Part shown: piece by piece, positions 1 through 64,000 of the stretch | Position numbering within the stretch: the first letter of the stretch is position 1 | Layout: every line of letters begins with the position of its first letter | DNA from: Crambe crambe | Taxonomy: Eukaryota > Porifera > Demospongiae > Poecilosclerida > Crambeidae | Direction: 5' to 3' | Assembly: GCA_963924555.1 (NCBI GenBank) | Contig: OZ004584.1 | Coordinates: 8,253,753 to 8,317,752, forward strand | Length of the DNA: 64,000 nucleotides | Made by a program: the position numbers and the translations under genes | Notes under the pieces: generated by a model | What the model saw: only the letters and a program-made list of their open reading frames with translations | Told to the model about the DNA's origin: nothing | Database searches by the model: none

Positions 1-1593
1 TCACGCACTTCTAAAATCCCCCAGCGAGAAATCGGCCCGGATGACGTGTGTCCTATATGTCAGGACGACCTGTTAGGCTCGACCCATAGAATCACTTATT
101 GTCAGTTTAGTTGTGGGAAGAGCGTACATGTGAAATGCATGAAGATATGGGCAGAACATCAAAAGTCAACTGGTGAACTCACTCTTCGTTGTCCTCTTTG
201 CCGGGAAGACTTTGGCTCCATAATGGACTTGACATCAATTAAATCATCTCGTTTGACAGGGTCTGACCAATCGTACCAGCATTTGGGGACGACCTGTTCC
301 CATTGTCACGTGTGTCCAATTGTGGGGAAGTGTTACAAATGCACCACCTGTGCCTGTTATCATCTCTGTCACGACTGCTTCTCCAGCAATCAAGTTCATC
401 TCCTTCACTCCTTTCATTTCCGTCAAGTAAGAGGGTTGTCCCTGCTAATCAAGATTGTAATTAAATTCTCTTGTTATATCATCATAGCACTCCAATCAGC
501 CATGGCGACCTGTGTCGCACCCCTCATCCACCAGATCTGCATCTCCTTCAAGTGGGAGTCCCTCCTCAATCCCATCAAGCATCATAAATGCTCTCCAGGC
601 ACGTTCACTCACGGAAAGCGACTATGAAATCCTCCTCAGCTTGGACACCTCTTCCCCACCACACCCCCATGTAGTGGAGTCCCTCCCACACAGTGAATCC
701 AGGCCCCACCCTCCTCATCCTGAGGGTAGGAGAAGAAGTGTACCTGAGAGAGTGATAGCATCACTGCAGGTAGAGGCTCTTGATGGGACCCACGCTCTCA
801 TCATAACGGGGGCTCGCTGTTCTCTCTGCAATGTGCCTTACACACGTGGTGACTGGGTCAAGAAACTACCATGCAAACACAAGGTCAGCTATTAATTAGT
901 AGGGTGGAACCTCTCAATTGATGGACATTAATTGAGTTGAGGACCAATTGTACTCTGTTAATTTTGTTGATGATCATTAAGATTTTTTCCCTCCTATTAA
1001 TTTTGGTTTCATAAACAAAAAAATGCAGGAACAGACAGGCAGATATTAGCTAAAGAGATCTAAATGTACTTTCAGTGTAAACACTTCTAATAACTCACAA
1101 AAATCAACAATTTAGCAAAACGGTCCTGCCCAGATTTGCCCTCCCCTCCTTACACAAAGTCCTAAAGAAACCCTGTCTTTACAATGGACGAAATGCTTGG
1201 TTCCAACTTGTTTGTCATCGAGTGGTTCCACTGTAAGAGATTAGAAATGATCAATGAATGCATGATCTTTTTTCATTCTTGCAGTTTCATCGTGGTTGTA
1301 TAGATGAGTGGTTACATGCGGGTCACACTTCATGTCCAGTGGATGGTAAAGCTGTGCTACAGACCCACCCTCGTCATCGTGCCAATGGTAATGGTAGACA
1401 TGCCGTCCAACAGGTCAAGGACGGCCCCCCTTCATCGGGACGAAGGCATGTTATAGCACCACTTACCAGAGCAAGACCTGCAGGAGGCTCACATGACCCA
1501 GAGGACGTTGAGTTCACTGTATCAGGTCAAGGAATCAGAGAAGGAGGAGGTGCTACTCTCACTAGTGCAACAAAGGAAAAGAGAAAAAAGTAA
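1..1593 (+). CDS. ZSWIM2: ZSWIM2-like RING/ZZ/RING ubiquitin ligase, 3' part (5' end off window)
   Basis: Model join(1..426, 488..883, 1285..1593); every junction is GT-AG and phase 0, and the frame is open from base 1, so upstream exons lie outside the window. Reading order: a RING finger (CPICQDDLL, then CGKSVHVKC and RCPLCR), a ZZ-type zinc finger (CSHCHVCPIVGKCYKC, then CYHLCHDC), a Ser/Pro-rich linker, and a second RING split by an intron (CSLC, CKHK | FHRGCIDEW, CPVD). RING-ZZ-RING in this order is the signature of ZSWIM2, a testis-enriched E3 ligase in mammals. The N-terminal SWIM finger is not visible, consistent with truncation by the window edge. The last RING ligand position is Asp (CPVD). 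The C-terminal tail is basic and low complexity. The alternative is a related multi-RING ligase; the domain order makes ZSWIM2 the best call. Confidence 0.72.
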
Positions 1594-1860
1594 TTATACG
1601 ATAGGTGGGTAGAAAAGGAGAATATCAGATGTCCCAGACTAATTTAAGAAGAGAACTCCCTATAATCAAACCACTTAGTGATATCCCATTGAGATAGACT
1701 AATTTGAGAGGAGAACTCCCTAGCTATAATTATTTAGTGATGTTCCATTGTACATCCAATTGAGGCTCCCCCTTGTCATATATATAGAACAAAAAGTCAC
1801 ATTAATACCTCAGCCACCAGCTCCAACTCTTCTCAGCTTCAGAGTATCACGATCACAACA

Positions 1861-2392
1861 ATGGACACCATGCCCAATTTACCGCACCCACAAAAAATCA
1901 CCACTGCCATGTCTTCCTCTCTGCTCAACAGTAGCAAGGACATACATGAAACAATCGTACTCAGTGATAAACTCAGCCCTTCTCACACCATACACGATCC
2001 AACTCAAGTTTCCCCACCATGGCCACACTTCATAACTAATGCCCTGAAGGTGTCACACCCCCAAAACCACGCCCTTTCACAGAGTGGGACACGCCTCCCA
2101 GAAAAAGTAGGGAATATGTTTCCAGAAGTGGGGAATACAGGTCCTGCTAAGTTGACTTCAGGAGGGAAGTTGAGGAAAGGGTTGAACCAGGCTACTGAAC
2201 GAGGAGCCAAGTTGAAGAAACACACAAGAGTAAGTGGAACATTACTGTACAACACAGTATCCTTAATAATGATTTTAATTGTAGGGGTCAGAGCTGATTG
2301 ATAAAACCCTCCAGATCTCACAGTTTAAACTATGTCCAGTATCTTACAACCACTCTCTGGTGGCAGCAACCACTCACACACGTACACCATAA
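1861..2392 (+). CDS. Hypothetical two-exon ORF, or 3' exons of the ZSWIM2-like gene
   Basis: Possible join(1861..2229, 2285..2392) with a GTAAGT donor and a TTGTAG acceptor, phase 0, giving about 158 residues ending at TAA. The protein is Ser/Thr/Pro-rich and then strongly basic (GGKLRKGLNQATERGAKLKK), with no domain I recognise. A good acceptor (TTCTCAG) just upstream, near 1838, keeps the same frame open, and the ZSWIM2-like exon has an in-frame phase-0 GTCAAG donor candidate near 1415. These exons may therefore be an alternative C-terminus of the upstream gene. Low confidence that it is coding at all. Confidence 0.3.
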
Positions 2393-2741
2393 ACCCTAAC
2401 ACAGTTCAATACATACACATTACTACACAGTACTGGTGCTCATAAAATCATCATCATAATTGTCATTTGCCCCTTCATTTCATCCTAATTACATTGCCCA
2501 TTATTGACCAAATTAATTATTGTAGTTTTTTTAAAAAAATTTTCATTTTTGAATCATGAATGAATAAATACTGTGAAAATTAAGGGGGATGGTTGAATTG
2601 TCATTCCACAAATAATAATAACAACAATAACAATAACAATAACAACAACAATTATTGAGAACACAACAGCCAACATAAAAATGGTGAGGTATTATGTGAT
2701 GACCTGGTACACACACTCTCTCTCTCTCTCTCTTTCTCTAT
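2393..2741. other. Intergenic AT-rich spacer with simple repeats
   Basis: It contains CA-rich sequence, an A/T-rich stretch, an (AAT)/(AAC)n tract near 2610-2655 and a short (CT)n run at about 2715-2732 next to the stop codon of the downstream minus-strand gene. I see no gene. It probably holds the converging 3' ends of two transcripts. Confidence 0.6.
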
Positions 2742-10887
<8,146 letters not shown>

Positions 10888-11337
10888 TATTACTAGCCAT
10901 CAGAGAGAATAAACACGCCATAATATATTGTGGTCAACCGTAAACCGCCATTGTTTTCGTATGTGCTGTGCTGATACAACTCAGCATAACCTAATGAGTA
11001 ATGAATCTCATTACTCCTCACGCATGCGCAAAAAGTTAGACCTTAATGCTATGCTACTCTTTCATGACATTTTGATATATTGGGACTATAAAAATTCTGC
11101 TGGGGGAGCACTGCAGGATGGAATAATAGGCCCCAAAAGAGCATTTTAGCCCCATACCTAGTTATCATAATTATTGGTCTGTTGCTGAAACACACAATAC
11201 AGTACAGTAGTATGCAAGAAGCAGCAAGATGCCAGCCCATGGGTACCAGCTATGCCAGTTATCCTCCACCCACAAAATCATGAGACTGCATAATACAGAT
11301 GTTTTATTTTAAGAAACGAACTTAAAAATAATGATCT
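10888..11337. other. Intergenic: 5' flank of the pseudokinase gene and 3' flank of RPL27
   Basis: I see no supported gene. It holds the putative promoter of the minus-strand ankyrin/pseudokinase gene. AATAAA-like sequence on the minus strand (TTTTATTT on the plus strand at about 11304) may be the RPL27 polyadenylation signal. Confidence 0.5.
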
Positions 11338-12126
11338 TCAAAAGTTCAATTTCTGAAAAAACCATCTATTCTTTCCAGTTTTGTGTCTAAAAGGAGCAAA
11401 TGTGAATGATTAGTAGCACACATTGGTGGATCCAATCCAGCCTTACCTTTCTTCAAACTTCTTCCTGATCTCAAACCTAGCTCTCTTTCTGCTTTTGGAT
11501 TCTCTCAAAGACTCTTTGTTCACTAGCTGCTTGTCAAGCATAATATCCACTGAATATCTGGAGGGGAAAAAAGTACCCGCATTACACACTACAGCAAGAA
11601 TGTGGCCAGTTTTTCTTTTTCGTGAAGAGCAGTGAATGATAAGATTAAGGTCTGGAACTCCAAATAGAGTACACCATAAGGGTGGAACTCCAAATAGAGC
11701 ACACCATAAGGGTGGAACTCCAAATAGAACACACCATAAGGGTGGAACTCCAAATAGAACACACCATAAGTTGAAACTCTAAATAGAGCACACCATAAGG
11801 AGTTTAGGTTGAAACTCATAATAGGGCACACCATAATGGCAACCACTCCGTTGATCTGCATCTTTAATATCTAACCTTGTTGGCATAAGATGGTTATAGT
11901 TCAAGACTTTAAAGAAAGGCTTCACTCTGGTCCTCTTGGCCACTTTCTTTTTGCTCATCTTCTTGGTGACTTTCAAAGGGTACTTATTGATCCCAGCCAC
12001 CAGAGCATGTCCATAGGGACGGTCATTGCTACCATCATCATGAGTTTTTACTACAACACCTTTCTTGCCTGCATAACGACCACCCAACACCACCACAACT
12101 TTCCCTGCCTTCATTATCTTACCCAT
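11338..12126 (-). CDS. RPL27: 60S ribosomal protein eL27
   Basis: Model complement(join(11338..11386, 11447..11557, 11876..12126)), phases 2 and 2, exactly 136 residues, the same length as animal eL27. The N-terminus [20 protein letters not shown] carries the KOW-type fold of this large-subunit protein. The middle has [18 protein letters not shown] and NYNHLMPTR, and the end reads [14 protein letters not shown], all diagnostic of eL27. It acts in the cytosolic 60S subunit. A 5' non-coding exon is likely: a GTAAGT donor near 12234 and a TTCCATGCAG acceptor just before the ATG frame a 5'UTR intron, typical of ribosomal-protein genes. It is head to head with RAB18. Confidence 0.97.
11652..11835. 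repeat. 30-bp minisatellite in RPL27 intron
   Basis: Units starting GGAACTCCAAATAGA occur at 11654, 11684, 11714 and 11744, with two degenerate copies after them. Because 30 bp is ten codons, the array reads as a repetitive peptide ORF, but it lies inside the intron between RPL27 exons and is not coding. Confidence 0.92.
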
Positions 12127-12234
12127 GGCGCACCTCAGCTCTGCATGGAATAAAGAAAAAAAAAGAATAAAAGTGACATCAAAGATTTATGTAATACGGT
12201 CTTTCTTTAGAAGATCACAAAGGATACACTTACC

Positions 12235-12422
12235 ACGCTGTCTTCTTCCAAAAAGGAGGAGGAGTTTCGCGCATGTGCAAAAATAAATCGGCTCGGAAAA
12301 CGCTGACATCAGCAAATTCAAATCTTGCCAACCCTTTTGTTTATGTTCGAAGACGTCAGTATTGAATGAAATAGCGAGGAAGTTAGAATATTTAAGACCA
12401 AAAACAGACTCCTCTGTCTAGT
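12235..12422. promoter_or_regulatory. Short bidirectional promoter between RPL27 and RAB18
   Basis: Fewer than about 190 bp separate the probable 5' non-coding exon of RPL27 (minus) from the RAB18 start codon (plus). No TATA box is evident. A pyrimidine-rich stretch on the RPL27 side could be a TOP-like start. The two genes probably share regulatory sequence. Confidence 0.5.
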
Positions 12423-13693
12423 ATGGACACGGTGAGCCTGAAACTTCTCATCATAGGCGACAGTGGCACGGGAAAATCGAGGTAATATGCTTATCCAGCT
12501 AATTACAATAGGTTTTTAAAAACGTGACAATTTTTAAAGCTTGCTGCTAAGATTTACAAACGATATCTTCGAAGTAGATGTGTCTGCCACCATTGGTGAG
12601 TCTTAATACCACACTTGCACCACCTGAATGACCTGATTTTTGTCATAAAAGGGGTTGATTTCAAGGTGAAAACTCTGGTGTTGGATGGAAAAAGAGTAAA
12701 ACTCTCAATATGGGTATGTACGTTTACAGGAAACTGCTAACTCTTTATAGATTAATTGTGCAGGATACAGCAGGCCAGGAAAGATTTCGTACACTGACAC
12801 CAAGCTATTACAGAGGAGCACAAGGAGTTATCTTAGGTCGGTTATGAAAGGGTTAAGGGTAATATTAGGTTAGGTTTTACGAGGAGCACAAGGAGTTATC
12901 TTAGGTCGGTTATGAAAGGGTTATGGGTAATATTAGGTTAGGTTTAGTCTTGCAAGCCAGACCCATTTTTATTAATCAAAGTGTGTTGGCATACGATTTC
13001 CTTCCTTCTTTCTTGGAAGCCACACCCACAACTTTTTAGTCTATCTTCCCTCCCTTGATAAGAATCAACTTTGTCTGGCCTTATCATCACAAATGGTGTG
13101 TGATGTAGTATATGATGTTACTTCACGGGAGAGTTTTGAGGGACTGGAAGTATGGTTAAACGAACTCGACACGTACGCCACCAAAAAGGACCTGATAAAG
13201 ATGTTGGTAGCGAACAAGATTGACAAGGTATGATCACCTCATTGATGAGACACACCCATTATTCTATTATGCACAACAGGCGGGCAGTAGAGAGGTCACC
13301 AGATCAGAAGGTCTTCAATTCGCAAGGCGGAATTCAATGCTTTTTATTGAAGCAAGGTGAGCTTTAGTTGGAATTCAGTATTGGGTCTAGAATAACTTAA
13401 CTCTGACACACTTTAATGCACCAGCCTTACTCGAATGCAATCAAGTTGGAATTTAGTAGGAATATATACACTTCTCAGCTGTTTCACAAGTATGAAGGGA
13501 ATTTTGTATCTTCCTTTCTTTATCCAGTGCCAAAACAAGAGATGGTGTCCAAGAAGCTTTTGAAGAACTTGTTCAAAAGGTGCTTCAAACTCCCTCACTT
13601 TATACAGTAGACAGTGCTGCCATCAAAGATGGTTTCAATGTCTCACTCAATCCCGGTAGGGACGAGTCCCAGGAGGGGTGGTGTGGGTGCTGA
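12423..13693 (+). CDS. RAB18: Rab18 small GTPase
   Basis: Model join(12423..12481, 12540..12595, 12652..12713, 12764..12836, 13109..13227, 13280..13356, 13528..13693); all phases close, giving 203 residues (animal Rab18 is about 206). G-motifs visible: P-loop GDSGTGKS, switch I SATIGVDFK, G3 [12 protein letters not shown]4 ANKID, G5 EASAKT. The C-terminus ends WCGC, a CXC double-geranylgeranylation signal. Rab18 acts on ER and lipid-droplet membranes and in ER-Golgi traffic. The N-terminal [12 protein letters not shown] and the [16 protein letters not shown] segment fit Rab18 better than Rab1 or Rab8. Confidence 0.93.
12813..12948. repeat. 68-bp tandem duplication covering a RAB18 exon end and splice donor
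   Basis: GAGGAGCACAAGGAGTTATC starts at 12813 and again at 12881. Each copy carries the last bases of exon 4, the GTCGGT donor and the following intron start. Using the second donor would add 68 nt and shift the frame, so the first copy is used in the model. Confidence 0.93.
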
Positions 13694-14006
13694 GGAGATT
13701 GGAACCTTCTCCTCATGCACATCATGTATACACACACCCTACAGGCAACCCAGGGGTAAAGGGTCACAATTGGGTTGAATGTTATCGTTTTTATTACCCT
13801 GTAATTCTCTTCCTTTGCAATACAATAGCTCCTTAGTTTAATATCTAAATGTGTTGTACGACATACTTCATAATTTGTCGCTAAATCTTTGCAATATAAT
13901 GTTTTTCAATGTATCAGTTGGTTAAGTTGTGGTAATTCACTAGATGCCTAATAGTCAGATACAAGTTTGTTATTCCAATTCCTACACTCAGATGGTGCCA
14001 AACTGT
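13694..14006. other. Convergent 3' spacer between RAB18 and BBS12
   Basis: AT-rich, with no ORF of note. It should hold both 3'UTRs. Confidence 0.6.
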
Positions 14007-16612
14007 TCAACTCCAATTTTTTACTCTCTTGCTGAAAAAAACAGTCTCTAGTAGCTGCAGTGCCCTTTGCCACGCCTCCTTCTTCCCTGCAAGTACGTCC
14101 CACACCTTGTGATCCTCGCATGAAACACGAACAGGTGGTCCCGTCTCCACCATTCTTTCCAACTCACACATAGCCTCAAATACCTCCAGCTCAGGCTTGG
14201 CGTTCAGTACGGTCCTTATAACATACTTTCTCAGACCATTAGCAAACCCTTGATACACAGTCAACCTCCAATTTCCACTTTCTAAGACTCCCTCCTCACT
14301 CATCCAACTGTGAGTGAAGTAAAACGGCAACTTAACATCACCTGATTCAGATCCACTTGTGTTACTAGCTTCTTCTAGCATCTTTATGCAAGCAGCTTCA
14401 GTTTTTCCTCCACCTGGGAGGATTTGGTATGTGGTATGGGAGGTTGAGTGGTTTGGGGTGTTGGTAGTGGCCCAGTGCAAGCGTTGGAGACAGTTATTGA
14501 ACTGGTGTCGTAAGTTGTCAACGCTGGACTCCGACAGGCCACAGAGGAGTGCTGTTGATATGTAATGGTGAGGGGTGTGGTGGGGCGACGAGGGCTGCTG
14601 GGGAAGGGAAGAGGAAGAAGGGTGGGGGAGAAAGGGGAAGGGTAAGGGGGGGGGGGGGTGAAAAGTGAATCTTGTACCTGAAACAGTCTGCAGCAATAAG
14701 TTCTGATGGGGACTTTCCTCCTTGCTGTGTTTGAAGTGGAATAAGTCACCCTTGGTATATCCCAACCTGACTCCAAAACTTCTAAGGACACCTCACCTCC
14801 GAGTCTTTCCTAATTAAAGAATATCAAAGCATTCTTTGACCACATCGAAGGATGTCCTAGTAACATACAGTGGAACATTGGTTGAGGTAGGTAAGGGGAC
14901 GTGTTCCACACATGTCTGCAAGGGCAGTGCGACTCTTGGCAGAAACTCCTTTCAATACTAGAATGTTGGACGAAATGCAGTGGTCCCATAGTGATAGACA
15001 AATGGTCCCGCCCACAATAAGAATGCCAATATCATGCTGTACATATGAACAATAGTAGCAACTATTGTCATTCCCATTGTGAAATTATTTTTACCTTGTT
15101 AAATACAGAGATGGCTTGATTCAACCACTTTGATTTTTTGCTCTCCTCATACAGTTGGTACTGATCATGTGATATCACATGACCTGTTTTTTGCTGGAAT
15201 CCAAGGGGCTTGAAGCCTGGTGTACAATCACTTTCCAGCACCTGAAAACGACAAATTGATTAACACCATGCCCAAATTTTCAAAAAACAACAACAAAAAA
15301 ACAAAACAAAAAAAAAAAAATCTGTACCAGTATCTTGAGCTTTTTTCCAAGCAGTGCATGAGAGACTGAGAGCATATCAGGATGAAGGGCAGTGACCACA
15401 CCCCTCACCACTCTTGACTGTTCTTCAGGCTTTCCAACAATGTAATACGAAAAAGGAGTGTTGGGGGGCAAATCTTGCCGAGTGTGGAGGAGAGGAATGG
15501 GTTCCTGGTCTTGCATGCGTCTAGCTTCCAAGGCTAGGTGCATTGCAGTTGCCTTCCCGTGTGCCAACTTCTCACTGAGAACTGATCACATGATAAACAG
15601 ATTAACAAGGTTTGGACTATTAAAGCACCTGATGGATTTCTCCAGTTGGTAGCGCTGCTTTTTAACCAAAATAATGTCACTTTCTCTAGAAGAATTAAGA
15701 GCTGCTTCATTCGTATGGAGGTTTGCTGTTTCTATATTATTTGCGTCTTCAGTCCCTTTAAAATGTCTGCTGAAAGTCAGTACTTTCCGCTGTCTTGTGG
15801 AAAACGCACTAAGAGAATGACTTTGTGAAAGTCCTTTTACTGCCGTACTGTTCCCAGTGCGAAGAGGATGGCTTGACCTTTCACTTTCAGACGTCTTTTG
15901 TCCATTAATTGAGCGAATTGGAGGAAGTGGTTTCATTAGTAGAGACTTGAAAAGTTTAATACATTTATTGAGTGCTTCTCTGAAAATGGCAAATATGACA
16001 GGAAGGGGGATACCCTGCAATTAAGATGGGAATAATCACATCATCTGATAGATGCAGCTTGGGATACAAACTTGGTGAAGGAGAGAGAGAATTTCTGGTG
16101 CCCAGTATCCAGTGAGACAGATAAGAGTGGTCACCCCACAACCCACCCTCTCTTGTTGCTCTAGGCAACAGTCATAGAGGAGGCGTAGGATGGGGGTCTG
16201 ATGGGAACCATTGCCACTGGAAGGGGGCGGGTGAGCAGCCATCAGGGCATCGAGAACTTGTTTTGTGTCTCCAAGGATACCAGCATCATCGTCAGAAGAA
16301 ATGTAGCATTTCAAGCTAGGGGAGTGGAGTTAAAATCCTTTACCTCAAAGTAAGGGATGTATATGTAGCTCTTATTTGCTTTGAAAAAATATGGTACTTT
16401 AGGATAAAGTATACCATGATGATCATTTCTTATCCCAAGGGGGAGAATATGTTACTGAGTTAACACACCTCTTGTTTGGACCAAGCATGGTTTGTACTGA
16501 AGAACCTGTTAGTTGAAGACAGATCATGATGAATGATGCTCAAAGAGAAGATCTGATACTTACACACAGATTGTAGCACCAAGCAAGAATTACTAAACAC
16601 CTCAGGATCCAT
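14007..16612 (-). CDS. BBS12: BBS12, chaperonin-like Bardet-Biedl protein, 9 exons
   Basis: Model complement(join(14007..14597, 14678..14809, 14869..15036, 15095..15241, 15328..15574, 15629..16014, 16072..16315, 16469..16505, 16564..16612)); every junction is GT-AG with matching phase, giving 666 residues (human BBS12 is about 710). Group II chaperonin-type landmarks include an N-terminal LGPNKSLK, the ALLCGLSESSVDNLRHQFNN segment (the RG-type motif region) followed by LPGGGKTEA, and a C-terminal VWDVLAGKKEAWQRALQLLE that parallels the human KIEAWRRALDL end. The internal GIPLPVIFAIFREALNKC matches the human LGVPISIIVSVMSEGLNFC region. In animals BBS12, with BBS6 and BBS10, helps assemble the BBSome for ciliary transport. 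The large insertions and degenerate ATP motifs are normal for the family. It is head to head with the DUF1349 gene. Confidence 0.82.
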
Positions 16613-16715
16613 AATCAGCTCCTGCCACGTGGATTGGCGCCAAAATGGGCGTAGCTAGTACCAGCCACACCCTTTTTAGCATGCAACATTGCAAGCTGAG
16701 TAAGGGCTGAGAAAA
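16613..16715. promoter_or_regulatory. Bidirectional promoter, BBS12 / DUF1349 gene
   Basis: Only 103 bp separate the two divergent start codons. There is no clear TATA box. Transcription start sites must overlap or lie very close. Confidence 0.5.
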
Positions 16716-17399
16716 ATGGCTGAAGAAAAACCATCAAAGAGGACGAAGATGGCGCTCTCTGAGAGTTTTGACTTTACCAACATGAAGACACTGGACTCCA
16801 CCGGCTTAGAATGGAAGAATGAACCAGAGAGCTTCTCTTTAGACGCAGAAGCTGGTCTCCGAATGATCCCAAAGCCTAAAACAGACTTTTGGCGGAGGAC
16901 TTATCAGGATCCTCCTGCTGATAGAGCTTCAGGACACGCCCTTCTTTATGAGGTCCCTGTGGGGGTGCAAGAATGCACAGCCCAGACTGTCTTCACCTTA
17001 AAGCATCAGACGCAGTATGATCAGGCCGGGGTAATGGTATTCATAGATGATCATCACTGGCTTAAGGCAGGGATCGAACTGGAAGGTGGAGTTCCATGCA
17101 TGAGTTGTGTCGTTACTAATGGAGAAAGCGATTGGGGTTATCTGGTTTGGCCCACTGCTGAAGATATCACCATTCGTGTCACCATTCGTCGCTACCCGAG
17201 TGCAGTGTGTGAGTGTAAGGTGGAGTATATGGATGAGAAAGGAGTGTGGTGTTTCCTCCGGGAGAGTCCCATTAGTCTTCCTGGTGAGGGCGGTGAGATC
17301 AAGGTGGGTGTGACCTGTTGTGCCCCAAAGAAGGAGAAGGAGGGGTCAGATGCAGGAATGGAAGCCATCTTCAAGTCACTAGTGATCCAGGGAGAATAA
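16716..17399 (+). CDS. DUF1349 / REE1-like concanavalin-fold protein, intronless
   Basis: A single open reading frame of 227 residues. It shows the DUF1349 pattern of a two-sheet lectin-like fold: FWRRTYQDPPADRASGHALL, then a Q-rich strand (TVFTLKHQTQYDQAGVMVFI), DHHWLKAGIELEGGVPCMS, and VTNGESDW. The family is widespread in bacteria and fungi (yeast REE1, linked to enolase regulation) and occurs patchily in animals. The biochemical role is unknown. No signal peptide is seen, so it is probably cytosolic. The lack of introns in a gene-dense intron-rich region could reflect retroposition or old transfer. A broken partial copy lies at 27.5 kb. Confidence 0.8.
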   Translation: MAEEKPSKRTKMALSESFDFTNMKTLDSTGLEWKNEPESFSLDAEAGLRMIPKPKTDFWRRTYQDPPADRASGHALLYEVPVGVQECTAQTVFTLKHQTQYDQAGVMVFIDDHHWLKAGIELEGGVPCMSCVVTNGESDWGYLVWPTAEDITIRVTIRRYPSAVCECKVEYMDEKGVWCFLRESPISLPGEGGEIKVGVTCCAPKKEKEGSDAGMEAIFKSLVIQGE

Positions 17400-17714
17400 T
17401 CTTTATAGCTTGCAACACGAAACTTATGCTAGAAGAAAAATTCTTATCAAATTAATGCAATGTGGGGTAATTAATTCAATGATCACTTGCAACTCAAACT
17501 TGTACTGTTCTAGAAGATTATTATAAAATTATACAATAAATATGCATGGTGATGACACAGTATAATGATTTTGTACAAAAGTAAATAAAGATAATTGCAT
17601 TACAATAATGGGGGAGGGTATCAAAATACTGAAAGAGGAGCATGGTTTAACAATACTGCATGGTAGCTAAATGTGTTGGAAGGAGGTATAGCTAGAGATT
17701 ACGGGCTTGGACTA
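17400..17714. other. Convergent spacer, DUF1349 gene / gene A
   Basis: No gene. Part of this sequence (TTGCAACTCAAACTTGTACTGTTCTAGAAGATT region) is duplicated downstream of the broken DUF1349 copy at about 27730, which defines the downstream edge of the tandem duplication. Confidence 0.6.
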
Positions 17715-20700
17715 TCATCTTCTACGTAAATATCGCACAATGTGTAGGTGTCCATTGGCTTCAGCTAGGTGCAGTGGAGTCAAATTGTATCTGTCCACAA
17801 CATCTGGACTATTTCCATGTTCATTGACCAAGTACTTGATAATGTCAAGATGTCCTTTCATTGCTGCTAAATGGATAGCTCTGTGACCATCTATGTTGGG
17901 TACTTCAGGGATACACTTCAACTTTGAGATGAGAAACTTAATGATTTGTATGTGGCCATTTTCAGCCGCTAAATTGAGGGGAGTGTTGCCAGTGATGTTC
18001 CTCTTCATTGGATCACATTCTTTGTCTTGAGTGAGGTACTGTACAACAGGTAGATGTCCATTACTTGCAGCTAGATGTAATGGAGTCATGTAATTACATT
18101 CATTCAAAGCATTTGGACTACAGCCTCGTTCAACCAGATATTTAATAATGTTAAGATTTCCTTCCAGTGCTGCAACATGAATGGCATTATAACCATTATT
18201 GTTGACTATTTCAGGGCTACACTTTGAGATGAGGGATTTAACGACTTCTAAGTGGCCCTTTGCAGCTGCATGGTTCAGGGGAGTATCACCATCAATATTC
18301 TTGCACACTGGATCACATTTCTTGTCTAGAGTGAGGTAGTCTACAAGAGGTAGATGTCCTTTACCTGCAGCTAGATGTAATGGAGTCTGTTCATATTTAT
18401 TAAGATCATGTGGACTACAGCCACATTCTTCGATCAAGTACTTGATAACCTCAAGATGTCCATTGAGAGCTGCAAAATGGAGATGTCCACCGATAGTTGG
18501 TAAATGGAGTGGAGTTTGATCGTACATGTTCTTGACCATTGGATCACGTTTTTTGTCTAGAGTGAGGTACTGCACAACAGGTAGATGTCCATTACCTGCA
18601 GCTAGATATAATGGAGTCTGTTTATATTTGTCAGGATCATGCGGATTACAGCTATATTTTTTGATCAAGTACTTGATAACCTCAAGATGTCCTTTGAGAG
18701 CTGCTAAATGGAGTGGAGTTTGATTGTACATGTTCTTGACCATTGGATCACATTCCTTATCTTGAGTGAGGTACTGCACAACAGGTAGATGTCCATTAGC
18801 TGCAGCTAGATGTAATGGAGTCTGTTCCTTATTATCCAAAACATCAGGCTTGCATCTTAGTTCTTCAATTAAGTACTTGAGTACTTCAAGATGTCCATCA
18901 AATGCTGCTAAATGAATTACATTATGACCACCTTCATCAACCAAGTACTTCACAATGTCAGTATGTCCATTCATTAGAGCTATAGAAATAGTGTTTAAAC
19001 AGCGTGGATCACAACCTTGTTCATCAACCAAATACTTCACAATATCTAGATATCCTTTCTGAGCTGCTATATACATGTATACAGCATTGTGACCATGTGA
19101 ATTAGCTAGTTTGGGGAAATGTTTCACGATGAACTGAACGATTTTCAGATGGCCAAGAGATACTGCTAAGTGGAACAAATTAATATCATCTATGGTATAA
19201 TTCTCCAGTATTTGATCACATGCTATATCGAGAGAACAGAAGTATTCCACAATAGGTAAAGATCCACCAACAATAGCAGGTACGAAAGTGTGGAAACCGA
19301 TCTCTGTTCTTCCAAAAACATGAAGTAATGAAGAGTACCGAGTCATATTTTGTACTAAAAGTTTAACCACATCAATGTGACCATTCACACAGGCATGATA
19401 TAATGGGATCCGATTAAAATCGTCATAACAAAGAGCTTCAATTTTCTGATCATTCAGTAGATACTTTACTGTGGAAATTTGCCCTGTACCAGCTGCCAGG
19501 TGAAGAGATGTCCAACTATTAAGTCCTGGTTCAGTTGGATTACACCCCAATTCTTCAATAAAGTACTTCACAAGATGCAAATGACCATTAACTACTGCAC
19601 AGTCCAGAGCAGTGTAACCAGATTCATCTTTGTTCATCGGATTGTAGCCACCTATTTCTCTCATATCTTTGACACCTTTCAGATCTCCTTTACTTGCCAT
19701 TTTATGCATGAGAGAATCAATGCTAAATGGTGGCAACTGGACTGCTTTATCAAGCATTTGCAAGAAAGGTTCCTTAAGATCCTTACCAACATGGCTCTAC
19801 ATAATATACGACAGTATCTATCTTCATTACATGAAATTATTAATCCTACCTCCATGTAGTCAGACCTCACACTACTTTGAGCATAGGAAGTGGATATTTC
19901 AGCAGAATTTGCAATAGTGGAATGAATACCAGTGAGAGTACCTATGCCAGAGTCTGAACCTACAAATAGAAAGTATGCTTTAGATGCAGGTTTCTGCAGG
20001 CCCAAATGGCTGGGTACAAGGCTAAAACTAGCTACCACATTAATTAAGGTGGAGATTCATAGCTAATGCTAGCTTTTAATATAGCTATGTCCACGTACCT
20101 GGATCTGACTTTAGTTTCTTCACACGAGGGACCTACATTGTATAGTAATTAACAACATTAGCTATAAGACTATAACATTATAATGTTCACTTACCATTTG
20201 GTGAGTGTTGGATGTTTTAATGTGACTGTAACACTTAACAACTTGAAGCTTTTCAAGTGCTTGTTCTTGCTCTTTGGACAGAGGGAAAATGGACTTCTGG
20301 ACATAATGCGGCACTAGATAAACTAGTTTGATGCTTCCACCTGATATGGAGTAGAGACGCAACACTCCAGTTATCGAAATACCAAAAATCTCACAGAGGT
20401 TTTTAGTCAGCAGTTTTAGATGGCTCAAAGTGGAGTCTTTGAATACACGGTCTAAAGTGATGACAATTTTAGCCTGGCCGGTATCAGATCCAATTTTAGA
20501 TGGGCACTTGAAGAGCCTACGTTTGGCATACTCTTGAAATGCTTTCTCATATTTCTTCAACTGTTCTTTGTCATCATCAGTGCCAAGACATAGAATAAGT
20601 TGTTTCAGGATCTGGTAGCTGAAGAAAGATGAATACATCTTCACTAGTGACAGTGCTTCATGAATGTCTGTCGCTTTCCTTAATGTTTCATACTCTTCTG

Positions 20701-22320
20701 CAAATACTATTTCATTGCTTTTATCACGTGCATACACTGGATCAAAAGCTTCAAATCCCAGCAAATATGAGGCTAGCTTTTTGACCGGTATGTCTCTTCT
20801 CTCCAATGAGTGTTGGAATCCAGTCAACAGTTGTTCATATTTAGAGACAATGGCCATTGAATCTGCTCTTATCTTTGGCTTCATTTTTTCATATTTTTCC
20901 TTGGAAAGGCCACATTCTGATGGAGTGAAGGAGTGAATACTTGCGATATCTTCTTCCATTTCAAATAAAGGTTCGATACCTGGAGTGGCTGCAACCTCTT
21001 CTCGTTTTTCACTGACACTGCATGCTTGATTACTTTCTACTTCATCCTCTTCAGTTTCTATCTCATGTTCATAAGCTATGGTATAGAATAATCTCTTGTT
21101 TATAGTCACCACAGCTTCAGCCAGCTTCCTCCAACTAGGACGTCCAAACCTCTCATCATCATAATTAAGACGAAGCCACTCATTAATCATTTCAGCAAAA
21201 CAATCACCACAAGACAGAGGGTTATCAGTTTTGATTGTTTCCAAGGTATCATAAGGTATCCCTAATTGGATTCCTATTTGTTTCCATCGGGCTTCGACAG
21301 ACTTCAAAGCAAGTATGATATCTTTACAATCGCCTTCAGCTGAACAAAAAAAAATAAAAAATTATGGCTAACATAGTAGCTATAATGTGATATACGATTA
21401 CATCCCATTGCTACAGTTTATACTGTGTATATAAGTTGTGATATTGTACTGCGATGCATTATATCTGCGCCATGGTATTGAATCTTTATATCTGCCCCAG
21501 GTAGCTACAGAAAGTGCTAAATCTCAGTGGGCGATAGACAACTAACATGATTGGACAGTTCGTCCTAGATATCAGAGTAAACAATGAAATGGCAGTGAAA
21601 ACAACTGGTTAGAGTGAAAGCAATAGATTGCTAGAGTGAAAACTACAACGCTGGCTGGGATGAAAAGATATGTTAATTATTACTTCATAGGTAGTCATTT
21701 GAACTTACTTATTGCTGGCTAGTTATTCATTAACTCACTAAGTTCTTTATCTGAAATAGTGGAGAGAACCTTTTTGGCTCTATCATCATCTCCTACTAAA
21801 TATTAAATAATAATTATTTGCACTGCAGCTAGCTATATTGCTTACTTCCATATGGTCCAGGATTTAATTCCACATCTCCTGCCAGCAAGAGCAGTAGAAA
21901 AGACAACCAGCAAGAGAAATGTGCCTTGAGGATATTAAACAGGTTGAAGATCCAATTCGTACTATCAGTTGGAACGTTTCTAAGCCTCGGCATTTCAGCT
22001 GAAGACTTCACCAAATCAGGTAAATCACTGTAAACTTGAGATGGTTTATGATAAGCCTTCACCCTTGGACGGCAAAGGGGTGGGGTTAGGTGTGACCCTC
22101 TCTCCCTCCTTCTCCTCCTCCCCCTTCCCCAGAAGGAGTGGATGGCACAGAGGAGGAGCACGAAGCCAAAGACAGCCAGTCCTGATTTAGGGAGGGACAT
22201 GGTCCTCTCCATCTGTAGACTTGTGGTGAGGGGACGTCTCATCTCCCACTGAACCTGCTTCCACAAATAGCGACCAACAAGTCTCCCATGTGAGACCAAA
22301 GCTCGAGGTAGGTGTGGCAT
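17715..22320 (-). CDS. Gene A: 2A leader / Death domain / ankyrin protein, intact
   Basis: Model complement(join(17715..19796, 19850..19959, 20099..20132, 20195..21339, 21739..21792, 21846..22320)); phases close, 1299 residues. Residues 1-158: a hydrophobic segment (SGLAVFGFVLLLCAIHSFWG), an Arg cluster (GRGRRRRRERG), then a second hydrophobic stretch running into LLLLLAGDVELNPGP, a complete 2A signal with skipping predicted after G155. About 177-275: a Death domain (SVEARWKQIGIQLGIPYDTL, SWRKLAEAV). About 300-558: a conserved companion domain (KKLASYLLGFEAFDPVYARD, ECPS-type RRLFKCPSKIGSDTG, LVYLVPHYVQKSIFPLS). 570-606: a linker with DSGIGT. 607-1299: about twenty ankyrin repeats. The family recalls invertebrate Death/ankyrin innate-immunity proteins, and the function is unproven. 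The sixth-exon acceptor is TAGTAG (NAGNAG). Confidence 0.85.
21853..21876 (-). other. 2A ribosome-skipping signal DVELNPGP, gene A
   Basis: Translates as G-DVELNPGP, an exact match to the D[VI]ExNPGP 2A consensus. It lies immediately after LSFLLLLLA and just before the exon end. Skipping would release a 155-residue leader and a Pro-initiated 1144-residue Death/ankyrin protein. Confidence 0.9.
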
Positions 22321-22344
22321 AGCCTAATAGCTTAATAGGTCTAG

Positions 22345-22690
22345 CAATAACTATAGACAAAAGCCTAAAAGCTTACAGCTAATATAATAGGTTAGTAATA
22401 ATAGCTGGTGTAGCTATAGTTACTGAGTTACTGACTGACAGCTATCACTTCACTTCAGGAATCCCAAAAGATTATTTCCAGCTATAGCTAAGATGATAAC
22501 AAAAAAATGAAGCAGCTAACTGTATGTCACAGCACACCTCATTGCTCTCTGACTGCCCCACCCCTCAGAAAACCAAATTAGGAGAAGGTTGTAATGATTT
22601 CATTATTCATAACTGCATGAATACCATGAGAGCTACTTTTGTGGTTAGCTAAATTTTCAAGGGAAGGGGGTGGGGTTAACATAAATATAG
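22345..22690. repeat. Upstream block of the 2A genes (copy 1 of 5)
   Basis: Sequence 5' of gene A containing TGTCACAGCACACCTCATTG and CTGACTGCCCCACCCCTCAG. Related blocks occur upstream of B (about 26960-27240) and C (about 33665-34020), and as orphans at about 39940-40240 and 48470-48790. It probably includes the promoter region of the family. No TATA box is obvious. Confidence 0.75.
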
Positions 22691-25143
22691 TTACCAACTC
22701 AAGTGGTAGCACTGTCTCGAACATAAATATTGCACGATGGGTAGATGTCCATTAGCTTCAGCTAGCTGCATTGGAGTTAAATTGTATCTGTCGATTACAC
22801 TTGGACTACTTCCATATTCATCGACCAAGTACTTGAAAATATTGAGATGTCCTTTCATTGCTGTTAAATGGATAGCACTGCGACCACCCTTGTTGAGTAT
22901 TTCAGGTGTACATTTCAACTTTAAGATGAGAAACTTAACAATTTGTAGGTGGCCATTTTTAACTGCTAAATTGAGGGGAGTGTTGCCATTGCTCTCCTCA
23001 TCGGATCACATTCTTTTTGAGTGAGGTACTCCACAACAGGTAAATGCCCATTCTTGGCTGCTAGGTGTAATGGAGTCCATTCAATTATGTCAGAATCATG
23101 TGGACTACAGCCACATTCTTTGACTAAATACTTGATAACCTCAAGATGTCCATCGAGAGCTGCTAAATGGAGTGGAGTACGGTTGAAATAGTTTGTAATA
23201 TTAAGACTACATCCTTGTTCACCAACCAAGAACTTGATAGCATCAAGATGACCCTTCATTGCTGCTATGTGAATTGCACTGTGACCATTATTTGTTAGTG
23301 TCTCAGGGTCACATTTTATCTTTAAGATAAGAAATCTAATAACGTCTATTTTGCCACATTCAGTTGCAAGATGAAGAGGTGTTTCGTCATTTATGTTCTT
23401 GACCATTGGATCACATTTTTTGTTTAGAATGAGGTACTGGATGACAGGTAAATGTCCATTGATTGCAGCTAGATGTAATGGAGTTAGCTACTTTAGCTTC
23501 ATCCAAAACATCAGGCTTATGTCTTAGCTCTTCAATTATATACTTGATCACATCAAGATGTCCATTGAATGCTGCTAAATGAATTGCGAGAGAACTCTTC
23601 AAATTTGGACCACATCCTTGCTCATTTACCAAGTACCTGACAATGTCAGTATGTCCATTCATTACTGCTATAGAAATTGTGTTATCACCAAATCGATCAA
23701 CTACTTCAGGAGAACATTTCATATTAGAGATGAAAAATTTAATGGCATGTTTGTGGCCATAATTAGCTGCTATGTGGAGGGGAGTTCTGCCATCTATGTC
23801 CTTACACAGAGGATCACACTGTTTCTTCAGAGTTAGATACATTATGACTGGCAACCAATTATCAGCAGCTGCAAGATGAAGAGGAATTCGTTTATCTTTA
23901 TCCAAACAGCATGGATCACATCCTTGTTCATCAACCAAGTATTTCACGATATCAAGATATCCTTTCTGAGCTGCCATATGTACAGCATTGTGACCACATG
24001 AATTAGTTAGTTTGGGGGAATGCTTCAAGTTTAAGATGAAGAACTGAACGATTTTCGGATGGCCAAAAAATACTGCAAAGTGGAATAAATTATCATCCTT
24101 GGTGTAATTCTTAAGTATTTGCTATATTGAGAGAACAGAAGTATTCTACAATTGATAAAGATCCACCAAAAATAGCAGGTACGAAAGTGTGTAAACCAAT
24201 CTCTGTTCTTCCAAAAGCATCCAGTAATGAAGAGTACTGAGTCATGTTTTGTACTAAAAGTTTAACCACATCGATGTGACCATTCTTACAGGCATGACAT
24301 AATGGGGTCCGATCCAAATCATCATAACAGAGAGCTTCAATACTCCGATCATCCAGTAGATATTTTACTATGGAAAGTTGCCCTGTACCAGCTGCAAAGT
24401 GAAGAGATGTCCAACTATTAAGTCCTGGTTCAGTTGGATTACACCCCAATTCTTCAATAAAGTACTTCACCAGATGCAAATGACCATTAACTACTGCACA
24501 GTCCAGAGCAGTGTAACCAGATTCATCTTTGTTCATCGGATTGTAGCCACCTTTTTCTATCATATCTTCGACACCTTTTAGAGCTCCCTCACTTGCCATC
24601 GCATGCATGAGAGAGTCAGTGCTAAATGGTGGCAATTGGACTGCTTTATCAACCATTTGCAAGAAAGGTTCCTCAAAATCCCTTCCAACATGGCCCTACA
24701 TAATATAATGTTTATCTGCAATATTCATCCATGCAATTAATCCTACCTTGATGTAGTCTGACTTCACACTTTGAGCACAAGAAGTGGAAATTTCAGCAGA
24801 ATTTGCATCAGTGTCACTGTGAGTACCTATACCAGAGTCTGAGCCTACAATTACAATAGAGTTGCAAAGTATGTTTTAGCACACTAGACAACTATCTCAT
24901 GCAGTAGCTAACATTCATGTGAAACACCATAAGTGCAGATAATGCTAATATTGCCGTCTATGTACCTGGATCTGACTTTAGTTTCTTCACAATAGCAACC
25001 TATGAAGGAAGATACTTTAAGCAGGAGGTGGGGGGAACTTTAATATTATGGATTTCTGTTTTGCTTCTTATGAACTATAATATCAACATCAATTATTGTA
25101 TAGGTTCTGAGTCAATTAGTTAAAAGCGTACCAATTTTTAAGG

Positions 25144-25165
25144 CCCCCCCCCCCCCCCCCCCCCC
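25144..25165. repeat. Poly-C homopolymer, 22 bp
   Basis: An uninterrupted C run in an intron of pseudogene B. Its length is prone to sequencing error. Confidence 0.9.
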
Positions 25166-26480
25166 GCTAATATGATTCAATTACCAATTATTCACTTACC
25201 ATTTGGTGAGTGTTGGATGTTTTTATGTGACTGTAACACTTAACAACTTGAAGCCTTTCAAGTGCTTGTTCTTGCTCTTTGGAAAGAGGGAAAATGGACT
25301 TCTGGACAAAATGTGGTACTAGATAAACGAGTTTGATGCTTCCATCTGATATGGAATAGAAATGCAACACTCCAGTTATCGAAATGCCAAAAATCTCACA
25401 GAGGTTTTAGTCACCAGTATTAGATGGCTCAAAGTGGAGTCTTTGAATGCACAGTCTAAAGTGATGAAGATTTTAGCTTGGCCAGTATCAGATCCAAATT
25501 TAGATGGACATTTGAAGAGCCTACGTTTGGCATACTCTTGAAATGCTTTCTCATATTTCTTCAGTTCTTCCCTGTCATCTCTTGTGCCAAGTTTGAGAAT
25601 GAGTTGCTTTAATATCTGATAGCTGAAAAAGGACGAATATTTTTTTATCAGTGAAAGTGCTTCATCAATTTTTCTTCAACATTTCATAATCTTCTGCAAA
25701 TAATATCTGATTATCATCATGTGCATACACTGGATCAAATGCTTTAAATCCCTGCAAATGTGTGGCCAACTTCTTGACTGGAATACCTCTTATTTCCAAC
25801 AAGTGCTGAAATTTAGTTAATAATAATTCGTATTTAACAATGATGGCCATCGAATCTGCTCTTATTTTGTGGTTCAATTTCCTATATTTGGACTCAGAGA
25901 AGCCACATTCTGATAAAGTCAAGGAATGAATACTCAGGACTTCATCATCCATTTCAAATACTGGTTTAGAAGTGGCAGTAGCTTCTTCTTCATGTTTCTG
26001 ATCAATACTGCATGCTTGATTACTTGCTCCTCCAGTCTCTACTGGATGCTCATCAGCTATAGAATGTGATAGCCTCTTATTGAAAGTAGCCACAGTTTCT
26101 GCCAGCTTCCTCCAACTGGGATGTCCAAATTCTTGTGTGTCATAATTAAGACGAGACCACTCTTTGATCATCTCAGAAAGACGATCACAACATAGAGGGT
26201 AATGGAGTCCAAGGTAGCAAAGGTTATCCCTAACTGGATTCCAATTTGTTTCCACTGGGCTTCGACAGACTTCAGAGCAAGTATGACATCTCTATAATCT
26301 CCTTCAGCTGAATAAAAATAAGAACCATAACTTAATAATTATTTTTGCTTAGCTGCATGCCAAAGTTGAAACTCACTAAGCTCTTTATCTGAAATAGTAA
26401 GTAAAGACTTTTTAATTTTATCATCATCTAAAAATCAGTTATAGATTCCAGTCAAGTGATCAACTGAACTTACTTCCATA

Positions 26481-26504
26481 TGGCCCAGGATTTAATTCCA
26501 CATC
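26481..26504 (-). other. 2A signal retained in pseudogene B
   Basis: The octapeptide DVELNPGP is still encoded (CCT GGG CCA at its end) although the reading frame upstream is broken. Confidence 0.8.
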
Positions 26505-27477
26505 TCCTGCCAGTAAGAGCAGTAGAAAAGACAACCAGCAAGAGAAATGTGCCTTGAGGATATTAAATAAGTTGAAGATCCAATTCGTACTATCAGTTGG
26601 AACATTTCTAAGTCTCAGCATTTCAGCTGAAGACTTCACCAAATCAGGTAAATCACTGTGAACTTGAGATGGTTTATGATAAGCCTTCACTCCTGGACGG
26701 CAAAGGGATGGGGTTAGGTGTGACCCTCTCTCCCTCCTCCTTCTACCCCTTCCCCAGAAGGAGTGGATGGCACAGAGGAGGCACAAAGCCAAAGATAGCC
26801 AGTCCTGATTGAGGGAGGGACATGGTCCTCTCCATCTGTAGACTGGTGGTGAGGGGACGTCTCATCTCCCACTGAACCTGCTTCCACCAGTAGCGACTAA
26901 CAAGTCTCCCATGTGAGACCAAAGCTCAAGGCAGGTGGGGCATAGTGCCTGATACGTATGTAAATAGGTCTAGCAATAACTATAGACAAAAGGCTAAAAG
27001 CTTAACTCTACCTATAGTTAATACCTATAGGTTAGTAATAATAGCTGATGTTACTATAGTTACTGACTAGTAGCTGGAATCCTAAAAGATAGATATGATA
27101 AAAATGAAGCAGCTAGATTGTGTGTCACAGCACAGCACACCTCATTGCTCTCTGACTGCACCACCCCCTTAAAAATTACTTCCAAATTAGGAAAAGGTTA
27201 GTAATGTTTTTGTTATTCATAATCACAGTGGGAGTATTCTGAGTTCAAAGATCATAGCACATAAAACTGTACCAGCATTACACCAGCACAGCATTACCAT
27301 AAGCATTAGCTACTTACACCATCAGTTACCAGTACTAACTAGTAACTACCAACATTACCCTACTAAAATAGTAATTAATTCATGATTAGCTGCATAATTA
27401 GTTTGTTTGCCACATAATCCATTGAGACCCTTAGCTATATCTATTATAACCCTGCCCTCGGCCCAATCCAACATTCA

Positions 27478-27712
27478 CATGACAATGGTCAAAGTTTGTT
27501 GCTACCCAAGAGCAGTGTGTGAGTGTAAGGTGGAGTATGTGGACGAGAAAGGGGTGTGGTGTTTTCTAAGGAATCCCATTGTGCAGTCTTCCCAGTGAGG
27601 GTGGTGAGATCAAGATGGGTGTGACCTGTTGTGCCCCAAAGAAGGAGAAGGAGGGGTCGGATGTTGGGATGAAGGCAATCTACAAGTCAATTATGATCCA
27701 GGGAGAATAATA
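27478..27712 (+). pseudogene. Broken 3' fragment of the DUF1349 gene
   Basis: Matches the last third of the gene at 16716-17399: CYPRAVCECKVEYVDEKGVW parallels RYPSAVCECKVEYMDEKGVW, and the ending CCAGGGAGAATAA is shared along with about 100 bp of 3' flank. The 5' two thirds are absent and indels break the frame after the tryptophan. Its position just 3' of an ankyrin gene repeats the order at 16.7-17.7 kb, so it is a scar of segmental duplication. Confidence 0.88.
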
Positions 27713-27923
27713 TAATGATCTAACTTGCAACTCAAAACTTATACTGTTCTAGAAGATTAAATTTGCAAATAAATAATAATGGTAATGACACAGTATAATG
27801 TTCAGTTTGTATGAAAGTAAGAGGATGTCGATAAAAATAATTTGCCAATGGCATTACAATAGCTAATGGGGGAAATGTGTTGAATGAAGGTATAGCTAGC
27901 TAGCGATTATACGCAGGCTTGGA

Positions 27924-30900
27924 CTATCTTCTATGTAAATATTGCACAATATGTAGGTGTCCATTGGCTTCAGCTAGGTGCAGTGGAGTCAAATTGTATC
28001 TGTCCACAACATCTGGACTATTTCCATGTTCATTGACCAAGTACTTGATAATGTCAAGATGTCCTTTCATTGCTGCTAAATGGATAGCTCTGCGACCATT
28101 TATGTTGGGTACTTCAGGGGTACACTTCAACTTTGAGATGAGAAACTTAATGATTTGTATGTGGCCATTTTCAGCAGCTAAATTGAGGGGAGCATCACCA
28201 TTGATGTCCCTCTTCATTGCATCACATTCCTTGTCTTGAGTGAGGTACTGTACAACAGGTAGATGTCCATTACTTGCAGCTAGATGCAATGGAGTCTGTT
28301 CATATTTGTCAGGATCATGTGGACTACAGCCACATTCTTCGATTAAGTACTTGATAACCTCAAGATGTCCACTGAGAGCTGCTAAATGGAGTGGAGTTTG
28401 ATTGTACATATTCTTGACCATTGGATCACATTTTTTGTCTTGAGTGAGGTACTGCACAACAGGTAGATGTCCATTACTTGAAGCTAGATGTAATGGAGTC
28501 ATGTAATTATGTTCATTCAAAGCATTTGGACTGCAGCCTTGTTCAACCAGATATTTTACAATGTTAAGATTTCCTTTCATTGCTGCAACATGAATGGCAT
28601 TATAACCATTATTGTTGACTATCTCAGGGCTAGACTTTAAGATGAGGAATTTAATGACTTCTAAGTGGCCCATTGCAGCTGCATGGTTCAGGGGAGTATC
28701 ACCATCGAGATCCCTGCATACTGGATCACATTTTTTGTCTAGAGTGAGGTACTCCACTACAGGTAAGTGTCCATTACTGGCAGCTAGATGTAATGGAGTC
28801 TGTTCCTCTTTACAATCATGTGGACTACAGCCACATTCTTCGATCAAGTACTTGATAACCTCAAGATGTCCACTGAGAGCTGCTAAATGGAGTGGAGTTT
28901 GATTGTACATGTCATTGACCATTGGGTCACATCTTTTGTCTAGAGTGAGGTACTGCACAGCAGGTAGATGTCCATTACTTGCAGCTAGATGCAATGGAGT
29001 CTGTTCATATTTGTCAGGATCATGTGGACTACAGCCACATTCTTTGATCAAGTACTTGATAACCTCAAGATGTCCATTGAGAGCTGCTAAATGGAGTGGA
29101 GTCTGATTGTCATCATCCTGCACCATCTGATCACATTCTCTGTGTTGAGTGAGGTACTGCACAACAGGTAGATGTCCATTACCTGCAGCTAGATGTAATG
29201 GAGTCCTGTAATTATGTTCATTCAAAGCATTTGGACTACAGCCTTGTTCAACCAGATATTTTACAATGTTAAGATGTCCTTTCATTGCTGCAGTATGAAT
29301 GGCATTATAATCACCATCGTTGACTATCTCAGGGCTACACTTTGAGATGAAAAATTTAACAACTTCTAAGTGGCCCTTTGCAGCTGCATAGTACAGGGGA
29401 GTATCACCATTAATATCCTTGCACACTGGATCACATTTTTTGTCTAGAGTGAGGTACTCCACTACAGGTAAGTGTCCATTACTTGCAGCTACATGTAATG
29501 GAGTCACGTAATAACGTTCATTCAAAGTTTGTGGACTACAGCCTTGTTCAACCAGATATTTGATAATGTTAAGATTTCCTTTCATTGCTGCAGCATGAAT
29601 GGCATTATAACCATTATTGTTGACTATTTCAGGGCTACACTTTGAGATGAGGAATTTAACGACTTCTAAGTGTCCCATTGCAGCTGCATGGTTCAGGGGA
29701 GTATCACCATCAATATCCTTACATGCTTGATCACATTTTTTGTCTAGAGTGAGGTACTCCACTACAGGTAAGTGTCCATTACCGGCAGCTAGATGTAATG
29801 GATTCTGTTCCTCTTTACGATCATGTGGACTACAGCCACATTCTTCGATCAAGTACTTTATAACCTCAAGATGTCCACTGAGAGCTGCTAAATGGAGTGG
29901 AGTTTGATTGTACATGTCATTGACCATTGGGTCACATCTTTTATCTTGAGTGAGGTACTGCACAACAGGTAGATGTCCATTATTTGCAGCTAGATGTAAT
30001 TGAGTCAATTTATTTTTATCCAAAACATCAGGCTTGCATCTTAATTCTTCAATTAAATACTTGAGTACATCAAGATGTCCATGAAGTGCTGCTAAATGAA
30101 TTACATTATGACCACCTTCAAAACTCTTCAAATTTGGATCACATCGTTGCTCATCAACCAAATACCTGACAATGTCAGTATGTCCATTCATTACTGCTAT
30201 AGAAATTAAGTTATCACCAAACTGATCAACTACTTCAGGAGAACATTTCATGTTAGAGATAAAAAATTTAATGGCATGTTTGTGGCCATATTTAGCTGCA
30301 TAGTGGAGGGGAGTTCTATCATTTATATCCTTGCACAGAGGATCACACTGTTTCTTCAGAGTTAGGTACATTATAACTGCTAATTGATTATTAGCAGCTG
30401 CAAGATGAAGAGGAGTTCGTTTATTTTTATCCAAACAGCACGGATCACATCCTTGTTCATCAACCAAATACTTCACAATATCAAGATATCCTTTCTGAGC
30501 TGCTATATACATGTATACAGCATTATGACCATGTGAATTAGTTAGTTTGGGGGAATGCTTCAAGTTTAAATTATCATCCTTGTCCAGTATTTGATCACAT
30601 TCTATATTGAGAGAACAGAAGTATTCCACAATAGGTAAAGATCCACCAACAATTGCAGGTACGAAAGTGTGTAAACCAATCTCTGTTCTTCCAATAGCAT
30701 CCGGTAATGAAGAGTATTGAGTCATATTTTGTACTAAAAGTTTAACCACATTGATGTGACCATTCCTACAGGCATGATATAATGGGGTGTAATCTAAATC
30801 ATCATAACAGAGAGCTTCAATACTCCGATCATCCAGTAGATACTTTACTATGGAAAGTTGCCCTGTACCAGCTGCAAAGTGAAGAGATGTCCAACTATTA

Positions 30901-33632
30901 AGTCCTGGCTCAGTTGGATTACACCCCAATTCTTCAATAAAGTACTTCACAAGATGCAAATGACCATTAACTACTGCACAGTCCAGAGCAGTGTAACCGG
31001 ATTCATCTTTGTTCATCGGATTGTAGCCACCTTTTTCTATCATATCTTTAACACCTTTCAGATCTCCCTTACTCGCCATTGCATGCATGAGAGAGTCAAT
31101 GCTAAATGGTGGCAACTGGACTGCTTTATCAAGCATTTGCAAGAAAGGTTCCTCAAGATCCTTACCAACATGGCTCTACATAAAATATACATGACAGTAT
31201 TTATCTTCATTACGTGAAATTGTTAATCCTACCTCCATGTAGTCAGACCTCACACTACTCTGAGCATAGGAAGTGGATATTTCGGCAGAATTTGCAATAG
31301 TGGAATGAATACCAGTGAGAGTGCCTATGCCAGAGTCTGAACCTACACAACAGAATGTATGCTCTAGCATGCAGGTATCTGCAGGCCCACATGACAAGCT
31401 AAAACTAGCTACCACATTTAATTAAGGCCACTATTGGTTGATTACAAGTTTCTCATCTCCCCCACCTGCATTAGTTTACTCTACCGACAGGATTTGGCCA
31501 TTATACGTAATTGAAAATTCTATAATTATACTGCATCACTTCTGACTGTATCAACTACTTAATGACATGATGGTTTATGCTATGTTGCCCGCCCGCATCA
31601 GTCACATCTGATGAGAGACTGATCGACAAATAGTGGCCTAAGGTGGAGATTTGCTAGCTTTTAATATAGCTATGTCCACGTACCTGGATCTGACTTTAGT
31701 TTCTTCACACGAGGGACCTACATTGTATAGTAATTAACAACATTAGCTACAAGACTATAACATTATAATGTTCACTTACCATTTGGTGAGTGTTGGATGT
31801 TTTTACGTGACTGTAACACTTAACTTGAAGCTTTTCAAGTGCTTGTTCTTGCTCTTTGGAAAGAGGGAAAATGGACTTCTGGACAAAACGTGGCACTAGA
31901 TAAACGAGTTTAATGCTTCCACCTGATATGGAGTAGAGACGCAACACTCCAGTTATCGAAATACCGAAAATCTCACAGAGGTTTTTAGTCAGCAGTATTA
32001 GATGGCTCAAAGTGGAGTCTTTGAATGCACGGTCTAAAGTAATGACAATCCTAGCCTGGCCGGTATCGGATCCAATTTTTGATGGGCATTTGAAGAGCCT
32101 ACGCTTGGCATACTCTTGAAATGCTTTCTCATACTTCTTAAACTGTTCTTTGTCATCATCGGTGCCAAGACATAGAATAAGTTGTTCCAGGATCTGGTAG
32201 CTGAAGAAAGATGAATACTTCTTTACTAGTGACAGTGCTTCATGAATATTTGTTGTTTCCCTCAATGTCTCGTACTCTTCTGCAAATACTATTTCATTGC
32301 TTTTATCGCGTGCATACACTGGATCAAAAGCTTCAAATCCCAGCAAATGTGACACTAGCTCTTTGACTGATATATCTCTTCTCTTCAATGAGTGTTGGAA
32401 TCCAGTCAACAATTGTTCATACTTAGTGATGATGTCCATTGAATCTGCTCTTATCTTTGGCTTCATTTTTTCATATTTTTCCTTGGAAAGGCCACATTCT
32501 GATGGAGTCAAGGAGTGAATACTTGCGATATCTTCTTCCTCTTCAAATAAAGGTTTGATACTTGGAGTGGCTGCAGCCTCTTGTTTCTCACTGACACTGC
32601 ATGCTTCAGTACTTTCTCCTTTGTCATTTTCCGTTTCTATCTTATGTTCATCAGCTATAGTATGGAACAGTCTCATGTTGATAGTCACCACAGCTTCTGC
32701 CAACTTCCTCCAACTAGGACGCCCAAACTTCTTTACACTGTAATTAAGATGAAGCCATTCTTTTACCATTTCAGCAAGTCTATCAGCACAATACTGAGAG
32801 TTATTGGCTGTGATGGAGTCCAAGGTATCATCAGATATTCCTAATAGGATTCCAATTTGTTTCCACCGGGCTTCGACAGATTTCAGAGCAAGTATAACAT
32901 CTCTACGATCCCCTTCAGCTGAACCAAAAACAACAACAACAACAAATACAATTAGAAGTTATAATGGTTACAGAGGTAGCTAGCTATAAATTTTTCTAAT
33001 GTAGGCATAGCTAAATTTCCTGATTGCTGGATAATTTCATGAACTCACTAAGCTCTTCATCTGAAATAGTAAGTAGAATCTTTTTGACTTCATCATCATC
33101 TATTTATCAAAAGTTAATAATAATTTTATCGTAGCTACGTAGCTACATTCTTACGCTTACTTCCATATGGTCCAGGATTTAATTCCACATCTCCTGCCAG
33201 CAAGAGCAGTAGAAAAGACAACCAGCAAGAGAACTGTGCCTTGAGGATATTAAACAAGTCAAAGATCCAATTTGCACTATCAGTTGGAACATTTCTAAGC
33301 CTCGGCATTGCAGCTGAAGACTTCACCGAATCAGGTAAATCACTGTGAACTTGAGATGGTTTATGATAAGCTTTCACTCCTGGACGGCAAAGGGGTGGGG
33401 TTAGGTGTGACCCTCTCTCCCTCCTCCTTCTCCCCCTTCCCCAGAAGGAGTGGATGGCATAGAGGAAGAGCACAAAGCCAAAGACAGCCAGTCCTGATTG
33501 AGGGAGGGACATGGTCCTCTCCATCTGCAGACTGGTGGTGAGGGGACGTCTCATCTCCCACTGAACCTGCTTCCACAAATAGCGACCAACAAGTCTCCCA
33601 TGTGAGACCAAAGCTTGAGGTAGGTGTGGCAT
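27924..33632 (-). CDS. Gene C: 2A leader / Death domain / long ankyrin protein, intact
   Basis: Model complement(join(27924..31175, 31233..31342, 31684..31717, 31780..32918, 33049..33099, 33161..33632)); phases close, 1685 residues. It has the same order as gene A: a hydrophobic leader with 2A (skipping after G154), a short acidic exon (DDEVKKILLTISDEEL), a Death domain (SVEARWKQIGILLGIS), the companion domain, the DSGIGT linker, then 1083 residues holding about thirty ankyrin repeats in a single exon. Many repeats are nearly identical blocks (MYNQTPLHLAALSGHLEV occurs three times), which points to recent expansion by unequal exchange. This long array accounts for the size difference from gene A. 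Probably an intracellular sensor or scaffold. No enzyme domain is present. Confidence 0.86.
33168..33191 (-). other. 2A ribosome-skipping signal DVELNPGP, gene C
   Basis: Identical octapeptide and the same hydrophobic context (WLSFLLLLLAG) as gene A, at residues 148-155 of the model. Confidence 0.9.
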
Positions 33633-33664
33633 AGTGCCTGCCTAATAGCTAAATAGGTCTAGCA

Positions 33665-34960
33665 ATAACTATAGACAAAAGGCTAAAAGCTTACAGCTAA
33701 TAATAGGCTAGTAATAATAGCTGGTGTAGCTATAGTTACTGAGTTACTGACTGACAGCTGTCACTTCAGGAATCCCAAAAGATAATTTCCAGCTATAGCT
33801 AAGATGATAACAAAAAAATGAAGCAGCTAACTGTATGTCACAGCACACCTCATTGCTCTCTGACTGCCCCACCCCTCAGATAACCAAATTAGGAGAAAGT
33901 TGTAGCTAATGATTGTGTTTTCATTATTCATAACTGAATACTCACGAGAGTCAGTTAGTTAGTTAGTTAGTTAGCTAATGGTAATCATAATTGAATTGTT
34001 TGAAGGAAGGGGTAGGGTTAACATAAGATACATCTGCAGAGGCAGAAGCAGGGGGAGGGGCACCATATCTTGTTATCCATGCTATCAAGATACCCATTGA
34101 AATGTTCATGCTGAGCAACAAAAGTTTATTAGTATAATAATTACGTCATTCTCCACATGCGTGTAATTTTGCACAATAAGTGCAATAGACCTTTGCCACA
34201 TTTACTAGTTACATGATTGAAGCATAATCACAATGGCACCTCCTGCACCTAATTGATCCTAATTGGTGCACAGAACAGTTAGGTTCGGTTAGCTAATTTT
34301 ATTGGGGGGTGTGGCTCTTTGGGCTCATTCCTAGATCCACCCCTGAGTCTAATCACTCCCATTGTGCTTCATCTTTGTAGTTATTCAAACCATTTGTTTC
34401 ATCTTCATCTTTGTTTTTTGTATGTAATTTAGTAGCCACATTCTATTGCTGCTGTTTTAACAATAAGAAAGTTAATGGCTGCCACCTATAGCTAATTGCA
34501 CCCAGTCCATCCCACCAGTGTCTCTGTCACTGATAATATTAACTTAGCAGGTCCACTTTTTCGTCGGCTTGCAAGTAAATCCATATAGCTATATTTATAG
34601 CTCGCAGCTGCTCTTGTAAACCCTCACTCTTCCAAAGGACCTGGCTCCCTGTATCTGTAATTCCCAATAATATTATTTTTGTTTTTGTTTCATTTTAAAT
34701 ATCATTTCTAAGCTACAAGTGAAAGTGTGTACTATACATATCTCTGTAAACAGTGTGTGTAAGTGTGTAAACAGTGACTCAGAGGTATAATCTGCATGCA
34801 TAGCTTCCTTTACTGTTTATCCTTTGGTATAAAGTATACACATATACTCTTTTTGTAGTACACTCTAAAAGTGAAAGTGCACTACTTACAGTAATGAGCA
34901 AGTGATTAACAGTGTGGTTAGTTTAATGTTAACACATAGCTATCGGAACAGATCATGATG
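33665..34960. repeat. 5' flank of gene C and duplicated intergenic sequence
   Basis: Holds the 2A-gene upstream block, a (TTAG)n tract near 33955 and about 900 bp that is duplicated at 40240-41100 (for example ATCTTGTTATCCATGCTATC in both). No gene is seen. Confidence 0.7.
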
Positions 34961-34974
34961 ACCACTCATACCTG

Positions 34975-35196
34975 TAGGTTCTCTATGAGGCATATGCTGA
35001 GCAGCTCTGGTTGGCAGTGGAACATGCCTTCTCCTGCCCTACTGGAGGTTATCCATCCATCAGACACAACGACTTTACTGCACATTTCCTTTCAGAAGTC
35101 TGCCAACAATGCACGTCTCCAGGTGAATTAGCCCTCCACAATCAATCATCAAATCATCAGAGTGGAGCTTGTCTAGACATTGCTGCTGGGAAGTAG
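34975..35196 (+). pseudogene. Retroelement-derived reverse-transcriptase tail fragment
   Basis: The plus strand reads VEHAFSCPTGGYPSIRHNDF then TAHFLSEVCQQC. This recalls the HALSCPKGG-type, SIRHN-type phrase and the T-x-LLTEVC phrase common at the C-terminal end of retroelement-related proteins in cnidarian and sponge gene models. Only about 50 residues are recognisable and there is no start or partner domain. A shorter, more decayed copy lies at about 41150-41230 in the duplicated segment. Confidence 0.45.
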
Positions 35197-35469
35197 GTAC
35201 ATAGCTACAAGAGAGTTAAGGGTTTTCAACCCATATGCTCCCTCAAACTATCTCATGAGAATGCAAAAAAGAGGTCTTTCTCTCTGCTATGCACAGGTAT
35301 CATGTGCCTTAGCCACACAACCAAGGCCTGGGAACCTGAAGTCCCAACAGACCTTATCACCCGCATCCCAGAGATTTACTATTTTGATGTTTCACAGTTA
35401 GCTTTCTATGTTGCTAATTTATGCATTTAACTCCTTTCTTCCTTAGCATGCAGATCAGGTTTAATGAGC

Positions 35470-35508
35470 AGGGGGTGGGGCTGGAAGTTGAAGTTATTGT
35501 ATAAAAAG
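35470..35508 (+). promoter_or_regulatory. Conserved GC/TATA promoter of the small secreted protein family
   Basis: GGGGGTGGGGCTGG followed after about 15 bp by TATAAAAAG (35500-35508), about 110 bp 5' of the ATG. The same pair occurs before the other four copies: TATA at 42019, 47618, 51422 and 62936. Confidence 0.75.
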
Positions 35509-35615
35509 AACAGCAGTGTAGAGACTGACAGATCCAGCAGCAGGCAGATCGTCATCAAACAGTATACTTCTCGCATCCTTTTCCTGCAAACTACAATTAA
35601 CAGTTACTCAAGAAA

Positions 35616-36044
35616 ATGATTGCCATTAAGATTCTTGTCCTTGCATGCCTGGTAGCTGTGGCTTTCTCCCAGTGCAGCAACCCTTCCTCATCACTTCAAA
35701 ATTGTATCACTAATTTAGCCAGGGTAAGATATAGCTGTATTATAGCTAATTTTGTATACTCACAAATTATTTTTCATGCAGAATCCAAATCCAGCAACCT
35801 TTTGCAGTTCTTGTGCTTCAGATTTGAGTGCATATTACAGGTCTTGTGGTCTTCCTTCCAGCGCTTTGAATGCCAGTGAGTAGCTACATAGCTCTAGCTA
35901 GTAACCAATTCAGTTGAGTGATTTTCCATGAAAAAAATTTTTTTTCTCATTACAGTTTGTCCTGGTAGTGGCAGTCCAAGCACCTACAGTTTCTCACTGG
36001 CTCTAGTGATGGTCATTCCAGCTGCTATAGCAGCACTCTTCTAG
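35616..36044 (+). CDS. Small secreted six-cysteine GPI-type protein, copy 1
   Basis: Model join(35616..35723, 35782..35875, 35956..36044), phases 0 and 1, 96 residues. A signal peptide (MIAIKILVLACLVAVAFSQ) is followed by a short mature part with six cysteines (QC, NC, CSSC, SCG, IC). Then comes a Gly/Ser stretch (PGSGSPSTYS) and an 18-residue hydrophobic tail (SFSLALVMVIPAAIAALF) ending at the stop. A cleavable N-terminus with a tailless hydrophobic C-terminus predicts a GPI-anchored surface peptide, processed near GSGS. I do not recognise the family; no enzyme motif is present. The intact mature part would be about 50 residues. Confidence 0.8.
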
Positions 36045-38340
36045 TGTGTATGAACATGCAAGCAACAGAGAACAAAGAACAGAGAATAAATAACAGAGAA
36101 CAAATGTTTTGTTTTGCTATATTAGTCATATAGCTCATAGTTAGTAGCTAAAGAGAATACTATAGTCTATAGGAATTGTTACTGCTGTCTGAATATAATA
36201 TATTGAGTATGATCAGCTCAAGGAATGCAAAGTCTTTACACTGCATGCACCCAGAACTCCTTTAAATATACATGCCAATTGCCTCCTTGATAGTTCTTGT
36301 GTGAGTTCATACACTTATAGCCATGAAAAGTGCTTGACTAAGTTGCTAATCTACTGGACCACTCAAATTTTGATGAAATGCTAGGACTTTCCTCACAGTT
36401 TTATCAAGTAGTAAATGCATTGTCTAGAAATCCATGCTATTTTTTGGCTACTTAGCTAATCATGCACTCTACATCTGAGTTGATGTTTTAACTGGTCCAC
36501 CACCATTTAAGAATGTGTGGGTTTTGTATCAGATACGCAAGTTGGCAAGTTAAAAACAGCTGTGTAAACTTGAGGCTGCATGTTCCTGAAAATGGATGTG
36601 TGGCTTTTGCTATGGGTTACCGGAGATGGTATAGCTATTAGGCCACTATTTATAGAATCCTAGTTTCCTGCATCCACAAATGCTGCGGGAGGGAGGTTAT
36701 TATAATTATTCTATTATTGCTTTGTTGTTTATCTCAAAGGTCCTGTCTTCATCATTCACCACAGGTTTTCCCAGTTTATGAAGCCAAATGTACGCGCTCT
36801 ACTGCGCGCATGAGCAGTGGCAGTAATAATATTTTTTGATGCGGTGACATTTTCAATACGCGGCGGTGGACAGGAAACAATCATTCTATTAATAGTGGCC
36901 TTATGGAAGTTCATTATGAAATACTTTCATTAATTTAGCCAGCTACAGTATATATTAAAGTATAGGAAAGAGGATTGGGCATTAGTAGAGTATTATAGAA
37001 CAAAGTAAAATGTACATTGCACACTTAGGCAGTTCCAAAAAAAGCCACTTGTTTATTTCTTATAGGCAGGCAGGACAAAATAAATAAACTACAATACTAT
37101 GTATCATACTGTAATGGCATCTCAGTATACTCTGTATCATACTATAATGGCATATCTCTTTGAGTTTGTATGGTCATGTGTTCTAGTATACAACAATAAT
37201 AGCTAAACAGCAAAGATACTGGGATATTAAAGTTTAAATTTACTTCAATTCTTTGCCTTAAGTGTGTATAGAGACAATTTAGTGTACACTGCACATGCAC
37301 CTACGTACAGCTAGTGGGACATTTTTTAGTGTGCATAAATTATAATAGTTAGGTGAAATTAAATTAATCATTTGAAATCTGTCAAAATGACACCATATTT
37401 TTGATGAATACAACAAACTGTTTGGTTGTTTCAACAATGATTAGTCTTAATTAACAGTTACGTTTAATGAAATAACAATTCTGTTTTTGCTGTGTGGCTA
37501 CATCATAGCTAGCTATAATTATATAAGATTTAACTCGCAGTGGCTCTTAATTTTTGGCCTATGTTATCCTGAGAATGAGGGTCTCTATAGGTCATAGCTA
37601 AAAGTGGCAGTTACAGCTAATTTGGAATGCTTCTTGAAATTAAAACAAGTTAGCTGTATAGCCTATAATATATCTATCTGTATACATGTTGACAATACAG
37701 TTTACCTCAGCATACAAAGACCATGCAATTGTCAAGTGTATTCATGGAAGATCTCATGCCAACTATACAGTAGTGTGCAAAACAATTAATTGTCATGCAT
37801 CAGGCAGGGATATAGATCCTTGAAGTATTGTGGCTGGAGAACAATAGGTCATTATAGCTACTCCAGAGCCTATCTCTGCCTTATGCATGAGAACTGCTCT
37901 GCAAATAGCTACTGTATTGATATTATTGTACACATGCATTGAAACTGTTATTATAGGTATCTCAAATGTGGTCAGAGTGTTTTAATTTAATAGAAGCAAC
38001 GTGCTTCTCCCCTGAGACTGCTAGGCCATATAAACAAAGTGTATGTCATTTTACGTAGATGTGTCAAGTTGGGTCTGCATGCATGCTCACAGATCATAAA
38101 CTACTAGAATATATACAGTAACATATATAATATAGTTGCCATGACAAACTGACTGTGGTATACATGTATCAAGCAACAGACATACATTGTTAACTTAACA
38201 TTCATGATGAAAAAATAAAGGATGGCTGTGTGCGGTTCCAAAAAGTTCAGCAACAAGAGAGTGAACTTCAGTCAAGTAACCCCTTACCCATCACCAACTA
38301 TATACGCGCTAATGGCACGGATGGGTGGTAGATGGTGCCC
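36045..38340. repeat. Gene-poor duplicated segment downstream of copy 1
   Basis: Most of this stretch has a diverged paralogue at about 42600-46400 (shared landmarks: TTGATGAAATGCTAGGACTTTC, the GTATCATACTGTAATGGCAT block, TCTTGAAATTAAAACAAGT). It includes a palindromic MITE relic at about 37345-37495 related to 45665-45846. It preserves the empty sites for insertions at 43391, 45359 and 46062. No gene is seen. Confidence 0.75.
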
Positions 38341-38560
38341 ACTATAACCCTTCACTCTTGGATGGGGTTAGGTGTGACCCTCTCTCCCTTCTCCTTCTCC
38401 CCCTTCCCCAGAAGGAGTGGATGGCATAGAGAAGGAGCACAAAACCAAAGACAGCCAGTCATGATTGAGGAGGGACATGGTGTATATAGACGGATATCTC
38501 ATACTGAACCTGCCTAGGTAGAGACCATGTGAGACCAAAGCTCAAGGTAGGCGGAGCATA
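38341..38560 (-). pseudogene. Relic of a 2A-family leader exon
   Basis: On the minus strand this matches the 5' two thirds of the leader exon of genes A-D: the TCAAGCTTTGGTCTC region, the GACTGGCTGTCTTTGGTTTTG segment coding the first hydrophobic helix, and the GGGGAAGGGGGAGAAGGAG Arg/Gly stretch. The 2A end and all later exons are missing and the frame is broken. Confidence 0.8.
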
Positions 38561-38608
38561 GTTCTGCCTGATAGCTAAATAGATCCAGCAATAATAACTG
38601 TACAGCTA

Positions 38609-38943
38609 CAGTGAAACCCCTAAATGTGAACTCCCTGAAATGCAAAAACCTCTCTAATCAGGACACTTTTTCTTGTCCCAACACAATATAAATGTGTACA
38701 GTGGAACCTCTAAATGCAGACACCTTTGGGACCAGTGAAAAGTGTCCTGATTAGAGAGGTGTCCTTATTTCAGGGGTTAAATTTATATTATGTTGGGACA
38801 AGAAAAGTGTCCTGATTAGAGAGGTTTTTGCATTTCAGGGAGTCCACATTTAGGGGTTTCACTGTATAATTTAACCCCTGAAATAGGGACACCTCTCTAA
38901 TCAGGACACTTTTCGCTGGTGTCTGCATTTAGAGGTTCCACTG
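38609..38943. mobile_element. Composite foldback element (CAGTGRAACC family)
   Basis: Outer arms CAGTGAAACCCCTAAATGTG (38609) and its complement ending CACTG (38864) enclose a second element beginning CAGTGGAACCTCTAAATG (about 38697). That element's complement follows at about 38868-38943. Both carry GTGTCCTGATTAGAGAGGT. A related single element is at 44794. It looks like one foldback transposon nested in another. Confidence 0.85.
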
Positions 38944-39827
38944 TATATAAAAAGGCTAGAAGCTTAACTCTACCTACAGCTAATAATAGGCAGCTTGTGT
39001 AGGTCTAGTATATAGATACTGAGTTACTGACTAGTAGATAGCTAGCTATCGATCACTTCAGGAATCCCTAAAGATAATTTCCTAAGATGATGATAACATT
39101 ACATAGCTACCAAGTAGGAAAAAAAAGAAAAAAGAAAAAAAAAGAAAAAAAAAAAAGAAGAAGAAAATATGTAAATAATCAAAGCACGTTTCTTCCCTGA
39201 GTACCTCAGCGCTTTGTTGCCATCACGAATCTGTAAAGCAACTTCGTTCTTGTATTATCCTATCTTTTAGGCCTTCCAGCTTCCATAATCTGTGACTTGG
39301 GACACTAGTGAGAGAGTAGAGTTGTGCTTCCTGACCTTTCACCTGTTAACTTGCTACAAAATATTTAATTATTTCTGTAATGTAAAAAAAGCATACATTG
39401 ATAAGACTTAGCTATTGCGTTTTTTTCTACTTGGTATGTAGTCGACTCTTGAAACAACAAAAAAAAATGAAGCAGCTAGCTGTACACCCCTCAAAACATG
39501 AAGTATATCATAGCTAATGTTTGTGTTTTCATTATTCATAACCATGTTGTTGGGAGTAGCTATTCTGAGTTCAAAGTTCATAGCATGTCATCCCATCTGC
39601 AAACTGCTAGCTACTGCTAGCTCCAGAGTTCCATTTTGGCTAGACCTGTGCTGTGTAGCCACACAGCTAGCTAGCTACAAGATTGATGGTCTCTATATTG
39701 ATTTTTGAATACTGATTTGCAACACTTTTAAAACAGCTGCACACTTGGGAAGAAAGTAAAGGAACAAATGAAACATCAACAATCCTCAAAATTAGCTAAT
39801 TAATAAAACTGCATGTGCAAGTATATT

Positions 39828-39932
39828 CACTGTAAAAATGAAAGTGTTTACTGCACACCATTTTGTCACAATGGACACACTGTTTTGTCTTTAGTGTGTG
39901 TATTGGGATCTATTTAGCGCGCACTTTAGTTA
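39828..39932. mobile_element. Palindromic MITE, CACTGTAAAAA family, copy 1
   Basis: Begins CACTGTAAAAATGAAAGTG and shows the inverted TGTGTGTATTGGGATC half after the centre. Sister copies are at 45169 and 47399. Confidence 0.75.
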
Positions 39933-39939
39933 TAGCTGG

Positions 39940-41130
39940 TGTGTAACTATAGTTACTGACTAGTAGCTATCACTTCTGGAATCCCAGATAATTTCCTTCA
40001 GCTAGCTAGCTATAGCTAAGTTGATAACAAAAAAAAATTTAAAAAATGAAGCAACTAACTGTATGTCATAGCACACCTCATTGCTCTGACTGCCCCACCC
40101 CTCAGATAACCAAATTAGGAGAAGGTTGTAGCTAATGATTGTGTTTTCATTATTCATAACTGAATACTCACGAGAGCCAGTTAGTTAGTTAGTTAGCTAA
40201 TGGTAATCATAATTGAAGGAAGGGGTGGGGTTAACATAAGGGTCATGGGTACATGCTGCAGAGGCAGAAACAGGGGGAGGGGGTACCATATCTTGTTATC
40301 CATGCTATCAAGATACCCATTGAAATGTTCATGCTGAGCAATAAAAGTTTATTAGTATAATAATTACATCATTCTCCACGCGACCTTCGCCACATTTACT
40401 AGTTATAATGGCACCTCCTGCACCTATTTGATCCTAATTGATGCACAGAACAGTCAGGCTAGCTAATTTTGTTGGGGGTGTGTGGCCCTTTGGTCTCATT
40501 CCTAGATCCACCTCTGAGTCTAATCACTTCATCCTTGTAGTTATTCAAACCATTAAATTTTCATCTTTGTTTTTTGTAATTTTATAGTAGCCACATTCTA
40601 TAGCTGCTATTTTAACAATGAGAAAGTTAATGGCTGCCACCTAATTGCACCCAGTCCTCCTGCCAGTATCTCTGTCACTGATGATATAGCTAGCTACTAA
40701 TTTAGCAGGTCCACTTTTTCTTGGGGGTTGCAAGCTAATCCATATAGCTATATTTAGCTCGCAGCTGCTCTTGTAAACCCTCACTCTTCCAGAGGACCTG
40801 GCTCCCTGTGTCTGTAATTTCTAGATTCGCCCAATAATTATGTTGTTGTTTTTTGTTTTGCTTTGTTTTAAATAACAATAATTATGGAGCTTTTCCATTT
40901 CTAAGCTACAAGTGAAAGTGTGTACTACATATCTAAGGGAAAGCTCTCTGTAAACAGTGAGGTATGAACTGCATGTATAGCTTCCTTTACTGTTCTACAC
41001 ACATGCACTCTTTTTGCACTGCACTGTTAATCACTTGCTCATTACTGTAAGCAGTGCACTTTCACTTTCCATGTCAACACATTATCTGATTACATATATA
41101 AGAATCATCTTGTGAATGCCACTACCATCT
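39940..41130. repeat. Orphan 2A-gene upstream block plus duplicated intergenic DNA
   Basis: Corresponds to 33700-34960 with small indels. There is no leader exon next to it here; the relic leader is 1.4 kb away. No coding sequence was found. Confidence 0.7.
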
Positions 41131-41344
41131 TTGGAGATGGCCACTCATACCTATAGGTTCTCTATGAGGCATACGTATGCTGAGCAGCTCTGGTTGGCAG
41201 CTGATCAATATCCCTTTCTCCTGCTACCTTATCACCCACATCAGGGAGAATTTAGCTACAATGTAAGTGAAAGCCATGCACATGCACATGGACAGCATTG
41301 CCTAATTTCTACAACTCGGTAGCTATAGCTAAGCTACATGGTTT

Positions 41345-41364
41345 GGGGGGGGGGGGGGGGGGGG
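41345..41364. repeat. Poly-G homopolymer, 20 bp
   Basis: An uninterrupted G run just after duplicated sequence. Its length is uncertain in any assembly. Confidence 0.9.
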
Positions 41365-41399
41365 ATGGCTACCTGTGTCAGAGATTTATAATTATTTTA

Positions 41400-41830
41400 T
41401 ACTGTTTCAAGGGCGTAACTAGGATTTGAATACTGAGGAGGCAGAGATAGAAAAATATCCGCGCACTTGTGTGCGGGAAAAAATTTTTGCCCGACCACGC
41501 CCACTTTAATCATAAATAATGCATTTTCATCGACACTAACAGCTAGCGGTCATTATAGAGATACTTAAGGGTCAGTACTATATTTTGCAAACAAGGTCAG
41601 TATATTCTTGTATATCCAGCTAGTTAGTGCATAAATACTAACTTGTAGCAAAAATCTGCAGCATGTTTGTAGTATCTAGCAAGTGATCCATCAATGGGTG
41701 GAGTGGCACAAAACTTCATGTCGAAACAGAGATTATAGCGTAACTGTGAAAATATCTAAACAGCAGGGGCGTAACTACCATTGAGGCAGAGGAGGCTGCT
41801 GCCTCCTCGCTTGCTAGCACTAAATTATAA
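41400..41830. repeat. Interspersed repeat remnants with GGGCGTAACTA ends
   Basis: AAGGGCGTAACTAGGATTTG near 41409 and GGGGCGTAACTACCATTGAG near 41766 start two related repeats followed by GAGGAGGCAG-like sequence. This sequence has no counterpart at the equivalent place near copy 1 (about 35340-35420), so it is inserted DNA. The class is not identified. Confidence 0.5.
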
Positions 41831-42125
41831 TACTTATTAAATTCTAGTTCTAAAAACGCACATGTCTATGAGAATAGAGGCTTCCAAGCCTGTAACAGGT
41901 TATTTCTAGTTGCTGGAGCTTTCAATATTGCTTTAATTTATGCATTTAACTCCTTTCTTCCTAAGCATGCAGATCAGGTTTAATGAGCAGGGGGTGGGGC
42001 TGGAAGTTGAAGTTATTGTATAAAAAGAACAGCAGTGTAGAGACTGACAGATCCAGCAGCAAGCAGATCGTCATCAAACAGTAGCACTTCTCGCGTCCTT
42101 TTACAATTAACAGTTACTCAAGAAA

Positions 42126-42602
42126 ATGATTGCCGCTAAGATTCTCATCCTTGCATGCCTGGTAGCTGTGGCTTTCTCCCAGTGCAACCCTTCCTCATCA
42201 ATTCAAAACTGTGTTAGAGATTTAGCCACTGTGACGGTACGATATAATGCAGAATGCCACCTTAATTCTGACTGGTTTGCTTAGTTATGTATTTATGTGG
42301 TATAGCTAATCATGACTGTATTATTTTTCATGCAGAGTCCAGATCGAGCAGCTGCATTTTGCAGGTCTTGTGGTTCACAATTGAGTGCATTTTTCAGATC
42401 TTGTGATCCTACTGGATCTGGATCCAGTGCTTTAAATAGGCGTAAGCTCTAGTTAGTAACCAATTCAGTTGAGCGATTTTCCATGAAAAAAAATTTTTTT
42501 TTTCTCATTACAGTTTGTCCTGGTAGTGGCAGTCCAAGCACCTACAGTTTCTCACTGGCTCTAGTGATGGTCGTTCCAGCTGCTATAGCAGCACTCTTCT
42601 AG
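42126..42602 (+). CDS. Small secreted GPI-type protein, copy 2
   Basis: Model join(42126..42236, 42336..42441, 42514..42602), phases 0 and 1, 101 residues. The signal peptide is nearly identical to copy 1. The middle exon differs most (SPDRAAAFCRSCGSQLSAFF, then a GSGSS insert) while the six cysteines are kept. The last exon, carrying the GPI-type tail, is almost unchanged. The TATA promoter is at 42019. The contrast between a variable middle and conserved ends suggests the exposed part is what diversifies. Confidence 0.8.
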
Positions 42603-43381
42603 CGTGTATGAACATGCAAGCAACAGAGAACAAAGAACAGAGACAAATGTTTGTTTTATTATATTAGTCATACAGCTCATAGTTAGCTAGCAGCTATGGA
42701 GAATACTATAGTCAATGGGAATTGTTACTGCTATCTGAGTGTAATATATCGAGTATGATCAGCTCAAGGAATGCAAAGTCTAAAATGCTTACCACCGCAC
42801 CCATAACTCCTTTAAATCCTCCTTAATAGTTCCTGTGTGTGTTCTTTCAGTAGCTATTATACACTTAGAGCCATGAAAAGTGCTCGACTAAGTTGCTAAT
42901 CTACTGGACCACTCAAATTTTGATGAAATGCTAGGGCTTTCCTCACAGTATTTGTACTGTTTTATCAAGTAGTGATGCATTGTCTAGAAATCCATGCTAT
43001 TTTTTGGTTACTTAGCTCAACTAGCTAATCCTGCACTCTACATCTGAGTTGATTTTTTAAGTGGTCCACCATCTAAAGAATGTGTGGGTTGTCTCAGATA
43101 CAGCGAGCAAGTTGGGAAGTTACAAAATCTAAAAACAGCTGCATGTGTAAACTCGAGGCTACATGTTCCTGAAAATATACTTTTTCCTCAATGGAGAAGT
43201 TTCCAAATTGCATTTTAAATTTTGGGGAACTAGCTAGCTATCTTGTAATTCACTGTACACATCTCAACTCCTAACTTGACACTGTTTTGTTTTTAGTAGC
43301 TATGTGTATTTGGACAATAATATTTTAGTGTGCAGTACATGCTTTAATTTTTATACAGTGATGGAACCAGAGTTAGCGATG
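42603..43381. repeat. Duplicated 3' flank of copy 2
   Basis: Collinear with 36045-36630 and with 52000-52740. No gene is seen. Confidence 0.7.
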
Positions 43382-43390
43382 ATGGTATAG

Positions 43391-44273
43391 GCATAGATAT
43401 TAGACACGGAACAGGATTGGAAACTGCCTACGTCATGTGACGTCACGCCCATTAAGCTAATACATTTCGTGCATGCTATCCGCGTTGTAACCATAGAAAA
43501 TTTAGCCCTATTGTCGCAATACATTTTCTGAGGAAGAGAGGTACAGACTTTGTGGGACTAGAGCTACGAGTGCAAGTACTTTTCTAGCAATTTTATCCTA
43601 TAGAAGTTTGGAAGGTAAAGTTTCTTACTGGAATAGACTGAAATAAAGAGTGTAGTAATTGTTCTTGGTGTAGGATATGTTGCTAAAGATTTTATAGGCC
43701 TACCAATTTGTGGGACTAAAACAGGACTCGCATAAATTTAGAAGTCAAGTATTTGGTATCTTTTAGTAGTATAATAGTTTGTCTATCGGATGATATATGT
43801 TATATTGATTCATAGCTGTTAGTTTTTTTTGATTGCAGTGTTAAACTAGCTATGGGTTAAATAGTTATTATTATTACATTTCTATTATTTATTTACATTA
43901 TCATGTTTTATTATCCACTCCATAAAGCTCTCTGCACAAGAATGGGCATCTATAGATGGCTGGAGAGGAAGACTAAACTCTTCATCTTTCAAAATCCTTG
44001 AGATACTGAATCTCATAGATTTGTACTGTCTAGCTAGATCTAGTATCATATTAAGTTTTATTATTTTTATAGAAACACAACATGGAAACACTCTAGCCCA
44101 GCTAATATTAAGCTACTAGACTAATATCTACTCTGATATCTTTTGCAGAACTCATCCTTAACTATGTGGTAACTATGCATTCATATCTCGCGCCAAAATT
44201 TCCCGGCAAACACGGATAGCACGCGCATGGTAGTATTAAGTTTCCAATCCTGTTCCGCGTCTACTATCTATGC
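43391..44273. mobile_element. Mutator-like non-autonomous transposon, 883 bp, 9-bp TSD
   Basis: Terminal inverted repeats of about 34 bp begin GCATAGATA and end GGATTGGAAAC (two mismatches). They are flanked by the direct repeat ATGGTATAG at 43382-43390 and 44274-44282. The paralogous segment at about 36625 has a single ATGGTATAG and no insert, which is an empty site. The 9-bp TSD and long TIRs are typical of MULEs. No transposase is encoded; the 68-codon minus-strand ORF inside is unrecognised. Confidence 0.82.
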
Positions 44274-44793
44274 ATGGTATAGGGGAGATGGGTATATTAT
44301 GGAAATTTGAAACACTTTCATTAATTTAGCCAGCTACAGTAGCTATTATATTAAAGTATAGGAAAGTGAATTGGGCATTATGAAAAATGTATATTGCACA
44401 TGCACTTAGGAAGTTCCAAAAAACAACAGCACTTATTTAACAGTTCTTTCCCTTCCTATAGGCAGGCAAGACAAAATGAACAAACTACCTCAGTATACTA
44501 TGTATCATACTGTAATGGCATATCTCTTTGAGTTTGTATGGTCATGTGTTTCTAGTATACAACGAAAATAGCTAAACAGCCCAGTATACTGCATGTGATA
44601 TAAAAGTTTAAATTTATTGAGACAATTTAGTGTACACTGCACATGCACCTATAGATAGCTAGACATTTTTAGTGTGCATAAAATTAGTTCTATTCATATA
44701 ATTACATGTGGTATGCTGTATGTGGTACACTGCATGGATGTGGTTTGAGGCCTCTCTTGATTACTGCATGGCTACATCATAGCTACAGCTATA

Positions 44794-44950
44794 CAGTGGA
44801 ACCTCTAAATGCAGACACCTTTGGGACCAGCGAAAAGTGTCCTGATTAGAGAGGTGTCCCTATTTCAGGGGTTAAATTATACACATTTATATTGTGTTGG
44901 GACAAGAAAAGGTGTCCTGATTAGAGAGGTTTTTGCATTTCAGCACGTTT
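44794..44950. mobile_element. CAGTGGAACC foldback element, degraded
   Basis: Starts CAGTGGAACCTCTAAATGCA and carries GTGTCCTGATTAGAGAGGTG twice. It lacks the clean second terminus and is related to 38609-38943. Confidence 0.75.
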
Positions 44951-45168
44951 AGGGTATAATATGAAATCTAACTCGCAGTGGCTCTTAATTTTTGGCCTAT
45001 GTTATCCTAGTTACTATGAGAATGAGGGTCTCTATGGGTCATAGCTAAAAGTGGCAGTTATACAGGTAGTTTGGAATGCTTCTTGAAATTAAAACAAGTC
45101 AGCTATAATGAGTATAGCTATATCCTACTAGCTGTATATACATGTTGACAATACAGTTTACTTCAGCA

Positions 45169-45288
45169 CACTGTAAAAATAAAAGTGTGTACTGCACACT
45201 AAATTGTCCCAATACATACACTAAAAACAAAAACAGTGTGTGTATTGGGACAAAGTGGTGTGCAGTAAACACTTCTGTTTTTACGGTG
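45169..45288. mobile_element. Palindromic MITE, CACTGTAAAAA family, copy 2
   Basis: Nearly perfect hairpin. It opens CACTGTAAAAATAAAAGTG and closes CACTTCTGTTTTTACGGTG, with the centre at about 45229. It is the best-preserved member of the family. Confidence 0.88.
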
Positions 45289-45358
45289 CACGTTTCCAAA
45301 GACCAGTGTATTCATGGAAAATCTCATGCTAACTACAGTAGTTTGCAAAACAATTGTC

Positions 45359-45393
45359 TAGCCTCGTACCCAGAAGGCCTGGGTACGAGGCTA
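45359..45393. mobile_element. 35-bp micro-palindrome flanked by AACAATTGTC repeats
   Basis: Arms TAGCCTCGTACCCAG and CTGGGTACGAGGCTA with a 5-nt loop. AACAATTGTC flanks both sides (45349-45358, 45394-45403). The paralogue near 37780 has only one comparable AACAATT...TTGTC site and no hairpin. Confidence 0.78.
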
Positions 45394-45410
45394 AACAATT
45401 GTCAAGGGAT

Positions 45411-45553
45411 ACAGTGAATTTCAAGTTGGTTATCCAATGTAAGATGCCAAATCTAAGAGGTGTGTAAACATGTGGCTTTTCCTCAATAGATGCAAGTTTT
45501 TATTGCAGTCAATTTGTGCTTTACATTTGGACAACCGACTCGCAATTCACTGT
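45411..45553. mobile_element. Palindromic MITE with ACAGTGAATT ends
   Basis: Starts ACAGTGAATTTCAAG and ends AATTCACTGT. An internal TGTGGCTTTTCCTCAATA segment also appears in a related element at 52652-52777. Confidence 0.78.
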
Positions 45554-45664
45554 ATAGATCCTTGAAGTATTGTGGCTGGAGAACAATTATAGAGCCTATC
45601 TCTGTCGTCTTGTATTAATGTACACATGCAGTGAAACTAGCTGAGAACTGGAATCTCAAATGTG

Positions 45665-45846
45665 CACTGCAAAAACAGAATTGTTATTTTAATAAACATA
45701 ACAGTTAATTAAGACTAATCATCGTTGAAACAACCAAACAGTTTGTTGTATTCACCAAAAATATAGCGTCATTTTGACAGATTTCAAATGATTAATCTCA
45801 CCTAACTAAGCAAGTTTGTTAAAATAACAATTTCGTTTTTGCAGTG
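45665..45846. mobile_element. Palindromic MITE, CACTGCAAAAAC family
   Basis: Opens CACTGCAAAAACAGAATTG and closes CAATTTCGTTTTTGCAGTG. The interior has inverted TTAGGTGAGATTAATC-type sequence. Decayed copies lie at about 37345-37495 (opposite orientation) and 49330-49488. Confidence 0.85.
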
Positions 45847-46061
45847 TGGTCAGAGTGTTTTAATTTAATAGGAGCAATGTGCTTGATCTAGGTCTCCCCT
45901 GAGACTGCTAGGCTATATAAACTAAGTGCCAAGTTATCAACTCTGTGGCACTGTGGGTTACCAATTGATAGCACCTGTGCATGCATGGTTACAGGTCATA
46001 CACTAGATAAACTAGACTCAGTAGCTACTAGAATAATATAGCTACATTATACAGTAACATA

Positions 46062-46221
46062 TGTGACAGTCGAGGGTAGAAATCAAACTTTATTCACGTT
46101 TTAGTCAAAGTTTACTTTTGTCATGACTGATGCTTTGCAATAAAATTTTCAGCCTTTCAAACTTTTTTTTTCAAAAGTAGAAAGCGTGAATAAAGTTTGA
46201 TTTCTACCCTCGACTGTCACA
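46062..46221. mobile_element. 160-bp Tc1/mariner-type MITE with TA target duplication
   Basis: Perfect 37-bp terminal inverted repeats starting TGTGACAGTCGAGGG, flanked by TA on both sides. The duplicated segment at 38116 reads CAGTAACATATATAATATAG without the insert, which is a precise empty site. Confidence 0.93.
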
Positions 46222-46809
46222 TATATAATATAGTTGCCATGACAAACTGACTGTGATATACATGTATCAAGCAACAGACATAACATTCATGAGAAAAAAA
46301 TTAGGGATGGCTGTGTACGGTTCAAAAAAGGTCAGCAACAAGAGAGTGAACTTCAGTGAAGTAACCCCTTACCTACGTGCTAATGCGGTAGATGGTGCCC
46401 ACTACCATGATGTCATAGTAGAATTGAAAAAACAAAACAAAATAAAACAAAACAAAACAAAAAACAAACAAACAAGCAAACAAACAAATTATTCCAGCAT
46501 AATTCTCAATACTAGTTTCAAGGCCAAATTGCTGATTAGCAAGTGATATTTTGTGAGGTAGCTACCTAGTCAAATCCAAGCTTTCTAGCAATAGTCCCAT
46601 GGCGATGTTGTAGTGCTTGATGAATTGGCGGACACCTTGCTTGGATACAATTATTTTGGTCTGCAAGTAGCTACAAGACAATAGCAGCTAAATGATTATG
46701 ATGAATTCAAAGGTACATAGCTACACAACCACCATACCCTTTACCTTATACATTGATTCCTAGCTACCTTGATCTAGTCCTTGCTGAGCTTGAGAGGTGT
46801 CAGTCTTTT

Positions 46810-47280
46810 AATCTCTACTGGATGCTCGTCAGCTATAAAATGAGATAACATAGTAGCCACAGTTTCTGCCAGCTTCCTCCAACTGGGATGTCTGAATTTT
46901 TTTTGCATCATAATTAGCTAGCTAAGACAATCACAACATAGCTAGAAGGTTATTGGCACCAATAGAGTCCAGGATAGCAAAGATTATCCCAAGCTGGATA
47001 GGTAAATCACTGTGAACTTCACTATGAACTTGAAGATAAGCCTTCACTCTTGGACGGGGTTAGGTGTGACCCTCTCTCCCTCCTCTTTCTCCCCCTTCCC
47101 CAGAAGGAGTGGATGGCATATAGAGGAGGAGCACAAAATCAAAGACAGCCAGTCATGATTGAGGGAGGGACATAGTGTATATAGATGAATATCTTATACT
47201 GAACCTGCCTAGTTAGAGACCAACAAGTCTCCCATGTGAGACCAAAGCTCAAGGTATAGACGGAGCATATGGTCCTGCCT
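46810..47280 (-). pseudogene. Relic of a 2A-family gene: Death exon fused to leader exon
   Basis: Minus strand. The 46810-46995 part matches the Death-domain exon of genes B and D (CTGGCAGAAACTGTGGCTAC, CCCAGTTGGAGGAAGCTG region). 47036-47280 matches the leader exon up to the first helix. The introns and the 2A end between them are deleted and the frame is broken. It is more complete than the 38.3 kb relic. Confidence 0.8.
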
Positions 47281-47398
47281 GATAGCTAAACAGGTCCAGC
47301 AATAATAACTGTATAGAAAGAAAAGGAACAAATGTGGAAACATCAACAATCCTCAAAATTAGCTAATGTTCATAAACTGCATGTGCAATAAGTATATT

Positions 47399-47505
47399 CA
47401 CTATAAAAATGAAAGTGTTTACTGCACACCATTTTATCCCAATGCACACACTGTTTTGTTTTTAGTGTGTGTATTGGGATCTATTTAGTGTGCAGTATAC
47501 ACTTT
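47399..47505. mobile_element. Palindromic MITE, CACTGTAAAAA family, copy 3
   Basis: Same element and same flanking sequence (CATCAACAATCCTCAAAATT) as 39828, so this pair was copied by the segmental duplication and did not insert independently. Confidence 0.75.
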
Positions 47506-47729
47506 AGTGTATAGGCTCTTTGATAAAGCTAACTGTGAAACATCAATGATCCTCGTATAAGAGATAACAGAATCTCAGGTCATGAGCAGGGGGCAGGGCT
47601 GGAAGTTGAAGCTATTATATAAAAAGAACAGCAATGTAGAGACAGATCCAGCATCAGATTGATCACCATCAAACAGTTTTTAACTTCAAACAGTACTTCT
47701 ACTCATCCTTTTCCTGCAAACTACAATTA

Positions 47730-48000
47730 GAAAAGGATTCCTTTAAGATTCTCATCTTTGCATGCCTGGTAGCTGTGGCTTTCTCCCAGTGTAACCCTCT
47801 CTCAGTTCCAAGCTGTCTAGCTACTGATTTAAGGGTAATATATTATTATGCAGAATATCCGTTACCTTGGTTGCTTAGCTATAGCTACTACTCACAAAGA
47901 CTCATGACTGTAGCTACTATTATTTTTTCATACAGAGTCCAAATCCAACCTTTTGCAGTTCCTGTACTTCAATTTGATTCCGTCACAGGGTGTCAACTCT
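47730..48000 (+). pseudogene. Small secreted GPI-type protein, copy 3, start codon lost
   Basis: The promoter (TATA at 47618) and signal-peptide codons persist (ILIFACLVAVAFSQCNPLS), but the start position reads AGG where other copies have ATG. Exon 2 begins normally (AGTCCAAATCCAACC, then TTTTGCAGTTCC) and is then disrupted by the duplication at 47970. The GPI exon is missing. Confidence 0.85.
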
Positions 48001-48260
48001 AATTACATGCAGTACATTAGTGCTGGTATAGTGTGGTCTCTCTAATTAGAGCAGTCTGGTGCCTGCAATAGAGCCTGGTCCTTCTCTTTTTCATCCGGTC
48101 CTTCTCTGTGATTCTAATTTGATTCCGTCACAGGATGTCAACTCTAATTACATGCAGTACAGAGACTCTCAAGGGTGTCTTACTGCTGGTATAGTGTGGT
48201 CTCTCTAATTAGAGCAGTCTGGTGCCCATAATAGAGCACAGTCCTTCTCTTTTTTTATTC
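47965..48260. repeat. Tandem duplication truncating copy 3
   Basis: The block from TTTGATTCCGTCACAGG to TAATTAGAGCAGTCTGGTGC (about 47977-48064) recurs at about 48116-48224 with an extra 30 bp inside. Confidence 0.88.
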
Positions 48261-51200
48261 GGTTCTTCTCTATCATTATCATTATGATTTTAACCCTAGA
48301 CAGTTTCGAATGCAATTATACCCAAATGCTGCATGTAGGAAGCTGTTTATGTGAACCTGTAATGCTTGCCACAAAACACTTACTTCAGCCTAGCAGTGGC
48401 CTACTATCTAGGCCAACAATCCACTTAGATAAGCCTAGCACCTGCACATGTACAGTAGGTAGGCTAGTAATATTAGATACTGACTAGTATCACTTCAGGA
48501 ATCCCAAAAGATAATTTCCTTCAGCTAGCTAGCTATAGCTACGTACGTTGATAATAATAATTTTAAAAAAATAAATAAATAAATAAATGAAGCAGCTAAC
48601 TGTATGTCACAGCACACCTCATTGCTCTCTGACTGCCCCACCCCTCAAAAAACCAAATTAGGAGAAGGTTGTAGCTAATGATTGTATTTTCATTATTCAC
48701 TCGCGAGAGCCAGTTAGTTAGTGAGCTAATGGTAATCATAATTGAATTGTTTGAGGGAAGAAGATAAGGATTATGGGTACATGCTGCAGAGGCAGAAACA
48801 CCACGGGTGTGGGGATGGCATGTTACCATGTTTTGTTATCCATAATGTTACATTCTACAGAATAAAAATGCCAGAAATATTTTTTTAAAAACCCTCTAGC
48901 CACCCAATGCCAGTTCAAACTCATATTCTACTTAGCTATCCCCAATTATAGGTGGCAGCCATTGACTTTCTCACTGTAAAAACAGCAGCTATAGGGTATC
49001 TTGATAGCATAAGTTCAGAGATAGCTTAAACTGAAGCCAATCCCAACTGAGCATGCTCAGAAGTTTGACCTTTGACCTGTTTTTCGAACATGATAGACAA
49101 CTCACCGTATAGTTGATTGGAAGAGCTATAACTTAATCAGTAGCCATTACATGTTATCCCGCGAGATATAATCTTATATCGTTATTATAAAGGCATGCTA
49201 CTATAAAAATAATGTGATCATATAGCTAAGTGGCTGTTTCTAAATTTGAGTAAAGTGGTACTTATCCCCATTTACCACTGACCCCTTCAATTGCACCAAG
49301 TCCTAGAAAGAGGTGTTTTGTGCATTGTTCAGGCACAGAATTATTATTTTTGATAAACATAGCTACCTGTTAGGTGAGACTAATCATTGTTGAAATAACC
49401 CAACAGTTTTTCATGTTCACCAAAATTGACAGATTTCAAATGATTAATCTCACCTAACTAATAGGTTTGTAATTTCTTTTTTGCAGTGGAGGCTCTCCCC
49501 CATAATACCTGTAACCTGAGTGGTATGAAAAATCTGGGAGGTGTCGTAGCTACGTAAATGTGGCTTGCAAGCTAATCCATAGCAGCTAGCTACTCCTGTA
49601 AATTCCAGAGGGCCTGGCTCCCTGTATAGATTCGCCCTGATCAGTCCAGTGCTAAGATCAGGTGATAAGGTCTGTTTGGGGCCTCAGATTCCCTGGTTGT
49701 GTGGCTAATCAGGATTCGATCTAGAATTTTAAGTTGGGGTAGAAGTGTGTAAAGGGGGTGCATGCAATTGTAGGGGGATGTGACGATTGTGTGGCCATAA
49801 GGCCACAGCGAGGGGGAGGGAGGCACGAAGCAAAAAAATATGTACTTTTGGAAACCTAGAATTAATTGAATGTGTGTCCCCTCCCATGTGGAGCATGGAG
49901 CTGATACTTTATGAAGAAGAAAAAAATGATTATGAGTCATTGACTATTGTTTATTTTGGTCACAAGGACATTTTTCACTTCTTTGAAAAGGCAAGTAGGA
50001 ATGGCTAATGTGTATAGTTCAAAAAAGTTCAGCAACAAGAGAGTGAACTTCAGTCAAGTAACCTCTTACCCATCACCAACTACAAGCTAACTATTCCTAC
50101 TTCACTCCCATGACAGGCCAAGATGAGATATTAAGTAGGAACAGTTAGCTTGTAGTTGGTGATGGGCAAGAGGTTACTTGACTGAATCTTTTTATAGTCG
50201 TCCACTATTGCCTCTAGTGTTTTAGAAAGAGTCAATACATATATGCAAGGTGTGGTCAAAGGTATCTTCACCCATCCTGCTACGAAGTCTGAATTTAACA
50301 GCTTGTAGCTAGCTGTAAGCAGCTGCATGTGGTTATAATTAACATGCATATGTAGCATTATTGTTCAGCAAGTGAAAATTTTGCCTGGAGTGTTTGGGGT
50401 AGAAGCTTCCACCCCACCTACCCCAGTAGATAGAACCCTGCTAATGGTGGAGCAGGCACCCTTGATGCACATAATACCTGCGCATAGCGGAGAGAAAGAG
50501 AGACAACATCGAATCCAGCCAATGGTGCATGGTATAACAGGCCAGGCTCCACCTCCCCTGCTGCAGATATCCTTTTTGCAGAGATAAGAGTGGCCAGTCT
50601 CTTATACATATTTATGGCAGCACATCCCATGCACAATGGAACAAAGGGACGGGTGAAAGAGCCATGTTCAACTTCTCTGATTCGTTTATCATAAGACCTT
50701 ACTGTAAATTGCTAGAGCAAACACCAGTTAGCTAGCTACCTCTGGTTACCATCAGCTACAATGAACTCTATTTACATTCACCTTGCCCCTTGATCATTCA
50801 CTATATCTGCTATAACTTTCTCAATTCTTAACTAAATTTCTAGTTTAATGCATCAACAGAGAGCTGAGTATCCACTCTCTCTGATGGTGTGAAATTTGAA
50901 ATTTGGTTAAGAATTGAGAAAGTTATAGCAGATATAGTGAATTATCAAGGGACAAGGTGAATGCAAATAGACTTTAGTGTGTGTAGCTATAGGGGACTAG
51001 CTATTGGTGTACACTGCACACCATTTAAGTATCATGTGTATGTGCATGTGCTAGAACACTTAACCTGATTACTGTCTCAGAGATCAATATAATTAGGAGT
51101 CTATTTGCACAGTTTTGAGAATTGTTGATGTTTTCACGGTTAAATTAGCCTTCAATGTTCCTTTGATTTATGCATTTAACTCCTTTATTCCCAAGCATGC

Positions 51201-51420
51201 AGGTCAGGCTTAATGAGCAGGGGATGTGATAATTTGTCACAGAATATAGGACCATAGAATATATAGCTGTAGTGATCACACTTATTTTTAACAGACTAAT
51301 TATTACATGACACACACACAGGCAGGATAATATGCCATGTGGCGGAAATGACCCACAGGAAATGAAACAAGTAGCTCTATACATTACATGCAGGGGGTGG
51401 GGCTGGATGCTGAAGTTATT
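48261..51420. repeat. Gene-poor region: duplicated upstream block, MITE relics, foldback
   Basis: Contains an orphan 2A-gene upstream block (about 48470-48790), a CACTGCAAAAAC-family relic (49330-49488) and a foldback with about 54-bp arms at 50049-50103/50132-50186. An inverted pair at about 50805-50945 (TATCTGCTATAACTTTCTCA and its complement) lies near 50.9 kb. The ORFs here match nothing I recognise. Confidence 0.65.
50049..50186. mobile_element. Foldback element related to the 61.3 kb palindrome
   Basis: Arms of about 54 bp around a short centre. The left arm contains TACCCATCACCAACTACAAG and CTATTCCTACTTCACTCCCA, the same order as the inner part of the palindrome at 61312-61748. Unpaired half copies lie at 38258-38320 and 46338-46400. 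Confidence 0.82.
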
Positions 51421-51529
51421 GTATAAAAAGAACAGCAGTGTAGAGACTGACAGATCCAGCATCGTCATCAAACAGTAGCACTTCTCACATCCTTTTCCTG
51501 CAAACTACAATCAACAGTTACTCAAGAAA

Positions 51530-51967
51530 ATGATTGCCGCTAAGATTCTTGTCCTTGCATGCCTGGTAGCTGTGGCTTTCTCCCAGTGCAGCAGCCCTTC
51601 CTCATCACTTCAAAATTGTATCACTAATTTAGCCAGGGTAAGATATAGCTGTATTATAGCTAATTTTGTATACTCACAAATTATTTTTCATGCAGAATCC
51701 AAATCCAGCAACCTTTTGCAGTTCTTGTGCTTCAGGTTTGAGTGCATATTACAGGTCTTGTGGTCTTCCTTCCAGCGCTTTGAATGCCAGTGAGTAGCTA
51801 CAGCTAGTAACTGAGCGATTTTCCATGAAAAAAAATTTTTTTTTCTCATTACAGTTTGTCCTGATAGTGGCAGTCCAAGCACCTCTGGTAGTGGCAGTCC
51901 AAGCACCTACAGTTTCTCACTGGCTCTAGTGATGGTCGTTCCAGCTGCTATAGCAGCACTCTTCTAG
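51530..51967 (+). CDS. Small secreted GPI-type protein, copy 4
   Basis: Model join(51530..51637, 51696..51789, 51855..51967), phases 0 and 1, 104 residues. Exons 1-2 and both introns are nearly identical to copy 1, so these two are the most recent duplicates or have been converted. Exon 3 carries an in-frame 24-bp tandem duplication that doubles GSGSPST just before the hydrophobic tail, lengthening the presumed stalk at the GPI site. The TATA promoter is at 51422. Confidence 0.8.
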
Positions 51968-52600
51968 TGTGTATGAGCATGCAAACAACAGAGAACAGAG
52001 AACAAATAACAGAGAACAAATATTATATTAGTCATAAACTCATAGCCTTAGCTAGTTAGTAGCTATGGAGAATATTATAGTCAATAGGAATTGTTACTGT
52101 GTTTGAATATAATAATTATATTGAGTATGATCAGCTCAAGGAATGCAAAGTCTAAAATGCTTACACTGCATGCACCCAGAACTCCTTTAATACATACCAA
52201 TTGCCTCCTTAATAGTTCCTGTGTGAGTTCTTTCAGTATTATACACTTATAGCCATGAAAAGTGTTCAACTATAATGGATGTTATAGTGATTTTTTTTTC
52301 CAAGTGTCCACCATGGAAATACAATCTCTATAACATGGAAGACAGATGCAATCATCATTCTAATTTAAAGTCTCGTTTAAAATCAATCCCGTCATAACCA
52401 GCATAGAAAGAAAGAGGAAGTGTATCAATGCTGGCTAGTGGTGTCACTCCCAGATTGTCTCACTCTGACTCACCCATGCATTAAATACACGGAGCAATAC
52501 AATGGAATTTACTGTCAAGTATACATTCACAGTATTTGTACTGTATGTGTTGATGCTTTATTGAGTGGTTCATCTAAAGAATGTGTGGGTTGCCTCAGAT

Positions 52601-52644
52601 CAAGGGCGTATCGAGCTGCCGCTTCACAGCTCGATGTGCCCTTG
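52601..52644. mobile_element. 44-bp micro-palindrome with 7-bp target duplication
   Basis: CAAGGGCGTATCGAGCTG pairs with CAGCTCGATGTGCCCTTG around an 8-nt loop. The direct repeat CTCAGAT flanks it (52594-52600, 52645-52651). The paralogue near 43090 reads GGGTTGTCTCAGATACAG without it. Confidence 0.85.
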
Positions 52645-52651
52645 CTCAGAT

Positions 52652-52777
52652 ACAGTGAATTGCAAGTAGATGCTAATTTTAAAACAGCTGTGTAAACTTA
52701 AGGTTCATGATGTATGGCTTTTCCTCAATACAATTTTACATTTGGACAACTAGCTAGCTAGAGTTGCAATTCACTGT
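52652..52777. mobile_element. MITE relative with ACAGTGAATT ends
   Basis: Starts ACAGTGAATTGCAAG and ends CAATTCACTGT; same family as 45411-45553. Confidence 0.65.
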
Positions 52778-52939
52778 AATAATCCTCCACATGCATTTAA
52801 GTGATTCTTATTTTCCCATCTCAACTCCTAATTTGAAGACAGAACACCTTCAATGTGCTAGGGACTCAAGTAGCTGTATGAAGAGCAGAAGTTTTCATCT
52901 TTTCGTTCCATCTAGTCATTCGTCGATAGCTATCTATGA

Positions 52940-52984
52940 TTCATTCATTCATTCATTCATTCATTCATTCATTCATTCATTCAT
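52940..52984. repeat. (ATTC)n tetranucleotide microsatellite
   Basis: About eleven uninterrupted copies followed by (ATC)n. Confidence 0.95.
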
Positions 52985-53234
52985 CATCATCATCCACAGA
53001 CTTATATTTCAGAAATGTTTATAAAAAAACTACCGATCGATTTGCTAGTCAGGGGCAGGGCATGTTTGTATAGTTAGTGCACTGCAAAAAATGTCTGGTT
53101 GAAAGCTAGCAGAATTGGATACATTCGATGGTGTCACTGTTCAACTGCAGAGAAGTGAATTGACAGTACAGGAAGACTGGACTTCAACAGCCAGTCTGCA
53201 TGTGTTGCAATTGAACCTAATACCACAACTACAT

Positions 53235-53552
53235 ATGTACATAACTCTTCTCAGATCAGCAGCCAGTGATGCAACATCAGCTTCATGCAGTGATATCACC
53301 AGCTCAGTGCCTCCAACCTGTAAACTTTGATTTCAGTATAAATTGTCTCATTTTCAGTATTTTTACCATGAATTTCAGTATTTCCAGCCATTTTTAAGTA
53401 ACACTAATATAAAATGTGTATAGTGAATTTGCTTAAATTTCAGTATTTTTGGAAAAATCTTCAGTATTTTTGGTCAAATTTCAGTAAAAATACTGATAAA
53501 TCAGTATGGTTGGAGGCTCTGCCAGCTACTGATCTGGGGAAGAGTTATGTAC
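53235..53552. mobile_element. Inverted-repeat element with TCAGTATTT-rich interior
   Basis: GTACATAACTCTTCTCAGATCAG on the left faces CTGATCTGGGGAAGAGTTATGTAC on the right, and CAGTGCCTCCAACC faces GGTTGGAGGC further in. The interior is a T-rich series of TTTCAGTATTT motifs. Confidence 0.7.
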
Positions 53553-53597
53553 ACAGTACACACCTTCAGCACATACATGGGAAATAATAATTTTTTT

Positions 53598-53759
53598 ATG
53601 GAGCTTTAATTTCTGTCAAAATTCAACCCTATGAATTCAGTGCATGCATGGATTTAGCAACTGAAGTATAGCACTGGATTTTCCCACTGAAATTCATGCA
53701 CTGAATTAAAGACTGCGCTGAATTCACAGGGCTGAAATTTGACACAAATTAAGCTCCAT
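53598..53759. mobile_element. Palindromic MITE with ATGGAGCTTTAATTT ends
   Basis: The left end ATGGAGCTTTAATTTCTGTC faces the right end GACACAAATTAAGCTCCAT, and GAATTCAG/CTGAATTC pairs occur inside. Confidence 0.8.
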
Positions 53760-53912
53760 CGGTCTTCGATTAGAATGGAATATAGTGACTTAGCTATCAG
53801 ACACAACTGATACCTGTAAAGTACAGGACTGCTCTATGCTCCATCAAAATGTATTGAGTAGCTTGTATAAACAGGTGTGCATGCATCACTAGTGAATTCT
53901 GCCAAGGTTCCT

Positions 53913-54140
53913 GCTCTCAGGGATGATGGTTAGACAATTGGACACATCCAGCTATTGAGGAAGATCTAGTGGTGGCACTGACAGGAAAATTCAAGGGCTG
54001 CTCTTAGGGATGATGGTTAGCTATAATTTAATTGTCCAGCTATTGAGAAAGATCTAGTGGTGGCACTGATAATTGAAATTCAAGGGGTACTCTCAGGGAC
54101 GATAATTTAATTATCCATGGAGCTATCAAGGAAGATCTAG
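53913..54140. repeat. Three diverged tandem copies of an approximately 88-bp unit
   Basis: Each copy has CTCTCAGGGATGATGGTTA-like sequence, then CCAGCTATTGAGGAAGATCT and GTGGTGGCACTGA. The third copy is truncated. Confidence 0.8.
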
Positions 54141-56730
54141 CTGACTATTGCAATTCCTGCATCAACTGTCGTGGCTTCAAAATCCCACGCATGAAATTAC
54201 CGCCACGGAAGCCACAGACACCCACGGAAGCAGCCACAAGAATGTGACTGTTTTTAACGAAGCTGTATGGCTGTCTCATGACCTGAACAAAGCCCACAGG
54301 ATGGACTTTTTATATAGCTGTGTGCTGGTTATGATGCAGGGTGTGTGGATTTAATTGAGCCCTAGGAGGAGGGCTAGGACTTTAATAGCTAGAATTTGAC
54401 CTATAGAGACCCTCATGTATTACAGCTAGATTATTATAGGCTATACACATAGCTGAACTTGTTTTAATTTCAAGAAGCATTCCAAATATTGTATGTCTAC
54501 TCAAATTTCTTTATTGTGCACAAAAGCATGCAGAACAAAAAAGGAATAATAAGGATGATGGCGGCGGGCGCCCACAAATTAACTGAAACATGACATAACA
54601 TTACATAAGATGACATAAGGCCTATGTGATTACAATGACACAGTGTAGCTACGTAAATAATCAAATATTATAACATAAGAAAACAGTACAGTCAGTTCTC
54701 AGATATTACACCAAATCAGCTGTAGCTACCACTTTTAGCTATGACCCATAGAGACCCTCATTGTCATAGTAAAATAGGCTAAGAGCCACTGTAAGTTAGA
54801 CTTTATATAATAGCTAGCTGTAGCTATGATGTATAGCCATAGGGCTTGTACCACCTATAAAAAGTATATGTCTCAGCTGCATTGTATAGAAAATCTAACA
54901 TCATGGTTCAATATGTGTTGAAAATCACAATTTACTTCAGTAGCTAGGCTATGAGTTGTAATTTTTATTCCAAGCAGCTGGCCACACAATGATCTCCTGG
55001 ACAAAGCTGGACTGTCTATACTCTGAGCAACCGAAGAAGATTGCTAGCAGCATAGCTACAAAAGAAACTTACTTATTAATAGAGTAGACACGTTCTAAAT
55101 GCGCTGCTGTAAGCTGACTTCTACCTGGTGTGTTTGGTATTGAAAGAAAGCTAGCTAAGACTGTACCAAAACTGGAGCACTTTGTGTTAGGGCAGACCCT
55201 TTTTGCATAAAATGTCATTCTCTTAATTAAGATTCTCTCATAGGCTACAATACAATGTTGCAACTTGCACTGTGTAGCGGTGAAAATTATTTCATCAGAC
55301 ATTCAAGGCGAGTTAGTGGAGATATGTTGGGTGAAGCGATATATTGAACATTAGAACAGAGGGAAAAAATACCAAAATTTTGTATTGTAGCATTTCTCCA
55401 TAGTCCATACTCCATAGTCCATAGGGCTTGTACCACCTGTAACAAGTTAGTCTTTTAAAAAGACTAGGAATACCTCGGCACAAGTGCAACCTAACTTATT
55501 TGAATATGACAGTGGTAAGAGACAAGTAAAAGGTGTAAATATACACGTGAATATAGAGTCCAATTAGTCTGGCTGAACACTTGCATAAACAATGAAAAGT
55601 GCAGGGGTTTGGGTCAAATATTTCTACAAATGTTGCCAATGTGCACTGAGCAACATGGCTTATTGGAGTAACTGATTAGTCAGCTAGCTTTCTTGCTGTT
55701 CAACACTTTCAAACTGGTTATTCCACGCATAGCTTGATTGAAGTAGATGTGTACTGGATTCTCTCATTGCTTGGAAGCCTCAAAGTCTTAGTTCTGAAAT
55801 TCTCCTTCACCATGGCTCTCTCTTTGGCACTTCAAACTATCACTAGTTCGTGTACACTGCAATCTCTGTTGTTTTTGTTCACTGCTGTCTTTTAGTCAGT
55901 TCTCTGCATGTCATAATGGGCTTGATTTGTTGGCAAAGACGGCCAAGAAGCATCAGCACTTTCTTCACATTGTAGAGTTACCGCGTAGTGACTGCGAGCC
56001 TGAGCCTGAGTGAGTCTCGCATCATCGTGCATCATTGCGCGTGCGCGTGTAACTTACCACATAGCATATGTAGCCTCCAGCACTGCGCCTCGGCACTTTG
56101 CACAGTAGCTATATGATGTTCCCAAAGACTAAGTGTCGAGTGTATTCATTGGAAATCCATCAATAATTAACTATATCTCCCCTGAGAGACTAGACTGCAT
56201 GCTAGGCCATATAAACTGAGTGTACGTCGTTTTAGATGTGTCAATTGTGGCACTATGGATCACCAATTGACAGCACCTGTGCATAGTCACAGGTCATAAA
56301 CTAGACTCAATAACTACTAGAATGATACAGATAGTTGCCATGAACTGTGGTATACAGTGGCACACCTGCATGACATTGCATGGATATGGTTTGATAATAG
56401 TATGTGGCTATACATCTTCCAGGAGAAGCATTCCACATCGTAGGTATTTTGATCCAATCTCTTCAGCTAAATACATGAGCTTGGGCACATGGATCTGGAT
56501 TTTAGACCTTTCTGTAATTCACAAAGTAGCTAACATACGAAACATAATAACTATAACAAAAATGTATGAATTGAGGTCCCACAAACTAGGGACATATGGG
56601 ACCAGATCCCACATCAAGATAGGAGGATGATTCCAACCATCTTCTAGGGAGAAATCAACCAGGTCCCATCATCAACTTGAGACCAATGGGACCAGGTCCC
56701 AACATCAACTGGACTTCTGTCAGGTTTGGG
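54141..56730. other. Gene-poor AT-rich stretch, nothing coding recognised
   Basis: Includes short repeated phrases (CATAGGGCTTGTACCACCT at about 54839 and 55421), duplicated fragments also seen near 37600 and 45000, and an inverted GGGACCAG/CTGGTCCC-type cluster at 56570-56700. ORFs of 60-100 codons match nothing known to me. Confidence 0.55.
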
Positions 56731-56734
56731 GATA

Positions 56735-56830
56735 TGCAGCTATTTTAGCTGCAAGGTGGAAGGGAGTAGTTCTCCCTTATAGCTACGTCCTTGCACATAG
56801 GATCACACTTAGTCAGAGGTACTATTTGTC
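56735..56830 (-). pseudogene. Ankyrin-exon relic downstream of gene D
   Basis: Plus-strand AGCTGCAAGGTGGAAGGGAG and TCCTTGCACATAGGATCACAC match the ankyrin exon of gene C at about 30294-30355 (AGCTGCATAGTGGAGGGGAG, TCCTTGCACAGAGGATCACAC). It is in the same orientation as gene D, about 180 bp beyond its stop codon. Confidence 0.72.
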
Positions 56831-57010
56831 TTATTCGTTGTTAGCAATCTTTGCATCATTGTAGTCTGTGGATGTTGATGAATCAATCTTTGATAAAAAA
56901 GCATAGATGACACAGATAAAAAATTAAAAAAAGCTACACAAGTGAAATTGGCACCATATGACATAGACTATAACTAGTCAGCATTTCACTACAAGTAAAC
57001 CAGGGACTCA

Positions 57011-59860
57011 TTAAACATGGCCCTTGTACATTTCAAGGATTTTATCAATAGTGTCCGGTTTTAAGAGTTTCAGTCGGTCATCTATTGCTTTGATCATTGA
57101 TTGAAAATACCCTTTCTCGACACATAAATATTTAGCCTTTTCTGCATATTCTCTGGCCTTTGGGGAATTCCCCTTCCACCTATAAAGGTCACTTGTAGCA
57201 ATGTGGTGGATCACCATATGTCTGTGAATCTCGTGTACGCTGTCTAAAGGTGCAGCTTTAAGGTGCTGCTCAGCAATAGAAACATCTTCTTTGGTAGGGA
57301 CATAATTTATTGTTGAAGGAGAGTTTACGTTCATCGTTCCATTCAAGATAAACAGAGCTTTATAAACATGACCGTTGAAAATCATAAGCCTTTCCCATCC
57401 AACTCCATAATACGAATCAGCAATAGCACGATCAAAAAGTTCTAAAATTCTTCGCTTAACCTCTGCAGTTATATTGCCACTGTTCACACCGATCATATTG
57501 CGGGCATCATTGAAAAATACACAGCTTGTGAGGTGTGATGGTGCAGCCTCTAAGCAAATAGATCTAGAGTGATGGATGCACTCCAGCGCTTTCCCCTTAT
57601 TTCCTTGCAACGAATGCACTTGAGATAATGCCATCATGATGAGAGCCTCAAGGAGGAAACCATTATGACTCTCCATTGATTGGGATCTTTGAAAAATTTC
57701 TTCTAGTTCTGTAATGGCTTGTGGCGACAATGACCTCTCTGTAGCTTTAGTAACCGACATGTACAGTTTCATATCAAGTGCAACATCACTACCTGATGTA
57801 ATCATTGAGGCTATCATGTTCGACTCACTTGTTTTACCTTCATAAAACATTTTATTGTATACTGTCATGACGCTGTTAAATCTCGGAGAGGCAAGAGCCC
57901 CTTCATATTTCAGTAAAGGTGGAGCTTTAAATGCATTCCTCTCAACTGTCTTTAAAGTAGAGATAAACCCTGTATAATGCTCCACTGCATAACCTAGACA
58001 TTGTATACCCTCTTCGTCAATCACAGTGTCAACATTGAGTGTCACTATGTAATTGGCATCAGCCTCATAAAAACACATATAAAATGTCACATGACCATTT
58101 GCAGTATACCCACTCCTTTTACTCCTCCAGATTTTGTATGTAGGTTCTTTTGAGGTGTGATTAGTGGATGACCGATTGTCTCCCACAACACTGACTACTG
58201 AAAGTGATAGAAAACAGACTACTTGCCCATGGGATGGTGTGCGGTCACCACAAAGAGCTACTATACATTTCAGTGGTGTTCCAGTGGATGCATCTAGAAG
58301 TGACACTGCCAGGGTAAGCTTTTCATCATTTCCATTCGGCTTCGTCTCTGAACTAATGGCCTTAATCCTTGCACAGTGCACAGGAACATGGACTTGTAAC
58401 TTTGATGGTAAGAGCATTATGGTTTGAGTTTCTTTCTCTACCGTAGAGGATGCTGAAGGTGTTTTGGAGATGTCTAGAGAAGCTAAGTCTTGAGCGTTTG
58501 ATTTTTTGCTTTCAATACCTCCACCTGTGATATATGTACATATAAGTCTGTGAAATACATTCAGTATAGGTATGTGCACAAAGCTTTTTCTTACTAATAG
58601 ACAATTGATCTACATCAATGAAAAGATAATTACTAATTATAATACAATATAATCAGGAGTACAATACATTCACCCTCATTAGTATTTGCGTGCTATAAGG
58701 TGTGAAGCTTGGCTTCCCTTTTCTAAAGCTTTTTTTCCTGTAGGTAGGCATTTTAGGTAGCTATTACCTACCTATGCCACATTCATGCAGTAGCTCTTAA
58801 TGAATACTCCGGACATAATTATCCCTCCATTTCCGGTTTGGGCTTTTGTTTTGGTAAGTAGCTAGCAGTCTATTTTCTTCATGCTGTTTCTGACATGCTT
58901 GATTACTTACTTGCTCCTCCAGTCTCTTCTGGATGCTCATCAGCTATAGAACGTGATAGCCTCTTATCCAAAGTAGCCACAGCTTCTGCCAGCTTCCTCC
59001 AACTGGGAAGTCCGAATTCTTGTGTGTCATAATTAAGACGAGACCACTCTTTGATGATCTCAGAAAGACGATCACAGCATAGAGGGTAATTGGCAGCAAT
59101 GGAGTCCAAGGTAGCAAAGGTTATCCCTAACTGGATTCCAATTTGTTTCCACTGGGCTTCGACAGTCTTCAGCGCAAGTATGACTTTACTATAATCACTT
59201 TCAGCTGAATAAAATCCAAAAGCTAGTAGTCAAGATTAATCCATTTGTTTAGCTGATAATAAACTCACCAAGCTCTTTGTCTGAAATAGTAAGCAAAAGC
59301 TTTTTGATTTCATCATCATCTATGAATATGATAAATCATACATCAAGTTCTAGTGAAGTACTAGATAGCTAACTATGCTTACTTCCATATGGTCCAGGGT
59401 TTAATTCCACATCTCCTGCCAGCAAGAGCAATAGAAAAGATAACCAGCCAGAAAAATGTGCCTTGAGGACGTCATTGAAGAGCCAGTTTGTACAATCATT
59501 TTTAAGCCTTGATATTTCAGCCGAGGACTTTGTCACATCAAGTGAACTGCTGTGTGGTTTAGAATATAGCTTATGATAAGCCTTCACTCTTTGAGGTGGG
59601 GTTAGGTGTTGGCCTCTTTCTCTCCTCCTCCTTCTCCCCCTTCCCCAGAAGGAGTGGATGGCATAAAGGAGGAGCACAAAGCCAAAGACAGTCAGTCCTG
59701 ATTGAGGGAGGGACATGGTCCTCTCCATCTGCAAACTGGTGGTGAGGGGACGTCTCATCTCCCACTGAACCTGCTTCCACAAGTAGCGACTAACAAGTCT
59801 CCCAAGTGAGACCAAAGTTCGAGATCTTTGTGACATGATCGCTATACTATCGATAAACAA
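57011..59860 (-). CDS. Gene D: 2A leader / Death domain / TPR-like C-terminus
   Basis: Model complement(join(57011..58524, 58911..59204, 59269..59319, 59383..59860)); phases close, 778 residues. The leader exon resembles A-C (two hydrophobic segments, Arg cluster, LLLLLAGDVELNPGP). It is followed by the short acidic exon and a Death-domain exon (TVEAQWKQIGIQLGITFATL, SWRKLAEAVATLDK). The ~230-residue companion domain, DSG linker and ankyrins are absent. The last exon (about 504 codons) starts with a beta-rich part and continues as a helical TPR-like solenoid (LLEALIMMALSQVHSLQGNK, SDLYRWKGNSPKAREYAEKA). Skipping would free a cytosolic Death-TPR protein. The start may instead be the Met eight codons on (MSQRS). 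Confidence 0.82.
59390..59413 (-). other. 2A ribosome-skipping signal DVELNPGP, gene D
   Basis: Identical octapeptide and hydrophobic lead-in although the rest of the leader has diverged (deletions after the Arg cluster), suggesting that the 2A end is under constraint. Confidence 0.9.
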
Positions 59861-61311
59861 TGGTAGCCCCGCCCACCATACCCACCCACTTCACTACACC
59901 CACACATCTAACTGCGCACGCTCAGAAAAAGGGTAGTTTTATGCGCATGCGCACGATCACCTTTTGTTTTTTCAAAATTGATATCAGAGAGTGCGCGCGG
60001 TAGCACTCTCAAGTAGGGATGGCAGGTCAAAGTCCATAGGACAGTATAAACTAAAAACTCTTCTTTCTCTTCTACCCTTACTCTACAGGTTCTCAGAAGG
60101 CTACAGTGAATTATTATATCTACAAAGAAGAGAGGAGAATGTTCAAAAGCCAAAAATTCATTCGCCAACATAAGAAAAAAACGAGTTCTAAAATTGACTT
60201 TTCGTTCTTTTTCTTTATAATAATAATAATAATAATAATAATAAGGATAATAATAATAATAATAAGATCGACGTACCGACTTACTGGCTATAGTCATCAA
60301 AATTCTGCTTTGGCCATCTGTTAGAGCGGCACCTAGAGGCTGATCTTTTGCTATTAGTTTTGACTAAGGCTCTGCTTCACTATTCGATAGCACTCGGAAC
60401 ACAGCTGCTAATCTTTCTACGCCATTTTGAAGGGGGTGGGGCTTATGGGCGGAGCCACGTAAGCTTAAGTTTAGCTATAGCCAAGGTCTTCATTCATTAT
60501 CTGATGATGTTCCAGTCACTCCTTGCTGAATTACAGTACAGATGCTCATCCTATAGTAGCATTATAGCCAGTACTTGGCTGTAGTGTAGTCAGCTCACTT
60601 CACCATGCCGTGTACATGTCATTTACATTGCTGTTGCTGTAAAGTTTTATATCAACAAAACTTAAATAGCTAAACAAATTCTTCAACCAGAGACACTGTA
60701 TGTACCTACAAAAGAGGTTTATGTAGAGCTGGCTTTGTATAGTACTGTACTGTAGCCTCCCTCATTCAACTTCAAGCACTAAGAAAAAGGATAGAAACAA
60801 GTGAGCGTAAAAAATAAAAAGGTTAAGTAGGGATAGCCTAAAATCTAGCTGGGCTATCTATAATGTGCTGCAGCCTCGTATGAAAAAAATCTTCGCGATA
60901 TTACCTCATAAAAGGGGTGGGGCAATTAATAGCAGTTCTCCTCATATAACACCTGCACAGGATGTGGCCATTTGATGGCATCCACTATTATGATCACTAC
61001 ACCAAATATGCACAGCCACTGCATAAACTCCCCATACTCCTCCCTCAAGCAAGACATACGTACCATCTCAATAATTATTTCAGTGATCACATACATAACA
61101 ATTAGCTAATGCCGTTCACTTTCTAAATGTTCACTCCTTTCAGTACTCCATTACACTGCAGATGATCATCCTTCAAACTCTCCTCCCTGAACGGAATGAA
61201 ATACTATAAAATTTGATCATTAAATTAATTTAGTTCAATTAAGGAAGCATTAGCTATACCTTTAGTGTCTATCAATTTTCATAATCACAAAGAAAAAGAA
61301 TGCAAACAAGT
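59861..61311. other. 5' flank of gene D and gene-poor spacer
   Basis: A GC-richer patch with CGC motifs at about 59880-60000 may be the gene D promoter. A (TAA)n microsatellite lies at about 60219-60266. No coding sequence is recognised. Confidence 0.55.
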
Positions 61312-61748
61312 GAATGCAAAAAATTTCTTCGAAATAAAAATGTGAAGTAGGGATGCTATTATAACTGCAGCTTCATTATGAAAACCAAGTACTGCAGCAT
61401 CGAAGCAGTATGGCCCAAAAATCTAGCTGGAATATGTATTATAACTGCATGCAAGAGAGTGAACTTAGTGAAGTGACCCTTACCCATCATCAAGTACAAG
61501 ATACTATTCCTACTTCACTCCCATGATCAAGGGCCAAGGGAGTGAAGTAGGAATAGTATCTCGTACTTGATGATGGGTAAGGGTCACTTCACTAAGTTCA
61601 CTCTCTTGCATGCAGTTATAATACATATTCCAGCTAGATTTTTGGGCCATACTGCTTCGATGCTGCAGTACTTGGTTTTCATAATGAAGCTGCAGTTATA
61701 ATAGCATCCCTACTTCACATTTTTATTTCGAAGAAATTTTTTGCATTC
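61312..61748. mobile_element. 437-bp near-perfect palindrome (211-bp arms, 15-nt loop)
   Basis: Left arm 61312-61522, right arm 61538-61748. The arms match with only about one visible mismatch (GTACAAGATA against GTACGAGATA). They open GAATGCAAAAAATTTC and meet at CTTCACTCCC/GGGAGTGAAG. Half-length or decayed relatives are at 50049, 38258 and 46338. Confidence 0.93.
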
Positions 61749-62900
61749 ATAGCTAATATATGTGCAGCTGAAATGCAGTGGAACCCCTGGGGAAAAACTT
61801 GTTACTTTGTTTTTTATACGCAATATGTACTGAGAAAGGATACTTAATGTGGGAGGCCCTCCATTTCCTCTGTTATAACATAATTTTGGCCTCTAACTAA
61901 CCTTCTAGCAATTTAGCTTGATTATATAGCTCTAAATGCAGCAGAAGATGGTTGTAATTTTATATTGATATTGTGCTAACATTGAGAATATGCCCACTGC
62001 ATAATTTGCATGTACACTCTAACAATATGTAGCTACAGTGCTGTAGCTATAATGAACCAACAATAGTAACCACAACTTGAAAGACTCACCCATTAGCAAT
62101 ATTTTGCACCCAATTGGATGCTTGTTAACCTTAACCAGCACTTTAATATCTCAGCAAGGATCCCTTCTGCATTCCTTCATAGCCATTGCAACTGCTTCTG
62201 TTAATTTTTTATTCAGAGTTTGAAGGTAAAGGACAGCATGCAATACAAGTTTACCTGCTGGCTTGAGATATTTGAAGTCAATATATACTCTCAGTCAGGA
62301 AGGGTGGTACTAGATAAACTGGATGAGGATGAAAGTTGCTGGAAAATTATAGACACCCATATTGGTGTAGTGAACATGGATGTGGTGGGAAAGAAACCTG
62401 ATGTTAGAAAGACTACTCACAAGATCGACTGTATACCTGGGAACTAAACATTTCTTAATTGATGTAGTGATCTGATAATTTCCTTCCCTATAGCTAGCAT
62501 GTGCATTTCGATACACACTTTACATGCCAGCCCAGCCCATACACTTTTGTAGGAATTTACTAGCTATAACTAGCATGTCCCACTAGCTAGAATTATCCAG
62601 CACATTTCCTTCTTTTGTTATTATCTTCTGCATTTGTGTGGGAAGCATATTTCCTACTGTTTGGTGTTTAGATTGCTAAAAACTTTTCCTAGCTATTTCC
62701 TTCATAATTAATTGAATAGCTTTTAAACTTCTAGCTTTCAACATTCTCTTACTGAATTGGTTGTATACATCCTCCTGAGTATGCTATTCTAGAAAGTGTA
62801 AATCGAAATAGATGCTTAAATTTATCACTGTTTGGCCCTTAGCAAAAACTTTTCCTGAATAGCTTTTAATTGGCTGTAGGTATACAAATGATGTGCATGA
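61749..62900. other. Spacer with one unrecognised 75-codon ORF
   Basis: The plus-strand ORF 62220-62447 (MKVKDSMQYKFTCWLEIFEV at its start) has plausible protein composition, but there is no partner exon or domain I can identify. It may be a retroelement or gene fragment. Otherwise there is AT-rich sequence with no signal. Confidence 0.35.
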
Positions 62901-63056
62901 TGAGCAGGGGGTGGGGCTAAAAGTTGAAGCTATCATATAAAAGTAACAATGAACAGAAGCTACTGGTACAGCAGCAAACACTCACAGACTGATCATTGTC
63001 AAACTTCAAATCATCCTTTTCCTGCAAGCTGTAACAGTCACTCAAGGAGAAAGAAA

Positions 63057-63622
63057 ATGATTGCCATTAAGATTCTTGTCCTGGCATGCCTGGTAGCTGT
63101 GGCTTTCTCCCAGTGCAGCAACCCTTCCTCAGCAGTTTGAAACTGTCTTAATGAAACAGCCAGGGTAAGATATAAATTTGCTATATATAGTTACAGTACT
63201 TGAATACCACCTTGATTCTAAATCTGATTTGCTTTGCTCTGAGTAGTGATGGTAGATAAAACTGTACAATCTCTCATCTTCCCTTGCTCTACAGGGTATC
63301 ACACTGCAGCAGAATATAAATCAAGCAACTCTTTGTAGTAACTGTGCTTCAATTATGAGGGAACATTATAGGTTCTGTCGTGTTTCTACTAAAGTGATAG
63401 ATTGTTGTGAGTATAGTTACATATATAGCTCTAGCTACCAAGATCCAAGCAAAATCATGCACATAGCCATAGCTAAAAGTCTTGTAGCTATAAGCTAGAA
63501 TCGTAATTTTTTCTTTTCTTTCTGTTGTTACAGTTTGTTCTAGTAGTGGAAGTGCAAGCTCTTACAGTTTCTCACTGGCTCTGGTGACGGCTATTCCAGC
63601 TGCTGTAGCAGCACTCTTCTAA
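63057..63622 (+). pseudogene. Small secreted GPI-type protein, copy 5, one nonsense codon
   Basis: Exons 63057..63164, 63295..63406 and 63534..63622 keep all splice sites and phases, the six cysteines, and the GPI-type tail (SFSLALVTAIPAAVAALF). The TATA box is at 62936. Codon 28 is TGA (GCA GTT TGA) where the others have CAA, ending translation after the signal peptide and seven residues. It is the most divergent middle exon of the family. It could be a recent null allele or a base-call error. Confidence 0.8.
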
Positions 63623-64000
63623 CTGCCTTGCTAGCATGCATGTGCAGGCATGAACATGCAAACAACAGAGATAACTTTTGTAGCTGTAGATATACTGGTG
63701 CTGTGTTATGTGTCACAAATTACATCATCATTATGTTTGGAGATGTACATGTGAATGTGTTAGTGGCTATATAGACATGCATGCACACAGGACCATGCAC
63801 AAAATTAAAGGACTATAGCTCATGCACAGAGAATAACATCATCATCTACATGTAATGGGTCAGCTAGCTAGCTATTGCTATCTGCAATGATGACACATGC
63901 ATCGATTTCACTGCATAACTTAATTGATTTGTTAGCTATATTGCCTGCATGCTGTGGTTCAATGATAATTAAAAATAGGCTGCAACATCATGCAGTTCAC
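63623..64000. other. 3' flank of copy 5
   Basis: AT-rich, with AGCTAGCTA-type short repeats. No gene is seen. Confidence 0.6.

Follow-up and report, generated by a model that had tools for sequence, protein, structure and literature searches.

The window analysed here, that is the whole stretch of 64,000 nucleotides from the sponge Crambe crambe, holds four loci at which the octapeptide DVELNPGP, with the core D(V/I)ExNPGP of StopGo/2A peptides, is encoded on the minus strand, starting at window positions 21876 (gene A), 26504 (pseudogene B), 33191 (gene C) and 59413 (gene D). The first-pass annotation had placed this motif at the close of the leader exon in A, C and pseudogene B, within 17715..33632; this holds, and gene D (59.8–57.0 kb), which lies beyond that interval, is a fourth case. 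At all four loci, ...FLLLLLAG directly precedes DVELNPGP and a phase-1 donor, GTAAG[CT], sits 7 nt past it. The predicted parts of these genes are as follows, in window coordinates.

33161..33632, minus strand: gene C exon 1, a 154-aa leader ending NPG, then P-Y-G, with a phase 1 end
33444..33494, minus strand: gene C hydrophobic segment 1 (GLAVFGFVLFLYAIHSF), then RGRRRRERG; Kyte-Doolittle 1.94 over 17 residues
33168..33272, minus strand: gene C hydrophobic segment 2 and 2A (NWIFDLF...LLLLLAGDVELNPGP)
33168..33191, minus strand: gene C 2A octapeptide DVELNPGP
33049..33099, minus strand: gene C micro-exon, 51 nt, phase 1-1, (N)DDEVKKILLTISDEEL
31780..32918, minus strand: gene C exon 3, with Death domain, helical stretch and RRM-like TRADD-N-type domain
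31684..31717, minus strand: gene C exon 4, 34 nt
31233..31342, minus strand: gene C exon 5, 110 nt
27924..31175, minus strand: gene C exon 6, with ankyrin repeats and stop codon
22966..26943, minus strand: pseudogene B, its reading frame interrupted in the leader, the Death/middle region and the ankyrin part; octapeptide intact at 26481–26504
21846..22320, minus strand: gene A exon 1, 2A leader, octapeptide at 21853–21876
21739..21789, minus strand: gene A micro-exon, 51 nt, phase 1-1
20195..21339, minus strand: gene A exon 3, with Death and TRADD-N-type domains
20099..20132, minus strand: gene A exon 4
19850..19959, minus strand: gene A exon 5
17715..19796, minus strand: gene A exon 6, with ankyrin repeats
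59383..59836, minus strand: gene D exon 1, 2A leader, octapeptide at 59390–59413
59269..59319, minus strand: gene D micro-exon
58911..59204, minus strand: gene D Death exon (Pfam 18.5 bits, below cut-off)
57011..58524, minus strand: gene D last exon, a weakly TPR-like ORF

Splicing, leader exon and skipping context

Joined at GT-AG introns, the predicted exons of genes A and C form unbroken open frames of 1298 and 1685 aa with the micro-exon (1281 and 1668 aa without it). Those of gene D also join in an open frame, with a last-exon acceptor picked by eye out of nine that keep the frame open. Under predicted splicing, the frame is thus open through the 2A site into the downstream protein. The earlier claim that the 2A exon lies in frame with a Death/ankyrin protein is borne out by the open joins in A and C, but it had overlooked both a conserved 51-nt micro-exon of phase 1-1 that separates the 2A exon from the Death exon (A, C and D) and a TRADD-N-like domain between Death and ankyrin. 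Gene D has the leader, micro-exon and Death exon, and a TPR-like ORF where ankyrin would be expected. In pseudogene B, matches to the leader and the Death/middle region fall into several fragments, with shifts of frame and stop codons, and the ankyrin part is split over three ORFs.

Each of the nine related leaders read (A–D, L012 and L014–L017) has a phase-1 donor past its octapeptide. Among these nine, L014 and L017 gave no match to the micro-exon, and a Death acceptor within 1.5 kb was seen only in A–D; for two leaders on C16, the next Death match lies 3.6–4.0 kb downstream. More broadly, 31 of the 43 loci read carry a GTRAG donor within 30 nt past the octapeptide (background 4.8%), in phase 1 in 31 cases out of 31. 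Nine further loci show an AAAG/GTAT donor, a motif chosen after viewing the loci, also in phase 1.

Two hydrophobic segments were found in the leader, instead of the one described at first. Of 25 leaders scanned, 19 have an above-threshold segment directly before the 2A. This segment ends 9 residues ahead of the end of NPG in A, C, D, L012, L014 and L016, but not in L017. The 2A therefore lies within an N-terminal hydrophobic segment, as do the sea-urchin 2A signals, with a putative targeting role. Against Pfam, the leader gave no match at 0.01, and a second search returned only matches below the cut-off.

Among five leaders on C6, pN/pS of the octapeptide is 0.000 (pS 0.41), and between these and three leaders on C16 it is 0.060 (pS 0.76), whereas the same comparisons give nearly neutral values for the loop that joins the two hydrophobic segments (0.80 and 0.88, respectively). 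Just two residue changes occur in the octapeptide: I replaces V at position 2, and S replaces L at the free x. By these ratios, the octapeptide is conserved at the protein level while its synonymous sites change.

All 35 distinct contexts in the loci read end in (A/S/C)G and have Leu at p7, which places them in the L-rich class of 2As. Within this class, the motif 6 representative was active in vitro, and the L7A mutant of F2A falls to 34% activity (PMC12846837). By analogy with this measured activity, ribosome skipping is very probable for the contexts read, all 35 of which fall in the class. FMDV-type StopGo/2A sequences of the L-rich class share the same D(V/I)ExNPGP and an L-rich hexapeptide ending (A/S/C)G (PMC12846837); they serve RNA virus polyproteins, whereas those of C. 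crambe sit in chromosomal animal genes, a cellular use described in the same paper as never or only rarely found.

Downstream domains

The domain following the 2A combines a six-helix fold with a match to the Death profile. Whole window exons scored 19.6 and 17.3 bits against the Pfam Death cut-off of 22.6; trimmed, gene C reached 23.8 bits and gene D 18.5. A profile made from nine post-2A exons, a selected set chosen by eye from ORFs downstream of 2As, matches the Death domains of FADD, Fas, RIPK1 and ankyrin. Among these exons, L025 and L041, when searched singly, have no Pfam match, and L030 has one below the cut-off. Searched alone by sequence against the PDB, the Death domain of gene C returned two poor matches, neither a Death domain.

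The middle domain has the RRM-like beta-alpha-beta-beta-alpha-beta fold of TRADD-N, together with a tiny residue followed by Ser/Cys in the beta2-beta3 turn: GG then S at residues 332–334, between strands 324–331 and 334–342, and GC at this turn in four distant copies (L057, L058, L068 and L074). Searches of this domain by sequence against the PDB gave nothing in one case and four poor matches in the other; neither a solved TRADD-N nor its profile was among the listed sequence and structure matches, where the absence of TRADD counts neither way. Pfam gave no match to NACHT, the domain of the sea-urchin NLRs, in the large exons of A and C or in the ORF of D.

The order Death, TRADD-N-like, ankyrin is already known from another sponge, Amphimedon (Kaur et al. 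2021, PMC8195603). There, a large, lineage-specific expansion likewise combines N-terminal Death-like domain(s), TRADD-N and a variable C-terminus, ankyrin being among the commonest. The main text of that account contains none of the three terms looked for, namely skipping, NPGP and signal peptide.

2A motifs across the genome

The 2A codon pattern has 208 matches in the 143-Mb genome, with about 0.2 expected at 40% G+C and none for the reversed pattern. We placed 195 of these sites (194 from listed matches plus locus L015, which was read), and 43 loci were read over 1.5 kb on each side. At least 55 of the 195 sites are followed within 1 kb by a Death/TRADD-N-type match on the same strand, with none upstream and none on the opposite strand among the matches listed; shifted controls gave a mean of 3.9 and a highest value of 9 in 200 rounds. 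The genome-specific Death queries came from exons known to follow 2As, so that the count of 55 is biased toward those families; the upstream, opposite-strand and shifted controls used the same lists. Among the matches listed, 131 of the 195 sites have no Death/TRADD-N match within 3 kb, and an upstream match is also present at 2 sites at 3 kb and at 8 sites at 6 kb. The Pfam Death profile (best 150 of 965 candidates) was too blunt a test, with 4 of 194 sites within 1.5 kb downstream against 0 upstream, and 5 and 5 at 12 kb. At the level of genomic sequence, the 2A is associated with Death exons genome-wide.

The sites fall in 41 clusters, located before Death, in few cases before NACHT, and in one array before Ig domains. 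NACHT matches (best 103 of 232 candidates) occur within 6 kb downstream at 4 of 194 2A sites and at none upstream, and Ig domains follow the 2A in seven of the nine loci of the C1 array, within the DNA read. The arrangement extends beyond a single tandem Death/ankyrin family.

In the C5 set, a helicase fragment was seen after the 2A in two of nine loci.

A wider proposal is that StopGo is a general exon-shuffled module, spread over some 200 sites and about 41 clusters in genes of Death, NACHT and Ig type, yielding two proteins per mRNA, with the released leader acting as a functional membrane partner of the receptor and not as a signal to be thrown away; we offer this tentatively, as a possibility that we would not bet on.

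Proposed fate of the products and competing explanations

The reading that we consider likely is that these are host immune-type genes with a StopGo/2A leader exon, from which the leader would be released and a separate, mainly cytosolic Death/TRADD-N/ankyrin protein produced. Each mRNA would encode a leader some 154 aa long; of its two hydrophobic segments, the second would double as the L-rich 2A context. The ribosome would let the leader go at DVELNPG/P and resume at Pro, and the leader-free protein would be expected mainly in the cytosol. The cytosol is where Death domains act and where modules of the Death, TRADD-N and ankyrin kinds typically reside. Skipping and its efficiency are here extrapolated from published work on other 2As; the leader may stay in the membrane, and a minority fusion may enter the secretory pathway.

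The weakest step is the membrane-tethered fusion first proposed for failed skipping, which appears doubtful. The basic stretch after segment 1 suggests that the loop is cytosolic, so that the part of the fusion past segment 2 would face the lumen, and in the sea-urchin reporter assay the non-skipping form entered the secretory pathway (PMC4981915). As a whole, the first interpretation is partly supported: the sequence bears out a spliceable in-frame 2A leader, a conserved octapeptide and a context class of measured activity. The tethered fusion is doubtful, and more than one family carries the arrangement.

It is unlikely, though worth weighing, that the 2A works but segment 1 docks the ribosome at the ER first, the downstream protein then entering the lumen or being secreted. 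Segment 1 ends 85–96 residues before NPG in six of the seven window-family leaders scanned (77 in L017), and Ig domains, which follow the 2A exon in the C1 array, are usually extracellular. In work of de Felipe and Ryan from 2004, a downstream product was reportedly translocated after an upstream signal. Against such docking stand the typically cytosolic nature of Death, TRADD-N and ankyrin, and the sea-urchin assay, in which the skipping form yielded a cytosolic product, although the signal there is the 2A itself (PMC4981915).

We hold it to be very unlikely that the poly-Leu/DVELNPGP stretch acts as an ordinary signal peptide or as a membrane anchor, its 2A likeness unused, on a membrane-bound Death/ankyrin receptor. 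Two hydrophobic segments would suit such a protein, sponges have been suggested to possess transmembrane NLRs (PMC12909245), and SignalP called signal-peptidase cleavage near the 2A in the sea-urchin case (PMC4981915). However, the 2A keeps its residues as synonymous sites vary, with changes only at positions free in known 2As, and a signal peptide needs neither this conservation nor the (A/S/C)G end and p7 Leu found in every distinct context read.

There is little to be said for the 2A exons being remnants of non-LTR retrotransposons or of viruses, which we judge highly improbable: some non-LTR elements do carry 2As (PMC4981915) and RVT_1 matches abound in the C. crambe genome, but no 2A site of 194 lies within 1.5 kb of the 143 placed RVT_1 matches, one within 3 kb and four within 6 kb (best 150 of 801, weak for absence, 7 of the 150 on small contigs being left out of the distance count), and in the comparison of the leader with viral contigs one stretch fitted a pattern and none was confirmed. 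A retrotransposon or virus as present identity was dropped on these distances and this search; the module may be anciently derived from such an element. Equally improbable is a leader made alone from unspliced message, with Death/ankyrin translated from another start, since the in-frame stop met 18–30 nt past the octapeptide on reading through exon 1 in A–D is set against a phase-1 donor in all nine related leaders, which in A, C and D agrees in phase with the micro-exon and the Death exon.

For the favoured reading of a released leader and a separate Death/TRADD-N/ankyrin protein, the closest precedent is the N-terminal 2As of Strongylocentrotus purpuratus NLRs (Roulston et al. 2016, PMC4981915), which share the N-terminal position, a Death-domain innate-immune family and the hydrophobic context, and for which dual targeting was shown in reporter cells. 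The sea-urchin 2A is 26 aa long, is itself the signal and sits on NACHT-LRR proteins, whereas C. crambe has a leader of about 154 aa with an earlier second hydrophobic segment, a conserved core and its own phase-1 exon before Death-TRADD-N-ankyrin. Aside from Rao et al. 2025 (doi 10.1016/j.celrep.2025.115822, cited in PMC12846837), by its title a survey of eukaryotic and viral 2As in which the arrangement may already be listed, the literature searched gave no account of 2As in sponge Death/ankyrin genes.

If active, 208 motifs in one genome, many right before Death exons, would alter the view of cellular 2As, and some sponge proteins predicted to be membrane-bound receptors (NLRs, PMC12909245) may in fact be split at translation. 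The loci also offer naturally occurring cellular 2As for measuring how efficient skipping is and where the products are targeted.

2A genes and leader copies of the window

Four copies of the DVELNPGP octapeptide, a predicted ribosome-skipping (StopGo) signal, were found in the window, all on the minus strand. The features of this region are as follows:

6516–7079 and 8911–9426: long (GA/TC)n microsatellites giving spurious long ORFs, the first adjoining ankyrin-like coding sequence
16704–17399, plus strand: ORF with a DUF1349 match (134.5 bits), adjoining gene A on the opposite strand
21876, minus strand: octapeptide of gene A
26504, minus strand: octapeptide of pseudogene B
33191, minus strand: octapeptide of gene C
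38357–38527 and 46994–47263, minus strand: decayed leader-exon copies with stop codons, between C and D
59413, minus strand: octapeptide of gene D

The first-pass annotation had proposed genes A and C and pseudogene B, all three of which are present; it had missed D, which lies outside its interval. In all four loci, WLSFLLLLLAG directly precedes the octapeptide and a splice donor starts 7 nt past it. Six predicted exons, with GT-AG introns, join into an uninterrupted 1685 aa in gene C and 1298 aa in gene A, so that predicted splicing places the 2A exon in frame with the Death/ankyrin exons, as had been claimed. Gene D is likewise predicted to be open across leader, micro-exon, Death exon and last exon, the acceptor of the latter having been picked by eye among nine that leave the frame open; the TPR match in this last exon is weak (E 0.012). 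The pseudogene status of B was borne out by fragmented leader and Death/middle matches with frame changes and stops, and by an ankyrin part split over three ORFs, despite which its octapeptide is intact. The decayed leader copies between C and D point to birth-and-death turnover of this array.

In A–D, the sequence separating the 2A and Death exons contains a 51-nt stretch preceded by AG and followed by GTGAGT, which is, judging from these predicted splice sites, an exon overlooked by the first-pass annotation. As this micro-exon is in phase 1 at both ends, the frame would be kept whether it is included or skipped. Of nine related loci, seven carry it (A, B, C, D, L012 and L016 at 51 nt, L015 at 48 nt), its peptide resembling (N)DD..KK.L.TISDKEL; it was not found within 1.5 kb downstream in L014 and L017. 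Only A–D among these nine loci showed a Death acceptor within 1.5 kb; for the leaders at 2067458 and 2126311 of contig C16, the next same-strand Death match lies 4.0 and 3.6 kb downstream, respectively.

Leader architecture and selection

In the window family, the leader (the protein part upstream of the predicted skip site) contains, in order, hydrophobic segment 1 (approx. residues 47–63 of gene C), RGRRRRERG, a loop and hydrophobic segment 2, which is the 2A context itself.

pN/pS along eight leaders of contigs C6 and C16, summed over pairs, the broken B being left out
Region; within C6; C6 versus C16
First 16 residues; 1.47; 0.53
Core RYLWKQ...HSFWGR; 0.14; 0.10
Loop; 0.80; 0.88
Segment 2; 0.31; 0.43
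Octapeptide (pS 0.41, 0.76); 0.000; 0.060

These values indicate that the octapeptide is under protein-level selection and the loop hardly so. The 50-codon core (33435–33584 in gene C, also found in the leaders of A, D, L012 and L014–L017) is nearly invariant even at synonymous sites (pS 0.12 within C6, 0.22 to C16), and the first 16 codons are also low in pS, less clearly (0.11 and 0.34); pS is 0.41–0.76 further along this exon, in the loop and the 2A part. The low pS of the 5' part is suspected to reflect gene conversion or else a constraint or function at the nucleotide level. Of 25 leaders scanned across the genome, 19 have a hydrophobic segment directly upstream of the 2A that exceeds the threshold; a membrane leader is thus common, not universal by this measure. 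At several loci (e.g. L001, L004, L023, L076, L078) the 2A ORF has no Met, so an earlier exon must supply the start codon.

A phase-1 exon and its genomic distribution

Forty-three 2A loci were read genome-wide with 1.5 kb on each side. A GTRAG donor occurs within 30 nt past the octapeptide in 31 of them (background rate: 4.8%), always in phase 1. Nine loci of contig C5 carry AAAG/GTAT, a motif chosen after viewing them, 25–37 nt past the octapeptide (phase 1 in 9/9); L001 and L003 have GC where their array mates show a phase-1 GT, and L032 has GGTCAGT instead. Leaders sharing this phase show no clear common sequence by eye. Such a single phase across dissimilar leaders is what would be expected had a phase-1 leader exon been shuffled; common descent with fast divergence may instead lie behind it.

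The D(V/I/M)(E/D)xNPGP codon pattern matches 208 times in the 143-Mb genome, with approximately 0.2 matches predicted from base composition and none for the reversed pattern (DVELNPGP alone: 44 versus 0). Among the matches listed, positions were known for 194 2A sites, forming 41 clusters on 13 contigs (250-kb rule); with L015, 195 were tested. Among the Death/TRADD-N-type matches listed, from searches partly seeded with exons already known to follow 2As, one lies on the same strand within 1, 1.5, 3 and 6 kb downstream of 55, 57, 64 and 70 sites, respectively, versus 0, 0, 2 and 8 upstream and none at any distance on the opposite strand. Shifting the sites by 5–60 kb (200 rounds) gave a mean of 3.9 and a maximum of 9 within 1 kb. 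Among the 131 sites without a listed match within 3 kb, C1:4423311, C1:6589007 and C3:8138980 have Death exons above the Pfam cut-off, and C1:5262006 has one by a home-made profile only. A listed NACHT match lies within 6 kb downstream of 4/194 sites (upstream: 0), and none of the 194 lies within 1.5 kb of the 143 placed reverse transcriptase matches listed.

In the nine-member array of contig C1 (3.55–3.99 Mb; L001–L008, L023), Ig-like sequence in place of a Death domain follows the 2A exon within 1.5 kb in seven loci (not found in L004 and L007), L023 having two stretches with Pfam Ig_3 at 29.7 and 30.8 bits (cut-off 30). In L001, L004 and L023, the ORF just past the 2A exon resembles, by eye, a second signal peptide. 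The nine C5 loci (L029, L033–L035, L037–L039, L042, L043) have a distinct leader type, MSSCSGSVLFFRFALIVSLL... in several members; a DEAD/RecQ helicase-like fragment lies downstream in L033 (22.9 bits, below the cut-off of 26) and L035.

Probable skipping and proposed product targeting

Sea-urchin NLRs already provide an example of animal immune genes with N-terminal 2As (PMC4981915). As far as the literature was searched, the presence of such 2As on Death-TRADD-N-ankyrin genes is new, although the eukaryotic-2A survey of Rao et al. 2025 may overlap; so are, within that literature, the long two-segment leader with its conserved core, and the phase-1 2A exon module, micro-exon and scale.

Leu at p7 and a final (A/S/C)G are shared by all 35 distinct 2A contexts read. 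PMC12846837 gives the same ending for the L-rich class, reports the motif 6 representative as active in reticulocyte lysate, and states that L7A in F2A reduced activity to 34%. For a sea-urchin NLR 2A, PMC4981915 gives approximately 80% skipping by the authors' estimate, with a cytosolic product in cells from the skipping form and a non-skipping mutant going mainly to the Golgi. By analogy, skipping would very likely occur in this 2A-Death family.

The cytosolic Death/ankyrin product initially proposed is the simplest reading. The membrane-tethered fusion proposed upon skip failure seems doubtful, since the basic residues following segment 1 point to a loop on the cytosolic side, and segment 2 would then carry the downstream part into the lumen. 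Among the seven window-family leaders that were scanned, segment 1 ends 85–96 residues before NPG in six and 77 residues before it in L017. As segment 1 emerges well before the skip, the ribosome may already sit at the ER when skipping occurs, unlike in the sea-urchin case.
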